DNA from: Aphrocallistes beatrix
Lineage: Eukaryota > Porifera > Hexactinellida > Sceptrulophora > Aphrocallistidae
Assembly (NCBI GenBank): GCA_963281255.1
Contig: OY725488.1
Coordinates: 7,041,524 to 7,105,523, forward strand
Reading direction: 5' to 3'
Length of the DNA: 64,000 nucleotides
In this document: positions 1-64,000 of the stretch, piece after piece
Layout: every line of letters begins with the position of its first letter
Position numbering within the stretch: the stretch's first letter is position 1
Made by a program: the position numbers and the translations under genes
The notes under the pieces: model-generated
The model's input: only the letters and a program-made list of their open reading frames with translations
Databases searched by the model: none
What the model was told of the DNA's origin: nothing

Positions 1-31
1 TTCCTATTACAATTGACCTCTGTATAATGAT

Positions 32-106
32 GGTCCATATATTTTAGAGGATAACACTGAAATATTAGTTCCGAGGGGGGTCCAAATATTACGAAATATA
101 TGGACC
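32..106. repeat. Short inverted repeat (hairpin)
   Basis: GGTCCATATATTT at 32-44 is repeated in inverse orientation at 94-106 (AAATATATGGACC). The arms are separated by about 50 bp, so this could be a tiny MITE or the end of a larger one. No target-site duplication was recognised. Confidence 0.5.
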
Positions 107-178
107 GGTGGGAACCATTCTGGGGGTGTCTATTTTTCGTGTAACAGTTCCTTGAATCTGATTCGTAATTGTTGCTTA

Positions 179-250
179 TTCGCATGCGAATAGTAGCTTG
201 TTCGCATGCGAATAGTAACTTGTTCGCATGCGAATAGTAGGCGAATAGTA
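179..250. repeat. 22-bp tandem repeat built on a palindrome
   Basis: Three copies of a 22-bp unit run from 179 to about 241, followed by a partial fourth. Each full copy contains the perfect 12-bp palindrome TTCGCATGCGAA followed by TAGTA. Spacing between the palindromes is exactly 22 bp. The trailing GAATAGTA also begins a dispersed repeat seen near 5200 and 19680. Confidence 0.75.
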
Positions 251-391
251 ATTTTCAATATATGCTTCCGGTGGTATGTGCTGATCGTATCAAATGCCGC
301 GTCAGGGGAGGTAGACGGTCCCTCGTTCTAGATGCGTCACCTGATTGGAAGATGGAACAATGAGCTGAAAAGGATGCTTGCCTCATTTCCT

Positions 392-874
392 CTACACGTT
401 TCCTGGATAATTCATCGTGATCACGCTTCCTGCATTTCTCTTCCTACAGGCACGCTGATCAACAAGAAATTCCAGGTCCTGCGGAATCCGTATGAGTTGA
501 GTCTGAGTGACGTTGTCGAATAGAATCGCCAGGGAAGCAGTGAACGCAGTCTCAAGCTGATGCTGTTTCTCACTGTATTGGTGTTTGTTTTTGCTGACAG
601 ACGTGTGTTTAGCATGTAATCTCTTCAATTTTGAGATGACGTTGGGATATTCGACTTGTTCCAGAATTCCATCACCTCAACACAGCGACCTCATTGCAGC
701 TCTGAGACAGGTTAAGCCATTTGATCTTGAGGCTGTGGTAAGTCTCCTCAACACGACCCCGGTCATTGGTAACTGATTAGCATTTTCTTCTGATATGATT
801 GGAAGTAGCTGTCCGACCAGGAGCACATTAGTTGATGCTCTTGTTGTGATCTTTTTCGCCATAATAATCTTCAA
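392..874 (-). pseudogene. Decayed coding fragment, probably transposon-related
   Basis: On the minus strand one frame stays open for about 160 codons with a single in-frame TGA at 677-679. The part after the stop contains IRIPQDLEFLVDQRA, which resembles a motif I know from uncharacterised transposon-associated proteins of invertebrates (a run like 'I-[KP]-x-[DE]-x-E-F-L-x-x-Q-R'). There is no start, no full-length domain and no neighbouring exon, so it is best read as a remnant. The family assignment is tentative. Confidence 0.35.
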
Positions 875-1800
875 AGTTTGTATGATGTAGTATAATTGTT
901 TTCAATTTTAATATTTTGTAAATAACGACGGGTATTTATATACCAGTTCATTTGGTAACCGCTGCATTTTACTTCAATTTCATCATTATTATTCATTAAA
1001 AATCAACAATAGAAATCACTTCAGTTAGTTACTTCAGTTCCCAATAGGTATGTCTTAAAAATATTATTGAAAAATTCAGAACTTCAAATTTACAGGAGAA
1101 ATGTTGAAATTGTCCAATTTTGTTTAATTTCCATTTCTATAGGCCCCTGGAGAGGTCTTAACTTTATCCAATTGGTCTAAAACTTGGTAATCTATCTTTT
1201 CTCTATTAACCTAACGAATTGAGAGGGTGTGAATTGTAAGATTCTAAAAACCTTTTTTTCAGAACACCCTATTGCAGATAGATCGTATTATGGTTAATAG
1301 ATGGTGATAGCCTATTATTGGTAGGGGCATGGCCCTCAACCGCTATCAGAGCCTATACATATGGTTAATATAATATATGTATTATTGCTAAAATCTCCTT
1401 TATTAATGACTGTTTTTTAATCCTGAGTATATTAATTAACTGAGATGATGATTTTATGAACCATTCAATCCTTTGTGTATTTATGTACGCATATGTTACA
1501 GAATTATGATGTGTAAATAGTCTAATTCTTTCAGGCAACGATTATATTTTCCTTTGTATAGCCAAGGGCCTGCCGGCAGGCCCAATAAACTCCTGGTTGG
1601 CCCGCCAGGACCTGTAGATTGTCATTTTAGGCTACTGCAGGCCCGGGTGGGAGTGACTGGCTACTCCCCTGTAGCCAACCTTCGTTAACTGAAATCTCAT
1701 GTATCCAATCCCGTTGAATTGAATTTTTATTAACACTTATACTTGTAAGTTACCAATCAGGATGCTTTTCCATTTTTATAAATTATTGATGAGTTTAAAC

Positions 1801-1937
1801 CAGTGGCGGCTCTAGCAGCTCACCACTGGTGAGGCACAGCCTAATTGAGTTGAGGCCTGTGCCACACCTCAGGTGAGGCACAAATAAATTCTCCTGAGGC
1901 CTGTGCCTCACCAGGCCTCACCCTCGCGCTGCCACTG
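1801..1937. mobile_element. hAT-type MITE
   Basis: The element begins CAGTGGCGGCTC and ends GCTGCCACTG, an imperfect terminal inverted repeat. It is flanked by near-identical 8-bp direct repeats, GTTTAAAC (1793-1800) and GTTTAGAC (1938-1945), the duplication size of hAT elements. It has no coding capacity. Related CAGTGGCGGC termini occur at 14256 and 34078. Confidence 0.8.
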
Positions 1938-1945
1938 GTTTAGAC

Positions 1946-2078
1946 CATACACGCCAACCGTCCCGTTTTTTTCACTCTTCTATTGAGCTAATTTTCACAA
2001 GACCCCCTTTTTTGGATTCCATGTATAATACTTTTCTATTGCGTCCCGCTTTTATCATGGCTCAAGTTGGCATGTATG
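1946..2078. mobile_element. MITE of the GCCAACTGTCCCG family, copy 1
   Basis: The ends CATACACGCCAACCGTCCCG and TTGGCATGTATG form an inverted pair shared with copies at 37781, 41061, 50284 and 63892. Internal motifs also recur, such as GCGTCCCGCTTTTATCATGG. It directly abuts the hAT MITE at 1801-1937. Confidence 0.7.
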
Positions 2079-3803
2079 TTAGAATACTTTGTCGATGGGC
2101 ATTGTTTGCCATGATTTTATGACCAGGATGTTCGGTTCCTGAAGCCAGCCAAGGACTGGCTGTCCTCCAGATGCATCGATACTATCCCCAGATCCATCCT
2201 CAGGGCATCTGATACCAGCTCCACTTGGAACCTTTTACATTGGCAATATTCTTTATTTCTAATCTCATAAATTCCGCACACAAAGTTCCACCTGGATCCG
2301 CAACTATATTGGTTATGATCGATTAAGTGTACTCCTGATGAGTACCTTTGATTGCCACTGGGTGACATGTGTTGGGAGGGAACAAATTAGTTGTGATCTC
2401 CGTTTCTAGTTATTGATCCATGAATGAGCCTGAGTTTGAAAATAACTCAACTAGGTCCATCTGTCTAAATAATTTATTTTTATCCCCTACGTCCCTGTCT
2501 ATTCACTAATCTTGGCAATCTCAGTTAAATATATTCCTCTGTGATTTGATCTATTCCGTTGAGGTAATTCTTTGAACAAAATATTTTATCGAGTAGTATA
2601 GGTTACTGAGAATGTGGAATTAATCACGTGCCCTAAAGTTCACCTTGTGATCAGAATCAGGGCAGGGCGGCGGAAACAGACATAAAGGTTCTCACACTCA
2701 AAACGCTGAAGGAATGGATAATATTGAAAAAGAAGAATTCCAAATTGGTGGAACAATAGCCTTGTGACTCTCAGACATTATCATGTCTCAATAGCTCGCA
2801 TGACACACTTCCGTACCTTCGAAAAGACCGCTGATAATGTTCGTTTACTATGTAATAAAATCAGGGTTTATCTTTCCGAATATGCATTTTTTTCCAGCAG
2901 AGTGCACCTAAGTACTAATTAATATTCTCTTTTCTTATATTCTTAGTGAGCTTGGTCAGCTAGGAGGCGAAATCAGCGCGTACACCAGATTGTTTGGTAC
3001 TCCGTCTAATTCATGGCCCTCCTATATTATAATACAGCGCAGAGCAAGTATATAAGGGAGAATCTTCTATTACTATCCAAGTACTTATCTCTACTAGAAT
3101 GCCTATATGCCTAATTTCTTATTCCTAAACTCACATATACTGCCTGATTATTATCAACGACTTGTGATTCACTATTGGATTTTCTCTTCCAAAAATATCC
3201 TCTCCTGGCGCTTAATCCTTGCCTGCAACCGAAGCTTGAGTCAAGAAGATTCAATTTCAAATTCTGATCCAGTTTTTCTCATTCAAAGTAACAGCATTTT
3301 TTAACATTTCCAAGAAATCTTTCTCTGACCTAGGCCTCATTTATCCGTGGTAAGTATTGTTGAATATTCATAATTCATAGTGCCTATACTGTTAGAATAT
3401 ACTATTAGATCATCCTTGATACGTTTGTGCACTTATCCAATGTAATACATTGTTAGCGAAGCCATTCCTATTGTATTGCTTCTCAAAGAGAACTATTCAT
3501 CCTATTTTCTCGCTGCTTCACTCAACCACAAAACCATAGGCGCGTTGAATTGAATTGTGATACTAATTCGATCCCAGTTGAATCAATGCCAATACGAGTT
3601 GAATACTGACATTTAATGCATACAACTTTCCACGGCAGTTTTTGTCAAAACTGTCTCAACCCCATTTATCCTTTGAGGATAAATTTATAAAGCTTGTGGA
3701 CTTTCATGATATTAGGTAATACTTGTTGGTTTAGCCGCAGCTGTTCATACATATACACGTAGGTAGATTAACTAGATTTGATGGTATTGTATATGTACGC
3801 GTA

Positions 3804-3901
3804 CAGTAGAACGTCAGTTATTCGAACATGTTGGGACCAAGAGGGGTTCGGATAAGTTAAATGCTCGGATAACTGAAGTTCAGAAAACTGACGTTCTACT
3901 G
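3804..3901. mobile_element. Pogo/Tigger-like MITE, 98 bp
   Basis: Perfect 14-bp terminal inverted repeats, CAGTAGAACGTCAG at 3804 and its complement ending at 3901, are flanked by TA on both sides. CAG termini and TA duplications are the pogo/Tigger pattern. The interior carries TTCGGATAA motifs also seen near 29710-30000. It is non-coding. Confidence 0.85.
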
Positions 3902-5194
3902 TACTTATCCTTACTATTAAAACTCGATTAATGTGTATTTGTGTATGTATATATTTAATAACCCTTAAATTACCTGGAGTCATTTCTATTTATAGCAAAG
4001 ACCCCACACTTCTAAGGTTTCCCCGCCCAAAATGACTTAACCGGAAATGAGTTTATACAGGGTGTTTCAAAAGTCTTGGCACCTATTCTAATAGAGCCAC
4101 GAAAACAAACTTAGAAATCAAAATACACAGTGTTAGATCTCACTCTCTCACGATATAATACCAATTTTTGTATTATTATGTGATGAATTACCACGAATTA
4201 CAATCATTTATCCTCGCTTATTATAAAAATTTCACTTTGTCTGATTATCTATCAATCCTATCAAAATTAATGTCGGAGATCATGGTATTTCAGTCCTCTC
4301 TAAAGCAATCGGCATGCTGGATGTTAGTGCACAGCAGAAAGATGTCGCTCACATGATTCGTGCCGAATTAGGTACCATAAAAAAATGCTGGGCTGCGGTT
4401 AAAAGTGTCTGCCAGCCTCGCAGCGGAAACAGGCGAAGCGCGCTTGTTTTAGAATAAAGAAGTTGAGTAAATAAAGTTAACCTTACTGGCTGAATCTTTC
4501 CTATTATCGATTAAAGTTAGTTGTATCCATCATTTGTTCACACCCTATCTATCTTTCATACTCAACATATTGTTGCTTCTAGTAATATTTTTTCGCTACC
4601 ATTGCTAATTCTTGCCAAGTACACTCTTTAAGGTTCGCAGTTTTATTGAATACTCTTGATCCTTTGCCTAACTTTGATTATTCTTAAAAAGAATCTAACA
4701 TTGTTTGGATCAATTGCATCAAAGTTTTCCATCTTACCAAATTCTTTACTCCGCCATTTTTTGTGCAGCTTATACACCATATAGCCCTATAGGGAGATTC
4801 CCTTATATCATGGACGGCGTTCTACGTTGGTCCGTTTTGCCATTCGCGTCCTTTCCCCTCTCGACTATTCGGCAATTTTAGCACAAAGTATTTGAGATGG
4901 CAAGAACATCACAAGTCTGACTAAATACTTGAAATAATTAATCATTCATATCAGATATGACAAGCCAGGAATCTCAAACTAGAAATAAATGACATCCAAT
5001 TCTAGTCAACTTTTTTGCTTATATAATCCTGTTGAGAACTACTGATTTATGCAAACCGTACCAGGGTCGAAAAACTGAAATTTTGAATTATTAATAAAAC
5101 GTGACAATGACTTAATAATTCCGTGATGAGTTGACGTTTTCGTCTCGAACTTGCTCCTAAACAAATGAATTTTAATACACGTAGTTAATGTTCC

Positions 5195-5365
5195 ATATAT
5201 ATTCGAATAGTAGCCAGCCCTTGAATAAACAACCCCCCAAATAAGGTGTTCCTTCTTCAGTTTTTTTGTTACCCTTTAGAATAATTTTTTTCAGCGAAGT
5301 ATTCTCTCTTTCCATTTATCCAATCACTCGTGTGGTTATATTCATTGAAAACTCTATTATATCTT
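5195..5365. repeat. Dispersed repeat, CGAATAGTA family, copy 1
   Basis: About 160 bp starting ATTCGAATAGTAGCCAG share a colinear order of motifs with 19670-19845 and 42608-42770: a GAATAA-plus-C-run head, a T-rich middle with TAGAATAA, then TTTATCCAATCACTCGTG and GTTATATTCA. The similarity is clear by eye, but I cannot define its ends or class. Confidence 0.65.
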
Positions 5366-5569
5366 AGGAATTAACAATCAACCCGGATATATGGTATATA
5401 TCCGTATTATCACACCATTTACGAGAATTTGTATTTTGAACTAGAAACAAAATCGACCAATATAATATTTCATTATGTATATAGAGTCTGATTTTTTACT
5501 TCGAGTGCCATAATGTGAATATTTAATATTAATTGATTAAAATGCGTTTATCCGCTTTGCTAAATCTTA

Positions 5570-6073
5570 CACTGCCTGGACAAAAGTGTTCATACACCCC
5601 AAAATTATCCATACAAATAGTTATACAGTGGAATTTGCTTATTAGCAACTCCCTTATTAGCAATATTGCTCTATTAGCAACCAGTCTTCAGGTCCCACGT
5701 GAAGATTTTGTGTTAATTCTGTTCCCTTATTAGCAACCATTTTATGAGCAAAACTCGAGTTTCTAATAAGCATACTAATCTATTTAGCACTCCCATAAGG
5801 TTGAACATTTTCAAACTGTGCCACCTCGTACCACCAATGCCATCATATACAATGGTAATAACTCGTGACATGTGGCATAGGGTAACAAATGCTAAAAAGA
5901 CTTAATCTTGAAAGAGAGTTAAAAGCTAATAAAGTGAGTAATTTGGATGTGAAGAAAACGAATTTTAAGCCAGATTTAGTGTATCTGTTACTGATTAAAT
6001 GTTTTTGACTATAAATGGATTAGTATTATAACAATTTGGATTGAAAAAATAGGATACTTTTGTCCAGAGAGTG
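5570..6073. mobile_element. Tc1/mariner-like non-autonomous element with a nested repeat
   Basis: The left end CACTGCCTGGACAAAAGT and the right end, whose complement reads CACTCTCTGGACAAAAGT, form an inverted pair flanked by TA at 5568-5569 and 6074-6075. The same terminus, with a CACTGCCTGG start, occurs at 39635. Within it, 5622-5780 carries its own inverted motif (CTTATTAGCAAC against TTTCTAATAAGCA), suggesting a second element inserted inside. No transposase is encoded. Confidence 0.75.
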
Positions 6074-6839
6074 TACATATTACATGATGTATGTATAATT
6101 ATAATTTTTACACCCTTGTTGGGGTTTTAATTGAGCTGTACTTTCGGTATGTCGACTGGCATGGGGTCAACTTACCAATTCTTCACATTCTAGTGTAACT
6201 ATGATAATTATGCAATCCAGAATTTCTGACGCTAACAAGTTATGGCACTAACCATTTTCAGATTGTACTTGTTCCTTTAAACAAATTGTTGGTCGACATA
6301 ACGCTAGCTTAGCTTCAGCAGCAGCTACCAGTAGTATTGAAAATGTAAACACGAGAATATATATACATTATGATACATCGAGAAAATTGACTACAGCTTT
6401 CTAAATGTGAAATTTGAAATACTATTACCGTAGTAAAATATACCATATGGAGATTTAAACTTTATTTTCAAATGTTAATTACTCTCAAAGGTATGAAAAT
6501 ACTTTAATATGCCATTGTCTAGGTATTGTAGATGTATTTGCATTACGCCAATCAGGTGTTTACATTGACATAGTAATCAGAAATATAATTACTTTACCCC
6601 ATAAACTTTATAACAAATTTCTCAGAAGATTCACAGACTAATTTTTAGTGCAGTTCCTATTAGGGAGATACCTATTGGCGTGACAGTGTACCGATTTGTA
6701 CCTAAATTCTAAAAGATATTCTTCGTGTAGATTTGTACCTGGGGTAACAACGACAATTCATATTTTCACACCTTTCTAAAAAAGTGAAAAAATTATAAAC
6801 CTGATCTTGATCAAATTGCCAGATTTTATCAATACAGCT

Positions 6840-7623
6840 CAGGGTTGGCTAATTTAACCCACCCCCGGGTTAAACCCGGGCTGGGCAAAACCCCCTTTTG
6901 TGGGTTAAACTGGGTTAAAGTGGGTTTTATTCGAATGTACTTGTAAATCAAGTTAATTTTAGCGATATTAATTGTTTGGATTGAAAATCTTTATACTGCA
7001 AGTATTATATTGAGATTCCGTAATGTTGTTTTTAATAAGACCTGATGTACGAACAATGGAATTTCTTAAAAGTTACAACAATCTGAGGTGCTTTAAGTAA
7101 ACAATCAAAGGATACTAGTATTATATAGAGCAGTTTGTTCATCTTACCTACTCTAATCATAGCGGTTACTACATGTATAATGGCAAGTTTTGTTGGTGGC
7201 CCAGTGATCCTGTTCGAAGCTTTTGTAGAAGGTCCAAGTTGAGGCGCATAAATGCTTCTATCGAGCGGATATTTATAATTTAGTCTAGAACAAACTTCGA
7301 AATAGATTAGACTTAGAGAACCAGCAAAATTGGTAACCTGTTATAGGGAATTGAGAGGTTCAGTGAGTTTAAATGGTGATTTGCTTTTCATTTGTTTTAG
7401 ATTTTCATTAGTGTATTAGATTTTGATATGCACCTCTATGCACCTCATCAAAAAATACGCTAATATAATTAATTATATCGTTGAATTTGAAAACAAAGAC
7501 AATAACTGGGAAAATCCGTTTCTGGAGAATAAAACCCGTTTTAACCAGGGTTAAACTAATTACCCGGGTTTAACCCACTGGGCTGGGCAAAACCTATTTA
7601 ACCCGGGTTAAATTCCAACCCTG
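6840..7623. mobile_element. hAT-type MITE with perfect 8-bp duplication
   Basis: The element starts CAGGGTTGG and ends CCAACCCTG. Just inside, GGGTTAAACCCGGG-type motifs are mirrored at both ends (6868-6890, 7562-7610). The flanks are identical 8-bp repeats ATACAGCT at 6832-6839 and 7624-7631, diagnostic of hAT insertion. No transposase is visible in the 784 bp. Confidence 0.9.
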
Positions 7624-8735
7624 ATACAGCTGCGTTACATTTGAATTAGTTTATAGAAACTATACTACTTGATTTATGTCTTAAAAAATGTTGCCATAAT
7701 TATGTTGTATTTTATAATATATTACAATTTTCGTACTTAAAAGACTATGGTATGGATATTTCATCGGCCAAAACACTCGCATTTCGATATGCGTTCTTAG
7801 TTTTGGGGACAATTTCTGATTTCTTTGGGAGCTGCACTATCTGTCTGTTGACCGCCGACATTTTCGGTATTTTCTAACAACGAATTTAAAAAAATGTGTA
7901 TGTATCAATTTTATGCTTAATTTAAAAAAGAGAAAATTGTGCATGGTTAGTAGGGGAACTTAGCTATCTCCCGCTCCCTTGTTAAAAAAAAGAACCCAAA
8001 ATCATTATTAAGTACATATGTGTACAACTTTTAATTTTTGTGTTATCTTAATTTATGGTTGATCCAGTGGTTTATTCCTTGAGCGGTGAACGCGTCCTAA
8101 ATTATTCACTCATAATAATCTCGTAAGCTAATTGACTTAATTGCATTTTAATTCGGATCTTCATTATTTTGGAGTGCTTGCACAATATGGTGCAACCAAT
8201 CAACGCGTATGTATTACTTACAGTTCTAGGTACGTGTATTTCTTTTCAGTACTTCAGTTCATTTGTCCGAATTAATGCTTCATCTTGTGATCTTTTATGA
8301 GATTATATGATATAATTCTATCGTTTTTAGCACGCCAAATTCAGACTTTTACTATAGAGTTGATAGTGTAAATTCTGAATCAATTGATATACGTTGCTAC
8401 GGTTTCTTCATTCAATTTGTTAGTTGTATTGATTCTTCTCATATCTCTATTATTGTCCAGCCAAAACAGCAAAGATCAGATTTCATATAACTTGCAGTTT
8501 GATTAGGTTCATGTATTGCAATACTGCTCCTTTGTAATAACGCGTATGCTAATTTCTTTTTATTTTATTTTACGTGGACTCATGCCAAACAGATAATATT
8601 GAAACAAGATGGGCTTCAAAAGCATGAATTATTATATTGAACCAAAAACATAACTTTTTCTAAATAGTAACTATATCATTATCCTTTCTATATTTCTTAT
8701 ATCATCCTTTTGCAGGCGTTTCTCAGTACGACTTG

Positions 8736-11700
8736 ATGTCAGTTACCAGCTCTCCAGAGCCGATGGAACTTGACCCGACCCCTGCAACCTCAATCATCCC
8801 AAGCGACCTATCAGTAGATTGGCCAACAGAAGAGGAGCAAGACCTGATTTTCTCTCTACGACAGGTAAACGTACCCGAACGGGAACCCACCAGAACGAAG
8901 GTTTTGGGCTTCGCTACACAAGACCAACTTACTGTTGGTGAAAATAATCGTCAGCACCCATCTTATTCAGAAGAAGATGTACTATACAAAACTAATTCCA
9001 TAAAATCACATCAAGTTACATCAGCACTTCGATGCCATCCAAATAATTTATCCTCATTTGCTCAAACCAACCCTCCCACTACTCAACAACAATCAACAGA
9101 AAATTCTACACACAAGAATGCCTGTTCTACATCCCATCCTACTACCCAACCGTCACATGATTTGCCTAAAGCAACGAGCATTGAACAGAATCGAGCAACG
9201 TTGCCGCATTCCAATGATACGGACCCTTTATGTTTTCAGTCTGAACCTAAGATGTCCCCCATCGAATTGAATAATGTCACAGAGAGGATGTCTGCTTCAG
9301 GTGATTCAGAACAGAATAATGACAGTAAAACAGCTGATTGTGGAGCATGTAAAAGTACCGAACGTAACTCGTCTCCAGTTTTCATAAATGGGTCTCAACA
9401 TTACAACCCAAACGCCTTATTGTCTGATCAAAACGAACGTTTCACCGGCACGCAAACCTTGGATACGCCCCCTCTCAGCTCAAGCACTCCGGAAGAAAAC
9501 ACCACTGAGCCAGAACCACTAAGTCAAGGTGTACAGCATGAACAGGAACAGGAACAGACCTCAAAGCAGCCGATAAGCGAAGTGTCTCGAAAAGAAATCG
9601 AAAACAAGAATCCAAACTTTGATTTAGAGACGCCTCCAGACGATATATCTCTGCAAGCACATCTTCTCATATCTCCGCGTGAAGACTTGACCGAGGAACA
9701 AAATAGACACACAAGTGATGACACCTGTCCTGATGAGGAAGAGGTTGATGAGCCACCAGGGTGCGACCCCCCAAGAGACTCATCACCTATTGAAGGACTC
9801 TCTTCCAATCATTCTGTTGTCGAGTCAGAAAGTTTCGAGAAAGAAATACTTTCCAACGAACTGTTGACTCCTACTCACACGACTGAAGTAGAGACATTCA
9901 GCACCAACCTACCAGATGATCCTTGTGCAGTGAAGAATTCTGAAGAGGATAAGGACTCCTTTATCACTTCTCTCACATCTGAGCTCAAAGAATGCATCTA
10001 CCACCCTCCTCTAGACTTGAAGACAAATATGCATATAAAGAGGTGTGAAGATATCATTGCTATGCAGCAGTTATTGCAAAAGAAGAGTCGTGAACTTCAG
10101 GTAGTTGTCGGACAGATGGAGAAGAAGTTTTTGATTCAACAAAGTTCAACCTTTCTTACTTTTGCACGAGATAGACACCATTCTCAACTCCCTTCGAATC
10201 CCTCGCACACTCATTCGCACCTTTTGAAACAGACACAAAGCAGGTACATCTTATTAGGCTTTTTAAATTATTTGATTTTTTATCATTCAACAAAAACCGG
10301 AATTTAGAGAAGAACAAGGTTTATAAGTTTGATGATTTTATAGAAGCCTTTCTCCATATTATCTCGGTTGTATACGTGTTCCTGCAGATATTTGCAAATT
10401 TCATTTATGTCATTACTTGATCATTTGCCAATTTTGAGTTGTCATAAGTATTCTAACATCCCACATGCAATCTCGCAGCTTCTCGTTGCGTACTATGTAG
10501 TACTACATTTTATACAGTTGAATAAATGGTTACATAAGCCCTTTTATAATATCACTATGTTGTATGATTTCTACGTATTTCTATTTTTATAGAGAGTTGG
10601 AGAAACAAGCCCGATTTTATAAAGCAGCTCTGAAAAACTGTGAGGATAGTATGCAGACTGGTTACGAGACTGAGAGTTCCTCTGACGACGAGTGCTACGT
10701 GAATAGTACGAATCTAGGGGGTCCAAAACGTAGAAGGTATGTCCATGTACTACGACGTGGGGTAGGACGCGAGCATGTGCAAACAATGTGTTTAGGGTAA
10801 AAACTGGAAATATATTTAATCCAATTCTCAAATAATGTTCTGTTTATAGATTAACGCAACTACACCACAAATGGCTTAGTGATCGAGTTGAGATTGGAGT
10901 GAGCTGGAACTGGTTAGATCTCCAAATCTCACAAATCGAGACCGAACTTACTTCTGTCAACCAACGGTTAGAAGAGTTGAATTATCATCGTGTGTTGGAC
11001 AAGGGGAATGATCTCGAGGAAACCTCATCACGTTGTATCCCATATCCGCACACTCCTACTTCTCGCGTTATCCACAAAACGATCTCGAACAAACCTAGCA
11101 GCATGACCAACATCCTTCAATCTTCCCCTCACTACCACTCCATCCTCTCCCTGCGAGATAGTGAGTGCAACCCTGTTACTCAAATAGATTCTGTTGCAAT
11201 GTACTTGGTTCATTATTGTAATTATTCGTAGGCATACCCAGCACTCTTCTGTTACACGATTCTCTCATGAGTATCTCGACTAAAGATTTGCCTTTCGACT
11301 CTAAAGACCTGAAAAAGCTAGAACAGACACTATCCCACAATAAATCATTAAATCTGTGTCCGACTCGAAAATCAGTGAATTCTATTTCCAAAAAGATTGG
11401 TCACAGACCAAAGTTGAACTCGCGTTCTTCAAGTTAGCTATGGCATCATAATATGTTCGTTTATTTTCGTTTTTTGAATGCAACTTTGTTTAGGTTTTGT
11501 GCCCAGATTTGGCAGCGTCTCTGTAGCAGAAATGTCACATAGCAAATCTGGCAAGAACAAACCACTCCTGTCTGGCGGGATGCGACATAGGAGAGCCAGG
11601 AGCTACGATACCACCAGTATCATCATCCCTGGGAGTTCTCTTCCTCGCCAGGAGAAACCTAGCCTCAAAGAGATAGTCATTCCTGGTTGGAGAGAATTCA

Positions 11701-12112
11701 TCGCTGGCGAAGACACCTCTTCCATTGAGGATGGTGACTATGAGGTTGTGTGTATTCCGCGCACCTTCGTTCATTTTCATTTTCAGTAATTCATCAATGT
11801 TCTCCATAGGATAACGATTTTACATACGAAACTCTCCATTCCAAATATGAGGAGGGCGAGAAACAAAACTATCTGAATGCAATGCATCTGTCATCTGCTT
11901 CTAGCAAAAAGCTCAAAAGACTTTTAATTAGTCCAGATACACTCAAGGTGTATAGCGCGTCATACGGGTGGAGTGCTAGGAAATTTCCACTGTCTTCTGA
12001 TGAATGTGACTTTGAAGATACCTCAACTCGCCAAAGTTCTAAAACCACCGAATCAAACTCTCCAATTGAAGATTCAGTATTCTCAACGCCTCACTGCACC
12101 GACCAGCAGTGA
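8736..12112 (+). CDS. KANSL1: KANSL1-like subunit of an NSL (MOF) histone acetyltransferase complex
   Basis: Six exons join in phase: 8736-10243, 10593-10736, 10850-11160, 11232-11432, 11494-11747, 11810-12112, giving 906 residues. The first 500 residues are Ser/Thr/Pro/Gln-rich and look disordered. A basic/coiled segment follows, then SWNWLDLQISQIETEL (about residue 565), which matches the KANSL1 motif around W-x-WLxxQIS. The C-terminal PEHE region (about 755-840) has YDTTSIIIP and LKEIVIPGWRE followed by an acidic stretch and TLHSKYEEGEK, closely following vertebrate KANSL1. In that family the region contacts the acetyltransferase KAT8/MOF, and the complex acetylates histone H4 at promoters. 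The ATG at 8736 is the first in the exon that opens after the acceptor at 8714-8715; a further 5' exon cannot be excluded. MSL1 shares PEHE, but the YD-x-x-x-I-x-IP motif favours KANSL1. Confidence 0.85.
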
Positions 12113-12693
12113 TTGGGTTCTGACTCCTTGACACGGCTGACACACCTCACCTCTTCACAAAATGTAGAGTTTTGGGCTAACGGATTAGATTATTTTCTTC
12201 TAGCTAACTTTGTGTCATCTTCCACCGCCCGCCACAGTGCTGGACTTACACCTGATATAGTTTGCGCTAGGAGGTAGTGATTACAGATTGTTCTACTACG
12301 AATTATTTTGTCATCATTTTCACACAAATATACTATTGTTAGTAATATTAATTTTATTATAAGCACAACTAAACAGGCTATTATACAATTTATTGCGTAT
12401 GCGTAATTACGCTTGGAAGATTGGACTTATAGCGGTGATCTGGATGACTTGTGATCTCAAAAATATCTGAGACAATTCGAAATTTGATGGATTACTCTAG
12501 AAATGCGAGCAACGGATTTGTGGATGTGTGTATAGTTCGCATTGAGTCTGACAAGGAAACGGCGACAACAGAAGTTTAAGCTCCAGAAAATCGAGCACAA
12601 TGGGATCCTAACTATGCATTGCACTAGAATAGTTTGTTTCTCTATTCGCGTGACACATGGGAAACGTCACTGCTATTTTATGAAAGAACAACC

Positions 12694-12699
12694 AATAAA
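12694..12699 (+). promoter_or_regulatory. Candidate polyadenylation signal, KANSL1-like gene
   Basis: AATAAA about 580 bp after the stop codon. It is the first canonical hexamer I noticed downstream; no cleavage evidence is available. Confidence 0.35.
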
Positions 12700-13067
12700 T
12701 TATTTGTTTGCTTGCAACTTTTTGAAAATTATTAAATATATCTTCTAAATCTATGCCATAACTAGTATCATTAAACTTGATGCGTATTACTACTTTGACG
12801 GACTAAGTATTTAATAAGTCCTGGCAAGAATTATTACGAACAAGAACGATTGATTATATTTGGTTTGTCACGAAATATATTTGAATTTTATACGGCCCGA
12901 ATGGTTTGTGATAAGCCCCAAAAGGCAAAGAAGTGTTTTTAGAAGTCAGGTGCTATATTTATTACGAGTTTTGCACTATGTTGAAGTTATATGTCAATGC
13001 CAACCGTGCACAAACATGTCATATACCCCCAACCACTTATTAATGACCTGTTTAAATATCTCATATA

Positions 13068-13213
13068 TAGGGTGACCAGAGCAATTTTAACCAAAACCCG
13101 GACATTTACAAACAACTGACTTTTCTGGACATCGTATAAAAACTGGATCTTAGACCCAAATTTGCCAAAGCAACTGGGCTGTCCAGGGCAAAAAGTATCA
13201 TCTGGTCGCCCTA
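13068..13213. mobile_element. Short MITE, TAGGGTGACCAGA termini
   Basis: TAGGGTGACCAGA at 13068-13080 is mirrored by TCTGGTCGCCCTA at 13201-13213, with one mismatch. The interior contains GGACATTT and CTGTCCAGG motifs. No clear target-site duplication was seen, so the superfamily (hAT-like) is a guess. Confidence 0.7.
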
Positions 13214-14255
13214 AATCCTTATGCCATTCATTGATTTATCTTATTATTTGGAGGAGCAGTATCTAGCTATATTTCATATATGAACATATCCTTAGTTTGG
13301 GATTCTTTACCCATCCAATTGTGTGAATATTATTTGTTAATCTCACTGATTACTAAAATTTATAGTCGGAGTATGTAATTGTAATTCTAGAATATGTACG
13401 TGTAATCTCCGATCATATAGTAGATGCTATTATTGTCTCAGAATTTCTCTTTGTCACTATGATGTAAATGACTAGAAGACTACTAGCCTAATTAAATAAC
13501 ATAATTAGCAGTTTGCTTCAGATCACAAGCAGGCTTATGATATTGGTTTCGTTCTCTTAATAGTAAGTACGCCAATTCGCAACCGAACTCAAATAAAATA
13601 CAACCTGCTCGTGGGCGAATCCACTGTGGTAACACGCAGTCAAGAAGATCATATATTGATTGGAGAAGTGTCGGCTATCTCTGAATAAGTTTGAGAATCG
13701 AACCGTACTTAGTTTTTTTGTTCGAAAATACAACTGCATCATGATTAGTATGAGTAGATGCTCCAATGCAGAAGAATCTGATGAATTTGATGCTTGACGA
13801 CCAGCATTTTCACTAATTAGTCGAAAGTTATTCATCAAAATTGATTTGTCTGTGTTTCTCATGTGGAATTCCTGAAAATCAGTCCAAGTTTAGCAATGAT
13901 AAATATTGTCAAGTAGCCTTTTTCTTTAGGAATTCAAGTCTGTACTATCATTTATCACTATGTACATGTGTAGTCTCATGTGTAAGTTATATTTGGCAAT
14001 TTTAGCCACATTACATAATATTATGTACTGTAATGAGTGGGGTACATAACTACATCTACTCTGATCTTAGTTTCTTCACATTTTGTGAGTAAATTAGTAT
14101 GTTTGTAATTATATATATTTGGTATCACCACACAATTCCAAACCTCGAAAGACCCAGTTTTAGCTGCGTGTATGAGAACCAGGGTTGCATCCAGCCACCC
14201 CATGAGAATATTTTAGATCCCCTTGTGTAATCCGGGGCCGGATCCAACCAGTGGC

Positions 14256-14590
14256 GGCTGCAGAGATTTTAATTTAGGGGGCCAACTTAAATTCGACTGT
14301 CCTAGAATGAGAAGACCAGCGTTAATGCAGGGTCGTAGCCAGGATTTAGAATTGGAGGGGTCCTGAGCGAGCGAAGCGAGCAAATAGGGGGGGGGGCAAG
14401 GCCTCCATCAAATTTTAAACTCTTAGACGCTGAAATATCGATCTACAGCAATTCTTACTATCTAAAGCAATAGTTTTGATCTAATTTATATTATTATTCA
14501 TTCATTTTGATGCATAAAAATCAAGACAAAAAGTAGAAAGCAACTTTTTTGGGGGGCCATGCCCCTCCCCCCCCGTGGACTCGCCTGGAT
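14256..14590. mobile_element. Transposon debris with CAGTGGCGGC terminus
   Basis: A CAGTGGCGGCTGCAGAG terminus at 14256 is followed by sequence with GAGCGAGCGAAGCGAGC and runs of G (about 14389) and C (about 14561), mirrored in orientation. The right boundary and duplications are unclear. Probably one hAT-like terminus plus a second inserted element. Confidence 0.45.
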
Positions 14591-14829
14591 CCAACCCTGG
14601 TGAAAACTGATATTAGGGTTTGGAGTTCATGTATAAGTACTACGTGTTAATAATCTATTATTCGCTATTATTGTGCCTGTTTACCTACTCATTTGAAATT
14701 TAATTTTTCACTGATGTTAGAACCATCCACCCATCTTCCAAACTGGATTTCCTCAGCGAGCCGATCAACCCTCTTGCCCGCAAACGTTCCAACTCGTGGA
14801 ACTATAGTGCGAATCCCACAACCAATTTG

Positions 14830-17800
14830 ATGAGAGTTCCTGATGCTCCTAACTCGATAGAGCGAAGCGCATCTTTTGAATGCGTCAATGTCAGCGGGAT
14901 CCCAAGTCCGAACCCTCTCAGCCATGATAGGTACCCTTCTTGGGAGAAAGAGCCCCTTTGCAACTACCAAATCCCAACTCCCAATAGTGAACTTCCTCCC
15001 CCGAATCCTCTCTTCCCCAGGATGCGGGACAACTACTCCTCACCTTTTAATTCAAAGAGCCTCCCCTCCAACTTTCGTAATTTGACACTGAAAGAGATTT
15101 CTGATAGAATGAGTGAGGCCAGCAGTGTCTCTGAATTTGGTTCTCAGGAGTACTTAGGTTCTAACATTTATGGTTCGAAATATGAAGAAATGGGAGTGGA
15201 TCAGGACATCAAGTTATTCCAGCCTAGACTGTCAGGTTAATTCAATTTCTGAAATTTTAAATTAAGTTTTGTTCTTCATTAGCACTTTACAGTCAACTCC
15301 AATTGTATCCAACTTGGATATATCGAATTATCAGATATTTGTGCCCGTATGTAACCTTTTAATGTCATTTCGATGATATTAATATACGCCTATATCGAAA
15401 CAACTAATGTATCCTGGCCGCTGCGATACAATGCTAGACTATCCATACTATATTTATCTAAGTCAGGATGTATGATAATTTATCTCTCCCTTTTCGTCTA
15501 GAGGATAACGACATCGTAGAAGAGATATTCAAGACTTCTGTCAACGATTATGAGCAGTACATGTCAAGTCACAATACGCCTCTGTGTATGTGAGGACATC
15601 TTATCTGAGTTTTAATTTAGTTAGAGCATCGATTGAGATTGAATTTGGCCGGATTAATCAGGGTCTAAGCTGTAATAACGAGATCTTATATCTTCACCAC
15701 ATATGAATATTCTTTTGAGACTACTATTATTCGTGGCCGATTTCTATTTTGAGATATGTTGTGTATGCCAGTCAATTTGTTTTCAAATGACACAAGATTA
15801 TCACCCTGAATCTGAACAGTTTTCTTACTGCCATGCCACCCGGATAATCCTCCGCAATTGGTGCAGCCAAATCTGTGGCGGATTATCCAATTTGGCGAAT
15901 TATCCAAAGTACTATGTATGTAGTAATGTAGTACATATGAATTAGTGCACGGAAATTACGGTATATGATTTGGCAGATAAAGTGGTGACATTGTAGTATT
16001 TCTAAAGTACATGTTGTTTTTTTAATTGAATGATCGTATTCTATTCTATTCATCCATTAGGTCCATATGAATGGAGTAATGATGGCGTAGCAGTGTTCGT
16101 GGCATGGTGTAATCAACAGTTTCAACTCAACATTGCTTTCAAGCGATTTGTTGGTTACAACGGTGCCGGTCTGTGCCAACTGGAGAGTCATCAGTTGTTT
16201 GAACTGCTTGCACTGGAGTCTCCGTCTAGAGGGCAGATAATGCACCAAATGCTTGAATTCCTCAAAAAGAACTGTAAGTATGCTATAAGTAAGCCGGATG
16301 CACGCACGTAATAGCTATTCAGTGCTACTCGTCACAATAGGATGGTTTGTAGATAATTTTAAGACTGCTTATCGCTTCATACAACAAACATTGATATCGT
16401 TTTAGTTCAATTTTAAGAATAACCCAGTGGAGTAGGCTTTCATTTTTACGAACGGATTTCTACTACCGATGTCTCAAACTTAAATATTCCAGGGGTCCAA
16501 ATTTAATTTTAGTGGGTGCATGGGGTCACATATCAAGCGTTTGGAGATCTCTTCGCAGCTATTATTGGGAACTGAAATTTTACAAAAATAAGCTTGAGCT
16601 ATTTGAATATACATGTACAGTATACGTATGTATATTTATGTTATATTGGAAATTACATACATACTACTTATGTCATATTTTGATTCATTCTTTTAGACAA
16701 AACATCCGAGACACTGCATCGGAACTCGGAGTGGTTACTCCAGCACTCTGACAATGTTATGAATATAACGAATCCTAACTCTAATATGAGGACACGTGAG
16801 TGATGTGCTCAAATCATTTCGAATTAAAATATTTCATTAGTAGGATGCTACTTCTTGTTTAGCTCCCACACTGGTCATCTCAGACAACAACGAACCCCCG
16901 CCTTCCCCCGCCAAATTAATTCCCCACTGCACACACGACAACCTTCTACATCCGGACAGATTCGTCATTAACCACCCCGCAAGACAGAACCTCTTCTTGA
17001 ACTGTACTTAATTAATTCTGATTATATTATATGCGGTTCAAACCATTACAATTGTTTCACCTGAGTTTCTACCTAGGTTTTAATCATATTTCTAGTCAGG
17101 ATATGCTGTGTGGATCCCCCATCTCTCCGAGCCCAATCTCCACTCCTCTCTCCACCCCGGGACAATCCCCTCAAGCTTCCCCCCACCACTCACCGTGTCC
17201 GTCTCCCACCCTACACTCTCTAACTTCGCACTCGAGTCCGACAGGTTTGAATATGATTTTTGTATATTACGTATTACATACAAGCAAGCACTGTTTACCT
17301 GTTTGTGCGGCTTACTAAAACACACTTGCCAAATGCTACACGCATATTGTATACATCGAGATAACATCAACAAAGATGGTACAAATGATTGGGGATTATT
17401 TGTTACTGTAATATCCTAGTAACAGCACAGAATATATCAATCTATACGGACCATTAAATTAATTGATATTTTCTAGAATACTTAGCGAGTGTTTATTGAT
17501 ATAATTTTATATCGGACAGCGCTTTATATTGTAAACCTTTGTTGCACCGTGAATACTTGTAGTAAGGTACATATTAAGCTTAAATTTTGTGTTCTTTGGC
17601 GAAATTTAACCTTATTTAATTAAGCGAGATCCACTGTATTCGGAATATACGAGGGTCACTCGATAAGTTTTGAACCTGGAGTAGTTGCTTCCATTTGATT
17701 GTGTTGAAATATTCACAATCCGGGGGGATTCTATGTGATTATCATATTTAAATTTCGTTTGCAAAACTTAAATAAATGTTCAAAGATATCCCAATTCAAC

Positions 17801-19210
17801 ACTTGTGGTTGTGTTTTCATAGATGCTAATACAAAATACGTATCTTAGACAGTTTCTTCATTACAATATTTTAGAAACTTGTCCGATTGAAATCAAACTT
17901 AAAGTCAAAGATAATAATAGGTAGGTGAATAATCCTAGAAATTTTCAACAAAATCAAACGGAAGCAACTACTCCAGGCTCAAAACATATTGAGTGACCCT
18001 CGTACAACCTCAAACAATCTAGATTGGCGTTGAAAGTCTCAAGTATTTTTTTTATTTACTTTAAACCTAATCTCTACCATGCGTTATGCAAATACGTTAA
18101 CATGGCCGGTAGGTACTAGATACAGTTCATCCGATCCCATTCTGCTTGGTCCATATGCTGGCACCATTTTAGAATACTATGCGTACTACCATATGCCCTA
18201 ACTACTCATGTGTACTTGCAGCACATATTTAGCGTCGATTCCGGATGCATGAGTAATAATTGAATATTCTATTCGAAATGTCACAGCACGATTAAAATGA
18301 AATATAAAGCTTGCTAATTTGGTAGAACCCATTGACGATCGGAATGTTAATCGCAGGGCATACTTAAAGTAGTGGCTCGTGGTCAAATCTACCAGGAACT
18401 CCTGGCCTCCAAAATGTCAGACTATTTCAGTGCATTGTGTTAACACTGTTGTAATAAACTCGAACAATAATTTGTTAATCACTATGAGATACGTATTAAT
18501 TCCCCTTGTATCGTGTGTATTGGGGCTGCAATGATGATCCTACTTAACCCTTCACTTCTTCAGGTTGTGGTCCCATTCAGCTGTGGCAATTTCTACTGGA
18601 ACTCTTGCTTGATCCGAAATGCCATACATTCATTCACTGGACTGACAAAGAGTGGGAGTTTAAGCTGGTGAATCCAGAGGAAGTGGCGAAGAAATGGGGA
18701 CAGCGGAAGAACAAACCAAAAATGAATTATGAAAAGTTAAGTCGAGGTCTGCGGTATTATTATGATAAGAATATAATCCATAAGGTACCCGGGAAGAGGT
18801 ACGTGTATAGGTTTGTTTGCGACGTACAGAGACATGTAGGTTGCTCTTTTGAAGAGTTAATCTTGAAACTAAAAGGGGAAGCAGAGATCTCTCACTCTCC
18901 AGTCCACAGCCAGCCACTCTCCTCGGTCGAGCCCACTTTCACATTTACTCCCGATCATCATTTTATTTCAAGATCACCAAAAGCTTTTTGTCCTTCTCCT
19001 ACATTATACTCCCCCTCCCCTGGATCCATTTCCCCTTCTCCCACGGCTTTTCCATCCTCACCAACCATGTTTCCTATTTCTCCCATCACACACAGTACTT
19101 TACATATACAAGAACCAATGATGGCGAACTTAAGTCTGAGTCCTATCCGCTCTCCCAATTCCATTAATCACACAATGTTCAATCCCGCTCTGGGTTTCCA
19201 TTTCCAGTAG
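14830..19210 (+). CDS. ETS1/2-type transcription factor (PNT + ETS domains)
   Basis: Seven exons join in phase: 14830-15235, 15502-15585, 16061-16273, 16697-16795, 16863-17003, 17077-17244, 18564-19210, giving 585 residues. Residues 164-234 form a divergent SAM/Pointed domain ([16 protein letters not shown] through LEFLKK). A Ser/Pro-rich linker leads to the ETS domain (about 372-458), with [11 protein letters not shown], the [20 protein letters not shown] recognition helix, and [11 protein letters not shown]. These match ETS1/ETS2/Pointed better than GABPA or ERG. A Pro/Ser tail with many SP dipeptides ends the protein. A TP motif (T161) stands just before the PNT domain, as in the ERK site of ETS1/Pointed. 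The ETS domain binds GGA(A/T) DNA in the nucleus. The frame is open upstream of ATG 14830 back to an acceptor at 14719-14720, so a missing 5' coding exon is possible. The donor at 17004 (GTACTT) is the weakest join. Confidence 0.85.
17650..18002. mobile_element. Mariner-type MITE inside the last ETS intron
   Basis: Long terminal inverted repeats of roughly 50-60 bp, starting CGAGGGTCACTCGATAAG at the left and its near complement at the right, are flanked by TA (17648-17649 and 18003-18004). The CGAGGGTC start is typical of mariner elements and resembles the mariner at 53408. It is non-coding and lies in the intron 17245-18563, upstream of the ETS-domain exon. Confidence 0.85.
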
Positions 19211-19669
19211 TTTTAATCGCGCCAATATCTCTTCCAAGTTAATTCCTCGGCCGTTTTATGCGTACAATCCATCAACATCGATTGAATATGGGTGCAGCTT
19301 GTTCTATTCATTTTAATGCTTTAGAGCCTTGAATTGTATACTATCTATAGCTTTGTATTTTCTATATTTTAGTACTTGTTTTTGTATGGAGAATAACTTG
19401 AATAGCTCAGTCCCTTCAAGTGGTGGAATTGAGCTGATAATTAATTAATTAATGCCTGAACTTAAACCTGTGTTATGTATGCTTATTGATTATTTATTAT
19501 TAATACATGTATATTACATTTATTTTGTGATAGCATTTTTCTGAGACATTACGAATATAAGGATCAGTTTAGTTCAACCGTGCGGTTTCTATATCCAGGG
19601 AAATGTGTTTTTCACTGATTTAATCATTTTTTCTGTTTCGTACTAATTTCCATTCTCGTAAATGCGATT

Positions 19670-19845
19670 ACCGTATATACTCGAATAGTATCAGGGTCCC
19701 GAATAATCCCCCCCTCGAAGAGGGTGCTAAATTTTTTTGCGGGCCCTTTGAATAAATTTTACAACAAATTCTTTCTTTCTACTATTTATCCAAACATTGT
19801 GGTTATATTCACTGAACAGTTTCTTATCTATTAAATATTTATTGC
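19670..19845. repeat. Dispersed repeat, CGAATAGTA family, copy 2
   Basis: Begins TATACTCGAATAGTATCAG and shows the same motif order as the copies at 5195 and 42608: GAATAATCC plus a C-run, GAATAAATTTTACAACAAATTC, TTTATCC and GTGGTTATATTCACTG. Confidence 0.65.
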
Positions 19846-20080
19846 ATCAGATGGTAGTAAGACAAAATTAATAATCCCCCAGCTACTATCCGAAGATATA
19901 CGGCAATTTGCATCCCTTAATATTTATTATTAAATTAGTAATCAATTGAAAAGTATTAGAACTGGGATTCACCACTAAACACAATTTTGTTTGGGAGCGA
20001 AGGTTTCTCTGCCTGACGACATGTATAATCCTCTTCCTCTTAATCCAACCCTACCTGAGTCGATGTGGAATGGTACATAT

Positions 20081-20769
20081 CAGCGTTTCTCAAACTATGG
20101 TACGCGAGCTCCTCTCCTTCTAGTGGTATGTGGAGGTATCTCATTTTACGTTAAAAAATATATCAAAATATAAATATTATTAAATGTCAGTCATAGTCTA
20201 TTAATTGTAATTTTTTTATGTTTTACAAATGGTTTACAGGGGCGTACACCACATTGTTCACAAGTTGCATGTGAGCCCCCCTCTCCTCCGATTTTTATTA
20301 TCGAATAAAATTGCAGCACGCACCAGTTTGTAAAAATTTTTTTACCTCGGACTACGCCAATGCCGGGGCAATACACCCCCTGGCAAAAATTTAAATCTAG
20401 TTTCTAGCATTTTTGTACTGCCATCAGGATTTAAAAACCATATTTTTGAAAAATATTGCTTTTTTTTGTCAAAATTTGATAAATACTGTCAGCTTCCAGG
20501 GGCAAATCCCTTGGACCCCACTGGGGGGGCTTACACCTCCCCCAGACCCCCATTTGTCTGTTGTGTCCCTGCATCATAAAAACTGCTTTGTGTTTTGCCC
20601 CCTAGAGGTAAAATCCTGACGACGTCCCTGTTTATGGATCCCCATTTTGACTCCGGGTTACGCCAATGGTTTATTTTGTCGGGTGTATTTAAATATCGGT
20701 CATTATGATGGTTCGCAGAGACCCTAATATTTGCTGAAGTGGACGCGGTGTAAAAAGTTTGAACCACTA
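20081..20769. mobile_element. hAT-like element with a second element inserted
   Basis: CAGCGTTTCTCAAACTATGG at the left and AAAGTTTGAACCACTAG at the right resemble the CAGTGGTTCTCAAAC termini of hAT elements. Within it, CAGGGGCGTACACC (20237) to GACGTCCCTG (about 20630) look like the ends of another insertion. No matching 8-bp duplication was found, so the boundaries are provisional. Confidence 0.5.
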
Positions 20770-21188
20770 GTCCATGTAATCTAGGATGTAATGCTTAGTT
20801 TTGTCCTTCCTGATATCAGTCGATCAATTTGAACCTCATCAAAAACTCGCCATAATGTCGTTATCATTGTTCAACACGACCACACATTCAGCACAGTAGT
20901 TAAATTAGACCAACCTAAGCCTTCATTTCTAGCACCTCCTTAGATAGATGTTTAAATTGGAATTCCTCTGTTCGGTGTCATCATCATCATCTGACCTGAA
21001 AAAATGACATAATGATTTTACATCCCAGCACGGAAATGAACTAATTATTATTTCACTTCTAATCTCATCATGCTCGACAATTTATTTTGTGCCCATTCAG
21101 CTAAATTCTTATGACAACTAAGTAACTTCTATAAAATGATGTTTAATTAATACTTGATAAATTGGAAATTTATTTTGTTATTCATAAT

Positions 21189-21295
21189 CAGCGCCGGTGC
21201 CACGGTTTTGAAGTGATCAGGTTTTTACCGAACCAACCTGGGGCCACTTTTCAAAAGTGGTCCGGTTAAAACCGTACCAGTGGCGCTGGCCCTGA
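21189..21295. mobile_element. Short MITE with CAGCGCCGGTGCCACGG terminus
   Basis: The left end CAGCGCCGGTGCCACGGTTTT-type sequence is mirrored by AAAACCGTACCAGTGGCGCTGGCCCTG-type sequence at the right, giving an imperfect hairpin of about 107 bp. The CAG/CTG ends suggest a hAT-like origin; no duplication was seen. Confidence 0.6.
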
Positions 21296-22170
21296 TAATG
21301 TATTTACAAGATTATGCAAGTAGTATATCCTAAAATGCTAAACAAAGTAAATGGAAACTGAGAAATTTAAGGTTGAATTGGGGAAGATCATAGGATGTTA
21401 CATCATAGAATGATTGAACACAATCAAATCGAGCTAACTAATGAATAAAGCAAATGCGTGCGTAACACTCATCCCAAAGAATCTCGTTTTAATATTTCCA
21501 AGTAACAACTAATAATAATATAATTGCGCACATTTATGAGTTCTGAAAACAATACTTCCTTATCGCACGATTGATTACTATTTGTTCCTCCCTGCATAAG
21601 TTTTCTTAGAATAAATTCTCATTTAGCCAGGAAGACTTGTCTACATAATTTCTTGATTAACAGGACAGACGTTTATTACATCCACCGGAAAATGTCTCTA
21701 CACTCTATGGAATCAATTTCTTGAACACAAAGAGTTTATTAACAACGGAAGCTGTAGGCTCTCGAGGCTTTTAGAGCCTCAAGAAACTTGAATCTCAGGC
21801 ATTAGGTAAGCTTCATTGTAATTAGGAATTCTTAGTTATATAAAGAGTTGCTCGGTATTGCTTTAAACTAATTTGAATTTGGTCAATCCCTACTGAATCA
21901 ATATATATTTGCATATTACAAGTTCTCAACAATTGGATAGGTCAGTTCAAACGTAGACATTTAGAGATATTATTTATTTATTCTACACATACTTATATGC
22001 GTTTGTTCTGACATTGAACTTTACATGTATACATTACAACATCCAATAACTCATGTCTGTATGAATATTCCCAACTGAGCAGAGGGATGCTGTTACTTCA
22101 GATTACCCATCTGAACTTTCCCCACAATCAATTATTTAACGTTTCCGTTTGGTTGTTAACTAGTTTCTAA

Positions 22171-22190
22171 TTTATTTATTTATTTATTTA
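22171..22190. repeat. TTTA microsatellite
   Basis: Five tandem TTTA units, 20 bp, upstream of the ERG-like gene. Confidence 0.8.
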
Positions 22191-22672
22191 CCATAATTTA
22201 AATCCCTGCTGACAGCATACCAGTGTCTCTATTTTTGCTTATTGGTTCATTGTAGTCTCGACTCGTACCGGATCCGATTGCTCGGAAGTACTGTTGTGTG
22301 GTTCACACATTTATAATTACTCAGTTTTTAAATATTCATTTATTTCCTCGTAAATCTAATTATCCAGACTACCAACACCACTCTATTTTCCTGGCTATCA
22401 TGTATGAAGCCAAAGTTGACGAAATTTCCAGGAATACAGCGCCGAAGTTTAAATTCCTGTTTAGAAGCAATTTTCAAACTTCTCAATTCATTTCCTTTCC
22501 TGTTTAGAATAACCTTTTGTTATTTATGCAAATAAATTATTCAATGTAATATTCCACTGAAACAACCATATACTATTTTAAGATCACTGCACGAATTGCG
22601 GTATCGAAACATTCGTTCATTTGACAAATAAATAAGAGAGTTAATTGAATTTTTTATCAAATAGAAAAGCTC

Positions 22673-25600
22673 ATGAGTGAAATTACCATGGAGACTCTAC
22701 TTTCCAGCTACAAACCTAACCCTCTTAACTTCACAACTTGTGAGTTAGTCTTATTAATATTTTATTTTATATTTTAACTGCCTTAACATCTTTTTATTTA
22801 AATTTGTAAATGGCCCACGATAATGCGAAGGAATATGGTGTTGACGAATATTTTAACATTCCTCAGTCAGTTAATTTTTCGAAATTCCACCAGATTGCTC
22901 TGCAGCTCTAACAGTTCGTCTCAGGATCTATTGTTATTACATTAGTAACGATATGTGTGTACGTACGACACTGCAATAAGTTGCAGACATCCTTTGGGAA
23001 TATTGTAGTAGGACTTCACCATGTTCGATCTACACAAATAGCTGATTAAAATTTTGATGGTGATCCTACTGAATTTACTAAAGGCGAGTAGAACAAGTTA
23101 ACACAATTATTTAATAAATTCTTATGTTTGTACATTCTAACATTATTCGGGCTTCAACGCACACAACCATAACACCCAGTCATTATTATAATCTACACTT
23201 GTTTAATTCTTAAAGGATATGACGATCTAATTCTTTGCTTGGTTACCTATTTTAGGATTGTATAAGGTGAAACCCGACTTGTACATCACAAGAATATTAA
23301 AATGCTCTAGATTAAATATTCTATCTCAATACTATTCTATCAAACCGTATCAATTTAGCGTTTTGATCATAAGTTTTAGTAATGCATGCTCAAAATATGC
23401 GTAAATCCTCAACATGCACTTATGCGTAAACGAAGCGACACGGGTTAGCCACAGTGTATATGTGAATAATTAGGAATACTCAGGAAATATTCTCTACGCT
23501 ATCTTGTTCTGGAAGGAAGTGGATGTCACTGGATCGATATACTGATACAACCACAATTCCATTATTATTAACTATGGAGCATTCTATAGGCTTGTCAGTC
23601 AGGTATAAATTTAATGCATAATTAGGAAATTATACATACACTAAGAGTGGTTTATTTTACACTTTGAAAAATCCGTACCTGAGAAACACATTGGATTCAG
23701 ATTGTTATATTAATCAACGCCTTCACCGGAATTTGTAAGTTATTACAATGTTTCATATTACATATGTTGCATTGAGTTTAATCCGATTTTCCTTATTTTT
23801 TCTTGATTAATTTAAACACAAATAATAGAAAACTCGATTTAAATTTCAATCAATCAATGTTTAGATAACATGTGAATACTTCCTATTGAAATACAATAAT
23901 GTTGAATCAGGAGGGAACTAATTTCTATTTTATTTTATTTTTATTTTTTCTACAATTGCGGTCAAAACAAGAATCAGTGTCGTGTGTGTGTGTGAATATA
24001 TTTACTTTAAGAGTTGAAAGTCGTGACGATTTCACTACCCGTGTTTTTCTTCCTGAGTGGGCAATAGCTAGGTTTTTCAATTAATTGACGTTTACTACCT
24101 AATCACATTCATCGGCGATAACCCCCTCCGACGGTAGTGAATTTCCCCCATTTTAGATTGTTTTGTTTGAATCAGTTATTAGTAATATACTTTTATAATA
24201 ACAATACCTACGCCTTGTTTATCCGTTTCCCACGCCAATGAATGGAACGATATTATATCATTAATTATTTGAGTTTGCACGTGTTCTCTATAATATCTAT
24301 GCTTTGTCTGTGCAATTAAGCAATTTACCATGGCTAGAGACGCCAAAACTGACGTCAATCTAACTACGCCTTTTTAATAAGCTTACTCTACGATAGTCTC
24401 GCACGTAATTATTATTGGTTATTTGATATGACACTTGGTTTCCTGTGGAAGTAATTATTGCAAGCTAATTCGCCTGTGACATAGCCTAGGTATGCAATAA
24501 TCTCAGACTTGTAGTTGTAGTTTACAAATGTTTGGGAATTGGTGATTACCTTTGTTCTCATCGTATCAAGTTAAGTGTGTAACAGGAAACTTGTTGGCGC
24601 AATTGTAAAGGGTGAATATCCATTACTTTCCTTCCGCTTTTGATTCCTTTGTTATGTCTATAGTCCACACACTGTCGCTAAAAATTGTCTGTTCCGGGAT
24701 TAACATCATCGTTTGGCTCAATTAACCTGTCTCAATAGAATATTCAATCGTTTCAATTCTAATTGTCACGAATCACGACCATACACTTCTCACCATATTC
24801 TATTGTTACATTTAATTCAGGTTGATTTATCAAACAGTTATTTGGGAATGATATTAGTTAGAGCGATCCATTTATAATGCTGCCTATATTCTCTACAAAA
24901 ATATTATTTTTAAACGAGATATCTTTAGTGAAGCCGACTCCTCATGAGTATGTTGTAATCCCAAAGTTATGCAATATGCAGCCTTAGTTTCCGAATAATG
25001 CTTCAATACTGAATTCCTTTAAAATGACTCGTTTTTGCTGTCACTGAAATCTTAGTAATCTAGTAAAATTTACAAGTGCTTCTTTTTTGTATCCGCTATC
25101 TATTTTACATAGAATCAGAGTCATGGTGGTTTATCTTAATTTATCTTGGGAAATATTTGAGGAAGCATGACCTATTGTAAGTTTATCTACGACATAAATA
25201 CTTGCCATTTAATTCCAAGACTTTTTCAATCCTCTGATTATTAGTGGCGCGAGTTCATGAACTTTTCTGATTATCATTAACTGAATTCATTTCTGTTGAA
25301 GCACACTCATATTATCATATTTGTGGTGATTTTCTTTAGTTAAGTCCTTAGTTGGTAGAATTTCGTCGTCTCATAAGTGATCTTATTATTTTTCCTGGAA
25401 TTAGTGCTTTCTAGTTTTCGTGATGACATCAAATGTTTAAATAATTGTCTTTGACGTTACTACCAACATTTTAAAGTACATATTCAAACTTCCCATGGGC
25501 AATCATATAAATAGACGAATGATGATTCCTTCAGGCAGGTTTTCTGGTTGTAGTTGTAACCAATTTTAGCATAATGCCGTGTATGTTGCAAGTAGACTGA

Positions 25601-28068
25601 TTCACTTATTTTCTCTTCGAAGTAGAAACTGAGATATTAAAACTAGTTTTTATATGGGTTGCTTATCTGACATATTTGAGTGGCATTTCTATTATTAATC
25701 CACTCTTGTTGATTATTTTTATTTACACCTCCACATTACACATTGTATCAGATCGATTTTCATCTTTGTAATTAATGTTTTTGAACCAGTTGCTATCTAG
25801 TTCTCTAACGTTTTGCTATCTTACTTGTAATACATACATATATATATATAATACTTATTTATATAATATTTCATTTCTTAGGTAATAAGATTAAATCTGA
25901 AGGCAAGTCCCGCCTGAGCTCATTTGAACCCACTAACAGATTGAAGCTAGCTTCGCAACAAAGTTCTTTTCTAGACTTTTCAAATCTCAAAGCCCAAAGA
26001 CTGAAACAGTTATCATCACTTCGCAAAACAATGTCTTACAACCACATAAATCTCACTCAAAACATTGAGTATTGCACGAGAAAAATTAGTCAAATGCCCT
26101 CACATTCTACTTCCCCACATAACTCACTCATAGAAAACAATGACTCGCGTCCAATGGAGTGTGATGAAGATTCACCTAATAATAAATTCAACACCGTTCG
26201 AATTAAACGCGAGCCATTTCCTGAAGAATGTGAAATGCCCATCACTCCCAAACTTGGTACATTTTGCCCAATCGAGCCCCCAGGTTTTATATACTCAAAT
26301 ATATCAAATTTCGCACAGCACGACACTACGTCTGATCAGGAAGAAACTTTCAACTCTAATATAGAGACTTGCTCCATCACCACGCCAGAACGAATCAGTC
26401 CTACACCTTTTTCAGTTGAGATAAATATCACTTCGGATGATCCCTCCTCTCCTGGTCCCACTGACATTCCATACATCCATTCCGAAACTCCATCTTCAAA
26501 TGGTTCTCCCATCCAACAGTTGAAACCAAGTTCAGAAAGTCTAGTAGTTAAACAGGACTTCGGGGATTACTACATCTGTCCTATCTCCACTACTTCTCCT
26601 CAGCCTGAAGCTCAAGCAGAATCTCCTGAGAACGGACACAGCACTGCTAGCAGCTATAACAGCACGATGGCCTATGAAGAGTCCGGAGAATGCATTCATT
26701 CTTGGCCAGCTAATAATGGCGGTGAGTTTTAACATACATCTTAGTTAACCGATATTGTCTGCGCAATGGATACTACTGCTACTGATCTAATCGATTGTCT
26801 AATTAGTTGTTATATCCTGGATAGGCAAATAATAAATTGCGTTATTAATTCTCATCGCTCATCAGCATGTAAACGTCATGAAATTTATTTTAGCTGATGT
26901 GAACCAAAATGGGAGATAAAATATAGGTTCGCATTTATTATCATTTTATGATATCTCAAGATTGTGCCTTGACGGATTTCATTCTATTTTCCACATTTTT
27001 CTTTAAAATTCTTTGCCGTATTTCCTTAAATGTAATTATATCTGACCTCCTTACTGATGGTGTCATGTTAATTATGCTCTCCATTTAATGAAGCCAACCT
27101 TGATTCTATTTTTAAAATTCAGCTATTTATCTACAAAGATGGCTTTATTTCCTTTGAATTATAAGGTTTTTTATAGAAATCTATTCTATGACACCATGCG
27201 TTTAAATTTTTGACTACGACACAAATGAACCCACTTAAACGTAGCATCACCATTTCCTTTAAAGTATTCTATTGAATGTTGTCATTATTATTGCCTTATT
27301 TTTGTTCCATTGTTATTTATTATTTGTTCGTTGTTAGGTCATGTTCAACTTTGGCAATTTCTTTTGGAGCTATTAAATGACGAAAAGAATTCTCACATCA
27401 TCAAGTGGGCTGGAAACAATGGAGAATTCAAATTACTAAACCCTGACGAAGTTTCGAGGAAATGGGGCGAAAGAAAGCGAAAACCCAACATGAATTACGA
27501 TAAATTGAGTCGTGCTATCCGATACTACTACGACAAAAAGATCATGTACAAGGTTCAAGGGCAGCGTTACGTATATAGATTCAACTTAGAGTCGTTACCA
27601 ATACTGAACAAACAAACCTTCCCTAAGTACAGTACGAAGTGTTCTTCTTGCACGTCCTCTGCTCCCCAGGTGCCCGCTCACCTCCCAGAGGCTGTCCTTC
27701 CTGATGCACCAGGGTCAGACTCTAAGCCCAACATTTCTAACAAGGTTTACACATCAATTCCCGTGTCTACAGCAACCAGCCAGAATTCAAACTCGATTCC
27801 TGGCGTACAGACGGGTTATATTCTTGCTCCCTCATTTAACAACATAATTCCTGGTATCCAAGGTATCCAAGGTATCCAAGGAATCCAAGGTATCCAAGGC
27901 ATCCAAGGTATCCAAGTAGTGATCCCCGATTTTAAATACTCGCAGCCTCTACTCTACAACCCATTAATGAACTCAATGCTTTGCATTCTACCTTCTACAA
28001 CTGACAATCCAAGTCCGCCTACATCAACTAAAGTGAATGATCCAATTAAAGTCCAAAAACTATATTAA
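22673..28068 (+). CDS. ERG/FLI-like ETS transcription factor without visible PNT domain
   Basis: Three exons join in phase: 22673-22739 (22 codons plus one base, donor GTGAGT), 25882-26721 and 27338-28068, giving 545 residues. The ETS domain (about 303-388) opens [17 protein letters not shown] and contains [38 protein letters not shown] and YVYRFN. The WGER and [12 protein letters not shown] signatures match ERG/FLI1 best among the ETS subfamilies I know. The middle exon is Ser/Pro-rich with SUMO-type sites (KIKSE, RIKREP). No Pointed domain is seen in the exons or in the 3.1 kb first intron, unlike vertebrate ERG/FLI1. After the ETS domain come seven GIQ repeats. The start ATG 22673 follows an acceptor-like AG at 22663-22664. 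It lies 3.5 kb downstream of the ETS1/2-like gene in the same orientation. The exact subfamily needs a tree. Confidence 0.8.
22740..25881. other. Large first intron of the ERG-like gene
   Basis: A 3.1 kb AT-rich intron between the short first coding exon and the central exon. I looked for a Pointed-domain exon and found no open segment resembling one. No clear transposon ends were seen either. Confidence 0.6.
27853..27915 (+). repeat. 9-bp coding minisatellite (GIQ x7)
   Basis: Seven tandem 9-bp units with consensus GGTATCCAA, including GGAATCCAA and GGCATCCAA variants, encode seven Gly-Ile-Gln repeats in the C-terminal part of the ERG-like protein. The near identity suggests recent expansion. 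Confidence 0.9.
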
Positions 28069-28431
28069 TTTTTAACGCTGACATCTCCTACACTCGCCAC
28101 TGCCAGTACTGCATTATATGATCATAGTACCGTTTAATCCAGCAAATTTATAGAGCTCCTACGTTGTTATTGTTCTGCTTTATCACTGAATATATGTATG
28201 CATCACTGCTATTCACAACCTTTCTGTGATTTTGTATATTTTGTCTTGATCAAGCAGATTGTATTATATTGACAATATCTTGTTCTATTTTTTTTTAAAA
28301 GTGGTTTTCCGAGAAACCATATAAATAAGTGTACTAAATTTGCATTAGAGAACTACAGCCGTCTGGAAATGACTGTGGAAATGACTGTACGTAGGTTGCA
28401 TTAGTATTCCTAACATCATTTCCCAGGGCCG

Positions 28432-29620
28432 TAGCTACCGGTCCGGTTTCAACCTGACCACTTTTTAGTCTCAACCGGACCACTTCACACCTGATGACTA
28501 CCGCCTTGCTTCCCCATCGAAAAGTTGTGCTATGGTGTGCTTTCGTCCCGAAAACGAAGAGAAGGGGTATTGTACGCGTTGGTCTATTAGGACGTACCGG
28601 CGTGTGGCTCTTGCGTTTTGATCCTAGTCTTTCGCTTGACGATGTCATCTATGGTATGCACTCTGAACCTATATGCGCCTCATCAGTCCTGAGTGGGTAC
28701 TTCCTTCGTCCGGAACAAAGCCCAGATTTCCGATTTGCTTCCTATTGCTGATGGATCCTCGAGCGAGAACCACTTCTGAGCTAGGTCTCCCTTATCATCT
28801 AGTAGACGTCTTGCTATGAATTTGTTGTGACAGTTCCATGCAGGGTGGCCTATTGTCTCACTATTGTACTACATTTATTGTCTAAGCAGAAACGCATTAT
28901 GTGATCCCCACCGTATGGTTTTTTGCATGTTGTATATCTATGTAAGCGACTTTGTTGGTCCCATTTGCACAATCGCTTGGATCTGTTGTAGAATTTGCAT
29001 CAGTTGAAGTTTCTCCATAGATATTCGAACCTTTTCAATCAGTTCAAAATCTCCCAGTCGAGCGCATATCCCTTTTCCATTAGCTTTCTTTGAGAAAATC
29101 ACGACACCTTTTCCACCTATTCGGGATCAATATCAACAACAGTAGTCTTGATCTTGCTCTACTGCTCTTGGTAGTTGCGTTGCAATTAAAGGTGCGACAA
29201 ATCTCTTATCTACCTTTGTTTCAACAGCCCTTCTTTTTATGGAAAAAAGAAATCTTCAATGCATTCGCACGGATGCTTTCATTGCAGAATACTGGTTGAC
29301 GGTGGGTCAAGTGTTTCGGATATTATATCTAATGCTGCTTTACAGCTGACTTGATTACATCCTGAACTACGAGTAGCACCTGGTCAGCTACGGTACGATT
29401 AAAGTATGCAAGCAGCATTTGGAGGATGTGGCGCTCCCCGTTTTTCCGCTGATCTCAGGTGTTCTGTGCTAGCCTCGAAAATGACTCGCCAGTCTGCGAT
29501 ACGATCATTTCCTACCATAGGAGTTTTTCTGCTTGAGTGGTTTAGTAGCGAATTAGTTTCTAAGCGAGTTGTAACTAGAGACCTGGATCCATGGTTCTAA
29601 TCTTGCTATGATCACTGCTT
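28432..29620. other. Unidentified block, possibly a decayed mobile element
   Basis: It starts with a CAGGGCCGTAGCTACCGG motif typical of transposon termini here. Short open frames exist on both strands (for example 28494-28751 on plus, and a minus-strand stretch with DWRVIFEASTEHLRSAEK near 29410-29540), but I recognise no protein. The higher GC and coding-like texture differ from the surroundings. Confidence 0.3.
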
Positions 29621-29677
29621 TTCATGCTCTACCCCCAAGAACATGTACATAAATGAATTTGGGGTATACAAATGTCA

Positions 29678-29710
29678 TACTTTACTTTACTTTACTTTAC
29701 AATACTTTAC
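29678..29710. repeat. TTTAC microsatellite
   Basis: About five tandem TTTAC pentamers followed by imperfect copies. It abuts the left end of a Tigger-like remnant (29711-30000) that carries the TTCAGTTATCCGAACGTGA and GGTTCGGATAACTGAAGTG motifs seen in the element at 3804. Confidence 0.7.
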
Positions 29711-30091
29711 TTTCAGTTATCCGAACGTGATGGGACCAAATAGTAGTAAGTATCAATTATGTTATAGCAGTAAGTATCTCAATTATGTTAAACTGAGAAT
29801 AATTTATCTAACATGGGTGAGTACACTATTTAAAGTGGAGAATTGAACCAGGAATATGATGTACTACGTATTCCTATTGAATATTTATTAATAGCCTATT
29901 ATGATGGCTCAAATAGGATAATTTCCAAATTTTTTTGAGTACTAGTTTGGTTAACCGAGGGGTTCGGATAACTGAAGTGTCCGGATAACTGGTGTTCTAA
30001 TGTAAGTTTAATAGAACTAGATATGAATGAATGAAAGATATGAATAATGATAATGAATAAACAATGATGGTGTCTATTTCTTTTCTTTTTT

Positions 30092-30193
30092 CAGGTTGTT
30101 CCTGATAGAAACAAGTGTGTCTGAAGTACTATCACTCAGCCTTGTTCTTAGCTTGTCGCATAGATATGCTGTGGGAGAAAATGCACGCTCTGC
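30092..30193 (-). pseudogene. hAT transposase C-terminal (dimerisation) fragment
   Basis: The minus strand reads AERAFSPTAYLCDKLRTRL followed by SDSTSDTLVSIRNNL, the hAT-family C-terminal dimerisation motif (AER-x-FS, then R-x-RL, then L-x-x-IR-x-N). It is cut by an in-frame stop just before the AER, and no catalytic region is found nearby. GGGATCCCGGGATT motifs at 30270-30340 probably belong to the terminus of the same element. Confidence 0.7.
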
Positions 30194-31257
30194 TTAAAGT
30201 GTATTATAGATATTATACGAACCAATATACATTGCAACAAAGGTGTCTATATAAATAGCTTTAAACATCATCGAGATCCCGGGATTGAAGGAACTAATCC
30301 TGGGATAAAACACACCGGGATCCCGGGATTAAAAACCCTAGTCCTAACACAACTTTTTAATTAAAACACTCGATTGACTGGTTTGGATTTACTCTAAGAT
30401 TTATCAAGTTCATCGTTTTTGTCGTATGATATCAATATTGTCCAAATTTTATTATCTATTATTAATATTATATTCTTTACAACGTGGTTGGACAGGTTTT
30501 TATCTGAGTACGCACTGCGCACTCAGGGGTGCACCATTTCAGAAAAATTTGGAGGCGTGAGGGATAAAATTTCGCAACTGACATCAGCTTCATAGGATAC
30601 GCTTTGGATTGAGGCCGTGAAATAATGTACGCGTATAGTGAATTACTATAAAATTGTATATAATAAATGTAGTTCGTTAAACCAAGGATTTTACTTAATG
30701 CATTGAACCACCCAACCGCAATCAATACATATATTTTTCGAATGATTTCGATAATAACAGTAAGACAACGTATTTAAAGATGTTATCTACCTTACAATTA
30801 ATCAATGTGAGCCTAGGCATCCGAAGGACGCCTCTGGCGGACACAAAGTGTCCGCCAGCCGCGCAGCGCAAGCAAGCGAAGCGCGTTTGTTTAAATAAAT
30901 CTTTGAAATAACAGATAATCTATTTATCCCAACATTTAGAAAGTCTACCCAAAATGTAGAATCGCTATTTAGGACAAAATATAATCTCTTATAGCGATCA
31001 TCTCCCTTATAAGGGATCAGTATGTGTTAGAGTGGTTATCTGTGCTGTGGTTTTCTTACATATTTGAGGTTCAATTTATCCTAAAGTGAGATATTTCACC
31101 TTTTTGTTAAGTTTATGCTGAGATGTTAATGCTACTGCGAATGGATGACTTTACAACTAAGAAAATCAATAATACCTACAGATTATAATAATACAGTGGA
31201 TACAGGTAAACCTCTGAGATGTGATACCAGGATCTCAGAGGTCCCCTCTTATAATTA

Positions 31258-31415
31258 CAGGGGGCCGTTCAAACGTTATGTGACGCAAAATTCTCTGATT
31301 TTACGTAGACACCCCCCTCCCTATGTCACATTTTTTAACCATCTTGTAATACAATGATAGGACTGTCACACTTTGCTACCGCTTGGAAGCGTTACCTAAC
31401 GTTTGAACGGGCCCT
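31258..31415. mobile_element. MITE with GGGCCGTTCAAACGTTA ends
   Basis: CAGGGGGCCGTTCAAACGTTA-type left end and TAACGTTTGAACGGGCCCT right end form an almost perfect inverted repeat of about 18 bp. Related internal sequence (TGTGACGGACCAATAAG, GGACGTAACGTTC) recurs at about 50860-50910. No duplication was identified. Confidence 0.75.
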
Positions 31416-32089
31416 AAAATAATATCTACGAAATCGCTCTATTTAGACCTATTACTTTATATAAAGTCTGATATATTTGTCTAAGTAAATTTAGAAATCC
31501 TAAACTTTACACAAACATCTATTGTAGAGGTATCATATGCAGCCTCCGTGATTCTAAATGACCTCGGGTTTCTATAGACATTTTCTAAAGCTACTATTGC
31601 TTCCTGTAACTATTCAGGTTTAGTTAGGTACCTCTATTAAATACCAATATTACTTGAATTGATCGAAGATGGTATTGGGGAGAGTTCATGTGAAATTTAC
31701 CTCCGCTGCACCAAGGCTTTTGGAATTGGCTCCAAGCTTCCGCATAGATCACATTCGGCTAGAATCAAAATATCAACCGTCTGCGTGAGAGCCCAGTTTG
31801 AATTTTTCACAAAAAGGAGGCCAAAATCGTCCGATTTTTGCGAAAACTATTACTACTTTACTCAGGAAGTGGATTATAGATTTTAAATTCATTTGAAATT
31901 TTGTATATATACTTTCAATATCATGTATGTCATAAAAAGTGCATTCAAAGTGATTTGATAAAATTTTCCCTTCAAAAATTACGATACAAATTAGTTGATA
32001 AAAAATCTTAAACTATTACAAGTCAGTGCGGCAACAGCTTCCCGATTCATTATACCCTGGTTTCCAACCTTTCTAGTAGGACTGATAAA

Positions 32090-32640
32090 CAAGCAAATAA
32101 AATCTCTGGCAAATGCTATATTCGGGCATGATGATCATTATTATGTACTCTATCCACCTTTTGTACATATATACCGTGGTCCAAGAACCAAATAGTCGAT
32201 ATTATCTGGGGAAATAACGCTACCAATGATGTTGTAAGTTATATGCTTACAGATGCGCATCTACCACTAAACGAGGAACCGTATCATTTGTTCAGGGTAA
32301 AAAGGAGGTCAAATCAGGAACTGCTTCCTAGAGAAGATTGCCTCTTCATCCACAGTCTTCGTGCACAATACCAGGCTGGAATGTGACATCGAGTTCTTAA
32401 CAGCGTCCCAGGATTCCCGTTCCAAATGGTCATAGCCTCATAGGTTGAGCCATGAAATTGGGAAACTTACGGTTTGCTGGATGCCATCCCCAGATATCAT
32501 CATCGAGTTGTTGTACTGTAAGTCTGCAAACAACCAAATTGCCAGTACTTTTCCAACGGATTAAAATGAATCATCCCTTGCAAGAAGAGAACTCTGCAGG
32601 ACAAATTTCTAATTCAAAAGATTAGACAGATGATAAGGAT
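32090..32640 (+). pseudogene. Decayed transposon-associated gene with CXC-type tail
   Basis: Scattered frames read LPREDCLFIHSLRAQYQAGM and later PNCQYFSNGLK. In intact invertebrate relatives I recall an order of LRAQYQA, then PSPxGHGW, then a Cys-rich CXC-like stretch ending in C-x-C-x-x-N-x-x-K-C. Here there are stops and frameshifts and most cysteines are lost. I consider it a remnant; the function of the family is not known to me. Confidence 0.4.
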
Positions 32641-32949
32641 GGACTTAGCTATGATAGTTAATCGATAACTTTAGTTAAATATAATTAATATCTAAGCAGA
32701 CTAATTCATTAAAATATGGCGAAGAATTATGAATTATTCGTATTAAGAATTATTCAAGTATGAATTAGTCAACCATGAACTAGTCTGGTCCCTTCGCAAC
32801 TTCGCACGGTTTATTTTGTGCTGATACTCGATACCATGTGTGTAATTTTAGGAATTGCATGTACTATATATGTATATGATAGGTTACATATCATAATTAA
32901 AGTCAGTGCAAACCTGAATTATGAATTATTCGAATAATTCATTCCTATA

Positions 32950-33111
32950 CAGTAGATATTGGATATAGTGATAGTGCCGGGGACAGGGAATTTTTGGTCA
33001 AATTATCACTCTTATCCAATATATCACAATAACCAATAAAATTAATATGGAATGTCTTCGACTGAGGCACCTCAAACCCAACAAAATTATCACTATATCC
33101 AATATCTACTG
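32950..33111. mobile_element. Pogo/Tigger-like MITE, 162 bp
   Basis: Perfect inverted termini of at least 24 bp begin CAGTAGATATTGGATATAG and end CTATATCCAATATCTACTG, flanked by TA at 32948-32949 and 33112-33113. Non-coding. Confidence 0.9.
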
Positions 33112-34077
33112 TAATTCACACAATTCTTTTGAATAATTCATCTCGACTTGATGAATATGAATTATTCGAATGAATAATCGCCCCGGCTACTATTCGAAAT
33201 ACGGGATTCCTTAATACTAGTGTATTCCTAAATAATGATCCACTGTATACAAGAGAATAGAGTTTAATTAATTAATAATGGTCCGGAATGAAATTATGAA
33301 ATGGAATATTCGTCTTAAGATCCTAAAGTGAAACTGACCTATTAGGATCTACCACGGACGTTTTTAGCGATACGATTGATTTCATTTGAATTATTTGTGA
33401 TCAAAATATGGAAGCTTTTTCTTGGAACTCTGCGTATGGGCCAATAGCAAGAGTATCCCATCACTCAAGACCTTGGTGTCGCATCCCAGATATTTGTCAT
33501 TTTAGTGCAGCTCTTATAGGGAGATGTCCTATATTGATGGACAGTGTCACCTTTTTTCCATAATTTGAATTTAGAAAGTATAAATGGTTTCAGCGAGATT
33601 TTTACAATATAGAGTTTATAAACTTCATATATTTTAGCTCCTCTGGTTAGCTATAATTTAATACTTGGTTAATTGTATCCTGAACTATATTAAAAAAGAT
33701 TAGGTCCTCAACCTGGGGTACGCCAAGCGAACTCCAAAATAATTGAGTAACAGTAATTCTGTTGACTGAACTCTTTTAAAATTAGACTACTATCGTCAAA
33801 TGGAAAATACTTTTCTTGGGGTTAAGGACTCATGGGAACCGTGATTATAATGATGATTTATATTCAACACACTTCAATGAAGAATTGATGTTCCCGTATA
33901 GTACGCGTATACCTGTATGAGCAAGGGTTTTCGGCATTATTTTATATTAAAAACAGATTTCATTCCGTAAAGAACGTTAAATACATTAATTAGAGCCTGC
34001 CCTTCCTTTAGCTTTGTCAAAGACAGAATCTGAATTGAAGAACTATTGATTAAAAGCTACGCAGGTATAGTTTTAAT

Positions 34078-34573
34078 CAGTGGCGGCGTTAGAGGGGCCG
34101 CAGCTGCTTCCCCTGATTAAAGTCCTGTTCCCCCTAAAGGGGGCGCAGGATTTATAGGTCCATATTTACGAAATTTGTGATTTTAGTTCTATATTGTATA
34201 AGATTAAGTAAAATTTTGTGAAAGAACAGGAACAATATAATACTAAAGTCACATATACTAAAATAAACAGTTAAACTAAGGACAGATCATCTGGGCCAGG
34301 AGCCTCAGTTCTATGACGTTTAGTAGCTGCGGGAGGAATGTCACTCATTTGGATACTAAAGGTACTAACAAAAACGCACTAAATAATATTAATCAGAAGA
34401 AAAACATATTTTCAACATTAAGGTCGGTTTTAGATTCCAAACATACAATGTTGGTTATGGATACAATCTAAAAATGAGACATTTTTGAGTTCCCTTCCTT
34501 TATTCTGCGATCCCTGCCAGATGATCTGCCACCCCTATGCGACCCCTGATGAAAACAACTGGCGCCGTCCCTG
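34078..34573. mobile_element. hAT-type element with perfect 8-bp duplication
   Basis: It starts CAGTGGCGGCGTTAGAGG and ends AACTGGCGCCGTCCCTG. Identical 8-bp repeats GTTTTAAT flank it (34070-34077 and 34574-34581). About 496 bp, with no transposase frame that I recognise. It shares its left terminus with the elements at 1801 and 14256. Confidence 0.9.
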
Positions 34574-35744
34574 GTTTTAATTTTATACTTAGTTTACGCC
34601 ATAAATAATGTGCTGTTTTTTAGATAGACATTACACACCATAATTGTATTATTATTTACCAGATAGTTTATAAATGACATTATAAACAGCTATATTTATT
34701 ATTGTTTACAGAATCTCCCCTGATTGCAGCTGGGGGTACCTAGACGTTTTATTTGCGCCTCTGGGATACGGAATTTGTAAAATATTGAGAAATCCTGCCC
34801 TAAACAACGCATTAGGCTTTCTTTCGTCGTACATACATAATAATAATATACGTAGTCTTCATCAAAACAAAATGCATTGCACATTCATAAACAAGGATTA
34901 TATAGGTACGTACATCATTCTAAATAATTATGAGACATACTGTATATATTAACAACATATTTATTAGATACTCCATCTCCAACACCTTACAGAAGATCAT
35001 ATGAATTCAATCAACAGCGTATGATACACTTGATTAAGTTAGTTCAATCACCATAAGGAATATTTGATGTTTCTGTTGAATACTCGATAATTTGTTAAAA
35101 AGTTTACTTCAACTTATTACTGGTGCAATACTAAATACTAACTAATTTGAGAGCACATGGATATACTGATGACTGTACACAATCAGGTTGAATTAATAAT
35201 GTGGCCAACTGATTTACGTAAATATCAACTACATTTATATGATAAAGCAAAAACTTGTAAATCATTACACCATACACCAAAATACAGTTTCTGTGAAATG
35301 GATGGAAAATATACCAATTCTCTAGTTTTATTATGAACAGGGAATTAATTACTGGACGTCGATCATAACAATCATAGGATAAGTTCCGGAAATATTCTGG
35401 CAAAAATATGCAATCAAACTGCAAAGGCTTAATTGAAGAAAGAGAATTTAACAAAAAAATAATTAAATTTTTCCTTAATTTGAGTCATATCAATTGATCT
35501 TGCTTTCTACCTAATTAAAATTTTTGTTTCTTCTTATATCGGAAATATAAATGTATATTTAATTAATGGATAACAACATCCAAAAAACATATGTAGTATC
35601 TCATAATTGAGAAAATGTTTACGTAGGAAATTATAATAGGACTGCATCCTGGAACTTTGTTTTACTGGATTCATTTATGCTAGTATAATGCCTTCAGTTA
35701 TTTTTTGTTTACCTGATCCTGAAATTGGAAGAGAGTGTAATTTT

Positions 35745-35820
35745 TAAAAGCGCTTTGCGCACTAGCTTAGCGCGGGTAGCGAACACTTTGTGTTCGCAGA
35801 GTTGCCCTGTGTGCGCCTGA
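35745..35820. repeat. Dispersed palindromic repeat (ACACTTTGTGT core)
   Basis: It contains GCGAACACTTTGTGTTCGC, a perfect palindrome, next to GC-rich GCGCTTTGCGC motifs. Similar blocks at 4393-4452, 30808-30893 and 42957-43030 have GGACACAAAGTGTCC-type palindromes and AGCGAAGCGCG(T/C)TTGTTT ends. Class unknown. Confidence 0.6.
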
Positions 35821-36664
35821 AAATATCAACAAATTCAGAAGTCACTGGTGCCAAATATTGACACTTTCACTAATCCATTTCAAATTTGCTTACTTTATGG
35901 TTCTACTGTATAAATAGTTCATATTATAGATTCGAAAATGTGATATTCGAAATCTACACCCCTAAAATCCCATGTCAACCGTTGGAAACTAGTCCCTGGC
36001 ATATTTTTCAAAATTCGTCAAAAGGTGTGAAAATATGTATATAAAGGTGCGGAAATATATACATATCTTAGCGTTTTAATATATAAGATCCCAATGATGA
36101 GATGCTTTAAAATAAACTATATTACTATAAAAGGACGAAATTCTGATTATTATGGATGAATTTATTTATATTTAAAATACAGCTGACCAAGCCTAGAAAA
36201 ATTTTTGAACAGTTGACTTCTCCAAAAATAAATGATGTTCTTACATTCCAGCTTATCGCTACTCTTTTGTTAGTCTGGTGCTATACGCAGTTAACTTTGC
36301 GCCCTCCGCTTATGATTTCGTGGCTTTTATGATTAGGAGAATGATCATATTTCTGTCCTTAATAGCAACTTAGCTTTCAATATGGAAATATTTTATATAC
36401 TCAATAGTTTTTCTATGGATGGATGATATATTCATTTTTTTGTGAGATCCTTAGAATGATTAATCATACCTCCTTTCCAATTTCAGTTGTAATATCATTC
36501 TCTATTACAATCAACATTTCGAACAAGTATTTATAGTTAATTAGAAGTAATTATGGTATATTTGAAGCTTCTTCGGAGTTCTCTTACTGCATTCAGACAG
36601 TTTATTTATATTATAATTGCTACAGCCAAAATTTTATACATACTAACAAGACTTGTAATAAAGA

Positions 36665-39348
36665 ATGTCGCATTCTGCTTTTTCTCAAATGGACTCCGAA
36701 TCTTTGAAGAGATTTACCGATATGAGTGAACAAGAAAAACAGGCAGTTTTAGCCCTGTTGCATTTGCCACAACTTGGAAATACCAAACGATATTCTCAAT
36801 CCGACTCAGATGAGTCACATAACTCAGAAAAGACATTAGGAGTGTCACCAAATAACAGCCTCATGACACCAAGCAACATTCACTCAGGCTCAGAAAATCA
36901 CATGTCGCTAGACGACGAGTCACCGTCTAATAACACTTCTTTAAATAACGGGTTTGTGCCAATAGGTAAGTCTATTTTACAACTGTTTTTTTCTTAGTAG
37001 AATCAATTCTTCATATCAGTCTTTCCTAGATCATAAATCTCAAGAAATTAAGCGTAAAGACCCGACTAACACAGAAGTCCTAAACGTGTCCTTCAATACC
37101 ATCAACCTGGATGAGAAGGATAGAATGTGTAAAGGCAGTAAAACGGATGGAGAAGTAACTGTTAGTCCGTGTTCTCCTGTCATTTCCAATCCGCAAGTTT
37201 CTTGCTCTCCGAAGCTTTCTCCTCGCGTGAGTAGTGCTTGCTCTGAAGAAGTTGCTGAAGCTTTTCAGGGACAATTCACTGAGACTCTGCGAACCAAAAA
37301 TGTAAATTAGACATACTTATTTAAATTAATTAGAAAAAATGGGAAATTTTAAATGTATACGGGTAACTAATTTAAAAATATCTAAGAAGTAGAAAACACA
37401 TTCTTTTACCAGCTCCTAAAATAAATATAGAACGTGTCAAAGTGCATCCATTTATAATGAACGTCGATAAAATATCAAAATTTATTTTGAGGATTCGCTT
37501 GATATTTTCCTATTCATACGATGTCGCGTTGCTGCGGCTGCAACAGAATTGGTGGTTAAGGACTTGGTCTCGGCTTTCAAACTAGCACTTCTCTTGTTTC
37601 ATTGATTCTAAAATGAAGGCCATTTGACAGATGATTATGAAACAGGCCTTGATTGAATGGATTTCTGTTTAATCAGCTGAAAGATCTCGTAGAGGGAAAT
37701 CTAGAAAAGTAAATGATTAGTAAGGCATTTAAGCACCATATTATGAGACAAACTAGAACATTGTGTTAAGTTGACCCATTCATACATACCAACCTGAGCC
37801 ATGATAAAAGCGGGACGCAGCGTTGAATTTCGCGGGACATGGCGGGACGCAATAGAAAAGTATTATACATAGAATCAAAAAAAGCTGGACATAATGGGGA
37901 AATTTCAAGTAAAAACGGGACACTCATGAAAATTAGCTCATTAGAAGAGTGAACAAAGTGGGACGTCCCGCAAAGAACGGGACAGTTGGCATGTATGCCC
38001 ATTTGATGATTCATAACTTCGGAATGTTGTAAAACGCTCTCAATTAATTTTAATCTATTTCCAAAGGACGGGAGTGCACGCCGCCCAATGAACGCTTACA
38101 TGCTGTTCTGCAAGATGAACCGAACACGAGTTAAGGAAAAGAATCCTGGCCTCTCCAACCGAGAGATTAGTCAGATACTAGGCAAGATGTGGCATGATCT
38201 AGACAAGGAAGAGTGGCAGAAGTACACCAATATGGCATTTGAGGTTTGACTTTTCTTGATATTATCATGGCTTGACGTGTTTTATGGTGTATCATATAAA
38301 GCTCGTAGATATGACTGGTACACATCTGGAAATTCAAATTAGCCGATGTAATTTAGTATTATGCATAACTTCTATGTATGGAACTTCGACTCTTGTTCCA
38401 ATCAAACAGTTGTCCAGATTAAACGGTTACTCAATAAATTACTGAGTTGACTGTATATAACGTCTAACCATAGTTCCACAATGTAAAATTTACGATGTCC
38501 CTGATTTAATTTATTCCTTTCTATAGCTAAGAAAAGCTCATTATGTGGCTTATCCTGATTTCAAATGGTCCAAGAAGCAAAAACGTCCAGCTTCATACCC
38601 TTCAAAGCGTAAGTGAAAGTAAAAATATTAGACTTTGGTTAGATAGTATTATGAAACTAGAACTAACTTAGAATTTTTGATTAACATATTCTATTGATCT
38701 CTCTGCTCTACAGGTTCTCAGTTAGAAGATGGAGATATCAGCAACATTCGACCAAGGTCAATGTTGTATCCTGAAATGGACTTCATCAATCGTAACGTTG
38801 TACCATACACTTACAAGCCTCTTCCATTTAATTTCAAAAAAGAGCTTACTCTCCTACATCCGTCATCTCTCCACTCTGTCAAACACTCCCGTATTCCGGC
38901 AGGTTCTACATACCGTATTGACAATCTCACTGAGCTTCCATGTAATCGCTCTTCTGATGATTCTTCAGTAGAAAATCTCACAAAAACTGATGACATCACA
39001 CCTGTTAAGAAACGAAAGGTCATCACTCCGAATCCAGGACAATTGCATTCGGTCAGTCCTGAAGAACTGCTACAGCATTATTTGATTCCAAATTTAGTTA
39101 CGCCTATTTCGGCTCTATTTCGAACTCCAATCTCCTCAAACATTCAAGCCCTGCCCGGCGCTTCCAGGCAGAGTAGTTCTGAAATGCAACAAGCTAGCCA
39201 GGCGCATTTAGCTATCCCCATGTACCACGCAGGAGCTGTCGCATCTCTCATGAGTCAAGGCTTCCAACTGATCCCTACTGACTTCAAATCACATTATTTC
39301 ACACTCCAGCATGGACTTTTACAAACTGAAAAATTGAGGAATGATTAA
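36665..39348 (+). CDS. HMG-box transcription factor, Capicua/BBX-like box
   Basis: Five exons join in phase: 36665-36965, 37030-37301, 38067-38243, 38527-38608, 38714-39348, giving 488 residues. The HMG box (about 195-270) runs ARRPMNAYMLFCKMNRTRV, then NREISQILGKMWHDLD, then KAHYVAYPDFKW. It lacks the SOX signature (FMVWSR) and the TCF/LEF pattern, and by eye it is closest to the Capicua and BBX boxes (RRPMNAF(M/L)xF.K, ILG..W, KYxxxA, P...KW). The first 190 residues are Ser/Asn-rich with several SP sites. PVKKRKV in the C-terminal exon is a strong monopartite nuclear signal. The protein is far shorter than Capicua and no Capicua C-terminal motif is seen, so orthology is not claimed. It probably binds TGAATGAA- or minor-groove AT-type sites, by analogy only. 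Confidence 0.75.
37781..37997. mobile_element. MITE of the GCCAACTGTCCCG family, copy 2, in an intron
   Basis: The ends CATACATACCAACCTGAGCC and GACAGTTGGCATGTATG lie in the intron 37302-38066 of the HMG-box gene, just before the HMG-box exon. Internal GCGGGACGC and GGGACGTCCCGC motifs match the other copies. Confidence 0.75.
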
Positions 39349-39634
39349 TCGCAATTAATCAGATTTCTACTTTTCTTAATCAGATTTCTACTTTTTACGC
39401 TTTATTAACCTTGCAAGCACTGCTATACGCCAGACATGCAAATCCCACATCGTTGTTACAAACGCCCGCTGTATCATACGATGTTATCTTAACATAAGCT
39501 ATTAAATAAGCTGTTATTAATTATTTTATTCTCTCATTTTGTTGTTTTACTATTAATTAACTAATTGTACATATCTTGTTTTTCGCTAATCTTAAGCTCT
39601 ATGGCGTGTTATTCTAATGACTGTGTTACTCATA

Positions 39635-40569
39635 CACTGCCTGGCCATAAGTGTTCGAACACCATATTGATCTACATCATAAGTAATACTAAAATGGGTC
39701 TACTCATGGTGGCCAATTCATTCAAACGACGACAACCACTGAAAATCTGATATCAAATTTGATGTCTACACACTAGAATTACTCTGTTCAGAAGTTTTTC
39801 TATTGATCAATTATACCTCAAAGTAAATTTATATCGTTTGTGCCATCTTGATCCACTTGCTCTTATTTTATATAATGGTAATAGTAATGGAAAGTGGTAT
39901 AGGGTGACACAGGGTTGGCAGGTTTTGTCCATGTGGTAAAAACCGTCCTGTCCAAAACCTCCTGACTGGACAAAACTGGTCAAAACCTAATTATAATACT
40001 AATGCATGTTACTTCTTACTTGTATATTTTAATAAGATGTACATAAATATGCTGAATACATAATTGAATCAATGGGCCTTCCTCCTTGTGTCATTTCAAA
40101 TTGGTCAATTCAAATAAGATAAACAATCTGCACGATACCACACATTTTACCACTTTACTGTTTCATTGTATAAGTAGTCAATAGTATATTACCAACTCAA
40201 AATAAGATATCTTAACAAGTTTTATACGTTTTCAGTGTTTCTTATTATTCAAGGATATAGTATTGACCAGTATTGACCGGTTTTGACCGGTAAAAACCGG
40301 GTTTTTCCCACTGTCCGTCCAAAACCAGTATTGGACAGGACAAAACCCAACCCTGGGGTGACACCGTTGGTAGGAATTGCCGCTTTAGAAAGGATTAATA
40401 TATGGAAAGCTTCTAAACCGAGTAATTCGAGTGTGCAGATTTCGAATTTGATGTTAGATCTTCAGTAACTGTCATGGTTTGAATGAATTGACCTCCATGG
40501 GTAGACCCATTTTAGTACTATTTATGATGCAAAGCAATATGGTGTTCGAATACTTATGGCCAGGCAGTG
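39635..40569. mobile_element. Tc1/mariner-like element, interrupted by a hAT MITE
   Basis: Long inverted termini, about 35 bp with one mismatch, begin CACTGCCTGGCCATAAGTGT and are flanked by TA (39633-39634 and 40570-40571). Without the insertion the element would be about 480 bp. It shares its terminal motif with the element at 5570. No transposase is visible. Confidence 0.9.
39910..40354. mobile_element. hAT MITE nested in a Tc1-like element
   Basis: It starts CAGGGTTGGCAGG and ends CCAACCCTG, with mirrored AAAACC/GGTTTT motifs inside. Perfect 8-bp duplications GGGTGACA lie at 39902-39909 and 40355-40362. Its termini match the element at 6840, so the same family has inserted at least twice in this window. 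Confidence 0.92.
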
Positions 40570-41060
40570 TATATTTATTGATCACACGTGTTAGTGTTCT
40601 TCATATTATTAGATTTGCAGTATTGACAAAGGATCGTACTACTTTCGTACGTTTGTCTACTCCCCTCGACCAGGGCAGGATTTACAACTGAATGGCCCTT
40701 AGGCTAGTAGACCATCGAATGGGGTAATCTACTTGGTAAATCCGGCCCTGCTCTTCACATATATTTGCATTTGATTTGTTAATCTCGTTAGATTAATGCT
40801 CCATACTTCCTATAGACAAACATTGTTGCTGTCTAGTACACATGCTATATTATTATTCATGTTTAGTCGGAACAAAAGCTCAATTGCTTGGAGTGGATGT
40901 TTAAATTTATTGATAATATAATCCATCCGTTCAGGCAATATTTTCTTTTCTTTTTTCTCCATCTTCCCTCAAAACATGCCATATCATGCTGACGCATGAT
41001 GTGGCATGTTTTTGGTTATATTATCTTCAGCTAAAATGGAATATTACTCACTCAATACTA

Positions 41061-41190
41061 CATACTTGCCAATCTCTGCAAGGAAAAAGCGGGACATAAG
41101 TAGTATTTAGCTGAACATAGTATATTTGCATAGGTCCTATACACTGAAAAGCGGGACGTCCCTCCAAAAACGGGACAGTTGGCAAGTATG
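41061..41190. mobile_element. MITE of the GCCAACTGTCCCG family, copy 3
   Basis: CATACTTGCCAATCTCTGC at the left and CGGGACAGTTGGCAAGTATG at the right, 130 bp, with internal AGCGGGAC motifs. It is the copy with the clearest terminal inverted repeat (CATACTTGCCAA). Confidence 0.85.
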
Positions 41191-42607
41191 TAACTAATTA
41201 TCACAAATAAATTAACCACATCTTTCACACCTTTGACATTTATATATTACAATAAACTTGAGATCTTTATTAATTTACGATTTATTAATGTAGGTAAGAT
41301 ATTCTACTATGCAGACTTCTTCGAAAGCTCTAATGAGAATATTTCTCACGGTATTGTGACATACATGTATTTTCTCTTCCAGTCCCTCATCACTTACTGG
41401 AGCTGCAGTAGCTGTCCGTCGACCTACATATTTTTCACTTTCATTTTATGGATTTGTTAAATATCAAATTCAGAGAATTAATCGTCTATTTTCTACTTAT
41501 TATCGATATTCTGTTTAATTCAAAGAACTTTAGTTAGTAAATGTTTTAATCAAAATCTGTTGGCTGAAAACTATTATTACAACAGCTGACTACATTTCTA
41601 TGTCCACTACTTTCTTCTGTCTTTATACTCGTACCATCGGCATCTTGGACAGTCTGCTCTCTCACATGATTTTATAATATTAGACAGTTTAATCATTGAA
41701 TATGTGCAGGAGATATTAAATTATTCCAATTTGGGTGACTAGTTGTAAACTTACATCTAACATCATTATGCACCCAGACTAGATTGGATCAACTCTACTT
41801 ATGTGGTTCAGTCATGGAATACTTGTAACCTGAAAAATCATTGCATCATCATCTTGCTCGCTGAATAAGGATCTATTGCGGGTAGAGTAATTAAATATCA
41901 GTAATTTTGAGAATAGTTGTGAATAGTGTATATAAATTTATGTTCAATTTTCTTAGTGAAACCCCGAGATAACCCGAAATTAGTACCTGGAACAGTTATA
42001 AAACAAAAGATTGATTTATACACGTAGAACTTTCTATTCCATATTGCAAGATATGGTGGATTTGTGATCCAATCGATAGAATAGTACGGTACTAGTATAA
42101 TGATTCGTGATGCACTTTTCTAAAATTCCTGCTTACTTCAGTGAAGAATACTACAGTGACAGAATTAGATGGAAGTTTGTCTCTTATTGGTATTTTAATA
42201 ATATTATGTTTGTGTTTTAAATCTTGGTAGTACTATGGAAATCGAAGCATATGCAGGAACCCTGGTTGTTTTTCATGTTTCAGTTACCTTTTATTGATTT
42301 GTTGAACTTGGAAATTGCTAGCATTTTATTTATACACATTTTTAAAGATTGGCTTAATTAGAAATACTGATCAATGTATATTAAAAAAACTCGATTGTTG
42401 TATGTATACAGGCCTCTCAACCTGTAATTTAACTAAATCGTGTGATCACAAGTGACAAATCGTGAGACACACGAGATCGTGAGAATTGAGAGGCCTGTGT
42501 ACATAGTTTATACAAATACAGTCTAGTATAAAGTAGAGCTCGGTACTACTTGGCTCAAGACGTACACTCGGTTAGTACTTCCTTACGGGTACGTTATCCG
42601 AGCCCGA

Positions 42608-42770
42608 CTGTACTCGAATAATCGCCCCCCCCCCCTCCCCGACAGAAGAAGGTTCTATATTTTTGCTGTCCCCTAGAATAAGTATTATATAACAGCAAAT
42701 TCTTCCCTCCTACCGTTTATCCAATCACTCGTGCGGCTATAATAATTGAAAAGTCTCATCACTGAATTTA
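42608..42770. repeat. Dispersed repeat, CGAATAGTA family, copy 3
   Basis: TACTCGAATAATCG plus a long C-run, then TAGAATAAG, AACAGCAAATTCTTCCCTCC and TTTATCCAATCACTCGTG follow the same order as at 5195 and 19670. A weaker fourth copy may lie at 43300-43405. Confidence 0.65.
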
Positions 42771-43060
42771 TCATTGTCACTTTTTTTTATAAAGGTTCAG
42801 TTTTTCTTCTACAGTTCATCATCGTCATTATATGTGCTTCTGTATACTCTTATAATGGTATTAATGTGCAACTTACATATGTAACCATGTTTTAGGATGA
42901 TAAGATGATGGGCTCCCGTTCACTCCGTAAGGCTCTTATATTACTTGGTTTTACTAGGCGCATATACGTAGGACGCCTCAGGTGGACACAAAGTGTCTTC
43001 AGCCGTGAAGTGAGCTTGTATTATAAATTGTTTCTGGCCCTGGGTTTAGTATTAAATAAG

Positions 43061-43082
43061 ATGTCTATGTCTATGTCTATGT
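43061..43082. repeat. ATGTCT microsatellite
   Basis: About three and a half units of the hexamer ATGTCT. Confidence 0.75.
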
Positions 43083-43758
43083 AATTCAATTGGAATAAAA
43101 TGCATCGTAAGGATTGATTGCATTGGGACCCATTTCATATTATCCGCTGAGTTCAATACATTATTTTAAAGTTCCTAGTAAACCACTTCGTATTTAGTGG
43201 CTTACAAACGAATTATTATGCTTTTGGAGCACAATTTCTACTTGTATAAATTTGTTGTAGCAGTTGTATTGCCATTTATAAATAGATTATACTATTATCT
43301 TCTATACCGTAGTCCTCCACTCCCAAAGACAGAGTATACTTTTTGGTACTCCTTAGAATATCTTAACAGCAAATTATTGTCTCTTCTCATTTATCAGATC
43401 ATTCGAAATTATTAACTTAATTAATGGTGACTTATATCTATATAATGGCGATGGAAAATCAATTATTTCCATATACTGTTCAAGACAATTTTTGTATTAA
43501 ATCAGATGTCGTATCGAGTTGACGGGTTGCTAGCTGTAGAGTAATGAATATCATTGAACATTTATTGATTTATAATTATAATCATGGTACCTCCAGAATA
43601 CCTGCTGAAGTCAGGCACAATTACAGTAACCATTACAAACAATAAGAAACCCGTTTTATTAATAAAACACATAGCTTCAAAGATTAAACTTGAGATGGTT
43701 ACATTATCGGTTGTTTTTGGAGGTCATTTACCCCAGACGTGGCCTAGGATCTAATATA

Positions 43759-44071
43759 CAGTGATTCTCAAAGTGGGCCGAGCCCCCCCAGGGGGCGCTG
43801 AAAGGTTGTTGGGGGGGGGGGGGGGGGCGCTAATGTGTTTTGTTAGCAATACATCTACGATATTTGAACCTCAATGTGTATTCCAGAATATTGATGGTCA
43901 ATCTTTGAAACAAATTTCAATATTCACTGTAGTTGTTAGAGCTAGACAGTACAATAATCACACTGTCAATGGTTTCCCGTGACTAATTAATACAATAATT
44001 ACACTGTTGATGGCTTACAGATCATGAATAAGGGGAGGGGGCGGTGTGCTAAATTAGTTTGAGAAACACTG
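43759..44071. mobile_element. hAT-like element with long poly-G run
   Basis: CAGTGATTCTCAAAG at the left and GTTTGAGAAACACTG at the right are hAT (Charlie-type) termini. ATCTAATA follows the right end (44072-44079) and occurs two bases before the left end (43749-43756), so the duplication is nearly intact. A run of roughly 18 G lies near 43811. Confidence 0.75.
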
Positions 44072-44185
44072 ATCTAATACATGCGTCTCACTACTTTCAA
44101 TACAAAAATAATCATGCAAGTGAGTAGGATACATATCAGTAAATTCAATTTCTCTTCTGAAAGAGTCATATATGTAGTCTTTTTA

Positions 44186-44946
44186 TAGGCGTAACGTTCC
44201 TGGGGGCAGGGAGGCCTGCCCCACCCCCCAGATTTTTATAGCGATGGGGAGGCCATAGTCTGCCCCCAGATTTATGCACTGAAACCTAGTACGTATTTGT
44301 ATTTATATTCGTGGACACATTACACCGTAGAATAGATCTAATATGACATTTCACTAGTCTAGATTTTAAAATCCTTTTAAATTTTCTCCCGCATTATTCC
44401 AAAACCATACTCACTTGCAGAGGATTAAAAGCGCGCCAGCCTCGGCTCCTAATTAAATAAAGGGCGCACTCCCGCTCCCGCTCTTGAAATAAAGGAACCC
44501 GACCTCTATGCACTCTTCAAAAAGGTTCTCCGGGTTCCGCTACTGTATTTTCAAGAGGAGTGCACTCCTCGCTCGCAACAGGAACGCCGCTCTTTGAGGC
44601 GCGCTCCTTTGATGCTCTGCTTATTAGCAGTTCAAGTCCATGCATCTGCACTATATTGTTTTTTGTAATATGTCGCCGTGCCACTATGAGGAGGTGCTTC
44701 TCTGAGGAGAGGAGAAGATGCTTAAAGCTATCATACCAAATCTCCAATGCTCTGTGTTGTCCATGTTTGTCTACCAGTTAGTCCGTGTGAGTGTTTAACT
44801 ATTTCTCTCGCTGTTGAGAAGAGTTCGTACTTTCTTTATTTTCGGGGAGGCATGCCCCCCAGCCCCCCCCCCCCCCCCCCCCATTTTGAACGCTCGCTCG
44901 GCGCACCCACACATTTTTGAAAAAAAATGAGACCGTTATGCCTATG
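44186..44946. mobile_element. Inverted-repeat block with poly-C run
   Basis: ATAGGCGTAACG at the left is mirrored by CGTTATGCCTAT at the right. In between, a homopolymer of about 20 C lies near 44860-44882, and the GC-rich part at 44400-44760 contains short open frames I do not recognise. Probably a decayed DNA transposon. Confidence 0.5.
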
Positions 44947-45262
44947 GTTATTTATCTATGCAGATTTATAACCATAAGTACAAACGATGCATACACCATA
45001 TTTTAATCTCCATGTAGTCAAAATACCTCCATAATTATAATTGGCCCCAATGTCATGATAATTTGACTCGTATAGGACGTATAGTTTATATTTGGCTGTT
45101 TGATCCCTGATTAGTCACATAACATTACTAAGGACTATTTTAGTGCAGGCAACAAATTACTCTAACTCTATTAAAACAGGAATTCCTATTTAATATGTTT
45201 GTATTCGATAAATTTCATTTTAATCTCTTCTAATTTCTCTAACCTTCTTCTATCAACCATAG

Positions 45263-45275
45263 CCTGGTCGTTACA
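45263..45275 (+). promoter_or_regulatory. Short 5' leader after an acceptor-like site
   Basis: A strong pyrimidine tract (45224-45260) ends in AG at 45261-45262, only 13 bp before the USP start codon. No upstream exon was recognised. It could be a cis-spliced leader or a trans-splice acceptor. Confidence 0.35.
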
Positions 45276-48200
45276 ATGAGCAGCGTTGATGCTGACGGTG
45301 AATGGAAAAGTGACCATTTTGCTCCTGGGATTGTTGCAGACGATTACAAACCTCAGATGAACGAAGATCAACTGATACAATCCACTTCTGACCTCACCCA
45401 GGAACCCTCTCCCTTGGACACGGGGAGATTGCCAAATGCTCTCCTCTCCAAAATAACCTATGAACCCTCTGAACCCTCTGAGTCTCCTTATCTGGAGGAT
45501 GCGAACGCACAGCCGGGAGTGTGTGGGCTGCGCAACTTGGGGAACACCTGTTACATGAACGCTGGAATCCAGGCACTTCTGAGTGTAGCACGTCTAACTC
45601 AGTACTTCAACTCCACTAGCACATCTTCAGAGCACTGCCCGCTATTGACTGACAATGCGATGGATAGCAAAGATTTTGATAAATTCCTGAGTCAAGTGGA
45701 CTCGTTACTCTTCCGTGCATACTCCAGACTCTCTCGGTCTGTCTGGTCAGGAAAATATTCCTACCTCACTCCCACTAATTTCAAGGCCTTCCTGGGGGAG
45801 GCTTTCCATCCTTTCAGAGGGTACAAGGCACACGACTGCCAAGAGTTTATGGGCGTCTTTCTCGACCACATGAACGCCGTTCTCAAAACGGAAAGACTGA
45901 AGTTCTCAAACACAGACGAGTTACTCTCCTCTGAACCATCTAAAAAGTCCCCCCGGTTAGAAGGGGAAGACACCTCTCCATCTGTCAACCACTTGCCTCA
46001 GATAATAAGCGAGGAGCCGACGGTGGTGGAGGATGCGTTCATGGGGCTGTTCTCTACGAAAATAACTTGCTCCGAGTGCAGACAGGAGATTTTACTGGAG
46101 GAACCGTTCTTCTTCCTTTCTGTTCCTCTGCCTCGAGGTTTTGAGAGACAGGTAATAACTAGGTTCCCCGAACTACTCTGCGCTTTCATATTCACTCCAC
46201 TCCACTCCTTTAGTTCCGAATCACCTGGTGTCCTCTAACCCCTATCCCATCTGGAGAAGACTGTTTGGCTCCAGACTCCACGCCCATCTCAGTGACAGAG
46301 TGCCTAGTTACCGTGTTCAAAAATCAAAACGTGTCCGACCTGAAGACCTCGCTCCTGCAGATGATGGCACTGAGTGTGGCGCCTGCCGCTGTGTCGCTAG
46401 TAGAGGTAAGCGGGAGCACACCTCATCGCTTACTTCAAGACGCACTCATTGTTTCCTACATCAAGGATGATTTCAGGTCTGTGTACGCTGTAGAAATGAA
46501 GGTCACCCCCTCTTCCAGCCTTGACAGGGTCGCCACGAGTCCTCTCAGTGAGGACGCTGAAGTCACAGTTTCGAAGCCGCTCATTCCGAGCATCAACGGC
46601 GTTGTTAGCTCCACCACAGGAGAGGACATCCCTGGTGCCAACTCTACCCCTCACCAAACTGCGGAAGATGCACCCTCTAAAGAGAAGGAAGACCCTCCTG
46701 TCAACCCGGCCTCTCTCTCCTACCACACGTGTGCCATCTGTCTAGAAGAAATCCAGGACACAGACCTGATGGTGCACCCCACCTGTGGCTGTACCCTGTG
46801 CGAGACCTGCCTCAGTCTGAACTGCTCCCGCGTTACGGACTCCGGGGACACGCCCTGTCCGGTCTGCTCCGAGGCAACCACCACCGAATCTTTCATCCCC
46901 TACCCCCAGCTGCAGACCTACCAGCCTGAGACCAAGAGGGTTCCCATGTTTGTCATATTTCGACACAAGACCCCTCTTGATACGCCAGACGGGGATCGGC
47001 GGAGCCATAAGCTACAGCCTTTCTCGCACCCATGTCTCATGGAGGTGGACAACCATCTGAAGGGATACCAGCTCTACTCATGGGTCACTGAGTTGCCTCG
47101 GCCCTCTATCTTTCAGTTGGACCTAACCTTCCAACTTAGTCTGACCGACGATCTGCAAGACACCCGTCAAGTGCCTCCTGATTTTAGTGACGTCATCGTG
47201 AGACCCTCAGACCGGCTATTCGTAAGTGTTCGAGAAGAGAGCTGTAGCACACGAGCAATCTGTTCGATTGAATTATTTACTCTCTTAGGTAGATTTCGAA
47301 GCTGTTCCTGACATGGTCGTTGAGGCCGCTGGGAAGAAAATGAAACACGCTTCTGTCGAGGAAGAGAGACGAGAGCCACTCACTCTCTGGAACTGTCTGG
47401 AAGCGTTCTCTCAATTAGAATTCCTCGGTCCTGAGAATATGTGGTTCTGCCCAAAGTGCGAGGAGAGCAAGTCAGCGGAGAAGTTCATCCGCATCAAAGA
47501 GCTCCCTTCTACGCTCATCATACACTTGAAGAGATTCGCGTTTCACGGCAGTCGGGGCGACAAGATCGATGCTCCGGTCAAATTTCCTTTCTCCGATACA
47601 GACTTTAGCAGTTATGTCTTCTCCTCAGACTCCACTCAGACTCACAGACTCTCTCCCTCCTCTCCTGCGTACGACCTTATCAGCTGTGTGTGCCACTTCG
47701 GTGGGCTGCATGGGGGCCACTACACTGCTTACACTAAACACCCCATCTCTCAAGATTGGGTCTACTATAACGACCACAAAGCTGAGCTCCGGAATCCAGA
47801 GGAGCAGACAGACACATGCAAGGAGGCCTACATCCTCATTTACCAGCAGAGAGGAGAGTCCGCGCAGATCCAGGCCTCCACTGAGCTGGAGGAGAGAGAG
47901 GAGGAGAGAAGGATGGTGCAGCTGATCGTCGAGAGGATCCAGAGAGAGGAGGCAGCAAAGGTTGTGTATGGTCCCGCTCCTGCTCCCGTATCCGGTCCAA
48001 CCCAGAACCCATTCATCAAGGACACGTATATGATTGATTTTGAGGAGTTCAGTGAGGATTACTACCCGGACAACCCATCCTCTGCACGAGTGATTACCGA
48101 TGGTATCGATACGAGTGCTTCCGGTCAATCGAAAGAGGCAGACCTTTCAGAGAACAACGACACTTTGACAATAGCAGACACACAAGTGTCCTCAGCTGAT

Positions 48201-48278
48201 TCTACTGATAAATCTCCCAAAATAAACGTTGCCGTAACAGATCATAACTTGGATTTCCAATGGGATCACATCATGTAG
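45276..48278 (+). CDS. Ubiquitin-specific protease with RING-like insert
   Basis: Three exons join in phase 0: 45276-46151, 46214-47221, 47289-48278, giving 957 residues. An acidic N-terminus of about 80 residues precedes the USP domain. The Cys box GLRNLGNTCYMNAGIQALL holds the nucleophile C92; the His box GGLHGGHYTAY holds H772. The finger cysteines CSEC and WFCPKC are present. Between the two halves, as in USP4/15/19, lies a long insert with a UBL-like stretch (about 305-385) and, at 465-510, a zinc-finger pattern C-x2-C-x14-C-x-C-x2-C-x2-C-x15-C-x2-C (CAIC, CGCTLCETC, CPVC). This is RING spacing with Cys in place of His, and it keeps the Ile and Pro that contact E2s. USP19 carries a MYND finger at a comparable place. 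No DUSP domain is seen. The tail contains a Glu/Arg-rich helix (about 825-860). Predicted role: deubiquitination, perhaps joined to E3 activity; substrates unknown. Confidence 0.88.
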
Positions 48279-49549
48279 TTAGTTCCCCTTACCTTTTGGT
48301 ATGAGTGCACATGTTGTATATACTATCTTCCAATACTCTCTGCACTATTACAGTATAGCTCTAATCTAATACATATGCTAATATCTGAGATGGGAGATGT
48401 ACCATTGTAGATAAATCATCTTATATTAAAATAGGCGACTGCTGCTTTTGTGACCATAGAACGATTAGGGATTCTACATACGTATGTTAGGATGTGTGCT
48501 AGTTTATCATTTTTACTTAAATCTCATTTTAATTCTTCACTCTAGTGATTGTCTATATTCTTTATATTCTCTATTCTCTATTCGATATGATAGATTGTGT
48601 AGTACATTTTATTGCACGTCACGCGTAGTTCATTTCCCTTCCAAGTGCTGTGAATAGTTTCATATCCTTGCAATCCTGCTAGAATCATCGAGGGTTTCTG
48701 TATCAAAATATTAAATAGTTGAGATACCCACAAGTCATAATTACTTTTAACCTCGACAAAATTCCTTACACTGCTAACACACAATCTCTAACTTATTATG
48801 CTCCAATTTGATTTGTCGTGGACATCCTGTATACGTATAGATATTTTGGCTCAACGGAATTGTGATGGCAAGGAATTTTTCTATTAATTGCACTACTGCT
48901 AGCTAATTTCAACATTAATTAAGTTAATTACATTGATCGAAAGAAGACTGGTTTTGAAAACATCCTTTTTGATTGGTAATCGCCGTCATGATTTGTACTT
49001 GCAGTTTGGTTTGAGTTAATAATACAATTCTGTGAACTATGTCTGCTTTCTGTTAAAATTCCTGCAATCCGAGATGCTTCCTTAAGTGGATTAGATCTTA
49101 TTCAATGAATGTCCTTTCGAAAATATTACATTTTAACCGCATCACTTACTTATTCAGGCTTTATTCATCAGTCTTTATTCAGCATAATCCTTTCATGGTT
49201 GCCACATAGTTGTACTCATTGGTACTCTTCACTTAAAATAGTAATTATTGGAGGGATGCTTTAATATTTATATAATCGTTCTTTTCTTTTCAAATTTGAT
49301 CGATTCTAGCAATTCAGCAATTTTGATGATAGTTTAAAAGTTATTACAGCTGATGATTTTGAAAATTATTTTATTATAAACTAGCCACATGAAATCTAAT
49401 ACAGTGGAACTGTGGGCGAAAGAGTGAGCGTAATTTGAGGGTTGTATTTCTGAAATCAATTAATGTACGTTTTTAACCTTTTCCAGTCCAAAAGGACAAT
49501 CAATGCGGCGGGCGATATTTCATTATTATTTTCCTATTGTTTGGTATTA

Positions 49550-49826
49550 CAGACACCCTCGCTAATCCGAACAGTTCATTCTTACAATCCGAAAACCCAA
49601 AATATAATCTTATTCGCTTCTGCTTTAAATCAATGTTTATAATATTATGTCTTTCAATGATTGGGAAACCTCATTAAAAAAGCAATCATAACAAAATATT
49701 ATTCTTAATATTCTAACAATACAAATTTATTATAGTTAATACCCCATTGAATTAGTGCTATTTCACTAACCCGAACGATTTTTTCGATCATTGGCACAGA
49801 ACTGTTCGGGTTAGACACCCTCGCTG
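49550..49826. mobile_element. TA-flanked MITE with direct 11-mers inside its termini
   Basis: The inner terminal repeat TAATCCGAACAGTT / AACTGTTCGGGTTA is inverted, but GACACCCTCGC, just outside it, occurs in the same orientation at both ends. CAG and CTG borders and flanking TA (49548-49549, 49827-49828) suggest a pogo/Tigger-like origin. Confidence 0.7.
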
Positions 49827-49888
49827 TACCACTATCAAAACCTACCTTATTTAAATTTAATAAATGCATTGAAGTTTCTATTCCCGGC

Positions 49889-50206
49889 CAAGGCTGGATT
49901 CGGTTAACCGGTTAACCGGCTAACCGCCGTCAATCACGGTTAACGGTTAAGAAAATCTTAAATCGGTTAGCCGATCTGCTTTATTTTCTAAATATTAAGA
50001 CTAATTTCATTGCTTTTCGATGGAGATTCATGAATATTACTTCTAAAATTTTGATAATACAATATTATTTCTATTTTTCTAACCAAATAGTATATTTCGA
50101 GACCACTGATAATTGTATAAATTTTTCAATAACAGGTAAAATATTAGTCGACAAATCCATATTTATACTAATTAATATTGACATCGGTTAACCAACCCCA
50201 GCCCTG
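49889..50206. mobile_element. hAT-like MITE, GGTTAACC-rich ends
   Basis: CAAGGCTGGATTCGGTTAACC at the left and GGTTAACCAACCCCAGCCCTG-type sequence at the right form an imperfect inverted repeat. Repeated GGTTAACCGG motifs cluster at 49910-49975. No duplication was found. Confidence 0.55.
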
Positions 50207-50283
50207 TCCCGTCTAAATACAAGTGCTGGCTACACCAACAGCATAATCAAATGAATAGTAGTAATGCCCCGTCTCTAAATATA

Positions 50284-50391
50284 ATACATGCCAACTTGAA
50301 TCATAATAAAATCGGGACGCGGTGTTGAATCCCGCGAATTCATGTACGCTCGTGAAAATTAAATCAATGATAGAGTGAAAAGTATGAAATA
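50284..50391. mobile_element. MITE of the GCCAACTGTCCCG family, copy 4, partial
   Basis: ATACATGCCAACTTGAATCAT, ATCGGGACGC and GTTGAATCCCGCG match copy 2 (37781), but the right terminus is missing or too decayed to see. Confidence 0.6.
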
Positions 50392-51042
50392 TAAATGTTG
50401 GCGGTGGAGGCCGTGAGCTGAAACATGTTTCCTGCTATCGAGATTTTGTTGTATTTTGTAGTCAACATAGGTAACTTTAAACATTTCTCCATAATTTAAT
50501 TAAAACTAAAGCAACCGTGGATTGTCTATCAAGCAATGAAATACTACAATGTAAACTAAATTTTGATAGCGAATAAATACAGGTATTGACAATTACATCA
50601 TCGTTAATTAAAGAGTGTAATGGCAAGACATTTTTCAGCCGTGCCCACCCAGGTTTCAAACCATGGTTGCACCTATGTAGATGGGTAATGATCAATGACA
50701 TTCTGGTGCGATATTTTTGAAACGGACGGGGGTGCTAAACAGGTTTCATAATGGCTTTATGAGGAGGTAGGTCCCACATGGATTGTTGTATAGGTTATAT
50801 ATGCGTGGGGACCATGCAAACGATATTTCTGTAACAAAAGTACAAAAAAGGGGGCGTATAGCAAAGTGTGACGGACCAATAAGAAGAGACAGGACGTAAC
50901 GTTCATTTGGAGGGGATGATATACTCCTCAGGGATTCTGTTCACCTGACCACTTGGCCGAAATGCTGCAATCATTCGTTTAAGATGGATTCAGCGGCATT
51001 TGTGTAGCTAATTAATTCCAATGTTCTTAGCTGTTGCTTCAG

Positions 51043-53200
51043 ATGCTGATCTCGGATAATCTGAAGCAGAACTTCTACCAAGTGCTGCAAGGAGGGAGGG
51101 TTCTGATCCTGGCAGCTAATGACGTGGACAGTTTGTGCGCGAGTAAGATCCTACAGACGCTCCTTCAGGCTGATGGGGTCATGTACACCCTCATTCCGGT
51201 CTCATCTCTTCAATCCCTCAGCGAAGCGTTTACACAGCACTACTCACAGGCTAACTCAATAGTCACCATCAACTGTGGGGGAGCCAGCCCACTTCAAGAG
51301 GTGTTAGAACTGTCAGCAGTGCCTCACTTGCCGATATTTGTGATCGATAGCCACCGACCTTTTGACCTGGATAATGTCTATGGGCCAGATCAGATCAAGA
51401 TCGTACTGAGGGAGGGAGATACAGTCAACATCCCGAAGTTAACTGAGGTACCATTTAAACCTAATTAATCTGCTATAGATTCATGCTTATGATTAGATTA
51501 TATTGGATAATTATGGATTATCTTGCTAACCAGGAATATAAGCAATAGCTCAATATTATTAGACCCAGCACACAAGTTTCGAATGTTTTTCATCTCCAGT
51601 CATGAACACGATAGCACGAAATCAAGTACGTATTTGGAATACAGATCTTGATTAATATTGTTGTATTTCCGTCTCCTCAGATCTCACGAGAGGACGAGAC
51701 AGATGGCTCAGAGGCAGAAGTAGAAGAGTCTCCGTGCGTGTCTGAATCTGATCAGGAAGCAGATGACGATTCTTTGGAACCGAGAGCGAAAAGACAGAGA
51801 GTGTCAGGGAAGCCCAGGAGGCGCGAGAAGAGAGAGTGGCGGGATCAGAGAGAAAAACTGCTCTTTCATTACTACGAATTCTCCTATTTCGACACCTGTT
51901 GCTCTCTCGTGCTGTACGACACGGCGTGGAAGCTGAGCAAGGACAGTCCACAGACGCTCTGGTGGGGGATTGTCGGCCTGACAGATCAGCTGATACACCA
52001 TCGCGTAGCGAAGGAGAAGTACATGTCAGAGGTGCAGGAGCTGCAGCACCACGTGGCCAGACACAACCGATTTAGGTTTGAATTCCGCCCGAATTCAACC
52101 TCGGTATGATCCGATTATTCGATTTTGTCGTGTTGATTTAGAGATACGAGGGACGGAGGGGCGAGTGGGAGTAGCGGGGCCCCGGAGCACGGATTGAGAC
52201 TGTCCTTCTCCAACGAGCTCCGGCTCTGTCTCCACAGGCACTGGACCTTCTTTGAGAGTCTGAGTAGTTCGGACTACACCACCTGTAGGTTCCGCCTCTG
52301 GACTCAGAAAGGGAGGGACTGGATGCTGGAGTGCCTGGCAGAGATGGGCCTACCTCTGTGCGAGAGTCAGCAGAAGTTCTCCGCCATGGACTACAACCTG
52401 AGAGAGAAAGTACCTTCTCTCTTTGAGAAGCTCTCCCCCAAATACGGCCTCTCTGAGCTCACTTACGGTTCCTTCCAAGCAGCCTATGGGTACCGCGCTA
52501 AGCTGTCCGCTGCAGACATGGCTCTCTCCTGCGCGGCTCTAATCGAGTCTCGTCACACTTCTAAGGGCAGCCAAGCACCTTGTCCCGCCCCCCATCCAGA
52601 GCCCGGACTGAGCCCCCTATCCCCCAACAACTTCCTGGTGGCACAGGACGCACTCTCTCGAGACAATCTCCCCATCGTGCTGCGCGGGATCGAAGAAGCC
52701 AAGTCCACTCAGTCGCTGATGCGGACGCAGGTATCCCATTCTCTTGCGTACTCACTTGAGATAGTGTCCCGTGCTGACTCAGGCTCTTCTAGATTCAGAG
52801 CTGCATAGACCGGAGACTTGTCATCTGTCTGGGCACATTCATGTACGGCTGCTTAGACGAGTCAACTCCAGGAGTCCTCCTCCTTTCCACCCCCTTAGCC
52901 CTACGGAGATTGGCGCTCTTCATCCGTCAGGCGTGGAGCTTGCTCAGCAAACGATCTCGAAATCTGCCGTTCATCCTCTCCGCACCTTCTCACCGCCTCG
53001 GCGGCTACTGCATACTCCTCGGATTGCCACCGATTGCCTCTGACGACCACAAGAATGACATGGGGAGAGCCTTTAAGTACACGAGCCAGAGACTCGAATC
53101 TGAGGCTGTCACTGACCAGCTCGACCCGTGCACCATTGAGCTAAAACTCGATGAGCGGGGCAGGTTCCTTGACCACTTGGAAATGCTTTTAACCGATTAA
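51043..53200 (+). CDS. CDC45: CDC45, DNA replication initiation and CMG helicase subunit
   Basis: Four exons join in phase: 51043-51447, 51681-52075, 52142-52730, 52793-53200, giving 598 residues (human 566). The N-terminus shows the inactive DHH-like motif DVDSLCASKILQTLLQAD, then SHRPFDLDNVYG. Exon 2 has the acidic stretch, a basic segment and WKLSKDSPQTLWWGIVGLTDQ, the most conserved CDC45 block; RHNRFR follows. Exon 3 has LCLHRHWTFFESL and WMLECLAEMGLPL-type blocks; exon 4 has the MGRAF and LDHLEMLL end. CDC45 joins MCM2-7 and GINS to form the replicative helicase. The ATG follows immediately after an AG (51041-51042) in a pyrimidine-rich context, so the mRNA may begin with it after splicing. 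There is little reason to doubt the assignment. Confidence 0.95.
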
Positions 53201-54528
53201 GTGGTTTAGATGCGGTTACCCGATCACTGTACCTCAGTATGCGATCTTTCGGTTTACCGGATAGCACGGCTCCTCTTGCATAGCCACACTGAATATATTC
53301 CTTAAATGTTTTAAACTTTTAGCAATGCTAAATATGAACTGAATTAATATTACAGTACGCATAAGCACAGTTGAATATTCACTGTGGATTCAATACGGCA
53401 TGTGATACGTAGGTCAGACCGAAAGTTTTTAGACTCAAGCACTTAAGGTTATCAGAATTAGCTATAATTTTCACAGTTTTTCAAAGTACTCCCCATCACA
53501 ATCTATGCAAAGTTTCATTCGCCAGAACCACTTTTTAAAGCACTCTTTCCATTGTTCTTGGGGGCTGTCTAAAATCGCCGAATTGTAGGCCGAGGTCGCA
53601 GCCTTTGGGCTACTATAAGTCACTCCTCGGATCTGTTTTTTGACTTCTGGAAACACAAAAAAGTCGCAGGGCACAAGATCACCCGGAACGATCTTACTTG
53701 ATACTCGGATAATCATGAAGGATGGTTGTAATCGCATTCCTTCCAATCTGGAGTTCCTCCATTATCCCTTCATAGGTGATCCGCCGATCTAACTTAATGA
53801 TTTTCTTCACTTTGGCGAGGTTATCGGGTATTACCGCCGTCGCTGGACGTCCAAGGCGCTCTTCATCGGACAATGGTGTTCTTCCCCTCCGAAACTCAGC
53901 AAACCAGTTAAAAACTGTTTCGCGGGATGGACCTTGATCTCCAAAAACAGAATTAAGTTGAGTGAGTGACTATGAAGCACTCAAATCTCTCAAAAAAGCA
54001 TAATAAATCATGGTTCTGAAATCACGCCGCTCCAACTCAATCAAAAAATAAAAATAATGCTGAATGTCAAGGAAGGATGACGCTGTATTTTGAAGAATTA
54101 TTGTGTTAGCCACTTGAAATTCAACAATGCATTACTGAACAAAGCAATTATTGTTTGACTGAAATTTCATAACAATTGCTGAAAGATAAGTATGCTAGTC
54201 TAAAAACCTTCGGTCTGACCCTCGTATATTCGCGTAGTGCTCACTGCTTTTGTTTTTATTGATACGTACGTAAAATATTAACCTCAGTAAGAAGTGATAT
54301 TTGACCAAATTGTAATCGGCCAAGATTCTTCAAGTTTTGTCCAAATCAAAAAGTTAAGGTTTGAACAGAACTCAAAAAATATTGACCAATATACAATTTG
54401 GTCCAGGAGATATGGTATACATATTTTTACACCTCTGATTGGTGTTTTAATGGAGATGCATTATCGATCTGTCTACCAACATTTTTTAGCTTTCCGTAAC
54501 CAGCCAAACAATATTCTAAATCACCATA
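53201..54528. other. Intergenic interval, mostly occupied by a mariner element
   Basis: Of 1328 bp, 817 bp are a degenerate mariner (53408-54224). Removing it leaves about 0.5 kb between CDC45 and the COP1-like gene. No poly(A) signal close to the CDC45 stop was noticed. Confidence 0.6.
53408..54224 (-). mobile_element. Internally deleted mariner element
   Basis: Inverted termini CGTAGGTCAGACCGAAAG and, at the other end, the complement of CGAGGGTCAGACCGAAGG are flanked by TA (53406-53407, 54225-54226). The minus strand encodes the N-terminal helix-turn-helix part (GPSRETVFNWFAEFRRG, then ERLGRPAT) and, in another frame, the C-terminal part (DLVPCDFFVFPEVKKQIRG, WKECFKKWFWRMKLCI). Most of the catalytic DD(D/E) core between them is missing and the frames do not agree, so it is dead. 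Full mariners are about 1.3 kb; this is 817 bp. Confidence 0.88.
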
Positions 54529-54600
54529 ATGAGTCAACCTATGAGTCAACCTATGAGTGAGCCCATGAATGAGCCAATGAGTCAGCCTTTGAGTGAATCT
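54529..54600 (+). repeat. 12-bp coding repeat, M-S-x-P
   Basis: Six imperfect copies of ATGAGTCAACCT encode MSQP/MSEP/MNEP/LSES at the start of the COP1-like protein. Each early copy offers an in-frame ATG, so the exact start is ambiguous by up to about 16 residues. Confidence 0.85.
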
Positions 54601-56380
54601 GTGAAAATGGACACTGCGAGTCAACTGAGCAGTCAATCTTCTCTGCCAACCTCGAGTCAGGGCATCAATCCCAGGAAAAGAAAAACAGATTGTAATCTTG
54701 AACTTTCACCAAAGCGACAATATCAAGATGGACTGGGGATTGATGAAGATATTCAAAGTGAGTAATTCTCTCTGTGCCACTTGAAGTTGAAATGTCGTAT
54801 TATTCGAACGCTACCTCTTCAGGTCTTGTTAAGAGAACAATGTTCGAAATACAGAAATCTCATTCAAGCCAAGACCCTCCTCCTGACATTGCGATGACTG
54901 AGGTTGGTACGATCGTTCAGAAGAGTCACGATATCATCAGCGGGATAGCATTCAGTGGAGACTCCTCCAAGTTCGTGACTGGAGGAATTGACAAACTTGT
55001 GCGGATATATGCGTGGCGTGATTATAGCGATGCTCAGAATAAAACGGACGGATCCCAACCCATTTGGGAGGGAGTTAACGACTCGAAGGTAATTAGTTGT
55101 GTTAGAAAGAACTAGGCCCATAGCATCATCGATTGGTGAATTTTTACCTGCTTTACTTTATAAATTATCGAAAAAATCTCATATGGGATATTACTGCATT
55201 ACATTCACTGGTAAGGTACAAATACTTTTGGTAGGCGAGTGTCGTAAAAAATCAAACTTCTTGTTGTGGTTGGTGTTCTAGAGTTTGTATTCGATCTGTT
55301 GACCGATATTGTATACAAAAAATATTTAATAACACAAAACATTCTTACCATACTATTTTAGATTTCCTGCGTCTTGTTCTCAAATAAATCAGAAGTAGTG
55401 TATGCGTCTTCATACGACGGTTACGTGAGAGGCTATGACATCCCATCCACACAGTCCTACAACTTGTATCGTTGTCCTGGGAAGGTCTGGTCTATAGACA
55501 CACATGTGGAGCAACCTGATCTCTTAGCTTCTGCCTGTGATGGAGGCATTGTTTCGATTTCAGACACAAGATACATTCAGAAAATGTAAGTATAGTTCAA
55601 CTCGATTGCCTCAATGCACCATTCTTTAATAGAGATTGTTACTAATTTCAATTAAAAGCATTATCAACAAGAATTTTAATCTATACTGAAGACTACACAC
55701 ATTCTATCTAGTCTCGAGAAATCATACTCGAATTTTTTTACGAGCAATTCAGTGTTCGAACATGTTCAGATACTGAGCATGAATCATATTATTAGCATGC
55801 GGGTTCTTTCAGTTCTTTCAAATCATTTTTATTTAGAAAGAAGTTCTGCTCTAGCATCGAGTTTGATGGGAGTGCGACATGTGTTAAGTTCCGCAATGCG
55901 AATGAGCTATGTGTAGGTGTTGTGGATACTTATGTCAGGCTCTACGATATCCGTAACCTGTTTAGGCCCAAACTACAGTGGAAAGTGTCAAAGCATACCA
56001 AACCCATCTCCTACATCGCTACGAGTGGAGGCAATATTGTCTCTTCGGGCATTGACTCCTCGCTAAAATGCTGGACGAGGGAGGGCGAGTACGTGAGAGA
56101 ATATTCACAGCATATAAACCACCGGAATTTCACTGGTCTAGCCTGCACTGATCAACTCCTTGCAGTCGGGTCGGAAGATAACCAAGTATTTATTTACGAC
56201 AAAGAGTATTCATTTCCAGCTGGTGTGTACCCCCTCTACTCCCCCACTCCTCATGTCTTTGTCACTTCTGTAGCATTTCATCATGAAAATAATTATTTGG
56301 TCGCTGGAAACTCGATAGGACATATAACTATAATCAAGTTGGACTCTCCTATGGAACAAGACTCCGATCTTACCATATAG
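54529..56380 (+). CDS. COP1-like WD40 protein lacking RING and coiled coil
   Basis: Four exons join in phase: 54529-54757, 54823-55088, 55362-55585, 55837-56380, giving 420 residues. Residues 1-25 are M-S-x-P repeats encoded by a 12-bp tandem repeat. A basic segment (NPRKRKTD, LSPKRQ; about 47-65) could be a nuclear signal. From about residue 115 come seven WD-type blades: IISGIAFSGDSSKFVTGG, SKISCVLFS, VWSIDTHVEQPDLLASACD, TCVKFRNANELCVGVVDTYV, PISYIATSGGNIVSSGIDS, HINHRNFTGLACTDQLLAVG and FVTSVAFHHENNYLVAG. Blades 2-6 follow human COP1 closely (KISCISWS, CWSVDFN..DPKLLAS, HINEKNFVGLA..GSENN). COP1 itself is an E3 with RING and coiled coil before the propeller; both are absent here and no exon for them was found upstream. 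The layout recalls plant RUP proteins. It may bind COP1-type VP degrons without catalysing ubiquitin transfer. Confidence 0.85.
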
Positions 56381-56498
56381 TGGAAGGCTTACGAATTCCG
56401 AAGTAAAGACTCTAATTTGTCCATCCAGTGCCTCTTATTCTGAGCTGGGAGCAAATCTTAATCCTTGTTTTCCAACCATGCTTAAAACAGGTTTTATA

Positions 56499-56504
56499 AA
56501 TAAA
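56499..56504 (+). promoter_or_regulatory. Polyadenylation signal of the COP1-like gene
   Basis: AATAAA 119 bp after the stop codon and about 105 bp before the acceptor-like AG (56609-56610) preceding the TUG start codon. It is the only canonical hexamer in the 232-bp gap. Confidence 0.65.
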
Positions 56505-56600
56505 GATGAATTGAATTAATAATTTTTTCCGAAATTAAGGATTTATAATTTTCAGTTTCAAAATGTTTCCTGTACACTCTTTGCTACTACATTGTCTATA

Positions 56601-56612
56601 CTTTGCTTAGCT
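56601..56612 (+). promoter_or_regulatory. Acceptor-like site directly before the TUG start
   Basis: A pyrimidine-rich stretch (about 56565-56608) ends CTTTGCTTAG, and the start ATG follows after two bases. There is hardly room for a promoter, 5' exon and cis-intron in the 232-bp gap, which makes a trans-splice acceptor a reasonable alternative. Confidence 0.4.
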
Positions 56613-58346
56613 ATGGCTTCTTCCAACCTAACCGTCATGTCTCCAAATGGACATCGAGTTGTTTTGAAGGTGAACAACAACTCTCCTCTCTGTCTGGGAC
56701 TCGAAGAGGCCTGTAATCAATTTGAATTAGAATCCAGTTGGTTTGGTTTGAAACACATAAAACGGTTCCTGGATATCAGTTCAACCGTCCGGCAATCAGG
56801 TGTACCTAACAACGCCACTCTAGAACTGTACAAACTGGAGAAGGAGCGTGTTACGGCGTCAGTACGCATTGCCTTGTTGCTTCCAGATGGTGGCAGGTTG
56901 ATGGGAGTACATCCAGCAAGCACCTGCTTATGGGAAGTTCTTTCTACAACTGAGAAAGAGGGAGAGCTCGTCACCCCTCTCTGCTACCCTGGTGGTATTC
57001 CTACACGGGTACCTTGTCTGGAGTATGCGAAGATTAAAGTGATTGGAGAAGATGAGCTGAGAAGCAGGAACCTGAAGAACATCGGGATCTTGGCAGGCAG
57101 TGTGGTCATCCGCTACTCCGCAGTAGAGTTACAAGACATACCGAAAGTCATCTCAGAGGACGTTGTCGTGTTAAAAGGTTACAATCGCCCTGTCCCAGTA
57201 CCGGAGCAACCAAATCGACACCCTCCATCTTCCAACCCCCCTCCCTTTCCAATCCACCAGATGACTGTATTAGGACAAGGGATTTCTGAGGTAGATCCTG
57301 CTTTTTCTAACCTTCTTAATACTCCCTGGTCTTTCGATCTAAAGTCTGAAGAAGAGCTCAAGCGAGAGGAGGAGCGTAAAAAGCCGAGGGAACTATTCTC
57401 TAACCCTGGAGGTTGGAGTCATGAAAAAGGCCCTTTCGAAAATGTCAATCTAGGAGCTATCCTAACTCAGGCACTCATACCAGTCGTTCCTCCAGAAGAG
57501 GATTATATCGCTCAGTTTAACCAGCTACGAGCTGAGAAAACAGGAGAACCCCTTCCCCAGCCAGATGAGGACAATCCTCCATTAGTGATCCCTGCCCCTG
57601 ATCCGCCAAATATCGAGCCGATCACACACATCTCCCCAGTTCAAAGGGTGTATGAAGAGGCTTGTCCTCGAGACACGTGTGTATTCCATCTCGATAAGAA
57701 CGAATATTCGGATGTAATTCCTGTTGAGTTAGATGATGCGTTTTTTCAGCCTACAATGAGCGAGGCTGCAAAGCGACAAAAAGAGTTAGAAAAACAGAAT
57801 GCACAACTGAATGACTCTCCACTCACTATCCAGACCTATAAGAAGGCCCGAGAGGTTTCAAATTTAGACAAGTATGACAAAACTGTTATACGGGTTATAT
57901 TGCCCAATCGGTTGGTGTTGCAAGGTGTATTCCGTTCCGGAGAACCAGTCAGAGCCCTTGTGAGTTTTATACGAGAGTCTCTAGTCGATCCCAAACTCAA
58001 ATTCCACCTATTCACAACTCCACCGAAGAAAGTGATCAAAAACGGAAAAGTTACATTCAAAGAGGCTAATTTAATTCCTGCTAGCAATGTTCTCCTCGCA
58101 CTAGATGAAACAGCAGAGGGCCTACTGCTGCAAGAAGATCTGCTGGACCAGGTAGCGACGCAGCTAGAAGCAGATGTCAAGAGTTCGAAGGAGAGGGCCA
58201 CCGTCTTACCTACAGACAACATTGGGACTGTTAGTGCCAGCAGCGAACCAGCACAGTCCCGTTCTAGAACGCAGAAGGGAAGGAGACAGGGAAGTGGGGA
58301 CAGTAAAGGAACCGGAAAACCGAAATGGCTGAAAGTAGGGAAGTAG
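56613..58346 (+). CDS. ASPSCR1: ASPSCR1/TUG, UBX-domain p97 cofactor
   Basis: One uninterrupted reading frame of 577 residues. The N-terminal ubiquitin-like domain (about 1-75) reads LTVMSPNGHRVVLKV and VPNNATLELYK, and a second ubiquitin-like region follows (VRIALLLPDGGRL, TCLWEVLS, GGIPTRVP), both as in vertebrate TUG. The middle is Pro/Glu-rich. The UBX domain (about 425-510) contains VLQGVFRSGEPV and FHLFTTPPKKVI, where human TUG has the unusual TPPK instead of the canonical UBX FPR loop. The last residues GKPKWLKVGK match the conserved TUG C-terminus (PKWLK). TUG tethers GLUT4 vesicles in vertebrates and disassembles p97 hexamers. The ATG at 56613 gives the expected N-terminus. The absence of introns contrasts with the four upstream genes. 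Confidence 0.93.
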   Translation: MASSNLTVMSPNGHRVVLKVNNNSPLCLGLEEACNQFELESSWFGLKHIKRFLDISSTVRQSGVPNNATLELYKLEKERVTASVRIALLLPDGGRLMGVHPASTCLWEVLSTTEKEGELVTPLCYPGGIPTRVPCLEYAKIKVIGEDELRSRNLKNIGILAGSVVIRYSAVELQDIPKVISEDVVVLKGYNRPVPVPEQPNRHPPSSNPPPFPIHQMTVLGQGISEVDPAFSNLLNTPWSFDLKSEEELKREEERKKPRELFSNPGGWSHEKGPFENVNLGAILTQALIPVVPPEEDYIAQFNQLRAEKTGEPLPQPDEDNPPLVIPAPDPPNIEPITHISPVQRVYEEACPRDTCVFHLDKNEYSDVIPVELDDAFFQPTMSEAAKRQKELEKQNAQLNDSPLTIQTYKKAREVSNLDKYDKTVIRVILPNRLVLQGVFRSGEPVRALVSFIRESLVDPKLKFHLFTTPPKKVIKNGKVTFKEANLIPASNVLLALDETAEGLLLQEDLLDQVATQLEADVKSSKERATVLPTDNIGTVSASSEPAQSRSRTQKGRRQGSGDSKGTGKPKWLKVGK

Positions 58347-59329
58347 TTTGTAGTGTGATAGTGACTCGCATGTAAAGCTATAAATATTTGATATCTTCTA
58401 GGATGTATAGACATAAACCAGCCTCAATGTGAGTTTTCTATTAGATTTTACATAGCATAGACAGCGAATACAGGTTCAAAATGGCTTCTGGTTAATAATA
58501 CGAAATCGAGTCGAACAAAGTCATTCCCTTGTTAACAGGTTAATACGTATTTGTACGTTAATCAAAAGCATACCTGTCTAGGTAAGTGCAATACTAAATA
58601 TGAATTAGCTAATAGATTGTCATTTCTCAAGTGAATCTTTAAAATCGTTGTTGTTGTGTCATTTTGTGTGATTTGGTACTAATTTGTCTGATTCACTTAG
58701 GCACTTCTTTATTTTCCTCCTTTGAAACAGCTGATCAGTAACGTTTAAAATGTGAATACTACCGATTATTTTATTGCATTCCCTCAATTCACATCTTTAT
58801 ACGATAAACCATAGAATCAAGAGCTGGAAATTGTCACGCGTGCTGTTACAGCTCTTCAGCCAGATGCTAACAATTAGGTTTGATCCAATCTGATAATACC
58901 GGTATGGCCCAAAAGTGTTAACGGTTATATTTCATGTGGTTTGACAGTCTTATTTTCAACGAAAAATATTACATTAACGTATTTGGTGATGAAATATTTT
59001 CCGTCGAAAATATTCTCGGAATTATTTTCTCTCACTTCCCAATTAATTAATTAATTAATTACACCCATATATATTTATCAATTATTTAATAATAAACCAA
59101 CCAATATATGTAATATTATAGCTTTCCTGTAAACTCCCAATTCACGATTTCACGCACATCATACTGAAATATCTGAAGCAAGATAATTATCGGAAATATA
59201 GTTTTTGAGTAACCAAATGTTTAATTTTTCCCCCTGACATATTCTTACAATCTCATTTCAACATGTGACTATGCATTTACCCCTGACCCAGACAAATCTT
59301 AGGTAGTATTATTCACCAATCAATATACA
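58347..59329. other. Intergenic interval between TUG and VDAC
   Basis: About 980 bp, AT-rich. It contains a TTAA microsatellite (59041-59060) and an AATAAA near 59091 that is rather far for the TUG transcript. An acceptor-like TCTTAG ends at 59302, 28 bp before the VDAC start. No gene or transposon was recognised. Confidence 0.5.
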
Positions 59330-60226
59330 ATGGCTTTCCTGAAAAGATTTTTTGAAGGTATGCAGGAGATGGACGCACCCTATTTTGGAGATATAGGTAA
59401 AGATGCGGGGGACTTATTTACAGAAGATCTAGATCATCAGAAGGTGAAACTCAAGATCAGTTCCAAGAGTACGGACGGATTCGAGTTCAAAACTACTGGA
59501 GAACATAACCGGGAGGACTCGAAAACGTCCGGCAAGATAGACTTGAAATACAAGATTCCAGATCATGGAGCTACGTATTCAGAAGTTTGGGATCTGAAAA
59601 ACAACCTCTCTGCACGGCTGGAGTTAGAGAAGAAGGTTCGTCAGAGGCCGCTGAAGATGGAGATTGGGGTGGGAATGTTCCCTTTGCACGAATCGAAAAT
59701 AGCTGCGGATGGGGCCATAAAATATTCGCATACAAATGCGGCTTTCATATGCTCGGGGAAGTATGAGGCGGATGGTTTCAAGTCCAACCATTCTGTCATA
59801 GTCGGCAAAAGCGGTCTGTTCTTAGGTGGACGTGTAGGATTCGATTGGAATAAGAAGCAGTTGGAAGAGAAAGAGGTGGTGATTGGGATGAGTGCGAAAT
59901 CACACCAACTAACTGTAGGCATGTCCGATGATCTACATACGCTGCATTGCAATCTCTTTCATGAGGCGAATCCTACATTTAGCTATGCGGCCAAAGGGCA
60001 GCATTGCTTTGTTGAGAATAATACGAAGTTAGCAGGCGCTTTCAAGTACAAGCTAAATGACATTTCTACGATTCGTGGGACTTTGAACAGTTGCGGGCTA
60101 CTCGGTTTATCATATCGGCAGAATATTCGCCCATCCGTCGCCCTAACATTCAGCACAGAAATAAATGCTCTTAATTTCGCAGCTGGCAACCATAAAACTG
60201 GTCTCTCCTTAGAGCTAACTCCTTAG
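59330..60226 (+). CDS. VDAC: Mitochondrial voltage-dependent anion channel (VDAC/porin)
   Basis: One uninterrupted frame of 298 residues. Residues 16 onward, APYFGDIGKDAGDLFTEDL, match the VDAC start (PPTYADLGKSARDVFTKGY), so the protein has about 14 extra N-terminal residues (MAFLKRFFEGMQEM) unless translation begins at the later ATGs (M11 or M14). Alternating beta strands follow, with YSEVWDLKNNL corresponding to FTEKWNTDNTL of human VDAC1, keeping the membrane-facing glutamate (E73 there). The end LGLSYRQNIRPSVALTFS, then NFAAGNHKTGLSLEL, matches the eukaryotic porin signature. VDAC forms the 19-stranded metabolite channel of the outer mitochondrial membrane. An AATAAA at 60625-60630 may be its poly(A) signal. 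Confidence 0.93.
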   Translation: MAFLKRFFEGMQEMDAPYFGDIGKDAGDLFTEDLDHQKVKLKISSKSTDGFEFKTTGEHNREDSKTSGKIDLKYKIPDHGATYSEVWDLKNNLSARLELEKKVRQRPLKMEIGVGMFPLHESKIAADGAIKYSHTNAAFICSGKYEADGFKSNHSVIVGKSGLFLGGRVGFDWNKKQLEEKEVVIGMSAKSHQLTVGMSDDLHTLHCNLFHEANPTFSYAAKGQHCFVENNTKLAGAFKYKLNDISTIRGTLNSCGLLGLSYRQNIRPSVALTFSTEINALNFAAGNHKTGLSLELTP

Positions 60227-61422
60227 TTCTTGAGTAGATCACATTAGTAGGTCCTACCCATAGGTAAGTCTGTGTGAAGAACATTGTTAGAATGTAGTGA
60301 TAACTGTGTTTGTCGAATGTTCACTGTACTTATTGTCCCAGGACTAGTGTTAATTGTTTGTTTTGATAGGGCACTTATTTACATTTATACTTATCGAAAT
60401 CAAAGTAGCTTCTTTTTTATCTCGATAGATGGGATCTCGGATTGATATTGGTTTTTAAGTCTGAATGATGAGGTGAAAGCTGATTAAGTTCATCATGTTT
60501 AACTGGTGCCTGGAGGATATGTTAAGTTATTAACCATATCACTGGGTATTAATTCGACAGGAATCTTAATATTTTAACAATACTGAATATACGTATATAG
60601 CTACGTAATATTTCTCTGGTTGCCAATAAATCAAATCCATCCAAATGTTTTCGATATACTACATATCGTATATGGTTTGGATATCTGCACCGTGTTAACA
60701 ATCTCTTTTAGGATAAATGTGACGAGTCTTAGAAAGATCATTTTTAGCAAGTTTATTCGTGGGATTTTCTAAATCGGTCATTGTTAATTTTCAGTAATTA
60801 ATATTTAGACATAATTACTGACTCAAGTACATATACATGTACATATACGTATGTAATTAGGCCGTGCGTCAAACTATTTCTAACCTAATTGCGAGATTTT
60901 CAAATTAAACTTGCGTTAGTAATTATTCCAAAGTTCTAAAGTGATGCTGTACACTTATTATTTCTTTTATGGTTGTAGAAACAAAAATCTTGGGACTGAC
61001 AAAATTCAACAAATAATAACATCTCGAAGCTGCTCCTAATGACACCGAGATGCACGGTGAAATTTTATTTCATCAACATATGGCAGCAAGTAAGATAGCA
61101 ATTTTGATCTACGAAGCATCATGGACATCTGAAAATTGACTCGAATCACTACAATTATACTATACACGTACTACCCAGTACCATATCCTTGCTCTCTGTT
61201 ATATTCTACTACTGAAACTTGTTTTACTTAGCAGACCTTGGATTGCTCACAGATACAGAATATCGCTAGTCTAGCTGCTACACTAAATTATAAGCACTGA
61301 CCTCGTCTTATATAAAAGCTGTTGATAGTTTGCAGATTAAACTTTAGGTAGTTACATTGTCGCTCTCTCTCCCTCTGTTCATTCAACAAACAAACGTTCA
61401 AGGCTTTTATCATATAAATGCA
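60227..61422. other. Intergenic interval between VDAC and DRAP1
   Basis: About 1.2 kb, AT-rich, with the VDAC poly(A) signal candidate at 60625-60630. Acceptor-like AGs end at 61335 and 61347. A CT-rich stretch (61360-61377) lies in the probable DRAP1 leader. No gene or mobile element was recognised. Confidence 0.5.
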
Positions 61423-62322
61423 ATGCCTCCCAAACGCAAATTCAACAGTCGTTTTCCTTCCGCGCGCATCAAGAAGATAATGCAGTCAGATGACGACATC
61501 GGAAAGGTTTCAGCCCCTGTTCCACTGGTTGTCAGTCGAGCCGTGGAGGTTTTCTTGGAGTCTCTTCTCTCCAAAGCTCAGGAACAGTTGGAGAAGTCCA
61601 AAACTGCTTCAAAAACTCTTTCACCCGCGCACCTCAAGCGTTGTATTGAGACTGAGCCCAAGTTTGACTTCCTTCGGGATTTAGTTCAGCACGTGGCAGA
61701 CATCAGACCGACCACACCTGAGATCGCCTCGCGCGCCCAGAGCCTCGCGATGAACCACAAACACCCCACCGCATCTGGCCCCCTCGGTCCTTCCTCCAGC
61801 TGCACCACGCCGACAGGGGACGTGAAAAGAAAGAGGGGGAGACCCCCAGGCTCTGGGAAGAAATCAGGGGATGGAACAGCTGTGAAGAAGCCTAAACAAG
61901 TATTTTTTAATGCTGATGGCACTCCATATAAGCCTCGACGCGGCAGGAAATCTAAAGCCTGGAAAGATGCTGTTGCTAGAGGAGAGAACCCTCTTCTCGT
62001 GCTCGGACAAACAGCTCAACCCTCTATTACCTCACAGGTTCCCCCTTCCGTAATCCACACCCTCCCACCACCTCCAATCGCACCCGATCAGCCCTTAGGA
62101 CCACAAGAGGACATGAATGCGCATACTCACTCCCGACTCGTCATTGACGGTTCTGCTCCCTCAGACAGTCCCGCCCCTGCTAGCACCTCCAACTTATTAG
62201 TGCCGTCTGCGGCTCCATCAAATGATACCAAATCGAAATCTCCCACTCCTCACCTGAATAGCTACAATATGAGCGCCATACTAAACAGAGAAGTGAGTGA
62301 GGATGACGACTATGACAGCTAG
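61423..62322 (+). CDS. DRAP1: DRAP1/NC2-alpha, histone-fold transcription corepressor
   Basis: One uninterrupted frame of 299 residues (human 205). The start [20 protein letters not shown] and the histone fold to about residue 85 ([38 protein letters not shown]) follow NC2-alpha closely. An AT-hook-like [13 protein letters not shown] comes at about 126-138 and a second basic RRGRKSK motif near 167. The tail is Pro/Ser-rich and ends DDDYDS, like human DRAP1. With DR1 (NC2-beta) it binds TBP on DNA and blocks TFIIA/TFIIB recruitment. I chose ATG 61423 because the protein then starts exactly like its homologues; the frame is open further upstream but has no in-frame ATG there. An out-of-frame ATG five bases upstream (61418) might reduce initiation. 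Confidence 0.93.
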
Positions 62323-62775
62323 GAGGACTTTCTCTGTTAGCACTAGTTACACAGCACTCCGCACCTCGGCTACGATTATTTTCAAATGAGATATTTGTTT
62401 GCAATTTCTTATTAGTTAAATCGAGTTCATTGTCATGTGACTCTTGCTTGGTAATATCTAATACTACCACACTAACGCTAACCTGAATTCATGAGGTTCA
62501 GTCATCAAGGCCCTATAGCTATTTAAATGGTACTACTCTATTTGTGCATTAATCGTCGTGTCTAGGGTTTATTACCGAAACCGGCCCCATGCCGGATAAA
62601 GAAAATTGGAGTGGTGATGGGGCATGGAGAGGATTGCCATCCAACAAATTGAACCTTAAAAAAGCTTCCACATTCCTGATTTGGTGTGACGTATATTTTA
62701 TGTTGCCTCACCAACCCAAGAATGAGAACACACTCCCATCCCGCTTGTGTTTTTTCGCCACTAATTTGTTATATA

Positions 62776-63267
62776 CAGTCGACTCTCGTTAACACGTACA
62801 CCAAGGGACCGTGGAGATTTGTACTCCTTATCCGGAGTACGTATTAACCGAAGTACGTACATAGCCACATTTGTCCAAAATACTTAATATACATAGTGAT
62901 AACTACGTGAGAGTATGAAATTGTACTTGTCAAATAGAGAACTCATTATCCATGTTGTATTAACGAGATTCGACTATTTTCATTGAGAAATATCTGTCTA
63001 GTATCTATCTACCTACATACTACGTACCATATTCAAAGTGGTGGTAGGCACACACCTGTTCGTATTAACAGATGTATTTAGTATTGAAAACGCACTGAAG
63101 GGGACCCACAAATCGTACTTATTATCCGATATTTCGTCTTATCCGTGTTCGTGTTAACCGGAGTTCGTTTGTATATATTTTGCCATAGATTAGGTTGGGG
63201 AATCAAAACTTGTACTTCTTATCCGATTGTACTCCTTATCCGTGTTCGTATTAACGAGAGTCGACTG
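62776..63267. mobile_element. Tigger/pogo-like non-autonomous element, 492 bp
   Basis: Inverted termini CAGTCGACTCTCGTTAA / TTAACGAGAGTCGACTG, perfect over 17 bp, flanked by TA at 62774-62775 and 63268-63269. The inside contains many TACTCCTTATCCG and GTATTAACCG sub-repeats, mirrored toward both ends. No transposase frame was found. Confidence 0.93.
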
Positions 63268-63440
63268 TAATATACTTTTACGATAAAACGTAGATTTAGA
63301 TTTTTTTTGTTATCTCAATCAGGACGTCGTCATGATGACGTTAGCATAATATTGTAGAAACATCCATTACTGAACATTTCATCGGTCACACTTAATTAGG
63401 ATTTATTCTTATATTCATGTGTGATATTCATCTTGGTAAA

Positions 63441-63748
63441 CGGACATTTCGTCGCATGGATATTTCGTCGCGGACATTTCGTCACATAGACATTTTGTCT
63501 CCTGAACATAAGTTACCGGATAATGAGTAGCGTCCCTGGAATTTTTGTCCCCGAAATATTCGTCTCATTAGAGACTAAAATAAACGGGTACTAATATGTA
63601 AGGAACGGAAATTGAGGCTTTTGGAGTGGAGTATATTTGAAAAAAAGGGCGAAAATGAGGGCTTTTTATTGAGAAATAAGTAGGTACAAATTGGACATTT
63701 GGGGACAAAATTCCGCGTGACGAAATGTCCGTGCGACGAAGTGTCCGT
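63441..63748. mobile_element. Inverted-repeat element of GGACATTTCGTCGC units
   Basis: Head units CGGACATTTCGTCGC, ATATTTCGTCGC and GGACATTTCGTCAC run from 63441 to about 63502. The tail has inverted counterparts, GTGACGAAATGTCCGTG and CGACGAAGTGTCCG (63716-63748). The subunits are internally repeated, giving a compound terminal inverted repeat. Class unknown. Confidence 0.7.
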
Positions 63749-63891
63749 CATTCATTAATCTTAGTAGGTGATGATGATGCGTTAAAATTTAAACAGCAAA
63801 TGAGTAAGGCGGGCCAATGTCAGATTGAGTTGGGACTGTTATTGTATTTTAGACGAGGTTTTTATCTACCTTTTTCAATAGTAGCCATCCT

Positions 63892-63997
63892 CATACATCC
63901 CACTTTTTTCACTCTCTATTGAACCATATACTCCTCCCATAATGTCCCGCCATGTCCCACGAAATCCTTCTTTTATCATGGTTTAAAGTTGTATGCA
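63892..63997. mobile_element. MITE of the GCCAACTGTCCCG family, copy 5
   Basis: CATACATCCCACTTTTTTCAC, then AATGTCCCGCCATGTCCCAC, TTTTATCATGG and GTTGTATG match copies 1 and 2 in order. It has the same orientation as copy 1. The window ends three bases later. Confidence 0.6.
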
Positions 63998-64000
63998 TCC

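Follow-up and report, generated by a model that had tools for sequence, protein, structure and literature searches.

The sponge DNA analysed here, a stretch of 64,000 nucleotides that we call the window, contains a gene whose product is a ubiquitin-specific protease (USP), predicted from its sequence to be probably active, whose catalytic insert carries an eight-cysteine motif of the RING type. As a rule, ligases and deubiquitinases are distinct proteins, opposed in action; a RING in the catalytic insert of a USP would unite a module of either type within a single chain, and would be of real interest if it were conserved or active. We favour, with a probability of roughly one half, the reading that the insert RING of this USP would dock an E2 enzyme or a partner RING ligase beside the protease.

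The protease and its gene

The Pfam UCH profile (PF00443) aligned from its first to its last position (1-254 of 254) with residues 83-813 of the predicted protein, at an E value of 5.4e-55. Both catalytic residues that had been named in the original prediction, Cys92 in NTCYMN and His772 in GGHYTAY, were found in place, and the Cys pairs of the zinc ribbon, C265/C268 and C682/C685 (the latter in exon 3), are both kept. Asn789 and Asp790, in the exon 3 motif WVYYND, are candidates for the third catalytic position. Among the best 60 of 98 PDB matches of the protein, USP15 (4.3e-59), USP11 (3.9e-54) and USP4 (4.7e-53) lead, and USP19, USP31, USP32 and USP43 are absent; exon 1 as a query likewise returned USP15 first (6cpm, E 3.8e-29), then USP11 and USP4. 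The first catalytic half ends at about residue 287 in the PDB alignments listed and the second starts at about residue 659, so that an insert of about 370 residues is delimited with the motif within it. The proposed position of the motif between the two USP halves is thus borne out by both the profile and the PDB alignments.

At E values up to 1, a Pfam scan of the full 957-residue protein returned two UCH models and two RING models and nothing else. Since neither a DUSP nor an N-terminal Ubl model was found among the 957 residues at that threshold, we file the protein as a USP and not as a member of the USP4/11/15 group. The gene model (Table 1) is regular: all joins are in phase 0, and the joined exons hold a single stop codon, which is terminal. 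Just 5' of the USP ATG, inspection by eye revealed a pyrimidine-rich stretch (45221-45275) with an AG at 45261-45262; this AG is a plausible splice acceptor, and the gene model may lack a further 5' exon. With regard to a DUSP exon upstream, 10 of the 31 plus-strand ORFs of at least 40 amino acids gave no Pfam match at 0.01.

Table 1. Features of the USP gene, in positions of the window
Feature	Position	Strand	Remarks
USP gene, three exons	45276-48278	+	957 residues encoded
Exon 1	45276..46151	+	N-terminal tail and first USP catalytic half, with Cys box and C265/C268
Cys92 codon	45549	+	catalytic Cys, NTCYMN
Intron 1	46152..46213	+	62 bp, GT..AG, phase 0 join
Exon 2	46214..47221	+	bulk of the insert that separates the catalytic halves, RING included; 1008 bp
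Putative ubiquitin-like domain	46307..46504	+	residues 324-389; weak alignment to presumed human USP15 and USP19 insert segments
RING-type zinc finger	46730-46867	+	residues 465-510, exon 2, in frame
Ser511 codon	46868..46870	+	linchpin position, Arg/Lys usual
Intron 2	47222..47288	+	67 bp, GT..AG, phase 0 join
Exon 3	47289..48278	+	end of the insert, second catalytic half, C-terminal tail, stop
His772 codon	47718	+	catalytic His, GGHYTAY

The neighbours of the USP gene in the window are two ETS-domain genes, CDC45, a TUG/UBX gene, a VDAC-type porin gene and a histone-fold gene. This set points to an animal, ETS genes being an animal trait. The TUG/UBX gene, one ORF of 607 residues at 56523-58346 with TUG-UBL1 and UBX domains, is a second ubiquitin-related gene in the window. 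The ETS-domain genes (18548-19210 and 27229-28068; Pfam E 9.8e-37 and 1.7e-34) share one strand, are separated by about 8 kb and are possibly a local duplication; a 9-bp tandem repeat at 27853-27916 (GGTATCCAA, 7.1 copies) is in frame with the second of these ORFs and encodes a Gly-Ile-Gln repeat. The histone-fold protein (61348-62322; CBFD_NFYB_HMF, E 3.4e-15) is presumably NC2alpha/DRAP1-like, and its GRPPGSGKK resembles, by eye, an AT-hook. Finally, an inverted repeat of 33 nt at 63440-63748, whose arms are 88% complementary and stand 243 nt apart, contains direct repeats like CGGACATTTCGTC and looks like a small terminal-inverted-repeat element.

The RING-type motif in the catalytic insert

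The motif reads C-x2-C-x14-C-x-C-x2-C-x2-C-x15-C-x2-C, with C465, C468, C483, C485, C488, C491, C507 and C510 as ligands, and a further Cys inside the RING, C496, comes in addition to these eight. The pattern agrees exactly with the one originally predicted, in one exon and in the same frame as both USP halves, and the span first proposed (46650-46885) contains it after 80 bases of linker. The arrangement is all-Cys, Cys485 replacing the canonical RING His, and apart from this exchange the ligand spacings fit the canonical ranges given in the available part of PMC7010608. None of 20,000 shuffles of the 957-residue protein produced a loose RING pattern that accepted Cys in the His position.

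The Pfam score of the motif as a RING is marginal: the zf-RING_UBOX model scored 25.4 bits on a 91-residue fragment, just passing its cut-off of 25.2 bits, versus 19.3 bits, below that cut-off, in the full-length scan. The fragment scan returned eight other models, seven of them RING-named, every one below its own cut-off. Pfam matches were listed at E up to 1, and HMMER filters discard most matches above about 0.1. A MYND or a B-box identity of the finger is unsupported, given that neither model was found at E up to 1 and that the ligand spacing is RING-like; a scan against NCBIfam gave nothing relevant. When exon 2 was compared with the PDB at E up to 10, 31 of the 32 distinct sequences matched were RING proteins, two of which (AT5G66160 and MAT1) we presume to be such, and the other was UL37. 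The three matches with E < 0.01 are all TRIMs, namely TRIM5 (2.2e-4 and 0.0012) and TRIM34 (0.0099), and the remaining RING matches are individually weak. A His occupies the position equivalent to Cys485 in all five PDB alignments listed, which represent three named proteins. Relatives were also sought in viral contigs and prokaryote genomes, collections with few eukaryote genes: the whole protein had none in the viral contigs, where 4 stretches fitted the pattern of the RING fragment and 0 were confirmed, and exon 3 gave 28 stretches in the prokaryote genomes that fitted the pattern, again with 0 confirmed.

Fold prediction was compatible with this identification. AF2 on exon 2 as a single sequence gave a useless model (mean pLDDT 32.5). 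The RING-pattern scans for alignment material yielded 0, 1, 2, 0, 0 and 0 loci; two viral-contig RINGs, L002 and L003, were used for the alignment, and L001 was excluded as its ORF, by eye, lacks the C-terminal RING Cys pair. As the search patterns demanded C-G-H, a His in L002 and L003 carries no weight as evidence. The RING fragment aligned with these two sequences reached a mean pLDDT of 57.1, with values of 64-72 in residues 11-40. This weak model had 210 Foldseek matches in the PDB at E up to 10, none of the 210 at 0.001 or better; eight of the top ten titles name a RING or RBR protein, with 1wim leading at E 0.07, and besides these the top ten comprise a dehydrogenase subunit and a PHD-finger complex. 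The model thus fits a RING fold and is no proof of one.

The positions through which RINGs contact E2 enzymes are, in the available part of PMC7010608, a hydrophobic residue between the first and second Cys, further along a Trp, His or Leu, then a Pro within the last Cys pair and, directly following this Pro, another hydrophobic residue. The motif indeed starts with CAIC and ends with CPVC, as had been noted, and retains the hydrophobic residue and the Pro; three of the four contact positions fit (Ile467, Pro508 and Val509), and Leu492 or Leu494 are candidates for the fourth. An Arg or Lys directly after the eighth ligand, the linchpin, is usual though not universal and promotes ubiquitin transfer (PMC13061254 and PMC7010608, both in part). 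Among the comparators this residue is Arg in six of seven (four of the five listed PDB alignments as well as L002 and L003) and Gly in TRIM34 (CPVCG). The suggested recruitment of an E2 would agree with the contact residues. As Ser511 replaces the basic residue at the linchpin, the RING probably does not drive efficient transfer alone.

The part of the insert before the RING, where we place the putative ubiquitin-like domain, aligned weakly with presumed insert segments of human USP15 and USP19, and its score was reached by 13 of 2000 shuffles for USP15 and 5 of 2000 for USP19. The part after the RING, compared with the same presumed segments, had scores reached by 252 and 124 of 2000 shuffles, respectively, and its likeness to USP15 or USP19 is unsupported. 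For a Ubl in the insert there was no relevant match in Pfam or the PDB, the one PDB match (UL37, E 0.16) being at chance level. The catalytic domain of USP19 contains an embedded Ubl and an embedded MYND finger, as stated in the available part of PMC13349892. The parallel that had been drawn with the MYND finger of USP19 is correct to that extent, and it is plausible, not more, that the RING sits at the same insertion point.

Possible roles of the finger

The reading that we favour is that of a docking or partner RING. The RING would fold as a separate module adjoining the fingers and might bind an E2, or pair with another RING ligase, via Ile467, Pro508 and Val509; the protease would thereby be placed at growing ubiquitin chains, which it could trim or edit. 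The RING might act in this like the non-E2-binding partners in the RING heterodimers BRCA1-BARD1 and MDM2-MDMX, which are described in the available part of PMC7010608 as enhancing the activity of the other RING. The full-length RING score of 19.3 bits, the low AF2 confidence, the Cys485 in place of His and the failure to find a relative with this insert in the viral and prokaryote collections speak against it. We nevertheless rank it above a purely structural or targeting finger, and the latter above an autonomous dual enzyme. The marginal RING score and the absent linchpin would suit a repurposed RING with no E2 role, which would shape the insert, set the location of the protein or bind substrate. 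The B-box of CYLD might be a model for such a finger, as this RING-like module had no E3 activity with 16 E2s (PMC13061254, in part) and matters for cytoplasmic localisation (PMC4304536, in part). The contact residues Ile467, Pro508 and Val509, however, would not be required for a structural finger, and we consider this second reading possible but doubtful. The original prediction had raised a single enzyme that could both attach and remove ubiquitin. On this third reading the RING would recruit and activate an E2 as an E3, and the USP on the same chain would remove or remodel the ubiquitin chain, an A20-like form of editing. The full ligand pattern together with Ile467, Pro508 and Val509 is in its favour, as are the listing of RING-C4C4 among RING arrangements (PMC13061254, in part), the precedent of A20 (TNFAIP3), in which deubiquitinase and ligase functions share one protein (PMC4304536, in part), and the non-basic linchpin residue in the alignment with TRIM34. 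Against these points stand Ser511, at the position where nearly all comparators have Arg, and the marginal profile score; with the weak fold models and the inactive CYLD B-box added, ubiquitin attachment is unsupported. We therefore regard the dual enzyme as unlikely; if true, a single catalytic domain would combine the attachment of ubiquitin with its removal.

The gene model was built on genomic sequence alone, and two genes, or a segment that is spliced out, might have been read as one protein. Several observations argue against such an artefact of gene model or assembly, which we judge very improbable. The RING lies within an uninterrupted exon of 1008 bp with sequence on either side of it, and is flanked by the two halves of one USP in the correct order. 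Third-position GC lies between 0.55 and 0.70 across the five gene segments that were measured, and the RING segment has the maximum. Moreover, within the 170 bases that precede the RING, each of the seven GT sites falls short of seven of the nine donor consensus positions. This lack of a strong upstream donor speaks against splicing out of the RING segment and is not decisive, because the donors of the two accepted introns score 7 and 6, one of them below the threshold of 7/9. Around the RING segment, 37 GT-AG pairs would preserve the frame, and two downstream acceptors score well.

Novelty and comparison with known systems

No description of a USP-RING fusion was found in the literature searched, the coverage of which was partial, and nothing there contradicted the original statement that no animal USP with a RING at this place has been described. 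None appears in the available parts of works on the evolution of USP4, USP11 and USP15 (PMC4624187), on auxiliary domains of USPs (PMC13376213) and on domain networks of the ubiquitin system (PMC4327156), and 'ring' as the start of a word occurs 0 times in the available text of PMC13376213. The same architecture may already be present among automatic annotations. USPs that carry an embedded zinc finger are a known type, and a RING within the catalytic domain would be an addition to the MYND finger of USP19 and the B-box of CYLD; the three together suggest that this site of the USP catalytic domain repeatedly accepts zinc modules.

Among the best 60 of 98 PDB matches, the closest solved catalytic domains are those of USP15, USP11 and USP4, which likewise have an insert and the zinc-ribbon Cys. 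The sponge protein differs from them in that DUSP and Ubl models are absent from its 957 residues; for USP4, the insert is termed unstructured and a RING finger goes unmentioned in the available part of PMC4624187. USP19, as far as the source cited above describes it, is similar in having a zinc finger, and perhaps also a Ubl, within the catalytic insert, but MYND and CS models are absent here (E up to 1) and the spacing is RING-like. CYLD, with a B-box inside its USP domain (PMC4304536, in part), offers a RING-like zinc module within such a domain, whereas B-box and CAP-Gly models are absent from the sponge protein (E up to 1). The best sequence matches of the sponge RING are the RINGs of TRIM5, TRIM34 and TRIM21, from which it differs by the Cys for His, the Ser at the linchpin and a host protein that is a protease. 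A20, finally, is an OTU protease with A20-type fingers, in contrast to the USP presented in this work, whose RING-type motif is known from sequence.
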